Source: Chloroflexi bacterium RBG_13_51_36 (GTDB lineage Bacteria; Chloroflexota; Dehalococcoidia; GIF9; AB-539-J10). Taken from it: a stretch of 53,145 nucleotides of DNA. The notes beneath the pieces were generated by a model. The model saw only the letters and a list, made by a program, of their open reading frames with translations, was not told where the DNA came from and searched no databases. The stretch lies in contig MGMS01000002.1 of the NCBI GenBank assembly GCA_001796515.1, positions 1-53,145 of the forward strand, written 5' to 3'. The translations under genes and the position numbers were made by a program. Positions 1 through 53,145 of this stretch are shown here, piece after piece; positions within the stretch are counted from its first letter, which is position 1, and each line of letters begins with the position of its first letter.

Positions 1-139
1 CCATATATGAAGTAGTGCCCACATCAGCCTGGACATATACCAAATACTAGGCTCAAATCATAGTCTGGACAAGTGGAAATCTGTGGTAGCCAGGACTTTA
101 TCCCCTCATAGGCGCCGGTCGCGACAAGGTAAAGGAATG

Positions 140-442
140 CTAAGCGTCCTTTACTTTGACATCCGGAAAAGCAACTTTGAAGGGAACTTCCTTCTTGTAT
201 AGCGAGTGATACAGAGATACGGCTTCGTCTATTTCTAAGGGGGCGATTTTCCCCGTTTCAACTGGCAACAGTGTTTGATATTGGGCGAAGAAATTACCAT
301 TCGGCGTTCTGAATAGGAATGTATTACGGCCGCCTTGCTCACAGCTATAACCGTTCCAGTATGCGTCATGCGCTATTAGCGTGGCTGTATTTGTGCGATA
401 TCGCTTACCTGCGACAACCCAGTCCATGTCTAGTGGTTGCAT
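140..442 (-). CDS. Conserved small hypothetical protein, 100 aa
   Basis: Start chosen at the ATG preceded by GGAGGTGAACCG, a good ribosome-binding site; a longer frame (to 478) has no such site. The protein is soluble, has no signal peptide or membrane segment, and is rich in aromatic residues (KRYRTNTATLIAHDAYW). The pattern of charged and aromatic residues resembles a widespread family of short uncharacterised bacterial proteins, but I cannot assign a function. It stands alone, convergent with nothing visible at the left window edge and divergent from rnpB. A short upstream open frame (447-506) may couple its translation. Confident it is real, not confident about the role. Confidence 0.7.
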   Translation of the reverse strand: MQPLDMDWVVAGKRYRTNTATLIAHDAYWNGYSCEQGGRNTFLFRTPNGNFFAQYQTLLPVETGKIAPLEIDEAVSLYHSLYKKEVPFKVAFPDVKVKDA

Positions 443-446
443 CGGT

Positions 447-506
447 TCACCTCCAGTTATGCTTTTGGCCCAGCCCATAACGGCAGTGCTCGAGCCCCAT
501 CACCAT
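447..506 (-). CDS. Possible 19-residue leader ORF
   Basis: An AGGAGG lies directly before ATG-GTG-ATG, opening a 19-codon frame (MVMGLEHCRYGLGQKHNWR). Its TGA lies four bases before the ATG of the 100-aa gene and inside that gene's ribosome-binding site. A TATAAT on the same strand (520-515) lies just upstream. Such spacing suits translational coupling or a leader peptide, but so short a frame can arise by chance. Confidence 0.3.
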   Translation of the reverse strand: MVMGLEHCRYGLGQKHNWR

Positions 507-670
507 CCTCCTATATTATACCTCAAGAACGCGTTTTGTTGCTGCGCTACAGCTCACTTTCACCCGCTAGCTTCAAATCAAAACTCCGAAGTTGGCGTCA
601 CCTCTGCGTCAGACTGTTGCAGGCTGTGGTTTTGCCGACAAGTACTTGTGCCGTCAGACGATTCATGAAT

Positions 671-699
671 TTGACCTCTCTCCCAGTTAACTATAGAAT
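671..699 (+). promoter_or_regulatory. rnpB promoter
   Basis: TTGACC (671-676), 17-base spacer, TAGAAT (694-699). The predicted start about seven bases downstream falls on 706, exactly the first base of the RNase P P1 helix. Confidence 0.75.
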
Positions 700-705
700 A
701 GATTT

Positions 706-1112
706 GGGCGAGTAAACCGGGTGACCGCCCTGGATTCAATCTGCCCAGGGAGGAAAGTCCGAGCTCCACCGAGCAGGGTGCTGGGTAACACCCAGGAGGG
801 GAGACCCTATGGAAAGTGCCACAGAAACACACCGCCAGCGGCTGGTTTAGCCAGCGCGGGCAAGGGTGAAATGGCGAGGTAAGAGCTCACCAGCAACCAG
901 GAGACTGGTTGGCTGGACAAACCCCATCCGGAGCAAGACCAAATAAGAGGGCCAAACTACCCAGAGTCTTACGGCTCCGGGATAAGTTTAAGGTGCTCGG
1001 CCGAGACCCTCGGGTTGGTCGCTTGACCTTGATGGTAACATCAAGGCTAGATGGATGGTCACCGCTCCGGCATGGTCGGAGTACAGAACTCGGCTTACAG
1101 GTTTACTCGTCC
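706..1112 (+). ncRNA. rnpB: RNase P RNA (bacterial type A)
   Basis: Catalytic RNA of ribonuclease P, which removes 5' leaders from tRNA precursors. The 5' strand GGGCGAGTAAACC (706-718) pairs with GGTTTACTCGTCC (1100-1112) to form P1. Signature segments are present: GAGGAAAGTCCGAGCTCC near the 5' end, ACAGAAAC in the J regions, and the 3' conserved ACAGAACTCGGCTTACAG. Length (about 407 nt) is normal for type A. A sigma70 promoter lies immediately upstream. Open frames across this interval are accidental. Confidence 0.96.
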
Positions 1113-1269
1113 AGAAATTTTCTTCGGGCCGATATGTGGTGAAGGACAAGGATGAGACTCAAGCCTTGACCGAGGGACTATCCAAGGAAAGAACAAGGGT
1201 GAGGACAACAGCCCAGCGGCCATAGACAGGTTTGTTAAATCTGCATCCTGACCATTAGAATGACGATAT

Positions 1270-1497
1270 ATGGATGACGTATCCCCCCAGCTCAGGGATT
1301 TTATTCTTTTTTGCGCCCAGAGGCGGACCCCAGACTGGCCAGCTATTTACGATGAAATGACTAGAGTGGCCGGAGTAAAATTGTTCCGGGGATTGGGCTA
1401 CAAAGACCTGAAGCAGATGGGTCTATCTTTCTCACTGTCTGGCATGGACAAAACCATCCAATTGGTGAAACAAGTCACCTCCCAAAATGGCCAATAG
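1270..1497 (+). CDS. Small hypothetical protein, 75 aa
   Basis: A 75-residue soluble protein with no recognised motif, basic in its second half. It has no strong ribosome-binding site, but the frame ends 37 bases before the start of the phosphodiesterase gene on the same strand, so the two could be cotranscribed. Composition (Leu/Gln/Lys-rich, single Cys, one WPAIYDEM stretch) looks like a folded helical protein rather than random translation. Function unknown; moderately sure it is a gene. Confidence 0.55.
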   Translation: MDDVSPQLRDFILFCAQRRTPDWPAIYDEMTRVAGVKLFRGLGYKDLKQMGLSFSLSGMDKTIQLVKQVTSQNGQ

Positions 1498-1534
1498 GAA
1501 GTGTTTTGCAGTCCTTCACCTCAAGGAGGCTTGT

Positions 1535-1999
1535 ATGCGGATAGCCGTACTTGCTGACACCCATGTAGACAAGCTCGAATACCTCCCTAAGAAGGTAATT
1601 GTTGCCCTCTCCACAGTAGATTTGGTAATCCACGCTGGAGACTTCACCGATGTACAGCTACTCGATGGGTTGAGACAATTAAGGGAGGTGAAGGCAGTCC
1701 AGGGTAATATGGATTCAAGAGAGATAAAGACTGTACTCCCGATCAAGGAAATTGTCGAAATTGAAAACAAGCGAATCGGCATAACACACGGCTCGGGCGG
1801 TCCTTGGGGAATAGAAGAGAGAGTCAGGAGGACCTTTGAATCAGACCGGATTGACATCATCGTCTATGGCCATTCTCACCGCTCCCAAAACAAAGTCATC
1901 AAGGACATCCTCCTTTTCAATCCCGGAAAGGCGACAGACTCTTTTGGCATTCTTACGATTGATGCGGAAGCCCAAGGGGAAATAATCAGCTCTCGATGA
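1535..1999 (+). CDS. Metallophosphoesterase, YfcE/MJ0936 family, 154 aa
   Basis: Hydrolyses phosphodiesters with a two-metal centre. All metal-binding motifs are visible: DTHVD near residue 8, GDFTD, GNMD, THGSG and GHSHR. Length is typical of the YfcE/MJ0936 group of compact calcineurin-like phosphodiesterases, which act on model substrates or cyclic nucleotides; the natural substrate is unknown. Start chosen at the ATG seven bases after AAGGAGG rather than the ATG 48 bases upstream, because the family begins at MRIAVLADTH. Convergent with the MEMO gene, only seven bases apart. Confidence 0.88.
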   Translation: MRIAVLADTHVDKLEYLPKKVIVALSTVDLVIHAGDFTDVQLLDGLRQLREVKAVQGNMDSREIKTVLPIKEIVEIENKRIGITHGSGGPWGIEERVRRTFESDRIDIIVYGHSHRSQNKVIKDILLFNPGKATDSFGILTIDAEAQGEIISSR

Positions 2000-2006
2000 C
2001 AGTCAA

Positions 2007-2840
2007 CTACCGTCTTATCACGATGGAACTGTAGCCTACTACTCGCGACAAATCGCCACTTGTGTCTCCACTGGTGGCATATTTCAACAGACGTGCCTTC
2101 TGGGCTTTCATTTCCTTGGCGGCGACAATGGCTGCAGCCACCGGCCCATAACCACACATAGTACAATTGAGGCTCTCACAGCGCTTATACAACTCTTCCT
2201 CATCAAGTGCAAGTATGGCCTCTATCACAGAGCCATCCGTTTCCATAGCTACACGATGGGGTTCATAGTGTGTGAAATCGCTACTGGCAATAATCACTAT
2301 GTCATTGCCTGCCAGGGAAATAGCTTTGCCCACCATCCGCGCTGTTTCTATGTCTTGAGCCAGCATAGTTATGGGCACAATCTTCACCTTCTTGTAAAGG
2401 TATTGCAGCCAAGGTAATTGCACTTCGATACTGTGCTCATGCATATGGGCTGCCTCGTCTGCTTTGATTACTTCACCCAGAAGCGCTTGGGCGACTTTCT
2501 TGTCTATCCCTACTTCACCTAAGGGCGTGCTCCAGCTAGCGCCCGCCCATAGAGAGACCGAAGGTCCATAGCCAGTGTGGTTGGGACCAAGTATCACTGC
2601 GGTATCAAACACTCCATCCTCAGCAAGTTCCTTATAGGCGTGCGCCGCCACTGGTCCCGAGTAATAATAGCCAGCATGTGGTGCAACGATTGCCACAATC
2701 TCCCTCAGTCCTTTGCCATTCACCCGGGGTATGGCTCCAGGTCCGAGCTCATGCTTGTAACACCACTCAATTTGTTCTTCCAATTCCTTGGCAGCGCCAG
2801 CATAAAACATGCCGGCAACAGCAGATTTCCTTATCCTCAT
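2007..2840 (-). CDS. MEMO/AmmeMemoRadiSam system protein B
   Basis: Member of the MEMO1 family, structurally related to non-haem iron dioxygenases. Family motifs are visible: the N-terminal RKSAVAGMFYAG, the metal/active-site histidines in VAPHAGYYYSG, GPNHTG and EHSIEVQLPWLQ, and SDFTHYEP near the middle. The 277-aa length is usual. In many bacteria and archaea it accompanies AMMECR1 and a radical-SAM protein (the AmmeMemoRadiSam triad), but neither partner is in this window. The three clustered Cys in ESLNCTMCGYG near residue 230 are usual for the family. Biochemical role in bacteria is unknown. Confidence 0.88.
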   Translation of the reverse strand: MRIRKSAVAGMFYAGAAKELEEQIEWCYKHELGPGAIPRVNGKGLREIVAIVAPHAGYYYSGPVAAHAYKELAEDGVFDTAVILGPNHTGYGPSVSLWAGASWSTPLGEVGIDKKVAQALLGEVIKADEAAHMHEHSIEVQLPWLQYLYKKVKIVPITMLAQDIETARMVGKAISLAGNDIVIIASSDFTHYEPHRVAMETDGSVIEAILALDEEELYKRCESLNCTMCGYGPVAAAIVAAKEMKAQKARLLKYATSGDTSGDLSRVVGYSSIVIRR

Positions 2841-2869
2841 TGAAATGCCCTCAAAACCAGGATTGCTCT

Positions 2870-3574
2870 TTAGTCTCCTTTCGTCCTCTTCCCGGTCTTT
2901 TTCTCGACCTCCTCGATTTCTGACTCGGCCTGTTCTTTGCTTTCTTCCGCAGGTTTCTCATAGCCCGACTTGGCCTGGTCGCGGAGCCAGCGACGCAGTT
3001 CGTCCAGAGCGGGCGGGAAAATACTGAATACCTCTACATCCGAAGGGAATTGTACTGAATGTCCCTCTCTAATGAATAAAAGGCCAGCCTCATCGTCTTT
3101 GAGCGTCTCGTCTATCTTTCTAGCCATAAACTCATTTCGTTTCTTTATCGCTTCAACGTAGAATTCGGAGACTCTACTCGCCACCTTGTCGCTCATAAAG
3201 CCAAGCGTCAGGCATCTCTGCCAGTCCATGGCTTCTTCAAACAACTCCCTTTCTTCAATTGCCTCAAAGACAGCGCCATTGTCACACTGAGTCTTGGCAA
3301 TTCGATAGCTGCTTGGGTTAAGCCCCTCCACGGCCTTCATTCCATCGACCCCGGATTGAAAGACTGATTCGTGATAGACCCGTATCACCTTTCCAATCTT
3401 TGACGTCAAATTGGTCAGTTGTTCTGCCACTTGCTGCCAATAACGATCACATCTTGCTTTGTATTCATCAGGAGCTCCCTCGCCAGAATATACAATAGGG
3501 ACAAGATAAAGCTTCTTCCCATGCTTGAAGTGCTTAACTTCAAGCCTCTCTATTTTGCCTAACTGCTCTGACAC
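2870..3574 (-). CDS. Conserved hypothetical protein, 234 aa
   Basis: Soluble protein of 234 residues with a strongly charged C-terminal tail from about residue 205 (Glu/Lys-rich, probably disordered). The middle holds a hydrophobic motif (LLFIREGHSVQFP followed by FSIFPPALDELRRW) that looks like a folded core. No membrane segments and no catalytic motif I recognise. It lies in a leftward run between the MEMO gene and a Cys-rich small protein. Function not assigned. Confidence 0.7.
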   Translation of the reverse strand: MSEQLGKIERLEVKHFKHGKKLYLVPIVYSGEGAPDEYKARCDRYWQQVAEQLTNLTSKIGKVIRVYHESVFQSGVDGMKAVEGLNPSSYRIAKTQCDNGAVFEAIEERELFEEAMDWQRCLTLGFMSDKVASRVSEFYVEAIKKRNEFMARKIDETLKDDEAGLLFIREGHSVQFPSDVEVFSIFPPALDELRRWLRDQAKSGYEKPAEESKEQAESEIEEVEKKTGKRTKGD

Positions 3575-3673
3575 GGATATTCAGCCCACAGAAAAGACGC
3601 CTTCAAAGCCCCGCGAGACTCTATATCGAGATCAGCCCAACCACGAAAGAACAGCACAGACTTTTCATAAGTA

Positions 3674-3994
3674 CTAATGCTCACCTTCTTGCTCTTCTTT
3701 TCCCCAGTTCTGCATCAGCTTCTTGATTCTCTGAGCAAGTCTGGGATCTTCCTTGAGCCGCTGAGTAAATACAGGGCAGCTCTGAAGAACCATCTCCTGA
3801 CTCATGGAGGCCACGCTTTCCATGATCTGGTCTAGTTCACCTTTGGCTTGCTCAGGCAAATTTGCCCCCTGCATCGCTATCCGAAACTGCGCGATATCTT
3901 CAATGCTAACTTGAACTGGAGTCAGGCAGTTCTTATACCAAGGACATTCCTTACACTTGATGAGCGCCGTCACTTCATCTAGAATATCACCCAT
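3674..3994 (-). CDS. Small Cys-motif protein, 106 aa
   Basis: Start supported by AGGAGG ten bases upstream of the ATG. Contains [10 protein letters not shown] near residues 14-23 and a further Cys near residue 74 (QSCPVF), a possible metal or Fe-S ligand set; the rest is predicted helical with many Gln/Glu. No recognised family name. It is divergent from the rplJ operon and first in a leftward run with the 234-aa protein. Confidence 0.65.
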
Positions 3995-4154
3995 TTCTTG
4001 ATCCTCCTGGTCAACACAATTGTAGCATCTTCCCTTGGTATAGAGGTAATTAGATTGCAGTCACACCGGAAAGAAGACTCGGCATGACGAGAAGTGTATG
4101 GGCAATCATGGCATGCTTCCCACTTCACCCTTGTTTTACTAATCGAATCTCTTG

Positions 4155-4163
4155 TGTTATAAT
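4155..4163 (+). promoter_or_regulatory. Extended -10 promoter of rplJL
   Basis: TGTTATAAT: an exact TATAAT (4158-4163) with the TGn extension. A weak -35 (TTTACT, 4134-4139) lies 18 bases upstream. It initiates just before the L10 leader. Confidence 0.65.
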
Positions 4164-4169
4164 CAATGC

Positions 4170-4230
4170 ACGCCAGTGACAGCAGGTACCCTGGGGGTTT
4201 AAAGAGTTTGCCTGCCCAGGCCTGAGTTAA
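4170..4230 (+). promoter_or_regulatory. Ribosomal protein L10 leader
   Basis: 5' untranslated region of rplJ with the expected layout of the L10(L12)4 autoregulatory leader: CACGCCAGTGACAGCAGG, then a helix CCTGGG (4190-4195) pairing with CCCAGG (4215-4220), then GAGTTAACCC. Free L10-L12 complex binds such leaders and represses the operon. Identification is by position and helix arrangement, not a covariance search. Confidence 0.7.
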
Positions 4231-4262
4231 CCCTGTGTCCACTGGCACAGGGATTTTTTGTT
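4231..4262 (+). terminator. Attenuator-like intrinsic terminator before rplJ
   Basis: CCCTGTG (4231-4237) and CACAGGG (4246-4252) form a perfect 7-bp stem with an 8-base loop, followed by ATTTTTTG. It lies between promoter and rplJ, so it probably works as a transcription attenuator controlled by the L10 leader. Confidence 0.75.
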
Positions 4263-4310
4263 ATAGACTTGCACTCCCATGACGAGAGGAGTCAGAAGAA
4301 GGCAAAGAAT

Positions 4311-4832
4311 ATGTTAAAAGAAAAAAAAGTGCAAATAGTGAGCAATCTGGTGGATGATTTGTCCCGCAGCAATATTATCATCGCTACCAACTATCAAGGC
4401 CTGCTTGCCAAACAAATGGCTGATTTGCGTGATGCTCTGGCGAAAGCAGGTATCGGGTATCATGTGGTCAAGAACACCCTCGTCTACCGCGCCGCTGACC
4501 AGGCAGGCAAGCCACATTTGAGGGATATAGTCGAGGGTCCTGTGGCTCTGGCCTTCGGATATGATGATGCAGTTAATACAGTCAAGACTCTTAACCAACA
4601 TGTCAAATCCTCGGCATTGTCTCTGCAGATTAGAGGAGGATTATTAGGAGACCGAATTTTGCTCCCAGAGCAACTGACAATCCTGGCTAGTTTGCCACCT
4701 AGGGAAGTCCTCATCTCCAGATTGCTCGGGCAACTGCAAGCCCCCGTGGTAACTTTACATAACCTTCTCAGCTTTCCCTTGCGGGGGCTTTTGACCGTAT
4801 TACAGAACAGGGCTCAGACCATTGGTAAATAA
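4311..4832 (+). CDS. rplJ: Ribosomal protein L10
   Basis: Stalk base protein of the 50S subunit; binds 23S rRNA and carries the L7/L12 dimers. Recognised from [16 protein letters not shown], the ATNYQGL segment and [11 protein letters not shown], with the C-terminal helical L12-binding region rich in Leu. Start set at the ATG 9 bases after AAGG, giving 173 aa and the usual N-terminus; an upstream TTG would add 14 unlike residues. First gene of the rplJ-rplL operon, 14 bases before rplL, downstream of the L10 leader and hairpin. Confidence 0.95.
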
Positions 4833-4846
4833 CGAAGGAGGAAATC

Positions 4847-5362
4847 ATGTCACCAGAAGAAGTCGAGAAAGAAGCCAAGGAAGTTGAGGTAAAGAAAACC
4901 TCCAGGGCAAAGAAGGAAGTCAAGGAAGAGGAGGCAAAGGACGCTCCAACAGCAAAGAAAGAGACCAAAGTCTTGACCAAGGAGCAAATCATTGCTGCCA
5001 TCAAGAGTATGACAGTGCTGGATCTATCTGATCTGGTCAAAACACTCGAGGATGAATTTGGAGTTAGCGCTGCCCCGGTGGCAGTAGCAGCGGCAGCGTC
5101 CCCAACAGCTGCTCCTGGCAAGCCGGCCGAAGCAGCCGCGGCGGAGGAAAAGACGGAATTCACCGTCACCCTGAAGAGCTTTGGCGAGAAGAAGATTGAG
5201 GTTATCAAGGCAGTACGTGAGGTAACCACTCTAGGATTAAAGCAAGCCAAGGACCTGGTAGAAGCTGCTCCACAGGTAGTAAAAGAAGGCATCCCCAAGG
5301 AAGAGGCCGACACAATAAAGCAGAAACTGGAAGCTGCCGGAGCGACCGTAGAGATTAAGTAG
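4847..5362 (+). CDS. rplL: Ribosomal protein L7/L12 with N-terminal extension
   Basis: Flexible stalk protein that recruits translational GTPases. The normal protein starts near residue 42 ([13 protein letters not shown]), followed by the Ala/Pro-rich hinge (about residues 77-100) and the C-terminal domain ([24 protein letters not shown] and the [10 protein letters not shown] helix). Total 171 aa against about 120-130 in the family: residues 1-41 are a Lys/Glu/Ala extension, highly charged and probably disordered. The extension is genuinely translated if GGAGG five bases before the ATG is used. Second gene of the operon after rplJ. Confidence 0.94.
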
Positions 5363-5408
5363 GGTTAACACAAGATTCCCGAATTCTTGAGGGGGGAGGT
5401 GAGGCAAT

Positions 5409-5672
5409 ATGTCTCAGGCCAGTTACCAGGTTATCCTAGGGTTGGGAGGATTTTTCGTCCTCTTGGGTATTATTTTCATTCTCGGGAACAGAAGAGAAAA
5501 GAGGAAATACTACAATTCGATTCTGCTAACCCAAAGAGATATCAAGGAGACCATAACCCACGAACATGAGCGTTTCTGGCTGCAGGCCTGGAAAATAGGA
5601 GGCTGGATTTCGCTTATCGTCGGCATTGTACTGCTGATCATTGGCGGGATTCTGTGGTCTGTTCCACGTTAA
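5409..5672 (+). CDS. Small membrane protein, two TM segments, 87 aa
   Basis: Preceded by GAGGGGGGAGGTGAGGCAAT, a strong ribosome-binding site. Two hydrophobic helices (about residues 7-26 and 62-84) flank a charged loop of about 35 residues containing RREKRK and THEHER. No known family. It lies 46 bases after rplL and could be cotranscribed, and is convergent with the DUF502 gene. Confidence 0.75.
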   Translation: MSQASYQVILGLGGFFVLLGIIFILGNRREKRKYYNSILLTQRDIKETITHEHERFWLQAWKIGGWISLIVGIVLLIIGGILWSVPR

Positions 5673-5703
5673 GCTTCTTCTGGAACAGGAAATGTTTTGC
5701 TGA

Positions 5704-6339
5704 TTAACTCTGAGCACCCAGTTTATCGGTGACCTCCTGAATTGACACTTTGCCGCCAGACAAAACCATTTTCAGCGCGTCATCAACTGATATATTAGTC
5801 CGGATAACATCACTTTCCCTTACAATCTCTAAATAGCCAGATGTCGGATTGGGGGATGTCGGTATAAACACGTTGAGCAGCTTTTCACCGGACTCGATTC
5901 GTGATTCATTCGTTACAAAACCTATGGCTCTCATACCCTGTTTGGGGAATTCCACGAGGACCACCTGTAGAAATCCGCCCTCTCGAGGAGTGGCGAACGC
6001 TTCCATGATTTGCTTGATCCCCGTGTAGACATATCGAAACATGGGCACTCTAGCTAGTAGAGATTCCCCGTAACGAATAAGTCTCTTCCCGATAAGGCTA
6101 GTCGCTACGAGTCCGGTCAGGTAGATTAGCAGTACCATAATGCCAAATCCCAGGCCAGGAATAGTGCGCCCCAACAGCGACTGGGCGACAGGCTGGGCTA
6201 TGTTGTCGATATAGTTGAAGAGCCAGACCAGTATCAATATGGCAATAATAATCGGCACGACAACGAGAATCCCTGCGCCGAACTGCGCTCTTAATTTCCT
6301 GCCTACCTGACTCGGAGATATTCTCTTGTTATGCTTCAT
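5704..6339 (-). CDS. DUF502 family membrane protein
   Basis: 211 aa with two N-terminal membrane helices (about residues 19-41 and 63-85) and a soluble C-terminal domain containing the family segments RVPMFRYVYTGIKQI, VVLVEFPKQGMRAIGFVT and FIPTSPNPTSGYLE, which identify DUF502. Start supported by GAGGAGGTCAGGGCA before the ATG. The family is widespread in bacteria and in plants (LIKE COV); its bacterial role is not established. Stands alone between the small membrane gene and comM. Confidence 0.9.
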   Translation of the reverse strand: MKHNKRISPSQVGRKLRAQFGAGILVVVPIIIAILILVWLFNYIDNIAQPVAQSLLGRTIPGLGFGIMVLLIYLTGLVATSLIGKRLIRYGESLLARVPMFRYVYTGIKQIMEAFATPREGGFLQVVLVEFPKQGMRAIGFVTNESRIESGEKLLNVFIPTSPNPTSGYLEIVRESDVIRTNISVDDALKMVLSGGKVSIQEVTDKLGAQS

Positions 6340-6483
6340 TGCCCTGACCTCCTCGAAAATACATTCTCAGTGGTAATAATACTAAAAGTATCTTAGTGAA
6401 GAAAAAGACTACTTCGTGCCTCACGGCTTGGTGCTGGCATACGCTGCTTCTGGCTTGGCTCGTATAACCGGCAGGTTTTAGGC

Positions 6484-8004
6484 CTAGATTATTTCCTTAT
6501 GACGGTACTGCAGAGCTTCAGCCATATGATGTGTCTTGATAATATCGCTATTCTCTAAATCGGCAATGGTGCGGGAAAGTTTGAGGATGCGGTGGAAGGC
6601 GCGGCCGGTGAGATGAAGCTGCTTCATGGCGGCGCGGAGCAGGTTCTGGGCCGCTGGTTCGACCGTGCAGAATTCCTTCACTTCCTTGGGCGTCATATCG
6701 GCATTACACTTCAGCTTGGTGGCTCGAAACCGTTCAACCTGTACCTCGTGTGCTGACTTAACTCTCGCCCTGACTTTGTCCGAGCTTTCTCCAATCTTAT
6801 CCTCGGTGAGTTTCTCGTAGTCAATATGTGGAACATCAACGAAGATATCAATACGATCCAGTAATGGGCCGCTTATTCTTTTGTGATAGCGAGAGATTTC
6901 CCCTGACGAGCATTTGCACTCCTTAAATGGATCGCCATAGTATCCACATGGACAGGGATTCATAGCAGCGACCAGCATGAAGCTGGCAGGGAAGGTAACA
7001 CTCCCGTGAGCACGGCTCACGGTAATTGTCCTGTCCTCTATGGGTTGGCGTAGCGATTCCAGCGTGATGTGCCCGAACTCAGGGAATTCGTCCAGGAAAA
7101 GCACCCCGTGGTGTCCCAAGCTTATCTCCCCGGGCCTCGGCCATTGTCCCCCTCCCACCAATCCAGCGTGAGAGATGGTATAGTGAGGGGAGCGAAAAGG
7201 ACGCTCTACCACAACCGGTGTGTCTTGCGGCAGCAACCCACAGACGCTGTAGATCTTAGTTACTTCGATAGCTTCCTCCATCGTCAACAGGGGGAGTATC
7301 GAGGGCAAAGAACGAGCCAGCATAGTCTTGCCGCTACCCGGCGGGCCACACATAAGAATGTTGTGTCTTCCGGCCGCAGCTATCTCCAGAGCTCTTTTGG
7401 CGTGTTCCTGGCCTTTTATGTAACTGAGGTCAAAAGCGTAGCTGGGGCGAAATTCCTGCTCCCAATTTGGCTTGCTATGATACTCGGAGATGACCGCCTC
7501 GCCTTGAAGGTGAACAACCAGCTGCGCCAACGATTCTGCAGGAAATATGTGTATATTGTCTATTAGAGACGCCTCTCTAGCATCGTCATAAGGCACAAAT
7601 ACAGTAGATAAGCCTTTATCACGAGCTAAGGCCACCATGGGTAATATCCCATGAGTATGGCGTAGCTTGCCGTCCAGAGAGAGTTCCCCCAGAAAGATAC
7701 TGTGGGATAGGTCGGTGTTTAACTGTCCTGAGCTAACCAGTATGCCTATGGCCATGGGTAAGTCGTAGGCAGGGCCTTCTTTTTTCAAGTCGGCTGGAGC
7801 AAGGTTGACGGTGATACGTCTGCTAGGGAACTTATAGTAGGAATTCCTTACGGCTGACCTCACCCTTTCCCTAGCTTCCTGAACTGCCTTGTCGGGTAGT
7901 CCCACGATGGTGAAAGAAGGTAAGCCTGGTGACAAATCTACTTCCACTTCCACCACGGCTCCGTCCAGACCCACCACAGCAGCACTCTTTGCCTTCGCTA
8001 ACAT
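6484..8004 (-). CDS. comM: YifB/ComM family Mg-chelatase-like AAA+ ATPase
   Basis: 506 aa. N-terminal Lon-protease-like fold domain (residues 1-170, with the DLSPGLPSFTIVGLP motif), then the AAA+ core: Walker A GPPGSGKTM near residue 220, Walker B VLFLDEFPEF near residue 305, and the Cys cluster CPCGYYGDPFKECKC (about 345-360). The C-terminal Mg-chelatase helical domain ends the protein. In transformable bacteria ComM is a hexameric helicase promoting branch migration of incoming DNA; in others its role is unclear. Start is the ATG 11 bases after AAGGGAG. Monocistronic. Confidence 0.93.
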   Translation of the reverse strand: MLAKAKSAAVVGLDGAVVEVEVDLSPGLPSFTIVGLPDKAVQEARERVRSAVRNSYYKFPSRRITVNLAPADLKKEGPAYDLPMAIGILVSSGQLNTDLSHSIFLGELSLDGKLRHTHGILPMVALARDKGLSTVFVPYDDAREASLIDNIHIFPAESLAQLVVHLQGEAVISEYHSKPNWEQEFRPSYAFDLSYIKGQEHAKRALEIAAAGRHNILMCGPPGSGKTMLARSLPSILPLLTMEEAIEVTKIYSVCGLLPQDTPVVVERPFRSPHYTISHAGLVGGGQWPRPGEISLGHHGVLFLDEFPEFGHITLESLRQPIEDRTITVSRAHGSVTFPASFMLVAAMNPCPCGYYGDPFKECKCSSGEISRYHKRISGPLLDRIDIFVDVPHIDYEKLTEDKIGESSDKVRARVKSAHEVQVERFRATKLKCNADMTPKEVKEFCTVEPAAQNLLRAAMKQLHLTGRAFHRILKLSRTIADLENSDIIKTHHMAEALQYRHKEII

Positions 8005-8240
8005 CTTGACAAGACTCCCTTCGCCTGAATCTGACTCATCCTCTTCCTCTTACGAAATATTCAATCCTTCTCACTAGCTCTCCGTTCTCTTCCCCGGACA
8101 ACATAAGGTTGCTCTCCAGCTGCGGCTCTTGGCAAAGTCTGACTCCCATCGCACTCCCCAAATTTGATTTCATATTATATACTATCTTCCCATCTGCTGC
8201 GGTGTAAAATAGTTGTCGCCTGTTTATGAGGAGTTAATCG

Positions 8241-8843
8241 ATGAAGAACTGGGAGCAAGACCTTTCACCAATCGCCAGAGAGAGATTAGCCAAGATTGGT
8301 GAGTTGACTCAAGAAGAAAAAGAGAAGACGGCCGATTCCGAGAAGATAGACTCTCTACTCTCGGAATTCTATCAAGGCCAGATTGACCCGGAGAATTTGT
8401 GGAAGAGGCTAAAGGAAGCGGGCAAGCCATCCCTTCTAAAGGAAGCCCAGGTGAGACTGCTGGATTCGCTCAGTTTTGGGAGTACTCCAGCCGAGTTACA
8501 AAGGAAAAGGGACGGGATTCTAGCCATAGAGACCCTGAAGCAAGAACAAAACACTCCTACAATTGAGCTAAATCTGAAGCGGATAGGCGACCTGCAGAAG
8601 AGATATAGAGCGGAAATAGAGCAATCCTACAATGGCATAAAAGCCGAAGTCGAGAGAAATCCCCGACTAAGGATGAGGCAAGTCCAGCAAGGACAAGGCA
8701 CCATGATGGTTCAGCTCAGTGTTGATGAGGCGATAAAACAGCTTCCTCAATGGCGAGACTTTCTGTCGAACCAACAAGAAAGATACAGTCAAGAATTTGC
8801 CACAGTGATAGAGAGCCTAAAAAGAGACCTAAAGCAGGGCTAA
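8241..8843 (+). CDS. Helical/coiled-coil hypothetical protein, 200 aa
   Basis: GAGGAG lies 7 bases before the ATG. The product is hydrophilic, Glu/Lys/Gln-rich and predicted nearly all helical, with coiled-coil potential at residues 10-35 and 100-140; no Cys-rich or membrane segment. No catalytic motif seen and no family recognised. It stands alone between comM and glnA; its stop is 146 bases from the end of glnA, which converges on it. Confidence 0.65.
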   Translation: MKNWEQDLSPIARERLAKIGELTQEEKEKTADSEKIDSLLSEFYQGQIDPENLWKRLKEAGKPSLLKEAQVRLLDSLSFGSTPAELQRKRDGILAIETLKQEQNTPTIELNLKRIGDLQKRYRAEIEQSYNGIKAEVERNPRLRMRQVQQGQGTMMVQLSVDEAIKQLPQWRDFLSNQQERYSQEFATVIESLKRDLKQG

Positions 8844-8989
8844 AGCCTGTCCCAAAAACTTTTCCGCCTCATCTGATGATCGCCTCAACACACTCCATCT
8901 CCACGACATCAACGTGGACAACCGCCCGCTCAGTCCCCCTTTTGCGGCGCTCTGAGTAGATTAATCAGCACAACCAGCATGTCATCAGA

Positions 8990-10336
8990 CTACAAGATCG
9001 GTAGGTATCTGGCAAGCTCATAGTCGGTAACATGGATGCGATAGCGATCCCATTCAATCTTCTTATTCTCGATAAAAGCATTGAAAACATGGTCGCCAAG
9101 GGCTTTCCGCACTTGCTCGCTCCTCTCAGTAAGCCGAATCGCTTCAAAGAGACTGGCTGGCAGACTACCTATCCCTCGTTCCTTCTTTTCATGATCGGAC
9201 ATGTGATAGACATTCGCCTCCACGGGTGCCGGTGCTTCCAATCCCTCCTCAATTCCTGCCAGTCCGGCGGCCAGCATCACGCTAAAACAAAGGTAGGGGT
9301 TACATGCTGGGTCAGGAGAACGGAGCTCGAATCTGGTCGCATCTTCCTTGCCCGGCTTGTATTCCGGCACTCTAATCAGGTCGGAGCGGTTGCGTGTCGC
9401 CCAGGAGATATACACCGGCGCCTCCCAGCCTGGCACCAGCCTCTTAAAGGAATTAACCCACTGATTGGTGACCGTGGTAAACTCGGGCGCATATTTCAGA
9501 AGCCCAGCAAGGAAGCTTAAAGCTGTTTTAGAGAGATGATACTTCCCATTCTTATCAAAAAAAGCATTGCGCTCGCCCTTGAATAGCGACTGGTGCACGT
9601 GCATCCCACTACCATTGATGCCGAAGACCGGCTTGGGCATAAAAGTGGCATAGACTCCGTGCCTCAGAGCTATTTCCTTGACCACAATGCGATAGGTCAT
9701 CACATTATCAGCCATAGTCAGGGCATCGGTATAGCGCATGTCTATTTCGTGCTGACTGGTGGCGACCTCATGATGGGACTTATCAATACCAATGCCCATG
9801 GCCTCCAGTGCGATCACTGTCTCTCGCTTCAGGTCATGGGCCGCATCTGGCGGAGTCATATCGAAGTACCCGCCTTGGTCCAAACCCTCACAGCTTTTTG
9901 AGTCCTTAAAATAGAAGTACTCTAGCTCGGGGCCAACATAATAGGTGTAACCAAGATTCGCAGCTCGTTCCAGATTCTTTCTCAGTACAAATCTGGGATC
10001 GCCTTCAAAAGTCTGACCTCCCGGTTTCAAAATGTCGCAAAACATGCGGGCCACTGCCGTGTGCTCCCTAGGCATCCAGGGGAGTAGTTGAAAAGTGTCA
10101 GGGTCAGGCATAGCAACCATGTCGCTCTCATCAATACGGGCGAAACCTTGAATCGAGGAACCATCAAAACCCATTCCTTCTTCCAAGGTGGTCTCCAGCT
10201 CGTTTATGCCAATGGAAAGGCTCTTGAGGGAACCCAAAATGTCGGTAAACCACAGCCAGACGAATCTTACATCATGCTCCTTTGCCATCTTTAGAACATA
10301 TTGTTTTGCTTCTTCTCTGCTTTTCTTGTCCGTCAT
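8990..10336 (-). CDS. glnA: Glutamine synthetase, type I-alpha
   Basis: ATP-dependent condensation of glutamate and ammonium to glutamine, dodecameric and cytosolic. 448 aa. Visible motifs: GFDGSSIQGF (about 54-63), GPELEYFYF with the metal-binding Glu, HHEVATSQHEID, the ATP/Glu site NGSGMHVHQSLF and RSPDPACNPYL near the C-terminus. The length and the absence of the I-beta insertion and adenylylation loop (NLYDLP replaced by NVYHMSD) place it in GSI-alpha, normally controlled by feedback or protein partners rather than adenylylation. AAGGAGG precedes the ATG. Last gene of the leftward amtB-glnK-glnA operon. Confidence 0.97.
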   Translation of the reverse strand: MTDKKSREEAKQYVLKMAKEHDVRFVWLWFTDILGSLKSLSIGINELETTLEEGMGFDGSSIQGFARIDESDMVAMPDPDTFQLLPWMPREHTAVARMFCDILKPGGQTFEGDPRFVLRKNLERAANLGYTYYVGPELEYFYFKDSKSCEGLDQGGYFDMTPPDAAHDLKRETVIALEAMGIGIDKSHHEVATSQHEIDMRYTDALTMADNVMTYRIVVKEIALRHGVYATFMPKPVFGINGSGMHVHQSLFKGERNAFFDKNGKYHLSKTALSFLAGLLKYAPEFTTVTNQWVNSFKRLVPGWEAPVYISWATRNRSDLIRVPEYKPGKEDATRFELRSPDPACNPYLCFSVMLAAGLAGIEEGLEAPAPVEANVYHMSDHEKKERGIGSLPASLFEAIRLTERSEQVRKALGDHVFNAFIENKKIEWDRYRIHVTDYELARYLPIL

Positions 10337-10417
10337 GCTTTTCCTCCTTGTTTTGTATATTATATCAAGCTTTTTCTGTTTCTTTATGAGTTACACTTTG
10401 CCCTCTCTATCATTGGG

Positions 10418-10756
10418 TCAAATAGCATTGTCGCCCTCTTCGCCGGTCCTGACACGCACCGCATTCTCGACGGGCAGAACGAAGAGCTTGCCGTCGCCCA
10501 TTTCTCCGGTTCTTGCTGCTGTAGTAATGGCATTCAGTATTTTGGCGAGGTCGTCGTCCAGGACGACTACCTCAATCTTAGTCTTGGGCAGCAAGTCTAC
10601 TTTGTATTCGCCCACTCGCCACTGCAGCCTGAGACCTCCCTGTCTGCCTCGGCCACTCACTTCACTGGCCGTCATACCGAAATAACCACTAGCCTCAAGT
10701 GCTGCCTTCACGGCATCTAACTTCTCCTGCCGGATAATCGCCTCTACCAACTTCAT
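10418..10756 (-). CDS. glnK: PII signal protein, GlnK type
   Basis: Trimeric sensor of 2-oxoglutarate and ATP/ADP that gates AmtB. 112 aa, MKLVEAIIRQEKLD start. Gln39, Tyr51 (the uridylylation residue in VGEY) and Lys58 of the T-loop are kept in register with E. coli GlnK; position 46 is Trp instead of Tyr. Lacks any nitrogenase-type insertion. Its ATG overlaps the amtB stop (ATGA) with GGAGG inside the amtB end, so it is translationally coupled. No uridylyltransferase gene is in the window. Confidence 0.95.
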   Translation of the reverse strand: MKLVEAIIRQEKLDAVKAALEASGYFGMTASEVSGRGRQGGLRLQWRVGEYKVDLLPKTKIEVVVLDDDLAKILNAITTAARTGEMGDGKLFVLPVENAVRVRTGEEGDNAI

Positions 10757-12003
10757 CGCAGCGCGCCTCCGTAGGCCCTTTCGCCATGTTGCGAAATGTC
10801 TAGCCCCACAGTTTCCTCTGTGGCGCTGACTCTCAGCCCCATGGTAGCTTTCAACATTCTCGCCAGTCCCCAAGAGACTCCAAAAGAATACCCTCCAACA
10901 GCAGCCACCGAAGCCAGTTGTTTCAAAACCTGTATCCCATTTCCATAAATCGCACCGTCAGCTCCGCTGGGATTTACAATGACGGTCGCAAGAATGCCGG
11001 TAGCGAAAGCCCCCCAAATTCCCCCCATCCCGTGGCAAGCGAATACATCTAGAGATTCATCCACCCTGTTTGCCCTGCTTCTCCAGATCATCACTTGATA
11101 GGAGAGTATCGAAGCTATGGCTCCTATCGGAATGCCAGCCAATGGATGTACGAAGCCAGCAGCCGGCGTGATGGCCACCAATCCCACCACAGCACCGGTA
11201 GCAGCGCCAAGCATTGACGGTTTACGATTAACCCAGGAAAGAATCATCCAGGTTAAGGCAGCAGATGCAGCAGAGGTGTTGGTAGCCACGAAGGCGCTGG
11301 ATGCCAAGCCTCCTGAGGTAAGGGCACTGCCGGCATTGAAACCGAACCAGCCAAACCAGAGCAATCCAGCGCCAAGCACCACCATGGGTATATTGTTCGG
11401 TTCCATGGACTCCCTTTCCTTGAATCCTTTGCGTGGCCCCAGTACTAGGGCTAGAGCCAGTGCCGAAACACCAGCATTTACATGAACTACGGTGCCACCG
11501 GCGAAGTCCAGGGCCCCCAGCTTAGCCAGCCAGCCGCCGGAGCCCCACACCCAGTGTGCCACCGGGCAGTAGACCAGAGTCAACCACAAGGCAGAAAACA
11601 TGAGCAGGGCACTGAATTTCATTCGCTCAACCACGGCCCCCGTGATTAAAGCTACCGTAATTATGGCAAACATGGCCTGAAAGGCCATGAAAGCTAGATG
11701 GGGAACAGTGGTGGCATACACAGACGAGGGGTCCTGTCCTACATTTCTGAGGACGAGCCAGTCGAGGCCGCCGATGATACCACCTTTGTCCGGGCCAAAG
11801 CCTAAGCTATAACCGTAAAGGACCCAGAGGACAGATACCACGGCAATGATGGCGAAACTCATCATCATAGTAGCAAGAAGGTTTTTTCTTCTCACCATGC
11901 CGCCGTAGAACAGAGCCAGGCCCGGCACCATAAGCCATACCAGTGCTGTGGATATCAACACCCAGGCAGTGTCACCAGTATCAATAGGCATTTGAAATCC
12001 CAT
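10753..12003 (-). CDS. amtB: Ammonium transporter Amt/AmtB
   Basis: 416 aa with eleven hydrophobic helices. The twin pore histidines are visible in VVHVNAG (about 168) and ACHGMGG (about 318); the Phe gate region and the family signature GTVVHVNAGVSALA are intact. The C-terminus GLDISQHGERAYGG is the conserved cytoplasmic tail that GlnK docks on. The N-terminus has no signal peptide typical of E. coli AmtB. Located two bases after a small upstream gene and overlapping glnK, in one leftward operon with glnA. Confidence 0.96.
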   Translation of the reverse strand: MGFQMPIDTGDTAWVLISTALVWLMVPGLALFYGGMVRRKNLLATMMMSFAIIAVVSVLWVLYGYSLGFGPDKGGIIGGLDWLVLRNVGQDPSSVYATTVPHLAFMAFQAMFAIITVALITGAVVERMKFSALLMFSALWLTLVYCPVAHWVWGSGGWLAKLGALDFAGGTVVHVNAGVSALALALVLGPRKGFKERESMEPNNIPMVVLGAGLLWFGWFGFNAGSALTSGGLASSAFVATNTSAASAALTWMILSWVNRKPSMLGAATGAVVGLVAITPAAGFVHPLAGIPIGAIASILSYQVMIWRSRANRVDESLDVFACHGMGGIWGAFATGILATVIVNPSGADGAIYGNGIQVLKQLASVAAVGGYSFGVSWGLARMLKATMGLRVSATEETVGLDISQHGERAYGGALR

Positions 12004-12005
12004 TT

Positions 12006-12203
12006 CTAAACATTATCTTTCTCATGGCTACTTTCGACGGGGCGACTCGCTTTGTCTTCGTTGGTTTCATTGCTCTTCTCTTCCTCAGCACATCCGTTCT
12101 CAGCAAGCTTCTGACCAGACATAGCTTTGACCAAATGAGGTGATAAGCCTCTCCACAGTTCTATGATTTGGTTCTTGTCCATGCGCTTTCTTGACCAAAG
12201 CAT
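12006..12203 (-). CDS. Small hydrophilic protein leading the amtB operon, 65 aa
   Basis: Start chosen at the ATG preceded by AGGAGTTCT; a longer frame (to 12236) would run into the dyad operator. The N-terminal third is moderately hydrophobic (IIELWRGLSPHLVKAM), the rest is Glu/Asn/Lys-rich and probably disordered. No family recognised. Two bases before amtB, so it is certainly cotranscribed; a role in ammonium sensing or transport control is only suggested by position. Confidence 0.55.
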   Translation of the reverse strand: MLWSRKRMDKNQIIELWRGLSPHLVKAMSGQKLAENGCAEEEKSNETNEDKASRPVESSHEKDNV

Positions 12204-12224
12204 AGAACTCCTATGTTTCCACAA

Positions 12225-12253
12225 TGTTACAAACAAGTTAAATGTTTGTTACA
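12225..12253. promoter_or_regulatory. Dyad operator between divergent nitrogen operons
   Basis: Arms TGTTACAAACA (12225-12235) and TGTTTGTTACA (12243-12253) form an inverted repeat with 10 of 11 matches and a 7-base centre. TGTTACA also recurs as a direct repeat 22 bp apart, two helical turns. It ends two bases before the -35 of the rightward promoter and covers the expected promoter of the leftward amtB operon. NrpR is the obvious candidate regulator but the arms do not match GGAA-N6-TTCC. Confidence 0.6.
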
Positions 12254-12255
12254 TG

Positions 12256-12284
12256 TTGACAAAATAGTTCGACGCTGCTAAGAT
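12256..12284 (+). promoter_or_regulatory. Promoter of the glt-his operon
   Basis: Consensus -35 TTGACA (12256-12261), 17-base spacer, TAAGAT (12279-12284). Start predicted near 12291, about 55 bases before the first gene. The dyad operator abuts its -35. Confidence 0.75.
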
Positions 12285-12345
12285 GTAGTAGGCAAACGGT
12301 TACCGACGTACGTTAGATAATTGAGAAAGACTTGGGGCATTAAGC

Positions 12346-12795
12346 ATGAAAAGAGTGTATGTCAAAGAAGAGGCCTGCATCGGTTGCGGACTGTGTCAAG
12401 TTTATTGCCAGCTAGAGCATTCTCAATCTAAGGACCTGATCAAAGCATTTAAAAAGGAGACTCCGCGTCCTTTACCTCGTGTGCATGTCGAGAGAAATGT
12501 AGAAGTTTCTTTTCCGATTCAATGTCGCCACTGCACTGAGCCCTGGTGTGTCTATTCTTGTCTTACAGGTGCGATGCACAAAGAGTCCATAAGTGATGAG
12601 GTTGTGGTCGATATGGAAAAGTGTATTGGCTGCTGGACATGCATAGTAGCCTGCCCTTGCGGGGCGCTTAGTCGCGACCTGGACAGCAAGACTGTTATCA
12701 AATGCGACCTTTGCCCGGGACGGGAGATACCTGCCTGCGTAATTAATTGTCCTAACGAAGCGCTTGTGCTGAGCGCAGATGAGAAAAGGGAATGA
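12346..12795 (+). CDS. 4Fe-4S polyferredoxin, GOGAT-associated
   Basis: 149 aa electron carrier with Cys motifs for several [4Fe-4S] clusters: CIGCGLCQVYC near residue 15, CRHCTEPWCVYSC (about 60), CIGCWTCIVACPCGA (about 93) and CDLC...CVINCP (about 120-137). The layout is that of HycB/DMSO-reductase-like iron-sulfur subunits. First gene of the operon with split glutamate synthase and a FAD oxidoreductase, so it probably relays electrons from the pyridine-nucleotide oxidoreductase to the FMN subunit. Ends one base before hisH. Confidence 0.9.
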   Translation: MKRVYVKEEACIGCGLCQVYCQLEHSQSKDLIKAFKKETPRPLPRVHVERNVEVSFPIQCRHCTEPWCVYSCLTGAMHKESISDEVVVDMEKCIGCWTCIVACPCGALSRDLDSKTVIKCDLCPGREIPACVINCPNEALVLSADEKRE

Positions 12796-12796
12796 C

Positions 12797-13420
12797 ATGG
12801 CCAAAGTTATCAGCATAATCGACTACGGTGCAGGTAATCTGCGCAGCGTCGCTAACGCCATTAAGAAGTTGGGGTACCAACCGATGATAACAAGCGACTC
12901 CCGCGAAGTGCTTGATTCTGCTGCAGTGATCCTCCCTGGTGTTGGCGCTGCTGCCGATACTATTAGTAGCCTGAATAAATTAGGTATGACCGACGTTATT
13001 CGGCAACTGATACAACGACAACGACCATTATTTGCTATTTGCGTGGGACTGCAAATACTGCTTTCAGGAACTGAAGAAGGAGGCTGGTATGAGTGCCTAA
13101 AGGTAATTCCTGGAAAGGTAAAGAAATTGCCTCCCGGATTCAAAATCCCGCACATAGGTTGGAATCAGGTGAAACAGAGAGTTAGCCACTCCATCTTTGA
13201 GGGCATACCAGATGAAGCGAATTTTTACTTCGTTCACAGCTTCTATGCTGAGCCCGAAGATATGTCGGTTGTGGCCGGCACTACAAGCTATGGTGTGTCT
13301 ATGTGCAGTATGGTAATCAAGGATAACCTGATTGCAGCTCAGTTTCACCCTGAGAAAAGTGGTGAGCATGGACTGAGGATGTATGCAAACTTCTTGAAAC
13401 TGGCGTTAAATGGGAGATAA
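12797..13420 (+). CDS. hisH: Imidazole glycerol phosphate synthase glutaminase HisH
   Basis: Class I glutamine amidotransferase that supplies ammonia through the HisF barrel to make IGP and AICAR. 207 aa. Nucleophile Cys in FAICVGLQILL, oxyanion region LPGVGA, and the His-Glu of the triad in QFHPEKSG; the Lys of that motif is the one that contacts HisF Asp98 in the well-studied enzyme. Start at the ATG after AAAAGGGAATGAC. It sits between the polyferredoxin and the FAD oxidoreductase of a glutamate-synthase operon, three genes from a hisF; no other his gene is nearby. Confidence 0.93.
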   Translation: MAKVISIIDYGAGNLRSVANAIKKLGYQPMITSDSREVLDSAAVILPGVGAAADTISSLNKLGMTDVIRQLIQRQRPLFAICVGLQILLSGTEEGGWYECLKVIPGKVKKLPPGFKIPHIGWNQVKQRVSHSIFEGIPDEANFYFVHSFYAEPEDMSVVAGTTSYGVSMCSMVIKDNLIAAQFHPEKSGEHGLRMYANFLKLALNGR

Positions 13421-13423
13421 GAC

Positions 13424-14746
13424 GTGCAAACAAAGTATCTTATTATAGGAAATTCGGCTGGCGGCATTGGGGCTGCCGAAGCCATACGTCAGGTAGACAA
13501 GGAGAGTGCGCTGACCATCGTTTCCGAAGAACCTTATCCAGCCTATTCACGCCCTCTTATCTCAAAATATCTAGCGGGAGAACGAACATTCGAAGAGATA
13601 CTATTCCGTCCCGTCAACTTCTATGAACAGAATAATATTACTCTTCTTCCAGGCAAGAAGGTGACACACCTGGAGCTAGATGCCCAGACTGCGTGGTCGG
13701 AAGATGGCACGCAGATTGCCTGGGACAAGCTCCTGCTCGCCGTAGGAGGCAACCCCATCTTCCCTAAGATTAAAGGAAGTGATAAGAGAGGTGTTTTTAC
13801 CTTCACCAACCTTGATGATGCCAAGGCGGTTGACAGATTCCTGGGCAGCGCCAGAAAGGCAGTGGTCATTGGCGGCGGGCTCATCGGAATTAGCGTAACC
13901 GAAGCCCTGGTGAAGCGAGGATTTGATGTAGTAGTAGTGGAAATGAAACATAGAATATTGAATACCATCCTCGACCAACGGGCATCCTTAATGGCGGAAG
14001 AAGTCCTAAAACAAGCCGGTGTGGAAATCGTTGCAGGTCATACTGTGGTTGAAATCAATGGAAGAGAAACGGCGGAAGGAGTCACCCTGGATAATGGGGA
14101 GACAATGACTTGCGATTTAGTGTTGGTGGCTATCGGAGTGTCACCACGCTCGGAGCTGGCATTAGATACCAAATTAGAAGTGAACAGGGGCATAGTAGTG
14201 GATCGCCATTTAGCTACAAATCACCCTGATGTTTACGCCTGTGGGGATGTGGTTGAAGCATATGATTTTGTGTACGAGGATAACAGACTCATCCCTATTT
14301 GGCCCAACGCCTATATCGGAGGCAGGATCGCCGGATTTAACATGGCTGGCATTCCTACCAAATATCCCGGCGGCACTGCCATGAATTCACTCAACTATTT
14401 TGGAATTGACATCGTGTCGGCAGGAATGCCGACGGCACCTAATAACGATGACTACGAGGTTATGAGCAAGCAAGAGACGAGTACATACCAGAAGGTCATA
14501 TTGAAAGACAACTTCATAGCGGGAATGATATCCGTGGGAAATATTGAGAAATCGGGCATCATTTTCGGTCTCATGAGGGACAAAATCAATGTGGAAAGCT
14601 TCAAGCAATCGCTCCTGGCAGACAATTTCGGGCTGGCCTTTTTCCCCCAGGCGTTGTGGCGAGAGCGGTTGGAAGCACCGCCAGGATTGCTTCTCCAGAG
14701 CGTTCCGTCTATTCAGACTGGAGAGAAAACTTTTGTTGGAGAATAA
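13424..14746 (+). CDS. NAD(P)/FAD-dependent oxidoreductase, NADH-oxidase/NirB-like
   Basis: 440 aa flavoprotein of the pyridine nucleotide-disulfide oxidoreductase class I fold. FAD-binding GNSAGGIGAAEA at residues 8-19, NAD(P)H-binding VVIGGGLIGISVTEA near 146, and the second FAD motif VYACGDVVEA near 270. It has no redox-active Cys pair. GTG start three bases after hisH. In the operon it is the best candidate for the pyridine-nucleotide oxidising partner of the split GOGAT, in place of GltD, handing electrons to the polyferredoxin; that assignment is inferred from position. Confidence 0.85.
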   Translation: MQTKYLIIGNSAGGIGAAEAIRQVDKESALTIVSEEPYPAYSRPLISKYLAGERTFEEILFRPVNFYEQNNITLLPGKKVTHLELDAQTAWSEDGTQIAWDKLLLAVGGNPIFPKIKGSDKRGVFTFTNLDDAKAVDRFLGSARKAVVIGGGLIGISVTEALVKRGFDVVVVEMKHRILNTILDQRASLMAEEVLKQAGVEIVAGHTVVEINGRETAEGVTLDNGETMTCDLVLVAIGVSPRSELALDTKLEVNRGIVVDRHLATNHPDVYACGDVVEAYDFVYEDNRLIPIWPNAYIGGRIAGFNMAGIPTKYPGGTAMNSLNYFGIDIVSAGMPTAPNNDDYEVMSKQETSTYQKVILKDNFIAGMISVGNIEKSGIIFGLMRDKINVESFKQSLLADNFGLAFFPQALWRERLEAPPGLLLQSVPSIQTGEKTFVGE

Positions 14747-14771
14747 CTATCTTGTTGAGTAGGCTAAGCCG

Positions 14772-15947
14772 TTGAAAGAATTAGGCAGGATAAACAACTT
14801 TTATCAAGATGATAAGGTAATGGATGCCTGTTCCATCTTTGGAATGATGGATACTGCTGGGAGGCGGTTTTCAGGTAAGAAGGTAGTAGAAGCTATCGCT
14901 AACATGCATGCTCGGGGCAACGGTCTGGGCGGTGGATTTGCTGTCTATGGCTTATACCCCAAATATGCTAATTGCTACGCCTTCCACTTAATGTATTTGA
15001 GTCGCGCAGGGCAAGCCAGAGTAGAAGACTTCCTCAGGCAAAAATTCCACATGATTTACGCTGAAGAAGTGCCCACTAGGCCGATTCCAGCTATAGTGAA
15101 CCCTCCCTTGGTATGGCGTTATTTCCTCGAAGTGAAAAGCGAGGGAACTTGTGGCCAGCGAGAAGATGACTATATTGTAGATAGAGTTATGGAAATCAAT
15201 ACCAAGATAGAAGGTGCCTTCGTCTTCTCTAGCGGCAAAAATATGGGAGTATTCAAGGGAGTGGGTTATCCCGAGGAGATAGCAGAATATTTCTGTCTGG
15301 AGCAGTATGAAGGTTACCTCTGGACAGCCCACGGCAGGTTTCCAACCAATACTCCTGGCTGGTGGGGTGGAGCACATCCCTTTAATGTCCTGGACTGGAC
15401 TGTAGTTCATAACGGTGAAATCTCATCTTACGGGATAAACCGACGGCATCTGGAGCAATTCGGCTACAACTGCACTATGCAGACCGATACTGAAGTGATA
15501 GCCTATGCCGTTGACCTTCTGATACGCAGACATGGCCTTCCGGTAGAGATGGCCGCTAGGATATTGGCACCTCCCTTTTGGAGTCAGATAGAGCGTTGCT
15601 CCCCAGAAAAGCAAAAAATTCCCCGGACGTTGCGCCAAGTGTATGGCAATCTTCTGTTAAATGGGCCTTTCACTGTGATCATTGCTCATCAGGGGGAGAT
15701 GATTGGCCTTACCGACAGGGTCAGGTTACGTCCTCTGACCGTAGGAGTGGAAGGATCTGTGCTCTACCTTTCTTCGGAAGAATCGGCGATCCGTCTTGTT
15801 TGCCCGGACCTTGACAGAACCTGGATTCCCATAGGTGGTGAGCCTATCATTGGCAGTTTGGAGAGACCATTTGAGCCTGCCGTGACTGCGAGGGGTACAA
15901 GCGACATGGCAATCTCTAATAGAGGATATGCAAAGATTAGCAAGTAG
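14772..15947 (+). CDS. Glutamate synthase, class II glutaminase subunit
   Basis: N-terminal-nucleophile glutaminase domain of GOGAT as a separate protein (archaeal-type split). Cys20 in [11 protein letters not shown] is the expected nucleophile; [11 protein letters not shown] and [10 protein letters not shown] carry the Arg and Asn-Gly of the glutamine site, followed by TDTEV. 391 aa from a TTG start; an ATG at 14820 would start two residues before the Cys (M-D-A-C) and may be the true start. The protein releases ammonia for transfer to the FMN subunit two genes downstream. Confidence 0.88.
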
Positions 15948-15960
15948 AAGGTGTAAGCAA

Positions 15961-16731
15961 ATGTTGACCAAAAGGATTATCCCTTGTCTGGATGTCACTC
16001 AAGGGAGAGTAGTCAAGGGTACTAGCTTCACTCATCTTCGGGATGCTGGCGACCCCGTGGAGCTGGCTGCTTTCTATTACAGAGAAGGCGCTGACGAGCT
16101 GGTCTTTTTAGACATCGGGGCTACTCCGGACGTGCGTGATATCATGATTGACATTGTCGAGCGGGTCTCCGAGCAGATTTTCATTCCCCTCACAGTTGGT
16201 GGAGGTTTGCGCAGCATCGAAGATATGCGACGCATGCTAAAGGCAGGGGCTGACAAAGTATCCATTAATACCGCTGTCGTGCAAAATCCCAAACTCATCA
16301 CTGAAGGGGCAGAGAAATTTGGCAGTCAGTGTATCGTGGTGGCTATTGATGCCAAGCGACTAGAAAGTAGTGATGGTCATAAATGGGAGATCTGCACCCA
16401 CGGGGGACGAAAGTCTGCTGGCATTGATGCCATCGGATGGGCTAAGCAAGCTGCATCTCTGGGGGCTGGAGAACTGCTCGTTACCAGTTGGGATGCTGAT
16501 GGTCAGCGGATTGGATATGACTTGGAATTGACCCGAAGTATCAGCGAAGCAGTAACGGTGCCAGTCATCGCCAGCGGTGGTGCAGGCAATTTGGAGCATC
16601 TCTACGAGGCTTTGACCTTAGGCAAAGCTGATGCTGTCCTCGCGGCTACTATTTTTCACTACCAGATTAATTCCATCAGCGAGGCAAAAGACTACTTAGC
16701 TGCAAGAGGAATACCTATAAGAAAAGGATAA
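15961..16731 (+). CDS. hisF: Imidazole glycerol phosphate synthase cyclase HisF (copy 1)
   Basis: TIM-barrel subunit that uses HisH-derived ammonia to cyclise PRFAR. 256 aa. Catalytic Asp11 (IIPCLDV) and Asp130 (VVAIDAKR) present; ammonia-gate residues Arg5, Glu46, Lys99 kept; HisH-contact Asp98 kept (GADKV). One deviation: WDADGQ where DGT is usual. AAGGTG precedes the ATG. It lies between the glutaminase and FMN subunits of glutamate synthase, and forms the natural partner of the hisH three genes upstream. Confidence 0.94.
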
Positions 16732-16732
16732 G

Positions 16733-18232
16733 ATGAAAACCTATTTGCCGCCAAAATTCATAGCCGAGAGAGACGATTCTCGGTGTATTAGATGCGAGGT
16801 ATGCGTCAACCAATGTACTTTTGATGTTCACTCTTATGATACTGAGGACGACGAAATAAGAAGCCGTGAAGAGAATTGCGTTGGCTGCCACCGTTGCGTC
16901 GTCTTTTGTCCCACCCAGGCTTTGACCGTTAGAAGGAGTCCGCTGGATTACAGAGAGAATTACAACTGGCGCCCTGAGATTATCGAAGATATTATCAAGC
17001 AGTCTGAGACCGGAGGCATGCTTCTCACCGGAATGGGTACTGACAAGTGTTACCCTATCTACTGGGACCATTTGGTCCTCAATGCCAGCCAGGTCACCAA
17101 TCCTTCTATTGATCCTCTCCGCGAACCCATGGAATTGACCACCTACCTGGGGCGGAAGCTTGATAGAGTGGAGTTAGGCTCGGCGGGGCTTAAGACAGAG
17201 TTGGCTCCTCAGGTCAAGCTCGAGCTTCCTGTTATGTTTTCCGCCTTGTCCTATGGCGCAGTGAGTCTGAACGTGCAGGAATCCCTAGCCAGAGCCGCCA
17301 CTGAGATGGGAACTCTGTGGAATACAGGTGAAGGGGGACTTCACCCCAAGCTTTACAGGTATGGAGATAACACCACTGTCCAGGTAGCTTCCGGGCGATT
17401 TGGCGTTCATGCACAATACCTTGATATAGCGAGGGTAGTTGAAATCAAAATTGGGCAGGGAGCTAAGCCCGGCATCGGTGGGCACCTTCCCGGAGAAAAA
17501 GTGAGTGTTGAGGTAGCCAGGATTCGCATGATACCCAGAGGGACTGATGCTTTGTCTCCAGCGCCGCAGCACGACATTTACTCCATTGAAGACCTGGCGC
17601 AGCTTGTCTATGCCTTGAAGGAAGCCACAGACTATGCCAAGCCAGTAGGAGTAAAGATAGCTGCTGTTCACAATTCAGCAGCTATCGCCAGCGGCATGGT
17701 ACGGGCGGGAGCAGACATTATAGTCCTCGATGGCTTGCGAGGCGCCACAGGAGCAACGCCGAAGATCATCCGTGATAACGTCGGCATTCCCATTGAACTG
17801 GCCCTCGCCTCCGTGGATGACCGACTAAGACAAGAGGGCATCCGGAATCAAGCCTCCATCGTCATCGCAGGCGGAATCCGAAACAGCGGCGATGTGGCCA
17901 AAGCTATTGCCTTAGGTGCCGATGCCGTCTACATCGGAACTGCCGCTCTTGTCGCCCTGGGATGCACCATATGTCAACAGTGTCATACCGGCAAATGTGC
18001 CTGGGGCATCTGTACCTCGGATCTCCGGTTAACCAAGAGGGTTAACCCCGACATCGGAGCGAGGCGACTATCCAACCTTCTTCGCGGCTGGAGCCTTGAG
18101 CTTAAAGACATATTGGGCGGAATGGGTATCAACGCTTTGGAAAGCCTTCGTGGCAACCGCCTCCACCTCAGAGGCGTGGGGCTGACTGATACCGAGCTGG
18201 AGATTCTCGGAGTGAGGATGGCAGGGAGGTAG
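16733..18232 (+). CDS. Glutamate synthase, ferredoxin-FMN central subunit
   Basis: Makes glutamate from 2-oxoglutarate and ammonia on FMN. 499 aa: an N-terminal ferredoxin domain with CIRCEVCVNQC and CVGCHRCVVFC (residues 18-60), then the GltB central TIM barrel including GEGGLHPKLYR, GQGAKPGIGGHLPG, VLDGLRGATGATP and IAGGIRNSGD, and the C-terminal cluster-binding CTICQQCHTGKC. One base after hisF and one base before the GXGXG subunit. Homologous to archaeal and Dehalococcoidia stand-alone GltB2 proteins. Confidence 0.94.
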   Translation: MKTYLPPKFIAERDDSRCIRCEVCVNQCTFDVHSYDTEDDEIRSREENCVGCHRCVVFCPTQALTVRRSPLDYRENYNWRPEIIEDIIKQSETGGMLLTGMGTDKCYPIYWDHLVLNASQVTNPSIDPLREPMELTTYLGRKLDRVELGSAGLKTELAPQVKLELPVMFSALSYGAVSLNVQESLARAATEMGTLWNTGEGGLHPKLYRYGDNTTVQVASGRFGVHAQYLDIARVVEIKIGQGAKPGIGGHLPGEKVSVEVARIRMIPRGTDALSPAPQHDIYSIEDLAQLVYALKEATDYAKPVGVKIAAVHNSAAIASGMVRAGADIIVLDGLRGATGATPKIIRDNVGIPIELALASVDDRLRQEGIRNQASIVIAGGIRNSGDVAKAIALGADAVYIGTAALVALGCTICQQCHTGKCAWGICTSDLRLTKRVNPDIGARRLSNLLRGWSLELKDILGGMGINALESLRGNRLHLRGVGLTDTELEILGVRMAGR

Positions 18233-18233
18233 G

Positions 18234-19028
18234 ATGTTCAAAGAAAGACCAAGCGAAATCTCAGTCTCTTCCTTGACTGGAGAAAGTGACATGACAAAAG
18301 TAGATGCCCGGGCTCTCTCCCATCGAGAACTCAATGCTAGACTCAGGGAACTGGTTTCCAGTGGAGTTCAGAGAATCGAGCTACACAACGTCTACGGCCA
18401 GAGATACATTGGCACAGACCTGGACAAGCCAGTCAAGATTGATATATTTGGCACTCCGGGTAATGATCTGGGAGCCTTCATGGATGGTCCCGGAATAACT
18501 GTCCATGGCAATGCCCAGGATGGCTGTGGGAACACCATGGATAATGGAGAAATCGTCATTCATGGTCATGCTGGGGATATCCTTGGACTATCAGCCAGGG
18601 GAGGCAAGATTTTTGTTAAAGAGGATGTTGGTTACCGGGCAGGCATTCACATGAAAGAATACCAAGACAAGAAGCCTACGGTGATCATTGGTGGCACAGC
18701 ACAGGATTTTTTTGGTGAATATATGGCAGGTGGAATTCTAGTACTCCTGGGACTAAACCTCAAAGAAGGAGAGGGACACACGGCAAATTTCATTGGCACT
18801 GGTATGCACGGTGGCGTTATCTATATGAGAGGCGAGGTCCAAGAATTTCAACTGGGCAAAGAGGTAGGTGTCGCTGAATTGAATGAAAACGATTATTTGA
18901 CTCTGGAGAAGCTCATAGGTGAGTTCACTTGTCACTTTGACTGTGCTGCCCAAGAGATATTAAAATGTAGATTTACCAAACTTTTCCCCCTTCACCTTCG
19001 TCCTTATGGCCGACTCTATGCTTACTAA
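18234..19028 (+). CDS. Glutamate synthase GXGXG-domain subunit
   Basis: 264 aa beta-helix domain corresponding to the C-terminal part of bacterial GltB. Gly-rich repeats run from about residue 70 to 190 (GNDLGAFMDGPGITVHGNAQDG, GHAGDILGLSARGGKIFV, GGTAQDFFGEYMAGG). A C-terminal extension of about 60 residues contains CHFDCAAQEIL, a Cys pair. The domain is structural, linking synthase and glutaminase. Starts one base after the FMN subunit; an ATG at 18291 after TGGAGAAAGTGAC is an alternative start. Confidence 0.9.
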   Translation: MFKERPSEISVSSLTGESDMTKVDARALSHRELNARLRELVSSGVQRIELHNVYGQRYIGTDLDKPVKIDIFGTPGNDLGAFMDGPGITVHGNAQDGCGNTMDNGEIVIHGHAGDILGLSARGGKIFVKEDVGYRAGIHMKEYQDKKPTVIIGGTAQDFFGEYMAGGILVLLGLNLKEGEGHTANFIGTGMHGGVIYMRGEVQEFQLGKEVGVAELNENDYLTLEKLIGEFTCHFDCAAQEILKCRFTKLFPLHLRPYGRLYAY

Positions 19029-19057
19029 ACCAAATTAATAAACAAAGGAAGCTAGCT

Positions 19058-19798
19058 TTGCCTAGAGTGTTCATCATAGCCAATGAAATCGAACCAATAA
19101 GAAAACTGAGTGCGGACCTCGCTCAGAGGGGCCTTGATTGCCTGATTGTTCCCGGCAAGGATGGAGCAATCGAACAAATTGCTGGACAATCCTCCGCGGT
19201 GCTGCTGCTAGATGCAAATGAAGCTACAGTTGGTTCAGAGGCATGGGAACTAGTTCAAGGGATGAGGCGAGAGAAGAACATACATCTCATCATTCTAGTA
19301 TCCAGAGACAGACTCAATGGCCTCGGTTCCAGTGACAGTATAGACGACTTCGTGGTCAAACCTTGGGAGGCAAGTGAGGTTGCAGCCAGGATAAAGCGGA
19401 TTCTGAGGCAAAAAGGAGGTATGGATAGCGAAGATATAATTAGATGTGGCGACTTAGTCATAGATTCAGACAAGTGTGAGGTATCGCTTGGTGGCAAACC
19501 AATAATACTGACCTTCAAGGAGTACCAATTACTCAAATTCCTGGCAAGCAATAAAGGAAAAGTCTTTACCCGTGATGTTCTCCTGGATAAAGTTTGGGGC
19601 TGGGACTACTACGGCGGTGACAGAACAGTAGACGTGCACATCAGGAGACTGAGAAGCAAAATCGAAGACTCAACCCATACCTTCATCGACACCGTACGAA
19701 ACATAGGATACAAGTTCAAGGACTTACCAACCTGCGCGAGAGTATCCTCCCAGATTCGAGATGTCACTTTACATAATACAGCAAGCTGGCCTAGCTAA
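19058..19798 (+). CDS. OmpR-family winged-helix response regulator
   Basis: 246 aa. Receiver domain at residues 1-118 and PhoB/OmpR-type DNA-binding domain at about 128-225 (LTFKEYQLLKFLASNKGKVFTR, RTVDVHIRRLRSKIE, IDTVRNIGYKF). The receiver keeps the phospho-acceptor Asp (LLLDANE), the switch Ser (LVSRD) and Lys (VVKPW), but the usual Asp-Asp pair after the first strand reads IIANEIEP, so Mg binding may be changed. TTG start after AAAGGAAG. 29 bases after the GXGXG subunit and probably in the same operon; no histidine kinase is in the window. Confidence 0.88.
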   Translation: MPRVFIIANEIEPIRKLSADLAQRGLDCLIVPGKDGAIEQIAGQSSAVLLLDANEATVGSEAWELVQGMRREKNIHLIILVSRDRLNGLGSSDSIDDFVVKPWEASEVAARIKRILRQKGGMDSEDIIRCGDLVIDSDKCEVSLGGKPIILTFKEYQLLKFLASNKGKVFTRDVLLDKVWGWDYYGGDRTVDVHIRRLRSKIEDSTHTFIDTVRNIGYKFKDLPTCARVSSQIRDVTLHNTASWPS

Positions 19799-19801
19799 AT
19801 C

Positions 19802-20116
19802 TCAAACCACTTTTACTGCAGTTCCATAGGCTACCATCTCGGCGGCTCCGGACATCACCATGGAGGTTGCGAATCTAGTACATATCACGGCATTACCCCC
19901 CATCTTCTCGGCTTGCTCAACCATCCTCTGCAACGCCTCCTCTCGAGCTTGCGTCAGCATCACGGTGTAATCCGTGATTTCGCCGCCGACGATATTGCGC
20001 AAGCCAGCCATAACATCATGCCCCAAATTTCTGGCCCTGATAGTGCTGCCTCTGACCAAACCTAGTGTTTCGGTTATCGTCTTGCCCTCTATGTGTTCTG
20101 TGGTAACCACAATCAT
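19802..20116 (-). CDS. YbjQ family (UPF0145) protein
   Basis: 104 aa. Starts at the ATG after AAGGAGGCGGAGAA. Family motifs visible: TTEHIEGKTITETLGLVRG, the A-R-N-L-G-H-D region and GGNAVICTRFATS. The fold is a compact pentameric heavy-metal-binding-like domain, function not established. Overlaps the upstream membrane gene by ATGA and converges with the response regulator. Confidence 0.85.
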   Translation of the reverse strand: MIVVTTEHIEGKTITETLGLVRGSTIRARNLGHDVMAGLRNIVGGEITDYTVMLTQAREEALQRMVEQAEKMGGNAVICTRFATSMVMSGAAEMVAYGTAVKVV

Positions 20117-20337
20117 TTCTCCGCCTCCTTGAATTTTTCCTTCTCTTCTCTGGATGTTCGATGTCTTTCCCAACCCAGTGACGCCAAGACCATGATAAGC
20201 CCGACAGCTATAGCGGTGATGGCAATCTTAACAGGCAAGGGCAGTGATAAGAAAGCCAAGCGGAAGAACCAATAAACCCCCCAGCCTATCAAAATGCCCA
20301 GGCCAACTGCCAGCAAAACGCCGCCGATCTTCCTCAC
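20113..20337 (-). CDS. Small membrane protein, two TM segments, 74 aa
   Basis: GTG start with GGAGGAATGAC upstream, one base after the nadE stop. Helices at about residues 6-26 and 33-55, then a basic/acidic cytoplasmic tail. Overlaps the YbjQ gene by ATGA, so the nadE-membrane-ybjQ genes form one leftward operon. No known family. Confidence 0.7.
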   Translation of the reverse strand: MRKIGGVLLAVGLGILIGWGVYWFFRLAFLSLPLPVKIAITAIAVGLIMVLASLGWERHRTSREEKEKFKEAEK

Positions 20338-20338
20338 G

Positions 20339-22078
20339 TCATTCCTCCCTGAATTTGTTCGAGATGGGCAATCTCCTATCCCGCCCGAAGTCTCTGGGAG
20401 TTATCTTGATACCAGGCGCAGCCTGGCGGCGCTTATACTCGCTCCTGTCCACCAAACGAGCCACCCTTACGACCATGTCACGGTCAAAACCCATAGCTAC
20501 GATCTGGTCAATCGCCAGGTCATCCTCCACATAAGCCTTCAGGATAGGGTCGAGTACTTCGTATGGGGGCAGGGTATCGGTGTCTTTCTGGTCAGGCCTC
20601 AGTTCAGCCGACGGCGCCTTAGCTAGAACACCAACCGGTATTAGCTCCTTTTTTCCTCGCTGATTTCTGTACTGCGCTAGCTTATAAACAACTGTTTTAG
20701 GCACGTCTTTGAGAGGGATAAATCCTCCAGCCATGTCCCCATAAATGGTTGTATAACCCGTGGCTGTTTCGCTTTTGTTGCTGCAAGCAAGCACCAACCA
20801 TCCAAACTTGTTGGACAGGGCAAAAAGGATGTTCCCCCGGATCCTCGCTTGAATATTTTCCTCGGCGCTATCAGGACTGGTACCTTCGAAAGACCCAGCT
20901 AGTGTCTCCAAATAAGAGCTGAACGCCATTTCAATAGGTATGACACTAAAGTCTATGCCCAAGTTTCTTGCCAAGCCTTCAGCGTCTGATTTGCTGCCAG
21001 CCGATGAGTAGCGCGAAGGCATGGAAACGCCCACAACATTTTCAGGCCCCAGAGCATCCGCTGCTATGGCAGCTACCAGGCTTGAGTCAACTCCGCCAGA
21101 TAAACCGATGACTACTCTCTCAAAGCCGTTCTTCCGCACGTAGTCTCTGGTGCCGAGAACGAGAGCATGGTAAATCTCAGCAGGTTCATCTAATAACCTT
21201 TCGACTTGTCTTGGCGGCAAAGAAGGCTTGGCATTCGCTAAGTGTTCACTTGACACCTTTATCCTGGTAGCTTCTTGCAGTTTATCCTTGACCCATGGCG
21301 TTTCCTTTCTCCGTCGAGGATCGTGTAACTGCGAGCGGAATACTGACTCCACATCCAAGTCAACCACAACAAAGTCTTCCTCAAACTGCTTGCCTCGGGC
21401 AATGACTTCTCCTTTTTCATTAATAATCAGACTATTGCCATCAAATACGAGCTCATCTTGCCCGCCAATCAAATTATTGTGGATAACGATAGCCATACTG
21501 TCTGACGCTCTGGTAGCTAGCATCCTCTCTCTGAAGAGACCTTTTCCGGCATGGTATGGAGAAGCGCTTATGTTAATCAGTACCTTTGCCCCAGCATAGG
21601 CCTGTACGAGTGCCGGCCCGGCTTCATACCACATATCTTCGCAGATAGTTATGCCCATGCCGACGCCATAAATGACAAAAACGGGACAGCCCACCCCTGC
21701 CTGAAAATACCTGTTTTCATCAAACACCCCATAGTTCGGTAAATAAAACTTGTGGTAAACGCCCACCAATTTCTTGTTGTAGAGCACCGCGGCAGCATTG
21801 TATGTGTCCCCATCGCTGTCAACAAAGCCCACCACTAGCGCTATATCTGCGCTGTGCTCTGTTATATCGTCAAGACATTCTTTGTTTTGTTTGATGAACT
21901 GTGGTTTGAGCAGCAAGTCTTCGGGGGGGTAGCCAGTTATGGCCAGTTCAGGGAAGGTGAGCAGGTCAACCCCCAGTGATTTTGCGCGGTCAATGGATTC
22001 CATTATCTTCCTGGTATTGCCGCTGAAGTCACCTACAGTGGAATTGATTTGGGCTACTGCAAACCTGATGTTATGCAA
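20339..22078 (-). CDS. nadE: Glutamine-dependent NAD+ synthetase
   Basis: Converts nicotinate adenine dinucleotide to NAD+ with ammonia from glutamine. N-terminal nitrilase-type glutaminase with the Glu-Lys-Cys triad in TFPELAITGYP, YHKFYLPNYGVFDE and GITICEDMWYE; C-terminal synthetase with the PP-loop LSGGVDSSLVA near residue 320. Start placed at a TTG preceded by AGAGGGAGTTAAG (579 aa); the longer frame's upstream ATG lacks a ribosome-binding site. First gene of a leftward operon. Confidence 0.93.
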   Translation of the reverse strand: MHNIRFAVAQINSTVGDFSGNTRKIMESIDRAKSLGVDLLTFPELAITGYPPEDLLLKPQFIKQNKECLDDITEHSADIALVVGFVDSDGDTYNAAAVLYNKKLVGVYHKFYLPNYGVFDENRYFQAGVGCPVFVIYGVGMGITICEDMWYEAGPALVQAYAGAKVLINISASPYHAGKGLFRERMLATRASDSMAIVIHNNLIGGQDELVFDGNSLIINEKGEVIARGKQFEEDFVVVDLDVESVFRSQLHDPRRRKETPWVKDKLQEATRIKVSSEHLANAKPSLPPRQVERLLDEPAEIYHALVLGTRDYVRKNGFERVVIGLSGGVDSSLVAAIAADALGPENVVGVSMPSRYSSAGSKSDAEGLARNLGIDFSVIPIEMAFSSYLETLAGSFEGTSPDSAEENIQARIRGNILFALSNKFGWLVLACSNKSETATGYTTIYGDMAGGFIPLKDVPKTVVYKLAQYRNQRGKKELIPVGVLAKAPSAELRPDQKDTDTLPPYEVLDPILKAYVEDDLAIDQIVAMGFDRDMVVRVARLVDRSEYKRRQAAPGIKITPRDFGRDRRLPISNKFREE

Positions 22079-22340
22079 CTTAACTCCCTCTGGCAAGAAA
22101 TAGTATACCAAACCTCACTAATCATTTTCCGCAGTTTATGGAGACTGATACGGGACAGACCGTCCCCCTATTCAGACGCTCTCGGCCCAGTTCACAGCAC
22201 GTTGTACAGTCGTGACGCCAATATCACGAGTGTCCTCTTCCAACTCATCTCCCTCGCGGTCATGGAAACCGGCCTTCACTGAGACCTCGCTCCGAAACAA
22301 GAGACTCACCTTTCTACGATTTCACAACGCGTACGGTTCT
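22079..22340. other. Intergenic gap between nadE and pdxT
   Basis: 262 bases without a convincing gene. A short perfect hairpin GGGAC-AGACC-GTCCC lies near 22153-22167 but has no T-tract on either side. The 77-residue frame on the plus strand has no ribosome-binding site. Confidence 0.4.
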
Positions 22341-22967
22341 TCAAGGTGTTAGCTGACCACCTCGAAGGACCTCATCCCCATGATTGTGAGACAGTCTCTG
22401 GCTCACCATATTCAAGAAATAGCTATGAAACCTCAAGTCATCGGTGAACTCCGGGTGGAAAGCACAGGCCAGAAGCCGATTTTGTCTGATGGCGACGATG
22501 GTGCCATCGGGAAGACAAGACAGGGTTTCTATACCCGGCTCAACTTGTTCGATGATTGGTGCTCGAATGAAAATAGCATGGAATGGCTCCCTGCCCACAA
22601 CCGGTATCTCCAAGTCTGCCTCAAAACTATCGATCTGGCTGCCAAAGGCGTTGCGCCTGACCTCCGCACGCATTAGATCCAGAGTCTCCATTTCATAATT
22701 CGAGACACTCCTGCAAAGTAAGACCATTCCGGCGCAGATTCCCCAAATAGGTACATCATCTCGAGCCATCTCTCTTATGCGCTGAATCAACCCAAAATTC
22801 TCCATGAGCCTCAGCATGGTGGTGCTTTCCCCACCGGGGATGATAAGCCCGTCTAACGTATTGAGTTCGTTAGGCAGGCGAACTGGAGGGGCCTCCACAC
22901 CCAATTGTTGCAGCATGTCAATATGCTCTATGAACGTTCCCTGCAGAGCAAGAACCCCCACCCTCAT
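22341..22967 (-). CDS. pdxT: Pyridoxal 5'-phosphate synthase glutaminase PdxT
   Basis: Class I glutaminase that feeds ammonia to PdxS in PLP synthesis. 208 aa, starts MRVGVLALQGTF. Gln-site motif IIPGGESTTM, nucleophile Cys in WGICAGMVLLC, and the His-Glu pair in FHPEFTDD. The usual PdxT length is about 190-200. pdxS is not in the window. Convergent spacing of 262 bases to nadE on the same strand; divergent from nrpR. Confidence 0.93.
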   Translation of the reverse strand: MRVGVLALQGTFIEHIDMLQQLGVEAPPVRLPNELNTLDGLIIPGGESTTMLRLMENFGLIQRIREMARDDVPIWGICAGMVLLCRSVSNYEMETLDLMRAEVRRNAFGSQIDSFEADLEIPVVGREPFHAIFIRAPIIEQVEPGIETLSCLPDGTIVAIRQNRLLACAFHPEFTDDLRFHSYFLNMVSQRLSHNHGDEVLRGGQLTP

Positions 22968-23106
22968 ATTTTGTAGATATCCTGTAGGTTTTTGAATCGA
23001 TTTGCGATTCCTAAACTCAAAGTCGAAGCGCGAATTCAAGATATTATCCTTTGAGCCACGGTTCATAATACATCAGGTAGCGGAACCACACAAGCTCTTG
23101 TTGTGC

Positions 23107-23136
23107 TTGACAAGCGTGACGTAGTTCTGGTATTGT
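23107..23136 (+). promoter_or_regulatory. nrpR promoter
   Basis: TTGACA (23107-23112), 18-base spacer, TATTGT (23131-23136). It lies inside the longest open frame, which argues that translation starts downstream, at the in-frame GTG at 23178. Confidence 0.6.
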
Positions 23137-23177
23137 GGAAAACAGTTGCCTATTACCTAGAACGCCAGAATACTGCC

Positions 23178-24170
23178 GTGGGTTTCGAAACACAGGACGT
23201 AGAAAGAAAAACAATCGCTATCCTTAGGGTCCTTAGTCAATCCAGTGAGCCTGTTGGTGCTAGAGTCATTTCCCATAATCTTAAGGGGCAGGGCATCGAG
23301 TTAAGCGAACGAGCTGTTAGATACCACCTTAAGCTAATGGATGAACGCGGATTCACGGAGAATGCAGGAAGGGATGGGAGGTTGATTACGCGGCAAGGCC
23401 TCGAAGAACTGCAAAGTGCTTTAGTTAGCGATAAGGTTGGCTTTGTGGCTTCCAGAATTGAGCTTCTAGCCTATCAAACAGACTTCGACATAGACGAGCA
23501 CCGAGGCAAGATCCCCGTCAACGTCTCCTTTTTCCCAGAGAGACAATTCAAGAAGGCTATCGAGGCTATGAAAGGAGCTTTTCAGGCTGGGATTTGCGTC
23601 AGTGAGCTTGTGGCTGTGGCTCACTGCGGTGAGAAATTGGGGGGGTTAATTATGCCCAGGGATAAAATGGGCCTAGCCACCGTTTGCAGCATCGTAGTCA
23701 ACGGTGCATTGCTCAAAGCTGGTGTCCCGATGGACTCCAAATTTGGTGGTATTCTGCAAATCAAGAATCATGAACCCTTGCGATTCGTGGAGCTTATCCA
23801 ATATTCAGGCTCGTCCTTAGATCCGTCAGTTATATACATTACTAGCAAGATGACTAGCGTCGGTCAGGTGGCCAAAAAAGGGGAGGGCAGGATTCTAGCC
23901 AATTTTCGAGAAATACCAGCTATGTGTCAACCCCTGGCGGAAAAGGTCGTTGCCGGATTGAAAGCAGCTAGTCTGGGTGGAGTGCTTGCGATTGGCGAGG
24001 TAAGCAAGTCTTTGTGCGAAGTTCCTGTGGAATTAAACAAGGTCGGCGTGATACTCACTGGTGGGCTTAACCCGGTGGCTGCTGCTGTCGAATGCGGCGT
24101 AGAAGTGGAAAACCGTGCCATGACCACCCTTATGGAATATCGAGACCTGACCAAATTCTGGGACCTATGA
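23178..24170 (+). CDS. nrpR: NrpR-family nitrogen repressor (DUF128)
   Basis: Global nitrogen repressor first known from methanogens; represses nitrogen-assimilation genes and is released by 2-oxoglutarate. N-terminal winged helix (ERKTIAILRVLSQSSEPVGARVI, then ERAVRYHLKLMDERG) followed by one NrpR effector domain with GKIPVNVSFFPE, GVPMDSKFGGILQI and VGVILTGGLNP. Start set at GTG 23178 because the promoter overlaps an upstream GTG (23103). About 330 aa with a single effector domain, unlike the two-domain methanogen form. One base before hisF copy 2. Confidence 0.88.
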   Translation: MGFETQDVERKTIAILRVLSQSSEPVGARVISHNLKGQGIELSERAVRYHLKLMDERGFTENAGRDGRLITRQGLEELQSALVSDKVGFVASRIELLAYQTDFDIDEHRGKIPVNVSFFPERQFKKAIEAMKGAFQAGICVSELVAVAHCGEKLGGLIMPRDKMGLATVCSIVVNGALLKAGVPMDSKFGGILQIKNHEPLRFVELIQYSGSSLDPSVIYITSKMTSVGQVAKKGEGRILANFREIPAMCQPLAEKVVAGLKAASLGGVLAIGEVSKSLCEVPVELNKVGVILTGGLNPVAAAVECGVEVENRAMTTLMEYRDLTKFWDL

Positions 24171-24171
24171 A

Positions 24172-24942
24172 ATGAACGCAGTGAGAGTCATACCATGTTT
24201 GGATGTGAAGGATGGCAGGATAGTCAAGGGAGTCAACTTCGTGAATCTGAAAGATGTCAGGGATCCTGTGGCGGCAGCAGAAGCTTATTGCCGTGAGGGA
24301 GCTGATGAACTGGTATTCCTTGATATCTTCGCCACCCTGGAGAGCAGAAAAACGCGTTTTGAATGGGTGAAAAAGGTCTGTGAGGTAGTTACGGTTCCCT
24401 TCGCCGTGGGAGGTGGTATCGCTACCCTTGAGGACATGCAGACCCTGTTTGACCTGGGCGTAAACAAGGTCTCAGTCAATACCGCAGCTGTAAAGAACCC
24501 TGAGCTTATAGGAGAGGCTTCCGGAAGATTTGGCAGGCAGAAGCTCGTAGTTGCCATAGATGGACGGAAAAATCCGCCTGGAAGCGGCCTTCCGCGATTA
24601 GAGGTGGTAGTCAAGAGTGGCAACGAAGCTACAGGACTAAATATTGTTGAGTGGGCAAAGACGGCGGAGAAACTGGGGGCTGGGGAGATTCTCTTGACCA
24701 GTAAAGATGCGGACGGCACCAAGGCAGGCTATGATTTGGAGATGACCAGAGCCGTGGCTGAAGCAGTGAGCGTTCCAGTCACTGCCTCGGGAGGGGCAGG
24801 CAAGCTTGAGCACCTTTACCAAGCTGTGACGGTTGGTAAGGCATCAGCAGTCCTAGCCGCTTCTATCTTCCATTTCGGCGAAGTATCTATACCCGAGGCA
24901 AAACGATATCTAAAAGGGAAGGGAATACCAATAAGAATATAG
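24172..24942 (+). CDS. HisF-like cyclase (copy 2)
   Basis: 256 aa TIM-barrel close to HisF. Asp11 and Asp130 (VVAIDGRK), gate residues Arg5, Glu46, Lys99 and the DGTKAGYD loop are kept, so cyclase chemistry should be possible. Two changes stand out: the HisH-contact Asp98 is Asn (GVNKV) and the usual GSQ before strand 5 is GRQ. Cotranscribed with nrpR (one base apart) and gdh. It may be the histidine-pathway enzyme using free ammonia, or a paralog with another substrate. Confidence 0.85.
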   Translation: MNAVRVIPCLDVKDGRIVKGVNFVNLKDVRDPVAAAEAYCREGADELVFLDIFATLESRKTRFEWVKKVCEVVTVPFAVGGGIATLEDMQTLFDLGVNKVSVNTAAVKNPELIGEASGRFGRQKLVVAIDGRKNPPGSGLPRLEVVVKSGNEATGLNIVEWAKTAEKLGAGEILLTSKDADGTKAGYDLEMTRAVAEAVSVPVTASGGAGKLEHLYQAVTVGKASAVLAASIFHFGEVSIPEAKRYLKGKGIPIRI

Positions 24943-24965
24943 CGAAGACGGAGGGAGGTTAGTTT

Positions 24966-26222
24966 ATGACTACAGATGCAGGCGAGCAAGCGTTCAACAA
25001 TGTCAGGAAATTGATTAATGATATTTGTGAACGGATGAATATCCCTGAGACATGTCGCATAAGATTGATGGAATGTGAGCGGGAGTTTACAGTTCATTTC
25101 CCGGTGAGGATGGATGATGGGAGGGCACAAGTTTTCACCGGCTTCAGGGTTGTTCACAACGATGGTCGGGGGCCCAGCAAGGGCGGGATCCGATACCATC
25201 CCGACGTCAACCTCGACGAAGTCAGAGCCTTAGCGGCCCTGATGAGTCTGAAGACCGCGGTGGTCAATATTCCCTATGGTGGTGCCAAGGGAGCCGTGAT
25301 TTGCAATCCGAAGGCCATGTCCGAAAGCGAGCTTGAGAGGTTAACTCGCCGATACGCTTCCGAAATTGCGATTCTAATGGGTCCCGAAAGGGATATTCCC
25401 GCCCCTGACGTTGGTACCAACCCCCAGGTCATGGCCTGGATCATGGACACTTACAGCATGGGCAAGGGATATTCGGTGCCGGCAGTCGTCACCGGAAAGC
25501 CTCTCGAAATAGGTGGTAGTACCGGGAGGTTCGAAGCCACCGGTCGAGGGTGCATGGTCAGCGTCTTGCTGGCGGCCAAGCGTCTGGGTATAGATCCGCA
25601 AGAAGCAACTGTTGTGGTTCAAGGATGTGGAAATGTCGGGGCCATAACCGCTGATCTTCTGGCGAAGAAAGGTTGTCGCCTAATAGCGATAAGTGACTCT
25701 AGAGGCGGCGCTTATGATCCGGAGGGTTTGAACCTGGCAGACGCGTTCAACCACAAGAAACAGACGGGGTCCGTAATAGGCTCTAGGAATACGGAAAAGG
25801 TCACCAACGCTGAGCTTCTGGAACTGAAGTGTGATATCCTGGTAGTAGCAGCTCTTGAGCGTGCGCTTGTCAAGGCCAACGCCCCCTGCGTAAAGGCGAG
25901 GATAATCGTGGAAGGCGCCAACGCCCCGACTACGCCTGAAGCGGACAAAATCCTTCTTGATAAGGGCATATTCATTGTTCCCGACATACTGGCAAACGCG
26001 GGCGGAGTAGTAGTGTCGTACTTGGAGTGGGTGCAGGGTCTGCAGTCCTTCTACTGGAATGAGGCACAGGTCAACAACTACCTCGACGGCTTGATGACCG
26101 CTGCCTTCGACCAGGTCCTATGCATTGCCGAAGAGAAGAAAGCCGACATGAGAGCAGCAGCTTGTATGATTGCAGTGCAACGATTGGCAGCCGCTATGAC
26201 AACCAGGGGTATATTCCCATAG
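24966..26222 (+). CDS. gdhA: Glu/Leu/Phe/Val dehydrogenase, probable glutamate dehydrogenase
   Basis: 418 aa, hexameric NAD(P)-dependent oxidative deamination. Substrate-binding and catalytic lysines in GPSKGGIRYHP and PYGGAKGAV, catalytic Asp in DIPAPDVGTN, nucleotide-binding VVQGCGNVGA. Near the C-terminus NAGGVVVSYLEWVQ is intact. Length and sequence fit the archaeal/Thermotoga-like GdhA class. GGAGGGAGG lies before the ATG. Third gene of the nrpR operon, linking ammonium directly to glutamate beside the GOGAT route. Confidence 0.92.
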   Translation: MTTDAGEQAFNNVRKLINDICERMNIPETCRIRLMECEREFTVHFPVRMDDGRAQVFTGFRVVHNDGRGPSKGGIRYHPDVNLDEVRALAALMSLKTAVVNIPYGGAKGAVICNPKAMSESELERLTRRYASEIAILMGPERDIPAPDVGTNPQVMAWIMDTYSMGKGYSVPAVVTGKPLEIGGSTGRFEATGRGCMVSVLLAAKRLGIDPQEATVVVQGCGNVGAITADLLAKKGCRLIAISDSRGGAYDPEGLNLADAFNHKKQTGSVIGSRNTEKVTNAELLELKCDILVVAALERALVKANAPCVKARIIVEGANAPTTPEADKILLDKGIFIVPDILANAGGVVVSYLEWVQGLQSFYWNEAQVNNYLDGLMTAAFDQVLCIAEEKKADMRAAACMIAVQRLAAAMTTRGIFP

Positions 26223-26294
26223 GCCCGCCCTGACAGCTTGCCGAAAGTCGAAGGCGAACAGAAGCGGCCTCATCTTTAAAGTTAGGGGATGCAC

Positions 26295-26506
26295 ATGATG
26301 CATATGCATACCGATCGTTGTGACGCGGTATCCTCCAAGAAAGGCCGGAAGGAGCCTCACGGTGCTGAAGCTGACTCTCTGACATCGGTGAGGTCTCTAT
26401 TAGGGAGTTGAGGGCCTACCTCAAGGCCAAAGGAGCGAACGCAAACAATGTGGGCAGCTTCCCAAAACCTGAAACAAAAAAGGAAATCAACAAGAAGGGA
26501 GATTAG
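26295..26506 (+). pseudogene. Small ORF split by a CT-repeat frameshift
   Basis: From ATG 26295, six bases after AGGGG, a frame runs MMHMHTDRCDAVSSKKGRK and stops early. At CTCTCT (26375-26380) removal of one CT would join it to a second frame (DIGEVSIRELRAYLKAKGAN) that ends at 26506, just before the GTG of the next gene. The joined product would be about 69 residues, His/Lys-rich. Either a real pseudogene, a slippery tract or an assembly error. No function recognised. Confidence 0.4.
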
Positions 26507-26510
26507 AACT

Positions 26511-28097
26511 GTGAACCTAAGACGACCAAACGCCAATGAAGCAACAGGAACCGCCAATCGCTCACGGAGTATCGTGCCTATGTCCGGGATATGCACAACA
26601 TGTCTTGATGGGTGCACCGGACGTTGCGAGGCTTGGTTGGCTTCTTTTCGAGGTCGAGAGGTTATCTATCCGGGACCTTATGGGGAGACAACCGCCGGTG
26701 CCGATAAGAACTATCCGGTCGATTATTCCCATCTCAATATTCAAGGCTATGCAATTGGAGCAAAGGGATTACCCAAAGGAATTGAAGCTGGCCCTGATAC
26801 AGCCCTCTTCCCCAAAGTTGATACCGAGACAGAATATGGTTGGGCCAAAAAGGTCAAGATGCGGATACCTGTTTTCACGGGCGCATTGGGTTCCACAGAA
26901 ATAGCCCGAAAGAACTGGGACCATTTTGCTGTTGGAGCTGCTATTTCCGGTATTACGGTAGTGTGTGGCGAGAACGTGTGCGGAATTGACCCGGGGCTTG
27001 AGCTAGATAGAAATGGCAGGATCAAGAAGTCGCCGGACATGGATCGTCGTATAGAAGTTTATAGGAAATACTACGAGGGCTACGGCGAGATTCTCATCCA
27101 GATGAATGTGGAAGACACGAGATTTGGCGTAGCTGAATACGTGCTCCAGAAGCACAACCTTGATACCATCGAGCTGAAATGGGGGCAAGGGGCAAAGTGT
27201 ATTGGTGGTGAGATACGTATTGCTTCACTTGAAAGAGCCTTGGAGCTTAAGAAAAGAGGTTACATGATCACCCCTGATGCAGAGAGCTCCGACATTCAAG
27301 CGGCATACAAAGCGGGCGCGATCAAGGAATTTGAGCGCCATTCGCGCCTGGGCTTCGTTACTAAAGAGGCATTTCTACGAGAGGTGGAGCGTCTGCGCAA
27401 ACTCGGATTCAAGAGAGTCACGCTCAAGACCGGAGCTTATTCTGCGGTAGAGCTTGCTATGGCGCTGCGCTACGGTTCGGAAGCGAAGATCGATCTTATT
27501 ACAGTAGACGGTGCTCCTGGTGGAACCGGAATGAGCCCGTGGTCCATGATGAACGAGTGGGGCATCCCGACTTTCTACTTGGAAGCTCTCGCCCATCAGT
27601 TTGCTGAAAAACTGGCCAGCAAGGGATTGAGGGTTCCTGACCTAGCCGTGGCTGGCGGATTCTCTGAGGAGGCTGGTGTATTTAAGGCAATTGCCATGGG
27701 AGTCCCGTATGTAAAGGCAGTTTGCATGGGTAGGGCATTGATGATTCCAGGCATGGTTGGAAAGAATATCGGGCAATGGATCAAGGACAACGACCTGCCA
27801 AAGACAGTCTCTAAGTATGGTAACACTCCAGAGGAGATTTTTGTCACCTATGATACTCTGAAAAGCAAGTACGGTAAGGAAATTGAGAACATACCGCTCG
27901 GCGCAGTCGGCATATATACATTCTGCCAGAAGATCAAAATAGGGCTACAACAGCTGATGGCCGGCAGCAGGAACTTCAACCTTTCCACAGTCTCCCGCAA
28001 GGATCTCATGGCATTGACAGAAGAAGCGGCAAAGATTTCTGGCATTCCTTATATCATGGATGCTTGCAGGGAAGAGGCGGAGAATATCTTAGCTTAG
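26511..28097 (+). CDS. FMN-binding glutamate synthase family protein
   Basis: 528 aa, the GltB central barrel family (as in ferredoxin-dependent and archaeal glutamate synthases). N-terminal Cys cluster CTTCLDGCTGRC near residue 28, then YSHLNIQGYAIGAKG, GQGAKCIGGE, TVDGAPGGTGMSPW and AGGFSEEAGV. GTG start after AAGGGAG; the upstream ATG (26448) gives an unlike N-terminus. It lacks a ferredoxin domain and has no neighbouring glutaminase or GXGXG subunit, so its ammonia source and electron donor are open. Second GOGAT-like synthase of the island. Confidence 0.88.
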   Translation: MNLRRPNANEATGTANRSRSIVPMSGICTTCLDGCTGRCEAWLASFRGREVIYPGPYGETTAGADKNYPVDYSHLNIQGYAIGAKGLPKGIEAGPDTALFPKVDTETEYGWAKKVKMRIPVFTGALGSTEIARKNWDHFAVGAAISGITVVCGENVCGIDPGLELDRNGRIKKSPDMDRRIEVYRKYYEGYGEILIQMNVEDTRFGVAEYVLQKHNLDTIELKWGQGAKCIGGEIRIASLERALELKKRGYMITPDAESSDIQAAYKAGAIKEFERHSRLGFVTKEAFLREVERLRKLGFKRVTLKTGAYSAVELAMALRYGSEAKIDLITVDGAPGGTGMSPWSMMNEWGIPTFYLEALAHQFAEKLASKGLRVPDLAVAGGFSEEAGVFKAIAMGVPYVKAVCMGRALMIPGMVGKNIGQWIKDNDLPKTVSKYGNTPEEIFVTYDTLKSKYGKEIENIPLGAVGIYTFCQKIKIGLQQLMAGSRNFNLSTVSRKDLMALTEEAAKISGIPYIMDACREEAENILA

Positions 28098-28107
28098 AAA
28101 AGGAAGA

Positions 28108-28281
28108 ATGTTGACACCACCCAATTACGGAATCCAGGTGGTTCTAAGTGCGTGCTATTCATGTATGGTTGCACATAATCCCTTGACCTCCAGTCAGGTA
28201 GCTCCTACCATATTCCTTTCTGTCGCACTTCTCGCCATTGGTACAGTCCTATATTCGAGACTCGGTTGGAAACTCGACTGA
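28108..28281 (+). CDS. Possible small membrane peptide, 57 aa
   Basis: AAGGAAGA precedes the ATG. Residues 1-30 are polar with two Cys; one hydrophobic helix follows (IFLSVALLAIGTVLYSRLGW). It looks like the C-terminal end of a permease and may be a remnant. A TTGACC-N17-TACCAT promoter-like pair (28183-28211) lies inside it and could serve the next operon. Weak call. Confidence 0.3.
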   Translation: MLTPPNYGIQVVLSACYSCMVAHNPLTSSQVAPTIFLSVALLAIGTVLYSRLGWKLD

Positions 28282-28409
28282 CTAATCGACATCATCTTTC
28301 CTGCAAGGGGTTGGCAACCAGGTGGGATCCTTGACTGAGGCACTGGACCCGCAGGATAATAAGACATCTATTTTAGTTATTCCAGCATTCTGAGGAGCCA
28401 AGAAGATAC

Positions 28410-29522
28410 ATGTCTGCTGAAATCGATGTCGCCATCATCGGCGCTGGAGTGATTGGCTTGGCTACCGCTCGTGAAATCGCACAAAAAAAGAAACAGGCCT
28501 TTGTCTTTGAAAAAACCCGCACTTTTGGGCTCGAGACTAGTAGCAGGAATAGTGAAGTAATTCACGCCGGCATCTACTATCCTGAAGACTCCCTTAAGGC
28601 TAAGCTTTGTGTAGAAGGCAAAGACCTGCTTTATAGGCTTTGCAGCAAGCATAATATCGCCTACAAGAAGTCGAGCAAGATAATCGTGGCAACAGACGAA
28701 GACGAGATTAGCTGGCTCGAAGAGCTTTGCAGGCAAGGAAGAAAAAACGGCGTTGATGACTTGGTGCTCATTTCCCGGATGGAAGTGAAGAGACTCGAGC
28801 CATATGTGGAAGCCAGAGCTGGGCTGCTATCCCCATCTAGTGGAATTCTTGATTCTTACAGTTTGCTGAAGTTCCTTCACAGCCAAGCGAGGGAGAACGG
28901 AGCTCAGTTTGTCTTCGGCACGGAAGTCATCGGGATAGAATGGGCGGGTGGAAAGTACAGAGTCCGCATAAAGGACCGGGACGGGATTTCTGCTTTTGTT
29001 GCCCGTAACGTGGTGAACTGCGCTGGCTTATACTCTGACCACATAGCCCAACTTGCCGGCATAGATACAACTGAAGTAGGCTACAAGCTTCATTACTGCA
29101 AAGGCGAATACTTTAGTCTGGACTCAAAATATAGAAATCTCGTAAGCAGGCTAATCTATCCAGCCCCAGAGCAAGCTGGTCACGGAATTCATTTTAGACA
29201 GGGACTCGATGGCAGAGTGCTACTCGGGCCCAGCGCCTGCTACGTCGAAGAGATAGACTATACAGTCGACGAGACTCATAAGCAATACTTCTACGACTCA
29301 GCTAAGAAATTCCTTCCTTCTGTGGAATTCGGAGATCTAGCTCCCGAATCTGCTGGCATCAGGCCTAAGCTTCAGGGCCCAGGAGACAATTTCCGAGATT
29401 TCATAATTACACATGAAGAGAAGGCGGGCTTCCCTGGCCTCATAAATCTAATCGGGATAGAATCTCCGGGGCTCACTGCCTCCCTTGCGATTGCCAGATA
29501 CGTGGGCAGAATGATGTCATAA
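28410..29522 (+). CDS. lhgO: L-2-hydroxyglutarate oxidase-like FAD protein
   Basis: 370 aa DAO-family flavoprotein. Rossmann motif IIGAGVIGLATAREIA at residues 8-24, the active-site stretch SRNSEVIHAGIYYPEDSLKA near 47, and APESAGIRPKLQGPG plus IGIESPGLTASLAI near the C-terminus, all as in LhgO/YgaF. It would oxidise L-2-hydroxyglutarate to 2-oxoglutarate, the nitrogen-status signal, which suits its position in the nitrogen island. GGAG lies 14 bases before the ATG. Followed 14 bases later by the asparagine-synthetase-like gene. Confidence 0.88.
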   Translation: MSAEIDVAIIGAGVIGLATAREIAQKKKQAFVFEKTRTFGLETSSRNSEVIHAGIYYPEDSLKAKLCVEGKDLLYRLCSKHNIAYKKSSKIIVATDEDEISWLEELCRQGRKNGVDDLVLISRMEVKRLEPYVEARAGLLSPSSGILDSYSLLKFLHSQARENGAQFVFGTEVIGIEWAGGKYRVRIKDRDGISAFVARNVVNCAGLYSDHIAQLAGIDTTEVGYKLHYCKGEYFSLDSKYRNLVSRLIYPAPEQAGHGIHFRQGLDGRVLLGPSACYVEEIDYTVDETHKQYFYDSAKKFLPSVEFGDLAPESAGIRPKLQGPGDNFRDFIITHEEKAGFPGLINLIGIESPGLTASLAIARYVGRMMS

Positions 29523-29536
29523 TTGGAGGCCTTCTT

Positions 29537-31228
29537 ATGAGTTGGATAGGTGGTATCTTCACCAAGGTTAATACGGCCCACAGCGAACTCAGAAAGAAAC
29601 GGGCCGTCATGATGGAGACGGCCTATCCTCCAGGTAAACCCTCGACTGTCGCTTATCATCACTGCATAATCTCCGTCTTCGATGATGCGCACAGGCAGAT
29701 CCTCGCAGAGGTATCTCGCCCTAGCGAAGAAACACCTGCTGAACATGTCTATACAGATCATCAGAAAGGACTGACCTTGATGTACGACGGCCACCTTTAT
29801 GGTTCCGAAGGCCAAATGGCCAAGCTTTCTCCTGCCCGGCACAGAGTGAATGAAACCACTGCCGCATCCTTGGCTCACTGGCTGGCAGAATTTCCCGGCA
29901 ACCTGGAACAGAAGGTCAGGCAAGCACTAGCCGGCCTGGATGGGAATTATGCTCTGGCAATCAGTTATAACGACCAGATGGCCATATCGCGGGATTCTTT
30001 GGGTACCAAGCCACTGTACTTTGCCGAGAATGATGAGCTCTCTGCTTTCGCTTCCAACAAGAAACCTCTGTGGAAGATAGGTATGGACGAAGTCAGGCCC
30101 CTCAGGGCCGGCAGGCTCGCTGTTTTTGACGATGAAGAAATTAGCATAAGGAAGGCTTTGCCTTTCCACAAAAAGGAAATCGAGATAAACAACATGGCTC
30201 AAGCTGTGGACAACTATGAACAGACGCTCCATTCAGCAATGCTCAAAAGATTAGGCACAGCGAACCATGTACGCAGGGTAGGGCTGCTGCTATCCGGTGG
30301 AGTGGATAGTTGTCTGATAGCCAAGCTGGTATGCGACGCAGCTTCTGAATTCGGAATTGAGGCAATCGCATATACGGCTGGCTTACCTGATTCGCCGGAT
30401 GTGAGCTTTGCTCGGGCATTTGCCAGAGAACTTGGCATCAAGCATAGGACGAAGATATTAAACATCGATAGCGTTGAAGAGTATATTCCCAAGGTCATTG
30501 AAGCAATTGAGGACAGTGATTTCGTGCAAGTGGAAACCGGCATCGGCCTCTATGCTGCAATAGACATGGCTAGCCAGGATGGCATTGAGATAGTGTTTTC
30601 TGGGCAAGGGCCCGATGAACTATGGGGAGGTTACAGCTGGTATCCAAACGTTTTAGCCAAAGATGGCCGTCAAGAACTTTGTCGCAGAATGTGGGACGAT
30701 TTCAGCAGGGCAGATATAGAGACATTGGATAGAGAAAACAAGATAGCCATGGGGCACGGAGTTGAACTTCTCTTCCCTTATTTAGACACCGAGGTGGTAA
30801 ATATAGCTATGAGTGTGCCATCTGAATTGAAAGTGATCTGCGGGGAAGACCGCCTGGGAAAACATCCACACCGTCAACTAGCTATCAAAATGGGCATCTC
30901 TGAGAGATATGCCAACAGAGAGAAGCTTGCTATACAGCATGGCACGGCAATTCATGGCGTATTAGACGATATAGCCAGAAGGAATGGATTTGACCCTGAC
31001 TTGGTGAAAAACATCGATTACAGAAGCGAGAAGATTACCACTGCCAAACTGGGTAGTTCTGCCAGGTACGGTTATCGCTACACCGAGAAAAGACTCTGGC
31101 AAGTGCCTCAGCATATACAGCTTTTCTTTCACGTGCTGGCCTATAGGAAAGGCTTGCTCAATAAATCAATTAGAGATAGGGTAGGGTATTTCCTGGAAAA
31201 GGCTGGACATGCCTCCGACAGTAGTTGA
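29537..31228 (+). CDS. Asparagine synthetase-like protein with inactive glutaminase domain
   Basis: 563 aa of AsnB fold. The C-terminal synthetase half is intact: PP-loop LLLSGGVDSCL near residue 250 and VFSGQGPDELWGGY near 353. The N-terminal Ntn-hydrolase half is recognisable but starts M-S-W-I-G-G, so the catalytic Cys2 is Ser (codon AGT), and the glutamine-site NGE is DGH. It should therefore use free ammonia or an ammonia donor protein, or amidate another carboxylate. The start is firm: GGAGG seven bases before the ATG. Cotranscribed with lhgO. Confidence 0.85.
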   Translation: MSWIGGIFTKVNTAHSELRKKRAVMMETAYPPGKPSTVAYHHCIISVFDDAHRQILAEVSRPSEETPAEHVYTDHQKGLTLMYDGHLYGSEGQMAKLSPARHRVNETTAASLAHWLAEFPGNLEQKVRQALAGLDGNYALAISYNDQMAISRDSLGTKPLYFAENDELSAFASNKKPLWKIGMDEVRPLRAGRLAVFDDEEISIRKALPFHKKEIEINNMAQAVDNYEQTLHSAMLKRLGTANHVRRVGLLLSGGVDSCLIAKLVCDAASEFGIEAIAYTAGLPDSPDVSFARAFARELGIKHRTKILNIDSVEEYIPKVIEAIEDSDFVQVETGIGLYAAIDMASQDGIEIVFSGQGPDELWGGYSWYPNVLAKDGRQELCRRMWDDFSRADIETLDRENKIAMGHGVELLFPYLDTEVVNIAMSVPSELKVICGEDRLGKHPHRQLAIKMGISERYANREKLAIQHGTAIHGVLDDIARRNGFDPDLVKNIDYRSEKITTAKLGSSARYGYRYTEKRLWQVPQHIQLFFHVLAYRKGLLNKSIRDRVGYFLEKAGHASDSS

Positions 31229-31251
31229 CATAATACTGCACACGTGCGCTT

Positions 31252-32190
31252 CTACTCTGGCTTAGCCAGGGGATGATATTTGCGGTGAGTCTCTTCAGCA
31301 TACCTATCAGAGGCATGCACATAGCGGGTGGTGGTATCCAAAGATTCATGGCCCAGCAGGATTTGCAGAGCTGCCGGATTAGCGCCTTCTTCAGCCAGAT
31401 AGGTAGCAAAACCATGTCTCAGGGAATGTGCCGAGGTGGGAACATTGATCCTTAATTTCTCGCGGTATCTCTTGATTCTATCCTGAAGGTAATTAGTAGA
31501 AATCCTTTTCCTCGATTTAGTGACGTTTCTGCCGGCATACGGGATAAAAAGGGCCGGACAATCATCCTGGCGAGTCGCCAAATACGCATCTACGTGTTGT
31601 TTGGCCCGTAGGGTTAAGTAAACGAAGCGTTGCTTTCTACCCTTGCCGGTAATGAAAATCCGCCCGGTATCATCGATTTGACTACGATTCAGGTTGCACA
31701 GTTCAGAGATGCGCATGCCAGTGGCAAACAACACCTCCAGCATGGCACGGTTTCTTAAAGCCGTTCTGACATTGGCTTCTAACGAACTCGGCGCTTCAAT
31801 TAGTCTGACCAAATCCCCGAGATCAGCCACCTGAGGATGCTTTCTTCCCGCCTTAGTCAGCTTGATAGCCTCAGGCGGCACGGGACAAGGATAATCAATG
31901 TCAATTAAGTAGCGCAGGTAAGCTCTCAGTGCCGACAGCATACGGTTTATCGAGCGAGAATCAAGCTGTTTCTCGCTCTGCTTTACTTGACTCGCCGTTT
32001 TGCGGTCCCGCGAAACCAAATATGCTTTGTAGTAGGTGACAGCGCGCTTATCCACCTTATGAAATTCAATATTGCTTTCATCCAAGAAGTTGCTGAAGAC
32101 ACTCAAATCTCGCTCATAGTTGTAAATTGTCTCGGGAGAGTATTTGTTGGCCTGTAAATTTAATAAGAAATCGTCAACCTGCGGCAGCAT
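31252..32190 (-). CDS. xerC: Tyrosine recombinase, XerC/XerD type
   Basis: 312 aa site-specific recombinase. N-terminal SAM-like core-binding domain (residues 1-95) and C-terminal catalytic domain with Arg (ATGMRISELCNL), Lys (TGKGRKQR), His-x-x-Arg (HSLRHGFATYLA), His (LLGHESLDTT) and the nucleophile Tyr (RYVHASD). It could resolve chromosome dimers as the single Xer of the genome, or act on an element; it has no adjacent att site and is complete. A TATAAT on the same strand lies at 32237-32232. Convergent with the asparagine-synthetase-like gene. Confidence 0.88.
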   Translation of the reverse strand: MLPQVDDFLLNLQANKYSPETIYNYERDLSVFSNFLDESNIEFHKVDKRAVTYYKAYLVSRDRKTASQVKQSEKQLDSRSINRMLSALRAYLRYLIDIDYPCPVPPEAIKLTKAGRKHPQVADLGDLVRLIEAPSSLEANVRTALRNRAMLEVLFATGMRISELCNLNRSQIDDTGRIFITGKGRKQRFVYLTLRAKQHVDAYLATRQDDCPALFIPYAGRNVTKSRKRISTNYLQDRIKRYREKLRINVPTSAHSLRHGFATYLAEEGANPAALQILLGHESLDTTTRYVHASDRYAEETHRKYHPLAKPE

Positions 32191-32661
32191 CGAGGTTTCT
32201 CTTCACATATTTGGAACTGAGTGTAAGAAATATTATACTCAATCACATTATGCCTACAGGTGCATCCTTTGTCAACTCCTCGCTGACCGGGGTGCTTCAT
32301 GGCCTGCATAGTGACTATGCGTCTTTCTGGTTCTCTCATTTTGTACCACCCTGCCCTCTACCGGAGTCATTGCAGGCCTCTCCTCTACTGTCATTCGAAC
32401 GCCTGAAAGACGCGCGGCAATCTTATTACTACCTCCTACAGTGTTTCGGCCGACTCCATCCGCCTCCTAATGACAAGATAACGATGCCACTGAATCCTGG
32501 CCTGCCCAGGCATGATAAGCTATGGCTAAACTTCAAATCCACAAATAGTTGAGGTGACCAGAACCAGAATCCTCTGAACAGCAAGGGAATTTTCTGAATA
32601 TCGAATTTCGACCGTTGACCACTGACTACCAACTTCTCTTCATCCGTGGCAGTCTCTGTCC
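32191..32661. other. 471-base non-coding interval
   Basis: Holds the minus-strand TATAAT of the Xer gene (32232-32237), a CCTGG-N5-CCAGG hairpin near 32498, and three in-phase heptamers near 32612 (GACCGTT, GACCACT, GACTACC) related to the array at 52732. The open frames here have no ribosome-binding sites or family resemblance. Confidence 0.4.
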
Positions 32662-32679
32662 TTGAAGCTGGCGAGCTCA

Positions 32680-33366
32680 ATGAATTACAATCATGACATG
32701 ACAAGCCAGTTGATCAGACAAAATGTGGCCAGATTGTTATCTGAACTCCCTGGGGGAGTCGAGGTGGTAGCAGCAGCAAAAAGGAGAACGCCTGCGGAAG
32801 TCTTGGAAGCTGTTCAGGCCGGAATACAAATCATTGGAGAAAATTATGTCAGGGAAGCCAAAGAGGCACATGAACTGGTGGGAAAGAGAGCGAAATGGCA
32901 TTTTATTGGAACACTGCGAAAGCACGATGTCAGAAGAACGGCGCTGGAGATATTTGACATGATGGAAAGCGTCGATTCTCTGGAGATAGCCAGGGAAATT
33001 GATGAAAAATGTGCTCAAATTGGCAAGATAATGCCGATATTGATTGAAGTGAATAGTGGCAGAGAGCCCCAAAAATCAGGGGCGCTCCCTGAGAACACGG
33101 AACAAATAATAAGAGCAATATCCGGCCTCGAAAACATCAAGGTGATGGGGCTTATGACCATGGGACCGCGTTTTGGAAGCCCTGAAGATTTCAGGCCTTA
33201 TTTTGCAGAGACAAGAAAGACATTTGAAAGAATTAAAGGGCTGAAGTCGCCCGATGTCGAGATGAGATATCTTTCCATGGGCATGACTGATTCCTATCAA
33301 ATTGCCATAGAAGAGGGTGCCAATATAATCCGGATAGGCACCAAGATATTCGGCGAAAGAGACTAG
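32680..33366 (+). CDS. YggS/PROSC family PLP-binding protein
   Basis: 228 aa, fold-type III PLP protein involved in vitamin B6 and amino-acid homeostasis. PLP lysine in [12 protein letters not shown], then [24 protein letters not shown] (usually IGxLQxNK), [22 protein letters not shown] and [22 protein letters not shown] with the phosphate-binding residues. Start chosen at ATG 32680; TTG 32662 and ATG 32698 are alternatives and none has a good ribosome-binding site. Its stop overlaps the hflX stop tail to tail. Confidence 0.9.
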
Positions 33367-34487
33367 CTGCGACAGTTAGCGTGCCTGATTTGTCCCCAGA
33401 GATGATGAGCTATCCTATCGAGGAGTTCGCCCATTCCCCATCCCTTGGCAGCAGAGATGAGAGCAAAGGCCTCGGTCGGCAACACAATTTCTCCCTCGAA
33501 GTAAGGGATAGTAGTCAATGCTTTCAACTCTGCCTCGCTTTTTAGAGCTAAGTCCAACTTGTTGAATACGGTGATTCTCGGTTTGCTTTCCAGATTTAGC
33601 TCAGCGAGTATCTTTTCCACTGTCAGGCACTGATTAGCAGCATTCTGGTGCGTTATGTCAACTATATGCAGCAGTAAATCGGCCTCGTCCAGCTCCTCTA
33701 AAGTGGCGCGGAAGGCGGCAATAATGGAAGGTGGAAGTTTGTGAATGAAGCCAACTGTGTCGGTGATGAGAAGCCGTCTCCCGGTGGGCAGGGTCAGCCG
33801 CCTGGTCACAGGGTCCAAGGTAGAAAAGAGTCTATTCTCCACATCCACACTGGCTTTGCTTAGAGTGTTGAACAAAGTGCTCTTGCCAGTGTTGGTATAG
33901 CCAACGAGAGCTACGATAGGTGTACCAGTCTCCTTACGATGTCTCCTATACAGTGCTCGCTGTTTTCTGACACTTTCGATTTTGTGTTGAAGGAGACTGA
34001 TACGCCTACGGATGAGGCGACGGTCCGTCTCCAACTGGGATTCCCCAGGACCTCTCGTGCCAATACCGCCCCCAAGCCGCTCCAAGTGGCTCCATTGTCC
34101 GATGAGTCGAGGCAGAAGATACTGGTGCTGGGCCAGTTCGACCTGGAGTTTTCCTTCATGGGTTCGAGCTTTTCGGGCGAATATGTGTAAAATCAGAGCC
34201 GTGCGGTCAATGACTTTGACTGCCAATGCCTCTTCGAGATTCCTTTGCTGCCTTGGCGACAGTTCATCATCAAAGATCACTGTGTCATAATTGGTCTGCC
34301 CTTTAAGATTGATTAGCTCTTCAATTTTCCCCTTACCTATATAATGCGTAGGTGAAGGCGTATCCAGCTTCTGACTTAGCGTACCTACTATGTTAGCGCC
34401 TGCCGTTTTCGTCAGATGCGATAGCTCTTCTAGGGAATCAGTGATCGACCAATTATGGTCGTTGAGCCTGCTATCTACCCCGACCAA
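33363..34487 (-). CDS. hflX: GTPase HflX
   Basis: Ribosome-associated GTPase that splits stalled or hibernating ribosomes. 374 aa: N-terminal HflX domain ([39 protein letters not shown]), glycine-rich linker [14 protein letters not shown]1 [10 protein letters not shown]3 DTVGF, G4 NKLD. The TTG at 34487 has no ribosome-binding site. The frame stays open upstream into dapL with plausible family sequence ([20 protein letters not shown]), so the real start may be a rare codon further up. Last gene of the seven-gene operon. Confidence 0.9.
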
Positions 34488-34531
34488 GAGTACTTGTTCT
34501 ACTTTGGATTCAGTAGCAAAGAACCTCTGCT

Positions 34532-35701
34532 TTATATCCTTCTCCTGCGCCAGGTCAATAGACGATTCACACCCTCTTCCAGACGGTCGTCGGAAATGGT
34601 CAGGGAGAATCTGATGTAACCTTCTCCTTCTCTACCATAGCCAACCCCCGGGGTTACTGCTATCCCGACTTCTTCCAGCAATTTCTTGGCAAAATCGATA
34701 GATGCATATCCCTGGGGTGTCCTAGCCCAGATATAGAAGGTGGCCCTAGGTATCCTCGCGTCTATCCCTACCTCATCAAGGACTTTCACCAGCTTATCTC
34801 TGCGCCGCTGAAAAATACCATTGTGCTCAGCAATGTGATCCTGGGGCCCGCGTAGAGCTTCTACAGCAGCATATTGAATTGCCTGAGGAATCCCCGAATC
34901 CAAATTGGACTTAACCTTAAACAAGGCGTTCACCATATCAGCATTACCTACCACCATGCCTATTCTCCATCCTGTCATGTGGTAGGTCTTGGACAGGGAA
35001 TGAAATTCCACACCTATCTTCTTTGCCTCGGGTATTTGCAGGAAGCTCGGTGGCTTGTAGCCATCGAAGGCGATTTCGGTATAAGGAGCATCATGGCAGA
35101 CTGCTAAGCCGTGTCGCTGTGCAAAATGAACTGCTTCTTGAAAGAAATCTATGTCAGCCGTGCCGCCGGTGGGATTGTTGGGATAATTAAGCCACATTAG
35201 CTTTGCCTTATCGGCGACATCATCCGGGATGGCTTCAAAATCAGGCAAGAAATCATTTTCCTCTTTTAAAGGCATAAGGTAAGTCTCGCCGCCGGCTAAT
35301 ATAGTGCCCATGGAAAACGGTGGGTAGCCCGGGTCAGGGACTAAAACCAAATCACCGGGCTCGATGAAGCACAAAGCCATATGCCCAATCCCCTCCTTCG
35401 AGCCAACAAGCGGCAGGACTTCTTTAGCCGGATTCAGAGTGACTCCAAACCTCCTCTGATACCATTCAGCAATGGCTTGACGAAGTTCGAGCAGACCACC
35501 GGTTTCCGGGTAACGATGGTTTACAGGGTCATGTGCTGCCTGGCATAACTTCTCGATGATATGAGACGGCGTGGGCAAATCAGGATCACCTATACCAAAA
35601 TTGATTATATCTCTCCCCTTGGCCTCAAGTTCAGCCACCTTCCGATTTATTTCCACGAAAAGATATGGAGGCAATTTGTTAAGTCTTTTGGCTAATTCCA
35701 T
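34532..35701 (-). CDS. dapL: LL-diaminopimelate aminotransferase
   Basis: Fold-type I PLP aminotransferase that makes LL-DAP directly from tetrahydrodipicolinate, the short lysine/peptidoglycan route. 389 aa: [35 protein letters not shown], the PLP lysine in [14 protein letters not shown], and Arg in YIRFSLT. The ATG is one base into the dapF stop region, so both are coupled. Other aminotransferases of this subgroup are similar, but the neighbouring dapF supports DapL. Confidence 0.9.
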
Positions 35702-36579
35702 CAGGTCCTTTCTTCAAGCCATTCCCCAGTGAACACCTCTTCCACCGGCCCGTTGAGCAACACCTCACCTGCCCTATTCCATGATACGGCCAAGGTCCCA
35801 CCTTTCAGTATTATGTCGACTTGTCCGTCAACATAGTCCAATAACTGCGCAGCTACGGCTATCGCACAAGCGCCGCTGCCGCAGGCCAGGGTCTCCCCGA
35901 CACCCCTCTCCCAAACCCTGGCTTCTATTTCTTCCCTGCTCAGGATCCTAGCTATCTCGAAATTGATCTTCTCAGGGAACATGGGATGTCTCTCCACTTT
36001 CGGTCCTATACTCGCTAAAGGAAAACCAGCGACCGGACGTGATAGAAAGCTCACGGCATGAGGATTACCCATGGACACAATGGCCAAAGTCAACTTCTTT
36101 CCGTTCATCACCAGAGGATAGTCCAGTACTGGTATTATGTCAACTTCCACTTTGGCAGGAATATGCTGCGGCCGGAACCGCGGCAAGCCCATATTTACCT
36201 CAGCCCGATTGACCTTATTTCCCGACATATAGACTGTGACCTGTCTTATGCCCGACAGAGTCTCTACCGACAGAGAGCGACTGCTTTCTTTTGCCCGCGA
36301 CGACACTCTGACAGTCAACACTCTCTCCATAGCATACTTGGCAAAACATCTCAGGCCATTACCGGAAACCTCAGCCTCAGAACCGTCGGAATTGAAAAGA
36401 CGCATCCTTAAATCAGCGCTGGTCGAATTCTGTGCCAGCATCAAGCCATCAGCTCCCACGCCAAAATGCCGGTCGCATATAGCTCTGGTCAATTCTCCCC
36501 AATCAGCTTTTGTTCGTTCTACGAGATCATCCACCAGGATGAAGTCATTACCGGTAGCCTGCAATTTCGAGAATTTCAT
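35701..36579 (-). CDS. dapF: Diaminopimelate epimerase, first catalytic Cys replaced by Ser
   Basis: Cofactor-free epimerase converting LL-DAP to meso-DAP with two cysteines. 292 aa: QATGNDFILVDD start, FGVGADGLM, MGNPHAVSFL, and the second catalytic Cys233 in GETLACGSGAC. The first site reads EVSGNGLRC: position 72, normally Cys (CGNG), is Ser (codon TCC). The pair is needed in the studied enzymes, so activity may be lowered or the mechanism changed. Overlaps miaA by ATGA and joins dapL. Confidence 0.9.
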   Translation of the reverse strand: MKFSKLQATGNDFILVDDLVERTKADWGELTRAICDRHFGVGADGLMLAQNSTSADLRMRLFNSDGSEAEVSGNGLRCFAKYAMERVLTVRVSSRAKESSRSLSVETLSGIRQVTVYMSGNKVNRAEVNMGLPRFRPQHIPAKVEVDIIPVLDYPLVMNGKKLTLAIVSMGNPHAVSFLSRPVAGFPLASIGPKVERHPMFPEKINFEIARILSREEIEARVWERGVGETLACGSGACAIAVAAQLLDYVDGQVDIILKGGTLAVSWNRAGEVLLNGPVEEVFTGEWLEERT

Positions 36580-37502
36580 GATATGAAGCCTTCTATGAGA
36601 CCCTTCACTTTGTTCAGGGCGGCAACGCTGGCTTTTCCCTCTGTCTTGGTCACGTCAAACCAGTGAATTCTGTCATCACTGAGGCGAAACCAGGCATACT
36701 GACGACGCGCCAGTCTATGGGTCTCATATTTCATTCTATCAATAGCCTCAGGCAAAGTCATCTCGCTGCGAAGAAACTGGCTTATTTGCCTGTAACCTAT
36801 TCCTGACATAGAAGGCAAAGAAGGGCCATAACCTTTCTTGAGTAGCTGTTCCACTTCTCCAACCAATCCCCTCTTTATCATTTCATCAACTCGCCAATCA
36901 ATCCTCTCGTATAGGTCGCTTCTCTCCTGAGTTAAGCCGATGACCAGGATGGAGAAATCCGGCGCTTCTTTACGCTGCAATTGAGACGGCGGCTGGCCTG
37001 TCGAGTGATAGATTTCCAGGGCTCTTATGATGCGCCGGATGTTACTGGGATCGATCTTCTCTGCCGAGGAAGGGTCAATATTCTGCAATTCCCGATAAAG
37101 GCTCTGGCTATCTTCGTGCTCTGCTCTGGCTTCTAACCGGCATCTTAGCTCCTGGTCAGGCGGCACCTCAGGCATTTTCCATCCCTCCACCAACGACCAC
37201 ACATATAGGCCGCTGCCACCGACCAGTAATGGCAATTTGCCTTTCTTCCGAATGGCTTCCAGTGCCTCCATGGCTAGTTGGTGATACATAGCCAGGCTGA
37301 AGTCTTGGTCGGGGTCCAGTATATCGACAACATGGTGAGTTACCAGGGCTCTCTCAGCCAGGCTCGGCTTGTTGGTGCCGATATCCATATACCGATAGAC
37401 CTGGCGGCTATCCGCGCTTATTATCTCCAGGGGAAAGTATTGAGCAAGACGCAGAGCGAGGTCACTTTTCCCTACAGCAGTGGGACCAACGATGGCAATC
37501 AC
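36576..37502 (-). CDS. miaA: tRNA dimethylallyltransferase MiaA
   Basis: Prenylates A37 of tRNAs reading UNN codons with dimethylallyl diphosphate. 308 aa: P-loop GPTAVGKSDL at residues 5-14, ISADSRQVYRYMDIGTNKP, LLVGGSGLYVW and the C-terminal ARRQYAWFR motif. GTG start, ten bases after tpiA. Sits downstream of a prenyl diphosphate synthase in the same operon. Confidence 0.95.
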   Translation of the reverse strand: MIAIVGPTAVGKSDLALRLAQYFPLEIISADSRQVYRYMDIGTNKPSLAERALVTHHVVDILDPDQDFSLAMYHQLAMEALEAIRKKGKLPLLVGGSGLYVWSLVEGWKMPEVPPDQELRCRLEARAEHEDSQSLYRELQNIDPSSAEKIDPSNIRRIIRALEIYHSTGQPPSQLQRKEAPDFSILVIGLTQERSDLYERIDWRVDEMIKRGLVGEVEQLLKKGYGPSLPSMSGIGYRQISQFLRSEMTLPEAIDRMKYETHRLARRQYAWFRLSDDRIHWFDVTKTEGKASVAALNKVKGLIEGFIS

Positions 37503-37512
37503 CGGCTACTAA

Positions 37513-38280
37513 CTACTTTGCTCTTCCTTTGATTTCGGCGGTTCTCTCGACAATACTCGTGAATTCCTCGGCATTGAGGCTGGCTCCGCCAACCAAGGCA
37601 CCATCGATTTCGGGATGTGAAATAAACTCGGCAATGTTAGCACTGGTAACACTGCCGCCGTAAAGGATACGTATGTTCTGAGCTATGTTTTTGTTCCACA
37701 GCTTAGCCACCACATCACGAATAAACTGAATAGTCGCCGCTGCCTGTTTGCCGCTCGCCGCCTTCCCCGTGCCAATAGCCCAAACCGGCTCATAGGCTAT
37801 CACCAAACCACTGACAGGCTCTATGCCATTCAAACCTGCCGTTACCTGCCTGCTTACCACTTCCTCTGTTTTACCAGTCTCATTCTCTTCAAGTCTCTCC
37901 CCAATACATAGGATGGGTTTAAGCCGGTTTGTCAGAGCTGTCTTTACCTTCTTGTTGACCACTTCATCGGTTTCCGCAAAATACCATCTCCGTTCAGAAT
38001 GCCCCAGTATGACAAAGTCACATAACTCCCTCAGCATCAGCGGAGATACTTCACCGGTGTACGCCCCTTTAGTCTCAAAATACATATTCTGAGCACCGAG
38101 CCCAATGGATGAACTCTGAAGCATCATGCTCAAGCCAACCAACGATACAAATGGCGGACAGATTACCTTTTCCACTCCTTCTATCCTGTCCAGCTGTTCA
38201 AGCATCTCAAGAACAAGTCGTTCGGCTTCAGCCGCTGTGGTATTCATTTTCCAGTTGCCAGCAATAAAAGGAATCCGCAT
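37513..38280 (-). CDS. tpiA: Triose-phosphate isomerase
   Basis: Interconverts dihydroxyacetone phosphate and glyceraldehyde 3-phosphate. 255 aa TIM barrel: Lys in AGNWKMN, catalytic His in GHSERR (about 95), catalytic Glu in AYEPVWAIGTGK (about 167), phosphate loop LYGGSV and DGALVGGASL. AGGAGGTTATCAA precedes the ATG. Between pgk and miaA in the leftward operon. Confidence 0.97.
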   Translation of the reverse strand: MRIPFIAGNWKMNTTAAEAERLVLEMLEQLDRIEGVEKVICPPFVSLVGLSMMLQSSSIGLGAQNMYFETKGAYTGEVSPLMLRELCDFVILGHSERRWYFAETDEVVNKKVKTALTNRLKPILCIGERLEENETGKTEEVVSRQVTAGLNGIEPVSGLVIAYEPVWAIGTGKAASGKQAAATIQFIRDVVAKLWNKNIAQNIRILYGGSVTSANIAEFISHPEIDGALVGGASLNAEEFTSIVERTAEIKGRAK

Positions 38281-38294
38281 TTGATAACCTCCTC

Positions 38295-39485
38295 TTATTT
38301 CCTATCCAGCAGGACTTCCACGCCAGGCAGGGTAGCGCCCTCCAGAAACCTCAGACTGGCACCGCCCCCTGTCGAAACATGAGTCATCTTACCGGTCAAT
38401 CCCATTTCCTGGACCACTTCAACAGAGGAGCCACCGCCAATTATAGTAGTGGCATCAAGGGTAGATAGAAAACTGGCTATGGCCCTGGTTCCCTGAGCAA
38501 ATTGAGGCATTTCATAGATCCCCATAGGCCCATTCCACATGACGGTACGACATTTCTTTAGTCCATTCTGAAAAAGCGCAATAGATTTGGGACCGATATC
38601 TACGATGTGGCTGGCCACTGGTATATTGGTTGTTGGCACTACTCTGGTTGACGCTCCCGCTCTTATCTCCTCCGCCACAATCGCATCAATAGGGAGCAGA
38701 AAAGGCACCTTCCATTCCTTTGCCTCCTGCAACAATTTCTTGGCCAGTTCCAGTTTGTCATCTTCTACCAGAGAATGCCCTACCTCATATCCTTCTGCTT
38801 TTAGGAAAGTAGCGGCCATGCCACCACCAACCAGCAACATATCCACCCTTTTCAACATATTCTGCAGCAACTCCATTTTATCACTCACCTTAGCACCGCC
38901 TATAAGGCAGGCCGAGGGCCTCTCGGGATCATGCAAGAGCTTCTCCATGACTCTTAGCTCTTTGGTCATCAGAAACCCGGCCACCGCGGGCAAGTATTTA
39001 GCTACCCCCACTGTGGAGGCGTGAGCTCGATGAGCAGTGCCGAAGGCATCATTAACATAAATATCAGCCAGACCAGCCAGCTTCCGGGCAAAGCCGGCAT
39101 CATTTTCCTCCTCTTCCGGATGAAAGCGCAGATTCTCCAAAACTAGGATGTCGCCCTCTTTGAGTTTCCCCGCTTTGCTTTCCACTTCCGGACCTGTACA
39201 ATCTGATGCCGTGATGACAGGCAAGTCCACGAGTTCTGACAACCTCTGCGCTATTGGCGCCATCCGCAAGCTTTCAACTACTTTGCCTTTGGGGCGTCCT
39301 AAATGAGAGCAGATGATTACCCTGGCTTTGCGGGAAACAAGATATTTGATGGTAGGTAGCGAAGCGCGGATGCGGCTATCATCGCTGATCACGCCAGTAT
39401 TTATATTTAGTGGGACATTGAAATCGACTCTGAGCAGAACTCGCTTGTCCTTGACGTCTATGTCTTCAACGGTCTTTTTCGGCAT
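38295..39485 (-). CDS. pgk: Phosphoglycerate kinase
   Basis: Transfers phosphate between 1,3-bisphosphoglycerate and ADP. 396 aa: RVDFNVPLN, SHLGRPKG, LENLRFHPEE, GGAKVSDKMELL, MWNGPMGIYE and GGGSSVEVV. Start chosen at the ATG after CTAGGAGGGCAA, twelve residues inside the longer frame. Fourteen bases before tpiA, eight after the prenyl synthase gene. Confidence 0.97.
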   Translation of the reverse strand: MPKKTVEDIDVKDKRVLLRVDFNVPLNINTGVISDDSRIRASLPTIKYLVSRKARVIICSHLGRPKGKVVESLRMAPIAQRLSELVDLPVITASDCTGPEVESKAGKLKEGDILVLENLRFHPEEEENDAGFARKLAGLADIYVNDAFGTAHRAHASTVGVAKYLPAVAGFLMTKELRVMEKLLHDPERPSACLIGGAKVSDKMELLQNMLKRVDMLLVGGGMAATFLKAEGYEVGHSLVEDDKLELAKKLLQEAKEWKVPFLLPIDAIVAEEIRAGASTRVVPTTNIPVASHIVDIGPKSIALFQNGLKKCRTVMWNGPMGIYEMPQFAQGTRAIASFLSTLDATTIIGGGSSVEVVQEMGLTGKMTHVSTGGGASLRFLEGATLPGVEVLLDRK

Positions 39486-39493
39486 TTGCCCTC

Positions 39494-40528
39494 CTAGAAG
39501 TCGCGCTTCAATATGAAACAAGCTGTCTCTTTGAGTGGATCTTGCCTGGATGCCCCAAGCCCGGTAGCTTCGAGCTGTGCCAGAGCCCCTTGATAATATT
39601 GCTCAGCCAAATCCTCAGCATAATCCCTGGCGCCCAGCTGGTTCAAAATCTTCATGACCTCGGAGACGCCTTTGTCTCCGATAGGCTTTTGAGAATAAAG
39701 TCCCTCCAGTCTTTCTCTGGCCGTACCCTCACTATTCTGCAGTCCATAAACTACGGGCAGGGTCTTCTTTCTCTGAGAGATGTCGCCAGCAGATTTGCCA
39801 ACCCTTTCCACTGTTCCCCAAATTCCCAATATGTCGTCGCAAATCTGGTAGGCTATGCCCAGCTGTCTGCCAAACAATCGGAAGAAGTTCACCAACTCAC
39901 TGCCTTCGCTGCCCAAGTATGCCCCCAAAGAAGTCGATACGCCAAACAGAGCTGCTGTTTTTTTTGCTGCCATGTCAAGGTAATCCTTGACGGTTATGTC
40001 AAGGCGGTTCTCATAGTCGACGTCTAAGTATTGTCCGTCACAGAGCTCCAAACAAGCCCGGCTCAACATTTCAATGGAACTGACAATCTTCTCATCAGCT
40101 ATTCCCTTCTCACTCAGCTTAAGTAGTGTCGAATAGGCCAAAGTGAACATGGCATCGCCGGCGTTTATCGCTTGGGACTCACCCCATAGTTTCCATACGG
40201 TTGGCCGGTGATGACGCTCATGACTGCCATCCTCGATATCGTCATGGATTAGAGAGAAATTGTGGACAAGTTCGACGGCTGCCGCGGCAGACATCACCCG
40301 CGACGTGTCGCCTCCCACCGCCTGGCAGCTGAGAATGCAAAGAGTAGAACGGATGAATTTCCCCGATTCTCTGCCGCAGGGATTCCCGTGCTCATCCTGC
40401 CAGCCCATATGATAGCGCAACAGGTTACGCAAAGATGGAAGACTGCTATCGATAGTATTCTCTAACTCAGCTCGCACCGCGTTGCGATAAGGTGCGAATG
40501 ACTGGGGCAAGCTACATTTTGCTCCCAT
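39494..40528 (-). CDS. Polyprenyl diphosphate synthase (GGPP/FPP type)
   Basis: Trans-prenyltransferase elongating isoprenoid diphosphates. 344 aa: first Asp-rich motif LIHDDIEDGSHERHHRP, second QICDDILGIWG (last Asp missing, as often in this subgroup), GKSAGDISQRKKTLPV with the substrate lysines. The chain length cannot be decided from sequence. First gene of the operon that continues with pgk, tpiA, miaA, dapF, dapL, hflX; supplies precursors that MiaA and quinone or lipid synthesis could share. Confidence 0.9.
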   Translation of the reverse strand: MGAKCSLPQSFAPYRNAVRAELENTIDSSLPSLRNLLRYHMGWQDEHGNPCGRESGKFIRSTLCILSCQAVGGDTSRVMSAAAAVELVHNFSLIHDDIEDGSHERHHRPTVWKLWGESQAINAGDAMFTLAYSTLLKLSEKGIADEKIVSSIEMLSRACLELCDGQYLDVDYENRLDITVKDYLDMAAKKTAALFGVSTSLGAYLGSEGSELVNFFRLFGRQLGIAYQICDDILGIWGTVERVGKSAGDISQRKKTLPVVYGLQNSEGTARERLEGLYSQKPIGDKGVSEVMKILNQLGARDYAEDLAEQYYQGALAQLEATGLGASRQDPLKETACFILKRDF

Positions 40529-40658
40529 GGGAATGAGCCCATATTAACGGCTGGCAAAACAGATTGTCAACTAGGCGAGATCTGTGCCCTGCTGCCACAG
40601 CCTCTGTAAAAAGGGGCAAAGGTAATCATGGCTTACAAGATAACTGCCAGTAGGAAGC

Positions 40659-40687
40659 TTGATGAAAGTCCGTTTGCGCGCTATAAT
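40659..40687 (+). promoter_or_regulatory. Promoter of the zinc-finger/fmdB operon
   Basis: TTGATG (40659-40664), 17-base spacer, TATAAT (40682-40687). Transcription would begin about 35 bases before the AGGAGG-preceded ATG at 40731. Confidence 0.7.
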
Positions 40688-40730
40688 TACCAATTTGATA
40701 TCAAGAGTACTAATCACAGGAGGTAATTAG

Positions 40731-40982
40731 ATGAACTGCACTGTGTGCGGAAATCTGTTGATTTATGACAGGACTGTTTTTCATTGTTCCTGTGGCGTCT
40801 TCGTACACGCCTACTGTTGGAATGAGCATGTATTGCAGGCTCATCGCCCACCCTTTGAGATAGGTAAGGTCAATTTGGATGACGAATTCAAAGCCACAGA
40901 GAGCAGAAGAGAAGGACAGGCCTCCAGGGTTCAAATCCCGGCGGGGCAAGCTCTGGGAGAAGAAGCACCTCTTTCGGAGTAA
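40731..40982 (+). CDS. Small treble-clef-like zinc protein, 83 aa
   Basis: Cys/His pattern C-x2-C (MNCTVCGN), C-x-C (HCSCG), H-x2-C-W (VHAYCW) and a final QAH in the first 40 residues suggests one or two zinc sites. The remaining 43 residues are polar and carry SRVQIPAGQA, a phrase typical of translated tRNA T-arms. AGGAGGTAATTAG precedes the ATG. The zinc half closely resembles the 39-aa protein at 41231. Function unknown. Confidence 0.75.
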   Translation: MNCTVCGNLLIYDRTVFHCSCGVFVHAYCWNEHVLQAHRPPFEIGKVNLDDEFKATESRREGQASRVQIPAGQALGEEAPLSE

Positions 40983-40994
40983 AGGAGAATAGAC

Positions 40995-41234
40995 ATGCCC
41001 ACTTATCAATATCGTTGTCTGAATTGTGACCAGCAATTCGAGCTCAAGCAGAGTTTTGCTGACAAGCCCGTAGCTGATTGTCCTGGCTGCCATGGAATCG
41101 CACGTCGCATCTTCTGTGCCGTCCCTATCATATTTAACGGGCCGGGCTTCTATGTAACTGATTCCCGCGAGGAAGGGAAGGGATCCAGACCCTTGGGGCT
41201 TGGGAAGAAAGACAACGGAGGCGGCAGGTCATGA
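40995..41234 (+). CDS. FmdB-family zinc ribbon protein
   Basis: 79 aa. MPTYQYRCLNCDQQFELKQS and DCPGCHG give the CxxC...CxxC zinc ribbon that defines the FmdB/PF09723 family, followed by the usual Gly-rich end. Named after a regulator of formamide metabolism; the actual role of most members is unknown. AAAGGAGAATAGAC precedes the ATG; its stop overlaps the next tiny gene by ATGA. Confidence 0.9.
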   Translation: MPTYQYRCLNCDQQFELKQSFADKPVADCPGCHGIARRIFCAVPIIFNGPGFYVTDSREEGKGSRPLGLGKKDNGGGRS

Positions 41235-41350
41235 AGTGTCCGGTTTGTGGCAAAGAAGCCAGAGTGCGCATTTACCGCTGCGCCAAATGTGCCGTTTATG
41301 TGCACCAGAAATGCTGGCGGAAGCATGTGGCACAGGCCCACAAAGACTAG
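41231..41350 (+). CDS. Tiny zinc-finger protein, 39 aa
   Basis: Overlaps the FmdB stop by ATGA, so it is translationally coupled. MKCPVCGKEARVR, CAKCAVYVHQKCWRKHV and QAHKD give C-x2-C, C-x2-C, H-x2-C-W and a final His, the same pattern as the N-terminal half of the 40731 protein. It is near the lower size limit for a folded zinc domain. Family unknown, but the duplicated pattern makes it a convincing gene. Confidence 0.75.
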   Translation: MKCPVCGKEARVRIYRCAKCAVYVHQKCWRKHVAQAHKD

Positions 41351-41404
41351 CTCAGCTTTGTATTCTTGTTGTTCCAGCCCCATCATGCTCTACTTAATTT
41401 GGTT

Positions 41405-41443
41405 GTCGCTGTAGCTCAGCTGGACAGAGTGGCTGCCCTCTAC
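41405..41443 (+). pseudogene. 5' half of a tRNA-Arg-like gene
   Basis: GTCGCTGTAGCTCAGCTGG onward matches the 5' half of the intact tRNA-Arg at 48312 through the anticodon stem, with four changes, then diverges; there is no D-arm-to-T-arm continuation and no T arm. Truncated tRNA or left border of an insertion. The rest of 41351-41707 shows no gene. Confidence 0.7.
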
Positions 41444-41731
41444 CCTCTAATTCCAAGCGAGTTGTGTCAAACTGTCCCCTTACGTATGAATGGGAAGTAT
41501 TACCTCAAACGTCACGCTACTTTCGAGACCCAGCACGCGCTCGAGTAGAGACCATGACTTCTCGAATCTTGACACGATATCTGGTCAGCGGGATTGACAC
41601 GACTGTTCTCTCTTGAAACATTCAGGGCCATCAGTCTTGTCTCAAGGTGGATTATATCGATTCTCTAGTATTATGGTAACATACCTGCAAATCGGACTAA
41701 TAAATCAATGGCAGAGGAGGGTGTTGACACT

Positions 41732-43468
41732 ATGGAGAATAATCTTGAGGAAAAACGTCAGCCTGGTAAACCGCGAATCCTGATAGTGGGTGGAGTAGCC
41801 GGCGGGGCATCTTGCGCGGCGAGAGCGCGCAGGATGTCAGAGAAGGCGGAAATCATCATGTTTGAACGTGGCCCTTATGTCTCCTTTGCTAACTGCGGTT
41901 TGCCCTATTATGTGGGCGATGTCATAACCGACGAGAGTGACCTCCTTATCGCAACGCCGGAGCTTTTCAAAAGTAGATTCGATATCGAAGTGAGACTAGG
42001 GAGCGAAGTCCGGTCAATCGATAGAAAGAAGCATGAAATCGAGGTAAGGAATCGCCAAACCGGCAAAGTGTATCGGGAAGAATATGATGCCCTGGTGCTT
42101 GCTCCCGGAGCAACGCCAGTTCGGCCTTCTCTTTATGGCATCGACCTACCTGGCATATTCAGCCTGCGAACAATCCCAGATAGCCGTCAGATAAGGGAAC
42201 GAATTGCCGAGAGGAAGGCAAAGCGGGCGGTTGTGGTCGGTGGGGGCTTCATCGGTCTGGAGACGACTGAGAACCTGGTCAGGCGTGGCCTCTCTGTCAC
42301 CATAGTTGAGATGCTTGCACAGGTTATGCCGCCCGTCGATCCAGAGATGGCGGTGCCGATACAGGAACATCTGACTGCAAACGGTGTTTCCCTGCATCTG
42401 GGCGATGGTGTGGCCGGGTTCGAGCAAGATCATGAGGGAAACACGATTTCGGTAGTAACCAGGTCAGGAGGTCGATATATCTGCGACATGGTCCTGCTCG
42501 CTATAGGGGTCCGCCCGGAGATCACGCTTGCCAAGGAGGCTGACCTGGAGATAGGACGACTGGGTGGCATTCGCGTCGATGATCAAATGCGCACCAGCGA
42601 CGAGCGAATATGGGCAGTGGGCGATGCAGTGGAGGTAAGGGATTTCGTTAGCGGCGAGTGGAGCCTCTTCCCACTGGCTGGCGTTGCTAATCGCCAGGGG
42701 CGAACTGCGGCAGACGTTGTCTTGGGCCGTGAAGCCACGTTCCGGGGAGTTCAGGGTACCATAGTGTGCAAAGTCTTCGATATTACGGTTGCGGCCACCG
42801 GCATGAGCGAGAAGAGTCTGAATCGATCCAAGCTCCACGACCAGGAAGGGCACTATGAGAAGATCTATCTGCACCCGGGCCACCATGTCAATTATTACCC
42901 TGGAGCAAAGCCGATAACCATGAAGCTGCTCTTTTCAACAAAAGACGGGAAAGTCTTGGGCGCGCAGGCTGTTGGTGAAGAAGGAGTCGAGAAACGCATA
43001 GATGTGATTGCCATGGCCATACAACAAAGGGCCACCGTTTTCGATCTGGAGGAAGCTGAGTTAGGCTATGCGCCTCAGTTTGGCGCTGCCAAAGACCCGG
43101 TCAATATTGCCGGCATGATCGCTGCCAACGCCCTGCGGGGTGATGCCCCCGTGGCCCACTGGGCAGATGCGACATCTTCACAATCATACGTTCTTGATGT
43201 TCGTGAACCCCAGGAGTTCGATCTTGGTCATGTCGAGGGGGCCACCAATATCCCACTTCATTCGCTTCGGGACAGGATGAGCGAGCTACCACGTAACAGA
43301 GAAATACTGGTCTACTGCGCGGTGGGTCAGAGATCATATTATGCATCGCGTGCTCTGCGCCTCAACGGGTTCTCGGCCAAGAACATCTCCGGGGGAATGA
43401 AGACTTACCGCGCTGAAGGCGGCGAACCAGCTTCAGAGAAACCCAAAGACAAATTGCCGCCCAGCTAG
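41732..43468 (+). CDS. CoA-disulfide reductase/persulfide reductase with rhodanese domain
   Basis: About 578 aa. Two-dinucleotide-binding flavoprotein (GGVAGGASCAARARR; NAD motif VVVGGGFIGLE; GDAVEV) with the single redox Cys in FANCGLPYYVGD (Cys55), as in CoA-disulfide and NAD(P)H persulfide reductases. After the dimerisation domain a rhodanese domain follows from about residue 475, with DVREPQEFDLGH and active Cys in VYCAVGQRS. Handles polysulfide or CoA persulfides, so a role in sulfur redox is likely. Start at the ATG after AGGAGGG; ATG 41708 is the alternative. Confidence 0.92.
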   Translation: MENNLEEKRQPGKPRILIVGGVAGGASCAARARRMSEKAEIIMFERGPYVSFANCGLPYYVGDVITDESDLLIATPELFKSRFDIEVRLGSEVRSIDRKKHEIEVRNRQTGKVYREEYDALVLAPGATPVRPSLYGIDLPGIFSLRTIPDSRQIRERIAERKAKRAVVVGGGFIGLETTENLVRRGLSVTIVEMLAQVMPPVDPEMAVPIQEHLTANGVSLHLGDGVAGFEQDHEGNTISVVTRSGGRYICDMVLLAIGVRPEITLAKEADLEIGRLGGIRVDDQMRTSDERIWAVGDAVEVRDFVSGEWSLFPLAGVANRQGRTAADVVLGREATFRGVQGTIVCKVFDITVAATGMSEKSLNRSKLHDQEGHYEKIYLHPGHHVNYYPGAKPITMKLLFSTKDGKVLGAQAVGEEGVEKRIDVIAMAIQQRATVFDLEEAELGYAPQFGAAKDPVNIAGMIAANALRGDAPVAHWADATSSQSYVLDVREPQEFDLGHVEGATNIPLHSLRDRMSELPRNREILVYCAVGQRSYYASRALRLNGFSAKNISGGMKTYRAEGGEPASEKPKDKLPPS

Positions 43469-43674
43469 AATCTGACCTTGCTTTTCCTGGACAAAGGTTT
43501 GTTCTCCGGTGTTGCGTTTACCATTGTGTGAGGAAACTTCTGTACCGGGCATACAATCTAGCTTTGTGTTACGTTGAGGCAGACTTGACCTTACACACAT
43601 AAGTATCACGCATACTATTGAGCCGGATTACCAACGGCGGGATCGCATTTATTCGTCAGCGCTTAAAAATTATA

Positions 43675-44031
43675 TTAAGCACTTCTCCCGCAATAAAGCT
43701 CAACACCCCCGAGTATATAGAAATCAGCCGCCCATTTGGATAACCATTGGGAAAAGAATTCCTCAAAGGCTTTGCTCTCCCTGGACTTTCCCCATTCCTC
43801 GAGGCTGGTTGCATCTAAAATGCCGATGTAACTGAACGGAGGCTTTATCGGACTTGGTGGGCTGCCTTTCTGGCCATTCCCCTGTACTCCTCCCATCATT
43901 TTGAGGAGTGTAAAACTCTTCGACCCGGGCAAGCCAATCAGCAATGGCCCTTTGTAGTCTTCACACCACTTCACATAGTCCTTCTCTTTGACATCGTCCC
44001 TCAGGTTGTAAAGAATAATCTCCTTGGCCAT
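43675..44031 (-). CDS. Conserved hypothetical protein, 118 aa
   Basis: GGAGGCAACAAGA precedes the ATG. MAKEIILYNLRDDVKEKDYVKW suggests a dimeric alpha-beta barrel (Dabb/REDY-like) fold, with a Trp-rich second half (FEEFFSQWLSKWAADFY). Last gene of the leftward run ubiD-ubiX-lpdD-aldehyde dehydrogenase, so probably part of that pathway. Function not assigned. Confidence 0.65.
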   Translation of the reverse strand: MAKEIILYNLRDDVKEKDYVKWCEDYKGPLLIGLPGSKSFTLLKMMGGVQGNGQKGSPPSPIKPPFSYIGILDATSLEEWGKSRESKAFEEFFSQWLSKWAADFYILGGVELYCGRSA

Positions 44032-44062
44032 TCTTGTTGCCTCCTTCCATGCTCTTGTATCT

Positions 44063-45520
44063 TCAGAAGGGATACTGTCTTGGGGTCCTTTGTATGCTTA
44101 TCCAGCGGAGTTCAGTGAACTCTTCGATAGCGGCCCGTCCGCCGTGCCGCCCATAGCCGCTTTCCTTCATCCCCCCGAACGGGACCTGGGGCTCATCATG
44201 AATGGTGGAGTCGTTAATATGCACCATGCCTGACTCCAGCCTCTCAGCTATGTCCAGTCCCTTGAGAAAATCGCCTGTAATCACACCGGCCGAAAGTCCG
44301 AAACGGCTATCATTAGCCACGCGGACTGCTTCATCAGCATCTTCAACAACTATTATCGGCGCCACTGGTCCAAAGGTCTCCTCGCGGGCAATGTCCATAC
44401 CTGGACTAACATTGGTCAGCACAGTCGGGTAGTAGCAGCGCCCGTCATATTTGCCGCCACAGACAAGCCTGGCGCCCTGCTTAATTGCCTCCTCTACCTG
44501 TTTGTGAAGCTTATCAACCTGTTTCTGATTGATAAGCGGTCCGATGACGGTATCCGGATCTTGAGGGTCTCCTACTTTCAGTCCCCGGACCTTCTCCACG
44601 AACTTTTCAGTAAAATGAGCAGCTAACGGTCTTTCCACAATAATTCGTTTAGAGGACATGCATACCTGGCCCTGGTGATTGAAGCGGCCGAACGTAGCCG
44701 CATTGACCGCATAATCAATGTCAGCATCTTTCAAAATTATCAGCGGATCGTTCCCGCCCAACTCGAGAGTCACTTTCTTGAGGTGCCGTGCCGCTTTTTC
44801 GGCAATCTGCCTGCCTACCTCGGTGGAACCCGTAAAGCTGAGCCGTCGCACCTTGGGGTGCTCGATGAATTCATCCCCCACCTCCCCGCTAAAGCCAGGC
44901 CCGTTGGTTACGACATTAAATATCCCCTTCGGCAAACCAGCTTCCTCAAAGACCTCAGCCAAAATAATACCCCCGCTGACAGGTGCTTCTGCCGAAGGCT
45001 TCAACACCGTGGTATTGCCGCAAGCCATTGGCAGAGCCACTGCCCTCAAGGAGAGAATCAACGGAGCGTTCCAGGGCACAATCGCTGCCACCACACCTAC
45101 CGGCTGGCGTATGGCCATGAAGAAGGCTCCCGGAAGGTCAGCCGGTATAATCTGGCCGCTGATAGCGTGCACCTGAGCAGCGGCTTCGCGGAGCAGACCG
45201 GGAATAAAGCCGGTCTGGAACATGCCCCAGCCAAAAGTACCACCGGTCTCATGGGTAACAACGTTAAGAATCTCTTGCTGTCTCCTCTCAAGGATATCGG
45301 CGGCTCTCAGAAGGTATCTCTGTCTTTCGGCCGGTGGCGTGTGTGACCAATCGGGGAAGGCAGCCGCGGCAGCGTCACATGCTTTCCTGGCATCTCCCCT
45401 TTTGCCGGAAGGTATCCTGCCATAAACCTCACCGTTATAAGGATTGTAATCGTCAAAGGTCTTGCCATCGATAGCATCAAGCCATTGTCCGTTTATGTAC
45501 ATCTGATAAACCTTAGACAC
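44063..45520 (-). CDS. NAD(P)-dependent aldehyde dehydrogenase
   Basis: 485 aa of the ALDH superfamily: PWNAPLILSLR, KPSAEAPVSGG, FTGSTEVGRQIA, catalytic Glu in LELGGNDPLII and nucleophile Cys in NHQGQVCMSSKR, EETFGPVAPI near the end. It resembles aromatic (benzaldehyde/vanillin/salicylaldehyde-type) dehydrogenases. Its place beside UbiD, UbiX and LpdD suggests that the aldehyde is aromatic; that is inferred. Confidence 0.9.
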   Translation of the reverse strand: MSKVYQMYINGQWLDAIDGKTFDDYNPYNGEVYGRIPSGKRGDARKACDAAAAAFPDWSHTPPAERQRYLLRAADILERRQQEILNVVTHETGGTFGWGMFQTGFIPGLLREAAAQVHAISGQIIPADLPGAFFMAIRQPVGVVAAIVPWNAPLILSLRAVALPMACGNTTVLKPSAEAPVSGGIILAEVFEEAGLPKGIFNVVTNGPGFSGEVGDEFIEHPKVRRLSFTGSTEVGRQIAEKAARHLKKVTLELGGNDPLIILKDADIDYAVNAATFGRFNHQGQVCMSSKRIIVERPLAAHFTEKFVEKVRGLKVGDPQDPDTVIGPLINQKQVDKLHKQVEEAIKQGARLVCGGKYDGRCYYPTVLTNVSPGMDIAREETFGPVAPIIVVEDADEAVRVANDSRFGLSAGVITGDFLKGLDIAERLESGMVHINDSTIHDEPQVPFGGMKESGYGRHGGRAAIEEFTELRWISIQRTPRQYPF

Positions 45521-45578
45521 AGTTCACTCCTCCGCTCTAAGATTCTGAAAGAGACAGGTATCTGTCGTTGCCGAAGGT

Positions 45579-45953
45579 CTAATTGACGTGCTTTTGCTGA
45601 TTACATACGTCAACAATTTCGCTTATTGCACTCCTGGTATTCGCCAGAATCTTGTCTATTTCTTCGCTGGTGATATTATCGAGATGAACACCGGCAATAA
45701 CGCAGACAGCCCTCTTAATAGATTTACTCAGCAAATAGGCAGCTTCCCCAGCCAGGGCATCATCCTTATGTCCCAGCCTGGTAATTACGGATACAGAAGC
45801 TCTTTCCTGTTCACAATCGTAATCTCCTATGGCCACAGCCCCTATATGAGCGTTCCGGTTGTAAATACGTACCACCAGGTCGCTGCCCATGCTATTTACT
45901 GTGGCATGAATCCTGACTCTGCCTTTCCCCTTGGTCAGTTCGTATTCAACCAT
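45579..45953 (-). CDS. LpdD-like prenyl-flavin chaperone
   Basis: 124 aa. YELTKGKGRVRIHATV, VRIYNRNAHIGAVAIG, TRLGHKDDALAGEAAYLL and IAGVHLDNITSEEID match the small LpdD/subunit-D family that accompanies UbiD-type gallate, phenol and hydroxybenzoate decarboxylases and helps load the prenylated FMN. Thirteen bases after ubiX on the same strand. The match is from memory of the family, not a search. Confidence 0.8.
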   Translation of the reverse strand: MVEYELTKGKGRVRIHATVNSMGSDLVVRIYNRNAHIGAVAIGDYDCEQERASVSVITRLGHKDDALAGEAAYLLSKSIKRAVCVIAGVHLDNITSEEIDKILANTRSAISEIVDVCNQQKHVN

Positions 45954-45966
45954 ACCGTATCGTTGG

Positions 45967-46560
45967 CTAATAGGTGCTCAAGTTTTCGTCTTGTTTGGCC
46001 ATGCCTGGCCATCTCTGGAAGAGAGTGTGTTCTATGCCAAATACATCCAGCATCTTGCCCACTGTATGGTCGACGATATCTTGAATTGTCTGCGGCTTAT
46101 GGTAGAAAGCCGGAGCTGGCGGCATAATAATGGCTCCCATCTCACACAATCTCTCCATATTTCTCAGGTGACCTAGATGCAATGGCGTTTCTCTCACCAG
46201 TAGAAGCAACGGTCTTCTTTCTTTAAGCGTAACATCGCCGGCCCGGATTAGTAGATTTTCGCTGTATGAGTTAGCTATCGCTGACATCGTCTTTACCGTG
46301 CAGGGAGCAACTATCATTCCGTCTGTCCTGAATGAGCCGCTGGAAATTTGACCTCCCATGTTCCTGATGTCATACGAAGAGCTGGCTAACTGTTTTACAT
46401 CCTCTATGCTTCTGCCCGTTTCATATTTGATGATCGCTTCCGCAGGCTCGGATACTATGAGGTGCGTTTCTACATTCTTAACGGAGGAAAGCACTTCGAG
46501 CAGTCTAATACCGTATACTGCTCCTGATGCGCCGGTAATCCCGACTATCAATACAGTCAT
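45967..46560 (-). CDS. ubiX: Flavin prenyltransferase UbiX
   Basis: Makes prenylated FMN from reduced FMN and dimethylallyl phosphate for UbiD. 197 aa: GITGASGAVYGIRLLE at residues 7-22, VSEPAEAIIKYE, GSFRTDGMIVAPCTVKTMSAIA, and RETPLHLGHLRNME, MPPAPAFYHKPQTI. Overlaps the ubiD end by ATGA. Its prenylFMN is presumably used by the adjacent UbiD. Confidence 0.95.
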   Translation of the reverse strand: MTVLIVGITGASGAVYGIRLLEVLSSVKNVETHLIVSEPAEAIIKYETGRSIEDVKQLASSSYDIRNMGGQISSGSFRTDGMIVAPCTVKTMSAIANSYSENLLIRAGDVTLKERRPLLLLVRETPLHLGHLRNMERLCEMGAIIMPPAPAFYHKPQTIQDIVDHTVGKMLDVFGIEHTLFQRWPGMAKQDENLSTY

Positions 46561-48005
46561 GCCTTCTCACCGTATCCGTGTTTGCGCCATATATCGAGGG
46601 CCTTCCGTTGAACTTCGGCCGGGTATGATTGTCTGAAAGAAACCCGTTTCGGCACGTCAGCCGTACCCCAATCCAAAGGCCAGGTACAATCAAAGTAGGC
46701 CCTGGCACCTAACCTGGTTCTTCGTTCCTCCTTATTCAGCCAGGGGACGATACTTATTACCGGCGAGTGCTCCAGTCTCACTATTCCGCGCGTCGGATGA
46801 CATTTGGTTATCAGGGCGTGAGATACCTCGTTCAAATCAAAGGGGTCTACATCGTCGTCGACAATCACGATATACGGTGTCTCATGGCCGATGCTGCCTG
46901 AAGCCCAAATCAGGTGGGCGATATCCTCAGCCACGCCCGGATAATGCGCTTTATTGACTGCCACGATGGCCAGCATGTGGGTGGTAACCAGGGGCACAAA
47001 GACACCGGTCACCGGCTTCCCTTCTTTTCTCATGAGCTCCAGAATCTCTGCCGCTTTTGTCATGGAGAAAACAGCGTTATCATCGACAGGGATACCGCAG
47101 CAACTGCAGGTCAGTATCGGATCGTTCCTATGTGTAACGGCCTTTACTCTTATTACAGGCCTGGGCTCTCTTAGTCCTCCCATGTAGCCGGTGAATTCTC
47201 CAAATGGGCCTTCGTCCATTGTGTCATCAGGTCTCAATTCTCCCTCTATTACTATTTCAGCGGTTGCCGGCACTTCAAGGTCCAATGTCTCACACTTCAC
47301 CAGTTCGACAGGCTCCCCCCTGATACCTCCTGCTACATCAACCTCGGAAACTCCGACCGGCAAGGGGCTTGCCGCACACATAGTCGATATTGGCTCAACC
47401 CCTATGGCAATAGCAACTTCCATCGCCTTGTTTTTGGGCAGATAGCTCCGATCACGTATAATCCCGAGGTGTTTGGCCAGGGAAGCCAGTAATATGCCCA
47501 CGGAATTTCTGCTCTGTAGCATATGCCGATACATTCCCCAGTTCACCCAACCAGAATTTGGGTCCTTCACGATGGTGACGTGCCACGTGCCGATATAGCG
47601 TCCGCCATCGCCTTCATGCTGCATGGGAACAGGGAATTCGAGCAGGTTGACATCGTCACCTGTATGAATATTCTCCTTGCAGGGGCCGGTGCTCACCAGC
47701 ACGGGTTTTATTTGTCTCTGTCTTCTTCGTGTGTACTCCTCTATCAATTCTCTCGGGCGCGTATCCGGCTTCATGTCCATGCTGATCGCCATCCGTCTGA
47801 AGCTATTAGCACTATTGCCGAATAGCCTGTATCCCTTTGGATACCCCTTGATCTTCTGGAAGATTGGGGCCGGCAATCCCTCCTCTGCCGACCTGCGAAG
47901 GATAGCCGACGCCTCGAGATTCCAGTCGACCTCTTCCTCGATTTTGATAGCTTCCCCCTCTTTCTCTAACTTGGCAATAAACTCTCTCAAATCCTTGAAT
48001 GGCAT
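46557..48005 (-). CDS. ubiD: UbiD-family decarboxylase
   Basis: PrenylFMN-dependent reversible (de)carboxylase of aromatic or unsaturated acids. 482 aa. The catalytic Glu pair is visible in DEGPFGEFTGYMGG near 275, and metal/cofactor residues in NWGMYRHMLQSRN. Sequence alone does not decide the substrate: 4-hydroxybenzoate, vanillate, phenol-phosphate or 3-polyprenyl-hydroxybenzoate are possible; association with LpdD and an aldehyde dehydrogenase favours catabolism of aromatics. AGGAGGAGACAGAGG precedes the ATG. First gene of the leftward operon. Confidence 0.93.
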   Translation of the reverse strand: MPFKDLREFIAKLEKEGEAIKIEEEVDWNLEASAILRRSAEEGLPAPIFQKIKGYPKGYRLFGNSANSFRRMAISMDMKPDTRPRELIEEYTRRRQRQIKPVLVSTGPCKENIHTGDDVNLLEFPVPMQHEGDGGRYIGTWHVTIVKDPNSGWVNWGMYRHMLQSRNSVGILLASLAKHLGIIRDRSYLPKNKAMEVAIAIGVEPISTMCAASPLPVGVSEVDVAGGIRGEPVELVKCETLDLEVPATAEIVIEGELRPDDTMDEGPFGEFTGYMGGLREPRPVIRVKAVTHRNDPILTCSCCGIPVDDNAVFSMTKAAEILELMRKEGKPVTGVFVPLVTTHMLAIVAVNKAHYPGVAEDIAHLIWASGSIGHETPYIVIVDDDVDPFDLNEVSHALITKCHPTRGIVRLEHSPVISIVPWLNKEERRTRLGARAYFDCTWPLDWGTADVPKRVSFRQSYPAEVQRKALDIWRKHGYGEKA

Positions 48006-48311
48006 CCTCTGTCTCCTCCTCTCATTCAGCCTCAGCTTCGTGATGTCCAGCCGGCACGAGTAAGAGCATATTCATGTTCAGCCAGTACATTATAGCTGAT
48101 TCGACGGTTCAACTGCCACAATCATAGAGAACTACCGCAGCCCCCCAGGGTCCCGTTCATAGTGTCATAGAACTCTGCTGCCTCTCCAGTACTGTTGGGA
48201 GGTGCCAAGCCCAAAGTTGCTTCAGTGTCACTGGGACACTCCAGCGCGGCGTTTACAACGGACGTCTACTCGCATATAATGGGGTCGAGCAAAACACCAC
48301 AATCCAGCTTC
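48006..48311. other. 306-base gap between ubiD and tRNA-Arg
   Basis: Contains a minus-strand TATAAT (48094-48089) that probably starts the ubiD operon. No convincing gene. No tRNA promoter with clear -35 recognised. Confidence 0.4.
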
Positions 48312-48388
48312 GTCCCTGTAGCTCAGCTGGACAGAGCGGCTGCCTTCTAAGCAGCGGGTCGAGGGTTCGAATCCCTCCAGGGACTCCA
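48312..48388 (+). tRNA. tRNA-Arg(UCU)
   Basis: Acceptor GTCCCTG/CAGGGAC, D arm GCTCAGCTGGACAGAGC, anticodon stem GCTGC/GCAGC with loop CTTCTAA (anticodon TCT), T arm GAGGGTTCGAATCCCTC, discriminator T and encoded CCA (48386-48388). The 3' 40 bases are repeated at 49604, marking an integration site. Confidence 0.95.
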
Positions 48389-48389
48389 G
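48350..48389 (+). repeat. attL: tRNA-Arg 3' end repeat, copy 1
   Basis: The last 40 bases of the tRNA (from the anticodon stem through CCAG) are identical to 49604-49643. The flanks after both copies stay similar (TGAAGCTAAA, then a hairpin, then GGCACTAA) for about 75 more bases. Confidence 0.85.
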
Positions 48390-48446
48390 TTTTTGAAGCT
48401 AAATAAGTCCTATGCCTAGCCATGGCGTGGGGCTTGGTTAGTAAAC

Positions 48447-48466
48447 GGCACTAATTTGGCACTAAT
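48447..48466 (+). repeat. Tandem GGCACTAAT
   Basis: GGCACTAAT at 48447-48455 and 48458-48466, with a further GGCACTAA at 49702-49709 beyond the other att copy. Spacing of 11 bases fits recombinase arm-binding sites; role inferred. Confidence 0.45.
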
Positions 48467-48477
48467 CTAAGTCTAAT

Positions 48478-48507
48478 TTGTTGCAGAGAAATCAGCGTTA
48501 TTATAAT
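48478..48507 (+). promoter_or_regulatory. Promoter of the first MarR gene
   Basis: TTGTTG (48478-48483), 18-base spacer, TATAAT (48502-48507), 54 bases before the ATG. Confidence 0.6.
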
Positions 48508-48560
48508 ATAAACTGCATATACAGGTAAATTCTCACTGAAATAATGAGGAGGACCCAAAT

Positions 48561-49136
48561 ATGGCGATCAATGTTGAACAGGAAAATACAGTTTTGAGAT
48601 TACGGCTTCTGTTGCGCCGCGTAGGCGATGCGCTTGCTCTTTGCCAGGATTCCCTATATAGTAAATACGGACTTACTTCGGAACAGTTCGGAGTGCTTGC
48701 TTCCATTAAATCCCGGGGGCCTTTGAGGCCAAGTGACCTAGCCGTGATTCTAGAACGTAGCGTAAACAGCATGAGTATGCTGATCGACCGTATGGTCAAA
48801 GCTGGCCTGGTCAGAAGGACAAGGGACAGGAAGGACCGTAGAGTAGTGACTGTGTCTTCGACCGATAAGGGGAAGACAGCCGTTGAACCGGCAATCGTGG
48901 CGGGTTGGGAGCTTATCCATGAGATCCTGTCACCGGTATCATATGATGACCAGCGTGCCCTTGCCAATACGCTTGAGACAATAAAATGCGAGTTAGCTGC
49001 TTACCTGAATCCCGAAATGGATAAGGCTGAAATTATCAAAAGCAGTTATACAAATGACCCCGATTTATATAAACGGATGTTAAAGAACGTTCTTCCCCCT
49101 GGCTATGAAGCGAAACGCAAGCGTAGGGAGAAGTGA
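48561..49136 (+). CDS. MarR-family regulator (within att-bounded element)
   Basis: 191 aa winged-helix repressor. The helix-turn-helix lies at about 65-95 (LRPSDLAVILERSVNSMSMLIDRM) and the wing at RRTRDRKDRRVVTV. GAGGAGG eight bases before the ATG. A C-terminal extension of about 45 residues is longer than in standard MarR and is shared in outline with the paralog at 49822. In Dehalococcoides MarR proteins often control reductive dehalogenase operons, but none is here; its target is unknown. Confidence 0.88.
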   Translation: MAINVEQENTVLRLRLLLRRVGDALALCQDSLYSKYGLTSEQFGVLASIKSRGPLRPSDLAVILERSVNSMSMLIDRMVKAGLVRRTRDRKDRRVVTVSSTDKGKTAVEPAIVAGWELIHEILSPVSYDDQRALANTLETIKCELAAYLNPEMDKAEIIKSSYTNDPDLYKRMLKNVLPPGYEAKRKRREK

Positions 49137-49186
49137 ACACGCGCTAACGGGGCTGCTTCTGAAGATAGTGGCCTAATAAGCTGATT

Positions 49187-49590
49187 TCAATTCTGCAGTA
49201 TCTCTGCTAATTGCTTATCCAGGGTGGAATCTTTCTTTAGGATATCATCAAAAGCAGTGGCAGCTGCTTGCTGAAGCCCCGGTGCGACATGAGAGTATGT
49301 ATCCAATGTTGTACTGATGGTTGAATGTCCAAGTCTTTCTTGGACTATTTTCGGATGTATGCCTTGTTTAAGCATAGTAGTGGCATGGGTATGGCGTGCA
49401 TCGTGAAGGCGGAACCCGCCCGCACTTACGGACCAGTTTTGCCCAAGCATGAGTTATGCTATCCGGCAACAGTGGGCTTCCGTCCCAGTGGCTAAATACT
49501 AGGTCATTTTCCGTTATCGGCGGCAGCTGCAAGTTGTCGCCTGGGCTTAGGACTCTCGAAAAATAATTATCAAGCCGCAGAGGTAGATAT
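49187..49590 (-). pseudogene. Truncated, frameshifted tyrosine integrase
   Basis: Two frames give consecutive parts of the catalytic domain of a phage-type integrase: FSHWDGSPLLPDSITHAWAK upstream, then RLHDARHTHATTMLKQGIHP, QERLGHSTISTTLDTYSHVA downstream with His-x-x-His, His and the Tyr. The change of frame falls in the G/C run at about 49413-49424. The N-terminal half is missing and the fragment begins at the att copy. Hence a dead integrase of the tRNA-Arg element. Confidence 0.82.
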
Positions 49591-49603
49591 CAGTCGCTTT
49601 CCG

Positions 49604-49643
49604 AGCAGCGGGTCGAGGGTTCGAATCCCTCCAGGGACTCCAG
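49604..49643 (+). repeat. attR: tRNA-Arg 3' end repeat, copy 2
   Basis: Exact 40-base copy of the tRNA-Arg 3' end without a 5' half. Together with 48350-48389 it brackets a 1.25-kb interval with a MarR gene and an integrase remnant next to this copy, the standard signature of a tRNA-targeted element. Confidence 0.85.
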
Positions 49644-49661
49644 ATTCTGAAGCTAAAAAGA

Positions 49662-49694
49662 GCCCGATGCCGACTTTTGGCATAGGGCATTTTC
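49662..49694 (+). terminator. Terminator-like hairpin after attR
   Basis: GCCCGATGCC pairs with GGCATAGGGC (one mismatch), followed by ATTTTC. The counterpart after the intact tRNA pairs AAGTCCTATGCC with GGCGTGGGGCTT, a 12-bp stem using G-T pairs. The original tRNA terminator probably is this one, displaced by the insertion. Confidence 0.6.
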
Positions 49695-49821
49695 ATTGAT
49701 TGGCACTAACTGAATTCCGGAATGCAAGAAGTGCTGAATACCAAGGATGGGGGGGTTTCTGAACACGGGAGTGACTGAATCAGGGTCTTAGGGCTTTTCT
49801 TCTCGGCAGGCTCACGTTGGT

Positions 49822-50373
49822 TCAGGCAGTGGTCAGCGTCCTTTGCTCGGCCATCTTCTTGATCAGGCGGTCATGGAGGTCAGAATCATCTTTGAGAATC
49901 CCATCTATATCGGCTCCAGGATTATGATGCTCAAGTAGCCTGTAGTTTAACCTGGTGAACAGACCGATAATGGTATGTGCGTCGTCGCTTGAGAGTGGCG
50001 ACATGATTTTCCGGATAAACTCCACGGATGCTATATTTGCCGGTGTGAGGAGGTCCTCTGCCTTTCTAGTGATAGAGACGTTTACCGCCCTGCGGTCCCT
50101 CCTGTCTCTTGCCCTTCTGAGCAGACCATCCTTGACCATGCGGTCCACTATCATACTGACGCTGTTTGTGCTACGTTCAGCCCAGCGGGCTATATCGGTT
50201 ATTCTGGCAGTGTCCCCGTGGTTCTTTATAGCCAGAAGGACGAAATACCGCTCGGTGGTGAGGCCTTGTACCGCGAGTATTTCGTCCAGACAGTTCTGAA
50301 ACCGCGTGTAGGTCTGGTATACGATTCGAACCACTCTCAAATTGAGGCTTTCAAGTTCTGCGTCTGACATCAT
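49822..50373 (-). CDS. MarR-family regulator, second copy
   Basis: 183 aa from the ATG after GGGAGAAGTTGAAC. DNA-binding region ITDIARWAERSTNSVSMIVDRM and RRARDRRDRRAVNV, plainly related to the 48561 protein (shared ERSxNSxSMxxDRMVKxGLxRRxRDRxDRR). The C-terminal tail (HHNPGADIDGILKDDSDLHDRL) also parallels that protein. Located just outside the right att copy and facing the first MarR gene. Target unknown. Confidence 0.88.
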   Translation of the reverse strand: MMSDAELESLNLRVVRIVYQTYTRFQNCLDEILAVQGLTTERYFVLLAIKNHGDTARITDIARWAERSTNSVSMIVDRMVKDGLLRRARDRRDRRAVNVSITRKAEDLLTPANIASVEFIRKIMSPLSSDDAHTIIGLFTRLNYRLLEHHNPGADIDGILKDDSDLHDRLIKKMAEQRTLTTA

Positions 50374-50515
50374 GTTCAACTTCTCCCTGGTCGTTGGAAC
50401 CCTCTCTTAGACTATGCTACCACCGGGAGGCGCAATCGTCAACAGACCAGGTAAGGACGCGGACTACGCAGGAGACGCGAAGAGCTAGCAGTGCAGAAGT
50501 CGTGAGCTGGCTCCC

Positions 50516-50570
50516 GATTAATCGCGGTTCGTAACCCACCTTAATCCTCCCTTATCCTAAGGGAGGAGAG
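50516..50570. repeat. Palindromic intergenic repeat, copy 1
   Basis: 55-bp unit ending in the palindrome TCCTCCCTTA-TCC-TAAGGGAGGA (50545-50567). Differs from copy 2 at two or three positions. Confidence 0.8.
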
Positions 50571-50863
50571 TTCGAGCTCTCTCATTGCGGGGAGCCCTTC
50601 TGCGGAAGGCGAGGTCGCAATCGCACGGCCCCCCTCGGAGATTGCTTCGCCCCGATTGCATCGGGACTCGCAAAGACATGGAGGGTATCGAGGGGAGGAG
50701 CATAGGGGAAGGCGGGATGATTCGTTTTGGGGAAACGGTTGTTTTTCCTGGAATTGAGCAGCTCTTTTTCGTACGTAGGACGATTGCCTCCGGCACATTT
50801 AGCCCTCAGATCACGCACGATTCGTTTCGCCGGTTTGCCATTTGTTTTTGCGAGCCGACTCTC

Positions 50864-50918
50864 GATTAATCGCTGTTCGTAACCCACCTTAATCCTCCCT
50901 TATCCTAAGGGAGGAGAA
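50864..50918. repeat. Palindromic intergenic repeat, copy 2
   Basis: Second copy of the same 55-bp unit; palindrome at 50893-50915. Confidence 0.8.
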
Positions 50919-51064
50919 TTCTACTGATTCGTTTTGTAAGAATTGCCACTTTTTCTGAAGTTCAATAGTTCTTTCCCATACGTAGGCCGGCCGATTCAGT
51001 TGTTAAAGTACGTACGATTCGTTTCGTCGGTTTGCCCTTTATGTTTCTCGTAACTCCCTACAAT

Positions 51065-51085
51065 TCCCTCTTACCCTAAGAGGGA
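51065..51085. repeat. Palindromic repeat, variant 3
   Basis: TCCCTCTTA-CCC-TAAGAGGGA: 9-bp perfect arms, same architecture as the 55-bp units. Confidence 0.7.
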
Positions 51086-51250
51086 GGACAGCGAAGGGTC
51101 GATTCATTTGTGCGAACCCTCCAGGCCGGCGGAGTGACGTATAGAGGCAAATGGCAGATAAAGCTCAAATAGCAAAGCCCAAATGACAAGTGAAGACCAC
51201 GGGTAGTCGGGAGTCGGTAGACAGTGGAAGAGTTCGTAACTCCCTCTAGC

Positions 51251-51271
51251 TCCCTCTTACCCTAAGAGGGA
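51251..51271. repeat. Palindromic repeat, variant 4
   Basis: Identical palindrome to 51065-51085. It supplies the TAG stop of the neighbouring 111-aa gene (51262-51264). Confidence 0.7.
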
Positions 51272-51597
51272 GAATCTGGTAACAGCCCCTGGGAGCTGGC
51301 GGAGTAACGCAGGGAGGCAATTTCCAGAATCTTGTCGATGACCATTTTCATGTAGCTGCGGTCGGTTCGGTCCAGCCGGTGATCTGCACAATAGTGTTTG
51401 ACCAGTAATCTGGAGGCTTCTCTGATTACGCGGCGGTTACCAGGGTCGTGCCGAAGCGAAGACTGCAACTTGACGCGAATGAACGCTATTTCAGGGGCAA
51501 CGCCTTCCAGATTGGTAATGCTCCACAGTTGGGATGTTTCGGCAGGGCTGAGGGCGCCGGAATAGAAGCCATGTTTGCGGGCATTCCGGTTACCCAT
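51262..51597 (-). CDS. Hypothetical protein with RNARKHGFYS motif, 111 aa
   Basis: Starts at the ATG 13 bases after AGGAGG; a longer frame to 51729 crosses a palindromic repeat and is rejected. MGNRNARKHGFYSGALSPAE is a common N-terminal signature of short proteins encoded near mobile elements and phage-like regions. The rest is helical with conserved-looking basic residues. Function unknown. Confidence 0.65.
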   Translation of the reverse strand: MGNRNARKHGFYSGALSPAETSQLWSITNLEGVAPEIAFIRVKLQSSLRHDPGNRRVIREASRLLVKHYCADHRLDRTDRSYMKMVIDKILEIASLRYSASSQGLLPDSPS

Positions 51598-51671
51598 CTG
51601 GCCACCGCGCCTCCTTTTAATCTGTGTTTGGGTTGCAGTCACGTTTTGAGGAACGTCACCCTCACCTTGTT

Positions 51672-51692
51672 CCTCTCCCATCGAGGGAGAGG
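51672..51692. repeat. Palindromic repeat, variant 5
   Basis: CCTCTCCC-ATCGA-GGGAGAGG: 8-bp arms, related class. It lies upstream of the 111-aa gene, inside the unlikely extension of that frame. Confidence 0.6.
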
Positions 51693-51857
51693 AGAGGTTT
51701 GATTTATCAGGGTAGCACACAAGCTCCAAATAGAAGTTAACATGAATTCTCTATTCGGACAAGGGGAAAATGGCGCGTCTAGAAGTTTGTTGAGTTTGTA
51801 GAGTTTATGGAGTTCGTTGAGTTGATAAAGGCGGGGAAGAGTGAGCAGGTCGCAGGG

Positions 51858-52088
51858 TTAGCACTCTTTAAGAAACTTGAAGTAGTCGCTCCGACTAAGC
51901 GACAAAGTTCTCATATTGCTACGAATAATAAACACCGGTATTTCATCATCTGCTGGGAAAACAACAGGACGCCTTAAGCCTTTCCGCCTGTAGATAAGGT
52001 GGTCTCCTTCTTGCCTATCAAATATACAGCCAGCTTTACGTACAATACAATCCAATACTTGCCAGCTGACGGGTGATAATTTGGGCAG
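51858..52088 (-). CDS. hicA: HicA-family mRNA interferase toxin
   Basis: Double-stranded-RNA-binding-like fold toxin. AGCIFDRQEGDHLIYRRKG carries the conserved His of the family. The family start (PKLSPVSW...) lies only in frame with a CTG three bases after the hicB stop, eight bases after GGAG; a TTG at 52055 would drop eleven residues. 76 aa from CTG. Located directly after its antitoxin gene, the reverse of the classic hicA-hicB order. Confidence 0.75.
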   Translation of the reverse strand: MPKLSPVSWQVLDCIVRKAGCIFDRQEGDHLIYRRKGLRRPVVFPADDEIPVFIIRSNMRTLSLSRSDYFKFLKEC

Positions 52089-52091
52089 TGC

Positions 52092-52403
52092 TCAAACTCC
52101 AACGGGTATCTTGATTGGCTCCTCCGTACACGACCTATAAACAGGCGGAGACCAAGTCTGTCGTTTAGGAGTTTTCCGCCACCCACACTCCTCCAACACC
52201 TCTTCAATTGTACCCATTTTGCTGATTTCGCTAAGAAAGATTAGAGCAGCCTCGCCAAAGCGCTTGCGGGCTTGTTGTTCGGTATCGCCACAAGTGGAAA
52301 GGTCGAGAGCAGGAGAATAGGCTACTACCTTCTTGCCCTCTTGAAAAAAGAGTACAGGAATCTTTGCTTCGACAAGTGACTCTTTCTTTGTCATTTTGGC
52401 CAT
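52092..52403 (-). CDS. hicB: HicB-family antitoxin
   Basis: 103 aa. The partly degenerate RNase-H-like HicB fold is seen in IPVLFFQEGKKVVAYSPALD followed by STCGDTEQQARKRFGEAALIF. No clear DNA-binding C-terminus, so autoregulation may depend on HicA or be absent. TATAAT with TGC extension (52463-52458) lies upstream. Neutralises the HicA toxin encoded next. Confidence 0.72.
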   Translation of the reverse strand: MAKMTKKESLVEAKIPVLFFQEGKKVVAYSPALDLSTCGDTEQQARKRFGEAALIFLSEISKMGTIEEVLEECGWRKTPKRQTWSPPVYRSCTEEPIKIPVGV

Positions 52404-52443
52404 ATTTTGCTACTTCTCACAACCTTTCTGGATTTTGCTACAC

Positions 52444-52463
52444 TGTAATTTTGTTACATTATA
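52444..52463 (-). promoter_or_regulatory. hicBA promoter with overlapping dyad
   Basis: Minus-strand extended -10 TGCTATAAT, with TGTAA-N5-TTACA (52444-52458) covering the start site: a plausible autoregulatory operator. Confidence 0.55.
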
Positions 52464-52731
52464 GCAGTTCTGTCAAAATCATGGGAATCCGGCAATCCCT
52501 ATAACCCGTGGCGCTGAGAATGGAGCAGTGGGTCATTTAGAAAGCTATGGGAGCATACGTGGCGTGGCGGCGAACAGAGCGCGAATCGAAGAAAACGAAG
52601 CTATGATGGCCACATTAAGGATACTAGAGACTCATAGAGATTGATGGAGATAAGTAGAGATACATTAGAGGGATTGGAGATTGGAGGCTGCCAGCTGCCA
52701 GCTGTCTGCCGTCGGTTGACGGGTAGCGACG

Positions 52732-52857
52732 AACCAGGGATTAGGGATTAGGGATCAGGGACTAGGGGCTAGGGGTCAGGGACTAGGGACTAGTGGTTAG
52801 AGACTAGAGACTGGAGACTACTGACTAGTAACTGGTGACTGGTGACCGGCGACTACT
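52732..52857 (+). repeat. Phased array of 18 degenerate heptamers
   Basis: Consensus GACTAGG, 18 units in unbroken 7-base phase over 126 bp (examples: GATTAGG, GATCAGG, GGCTAGG, GACTGGT, GACCGGC). Positions 1 and 2 (G, A) and 4 (T) are the most conserved. Similar but less regular heptamers lie before it (52620-52731) and in inverse orientation at about 52932-52962. Confidence 0.8.
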
Positions 52858-53145
52858 GTGTCCTGCCTACTGCCGACGGTCTACTACCGCAGGAGACGGG
52901 AAGAGTTCGCTGAATAACAGTTGTGACCTGACTGCTGACCCCCGATCCCTGATCCCTCGTCCGACAGTGCTTATCGAGCCGCGGAGGTAGATAACAGTCG
53001 GCTTTCGGACGGGAGAGAATGCCAGGTAACAATATGGCTTTTTGTTAACTTGCATTGATTCCCTGCGCGCCTTATCTTTGCCTATCTTCCGTACCATGTA
53101 GCGCATGACGCCTTCAGCATGCTTGTTTACCTCCGCGTCCTTTGA

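Follow-up and report, generated by a model that had tools for sequence, protein, structure and literature searches.

Asparagine synthetases such as E. coli AsnB and human ASNS have in common with the protein described here a two-domain fold, a PP-loop, K463 (Lys449 of AsnB) and an SGxGxDE motif. This protein, encoded in a window of 53,145 nucleotides (the whole stretch of DNA that was analysed), is however 19-25% identical to these enzymes, lacks their glutaminase residues, and has Glu in place of an Arg and Gln in place of a Glu of the aspartate site. N-acetylglutaminylglutamine amidotransferase (TIGR03104), also of the AsnB type, adds the terminal amide to a compatible solute and represents a functional precedent, although no linkage to a dipeptide synthase was seen for the window family. 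Beta-lactam synthetase and carbapenam synthetase lack the glutaminase Cys. In these two enzymes (1mb9, 1q15), the AsnB fold serves an acid-activating ligase, as it would in the window protein; they form an internal lactam, however, and are 15-18% identical to the window protein, whose sister clade is glutaminase-intact. An AsnB fold devoid of glutaminase function, as in beta-lactam synthetase and CarA, is found in the window protein as well.

Mannosylglyceramide, the product predicted for the window family, is a known solute of Rhodothermus marinus, in which salt shifts the balance from the acid to the neutral amide (PMC1224877). In the literature searched, no gene was named for its formation, no relevant paper was found that connects mannosylglycerate with an asparagine synthetase or another amidotransferase, and no report was found of mannosylglyceramide in Chloroflexota. 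Within the same class, the MgsD / MpgS-MpgP pathway of Dehalococcoides supplies mannosylglycerate, the predicted substrate (PMC13390484, its ref. 64). That pathway stops at the acid, with no amidation step described, whereas amidation is what is predicted for the window family.

The gene and its glutaminase domain

The AsnB-like open reading frame (Table 1) encodes a protein that opens with MSWIGGIF. The firm GGAGG start proposed in the preliminary description was confirmed to the nucleotide, and the Ser in place of Cys2, the DGH in place of NGE and the intact PP-loop that it had noted are all present in the product. In a sequence scan, no ATG, GTG or TTG was found in frame ahead of this ATG as far back as the upstream stop; there is therefore no alternative start that would expose a Cys, and a wrong start was rejected. 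The profile search returned PF00733 (Asn_synthase, 2.5e-40) and PF13537 (GATase_7) and no match to the AsnA family, and the scores for TIGR01536 (173 bits, curated cut-off 267) and TIGR03104 (101 bits, cut-off 570) fell below threshold. When another asnB was sought in the genome to which the window belongs (G000, 1.93 Mb, 91% complete), this gene proved to be the sole Asn_synthase gene above the Pfam cut-off.

Table 1. Coordinates of the features discussed, in the window unless a contig is named
Feature	Position	Strand	Remark
HisH / FAD oxidoreductase / GltB1 / HisF / GltB2 / GltB3 / response regulator operon	12779..19798	+	
Glutamate dehydrogenase (GDH)	24966..26222	+	in nitrogen island
L-2-hydroxyglutarate-oxidase-like FAD oxidoreductase (DAO), LHGO	28410..29522	+	NF008726 246 bits, below cut-off 299
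Ribosome-binding site GGAGG	29525..29529	+	7 nt before ATG; sequence
AsnB-like synthetase with degenerate glutaminase domain, 563 aa	29537..31228	+	clade A
Degenerate N-terminal Ntn (GATase_7) domain, residues 1-205	29537..30151	+	evolves faster than C-domain
Ser2 codon	29540-29542	+	
DGH in place of NGE	29786-29794	+	
ATP-pyrophosphatase synthetase domain, residues 225-555	30209..31201	+	PF00733; AF2 model matches 6gq3/1ct9
PP-loop S-G-G-V-D-S, residues 253-258	30293..30310	+	intact
Family signature Q331-V-E333 at the aspartate site, where AsnB has T-I-R	30527..30535	+	Q331, E333 invariant, 22 members
Q357, replacing Glu of AsnB SGEG	30605..30607	+	
MpgP start, cut off by contig end	G000 contig C10 1-165	-	L111

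When aligned with E. coli AsnB, the glutaminase site of the window protein has C2 replaced by S, N75 by D, E77 by H and D99 by T; R50 corresponds to S or E, the alignment being ambiguous over that stretch. At position 2, the orthologs that share 59-74% identity with the window protein carry T, S or A and in no case Cys, and a sequencing error at Ser2 was rejected on that account. In other Dehalococcoidia, the proteins of clade A start with M-T-W-I-G-G or M-A-W-I-G-G, those of clade B with M-S-Q-L-V-G or M-G-Q-M-A-G, and those of clade C with M-C-P-I-A-G or M-S-P-I-A-G. The clade C copies that retain Cys2 are without the glutamine-binding Arg, the NGE and the Asp in the alignment, and this Cys was therefore not accepted as proof of a glutaminase. 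The Ser2 to which attention had been drawn is thus matched, across the Dehalococcoidia family, by S, T, A or G at position 2 or by a Cys in a ruined site. Judged by these residues, the glutaminase is predicted to be dead throughout the degenerate subfamily, the window protein included. The full site (Cys2, Arg, NGE, Asp) is kept by three relatives, G361, G159 and G173, the first of which passes the TIGR01536 cut-off of 267 with 316 bits.

In a maximum-likelihood tree, clades A, B and C form a single clade with the intact copies (support 100/100), and the intact group is the sister of the degenerate clades (support 100/100). Since this sister group retains the whole glutaminase site, the window enzyme would most likely descend from a glutamine-dependent enzyme, the loss of the glutaminase being derived. 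Divergence between clades has been quicker in the N-domain than in the C-domain (e.g. A-C identity of 33% vs 56%), and dN/dS between the window gene and its closest ortholog (L021) is about 0.25 for the former and about 0.16 for the latter; both domains remain under purifying selection. The degenerate glutaminase domain, together with a deletion relic of the clade-A gene in G019 (99% complete; residues 1-67 and 501-556 left, L113:4981-5319), might be taken to indicate a decaying or non-catalytic protein heading for loss, a fate made highly improbable by the low dN/dS of the synthetase domain and by its intact catalytic motif. Two genomes, G041 and G017, hold a clade-A and a clade-C copy each. 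Nothing further of the family was found in other Chloroflexota classes, and a search of plasmids yielded neither close relatives nor MpgS.

Other AsnB-like proteins devoid of the Cys occur in the same order. Clade D (L032, L033, L035, L036, L037, L040 and L042; 489-494 aa) is a second, separate group of this kind, which starts with M-A-S/A/G-I-A-G and has retained the Glu of SGEG; at L034 and L039, Cys-less copies related to it adjoin a canonical MCGIAG AsnB. The proteins at L043-L049 (e.g. in G028, G033, G020 and G006) consist of a synthetase domain on its own, with a length of about 240-345 aa (LLSGGLDTSILAF) and no glutaminase domain.

Substrate-site residues and the asparagine route

The T-T-I-R motif of E. 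coli AsnB, the Arg of which contacts aspartate, as does the Glu of SGEG, corresponds to V-Q-V-E in the window protein. The counterparts of T-I-R and SGEG are Q-V/I-E and SGQG, respectively, in 22 of 22 family members. As the motif Arg has given way to Glu, and the Glu of SGEG to Gln, in every member, aspartate would be an unlikely substrate of the window protein. The residues Q331, E333, Q357, Y369, H445, Q467 and H468 stay constant across the range that runs from the intact operon copy to the window copy, and AsnB has other residues at these positions. That the enzyme might be ammonia-dependent or amidate another substrate, as had been proposed, is supported by the predicted death of the glutaminase in the subfamily and by aspartate-site residues that are family invariants common to the intact relatives. 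An AF2 model of the window protein (mean pLDDT 77, pTM 0.82) has human ASNS and E. coli AsnB as its best structural matches, followed by beta-lactam synthetase and CarA; its confidence is low at residues 32-69, 92-106 and 506-521, and for that reason no conclusions on the pocket were drawn from it.

GatB was found in all five genomes tested, and no AsnRS above cut-off was found in six genomes tested; asparaginyl-tRNA is presumably made by transamidation (GatCAB). A divergent, ammonia-dependent asparagine synthetase that takes its ammonia from the nitrogen-assimilation island would account for the AsnB fold and PP-loop, for the gene being the only Asn_synthase gene of its genome, and for its site in an island with AmtB, GlnA, GltB and GDH. 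The replacement of both motifs in all 22 members argues against such an enzyme, however, as do the TIGR01536 score under its cut-off, the presumed GatCAB route, and the case of G019, which lost the gene and gained no AsnRS; we regard it as improbable.

Linkage to mannosylglycerate genes

Clade B and C genes adjoin genes for MpgS (mannosyl-3-phosphoglycerate synthase, TIGR02460), for its phosphatase MpgP (TIGR02461), both with matches above the NCBIfam cut-offs, and for a ManC-like nucleotidyltransferase. This linkage is present for clades B and C and for G361, and absent at the window locus. The order MpgS-ManC-ligase-MpgP occurs in G012 and G009, with a degenerate ligase, and in G361, which belongs to a different family and has an intact ligase, with near-identical spacing in all three (genes overlapping by about 1 nt or separated by gaps of 103-118 and 43-58 nt). 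Other layouts are MpgS-ligase-MpgP (L016), ligase-MpgS-SerB-like (L015) and MpgS-ligase (G221), and the ligase and mannosylglycerate genes are convergent or divergent at L010 and L097. The existence of several gene orders suggests that the linkage reflects function and not a single inherited block.

The same operon linkage would be expected of a ligase resembling beta-lactam synthetase, which would activate mannosylglycerate or a related acid and couple it, in place of ammonia, with another amine or an amino acid. AsnB homologs that lack the Cys and use other nucleophiles do exist, and beta-lactam synthetase and CarA come next among the structural matches. However, transfer of ammonia is implied by the G361 copy, a glutaminase-intact sister located in the same operon, and the two forms have the pocket residues in common, so that a nucleophile other than ammonia appears unlikely.

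Among genomes of the order, MpgS was found in 14 of the 17 with the family and in 14 of the 67 without (Fisher p 5e-6); for the class, the corresponding fractions are 10/12 and 34/381 (Fisher p 6e-9), both p-values overstating independence as the genomes are related. The clade-A genomes with MpgS are G084 (one contig), G041, G017, G016, G014 and G001. MpgS was not found in G000 as assembled. In this genome, MpgP is nevertheless present as its first 55 codons, which are 87% identical to those of G001 and break off right where contig C10 ends. The genes inward of them match those beside MpgS in the clade-A genome G016, and two InlB/GLUG-repeat-like open reading frames flank the MpgP start in synteny with the MpgS locus of G016. 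Because MpgS follows MpgP in G001 and MpgP is cut at the contig end, an assembly gap likely explains the missing MpgS, which is presumed to be present in G000, and its simple absence was not accepted. In the case of G019, neither MpgS nor MpgP was found.

Two further kinds of genes were seen in such clusters. A GH38 alpha-mannosidase-like gene, perhaps for mannosylglycerate turnover, adjoins MpgS at L080:4492-7119 and L088:7635-10166, and an OtsA-like trehalose-phosphate synthase gene (identified by eye; L094:1788-3290, G030) lies beside MpgS and MpgP in a combined compatible-solute cluster.

Proposed function and the nitrogen island

The reading favoured here, with a probability of roughly one half, is that the window protein would be an ATP-dependent ligase amidating mannosylglycerate to mannosylglyceramide with free ammonia. 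With the same probability, the family would consist of mannosylglycerate-amide (mannosylglyceramide) synthetases, in a series that runs from glutamine-dependent enzymes of the mannosylglycerate operon to glutaminase-dead, ammonia-dependent ones of the nitrogen island. The carboxylate of 2-O-mannosylglycerate would be adenylated by ATP in the PP-loop domain, and free ammonia would attack the adenylate to yield mannosylglyceramide, a neutral compatible solute, with AMP and PPi. The ancestor, like the present G361 copy, would have obtained ammonia from glutamine in its N-domain within an MpgS-ManC-ligase-MpgP operon; in the window lineage, the glutaminase domain would have been reduced to a structural remnant and the gene relocated to the nitrogen-assimilation island (AmtB, GlnA, glutamate synthase, GDH, NrpR-like).

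This proposal is supported by the mannosylglycerate operons of the relatives, the co-occurrence with MpgS, and the single clade with shared invariants. It also draws support from the MpgP start lying at the end of C10 where G016 has MpgS and from the MpgS of clade-A genomes, as well as from the relic in G019, which lacks MpgS and MpgP, from GatB being found without AsnRS, and from mannosylglyceramide being a real solute. Against it, the window gene does not adjoin mannosylglycerate genes and MpgS was not seen in the G000 assembly; G002 (69% complete), G010 (83% complete) and G065 have the gene with no MpgS seen, and the ligase is missing from many MpgS-carrying genomes. In addition, the intact copies of G159 and G173 immediately follow GltB3 in the glutamate-synthase operon that the window also has, and not in a mannosylglycerate operon, and no report of the amide in Chloroflexota was found. 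If true, the proposal would link a gene to the amidation that yields a known solute, for which no named enzyme was found, add a salt-adaptation step for uncultured Dehalococcoidia, correct a likely misannotation as ‘asparagine synthase’, and provide a clear case of an amidotransferase that lost its glutaminase and kept its ligase.

The island comprises glutamine synthetase and AmtB, a split glutamate synthase accompanied by HisH and HisF, an NrpR-like regulator and GDH, as well as a second GltB2-like gene, the LHGO-like gene and, after it, the ligase gene. The fixed location of the latter beside the GDH, GltB2-like and LHGO genes, and the joint presence of clade-A and clade-C copies in G041 and G017, might suggest that clade A was repurposed after leaving the mannosylglycerate operon and acts on an acid of nitrogen metabolism, e.g. 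a glutamate or 2-oxoglutarate derivative. Such a change of substrate is nonetheless unlikely in view of the unchanged pocket invariants, the high rate of MpgS in clade-A genomes, and the decay of the gene in G019, where the mannosylglycerate genes are absent. The coupling to LHGO claimed in the preliminary description holds locally, the LHGO-like gene ending 14 nt upstream of the AsnB-like ATG, but does not extend to a stable partnership across relatives. LHGO was rejected as a functional partner because the two genes are decoupled both ways: an intact LHGO gene adjoins the ligase relic in G019, and the AsnB-like genes of G002 and G014 have no LHGO neighbour.

Two HisF-like genes are present in the window, at 15928-16731 and 24172-24942. 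The first lies between the GltB1 and GltB2 genes of the split glutamate-synthase operon, an arrangement conserved at L125 and partly at L126, and an NrpR-type nitrogen repressor gene (NRD1_2 plus winged helix; 23103-24170) adjoins HisF and GDH.
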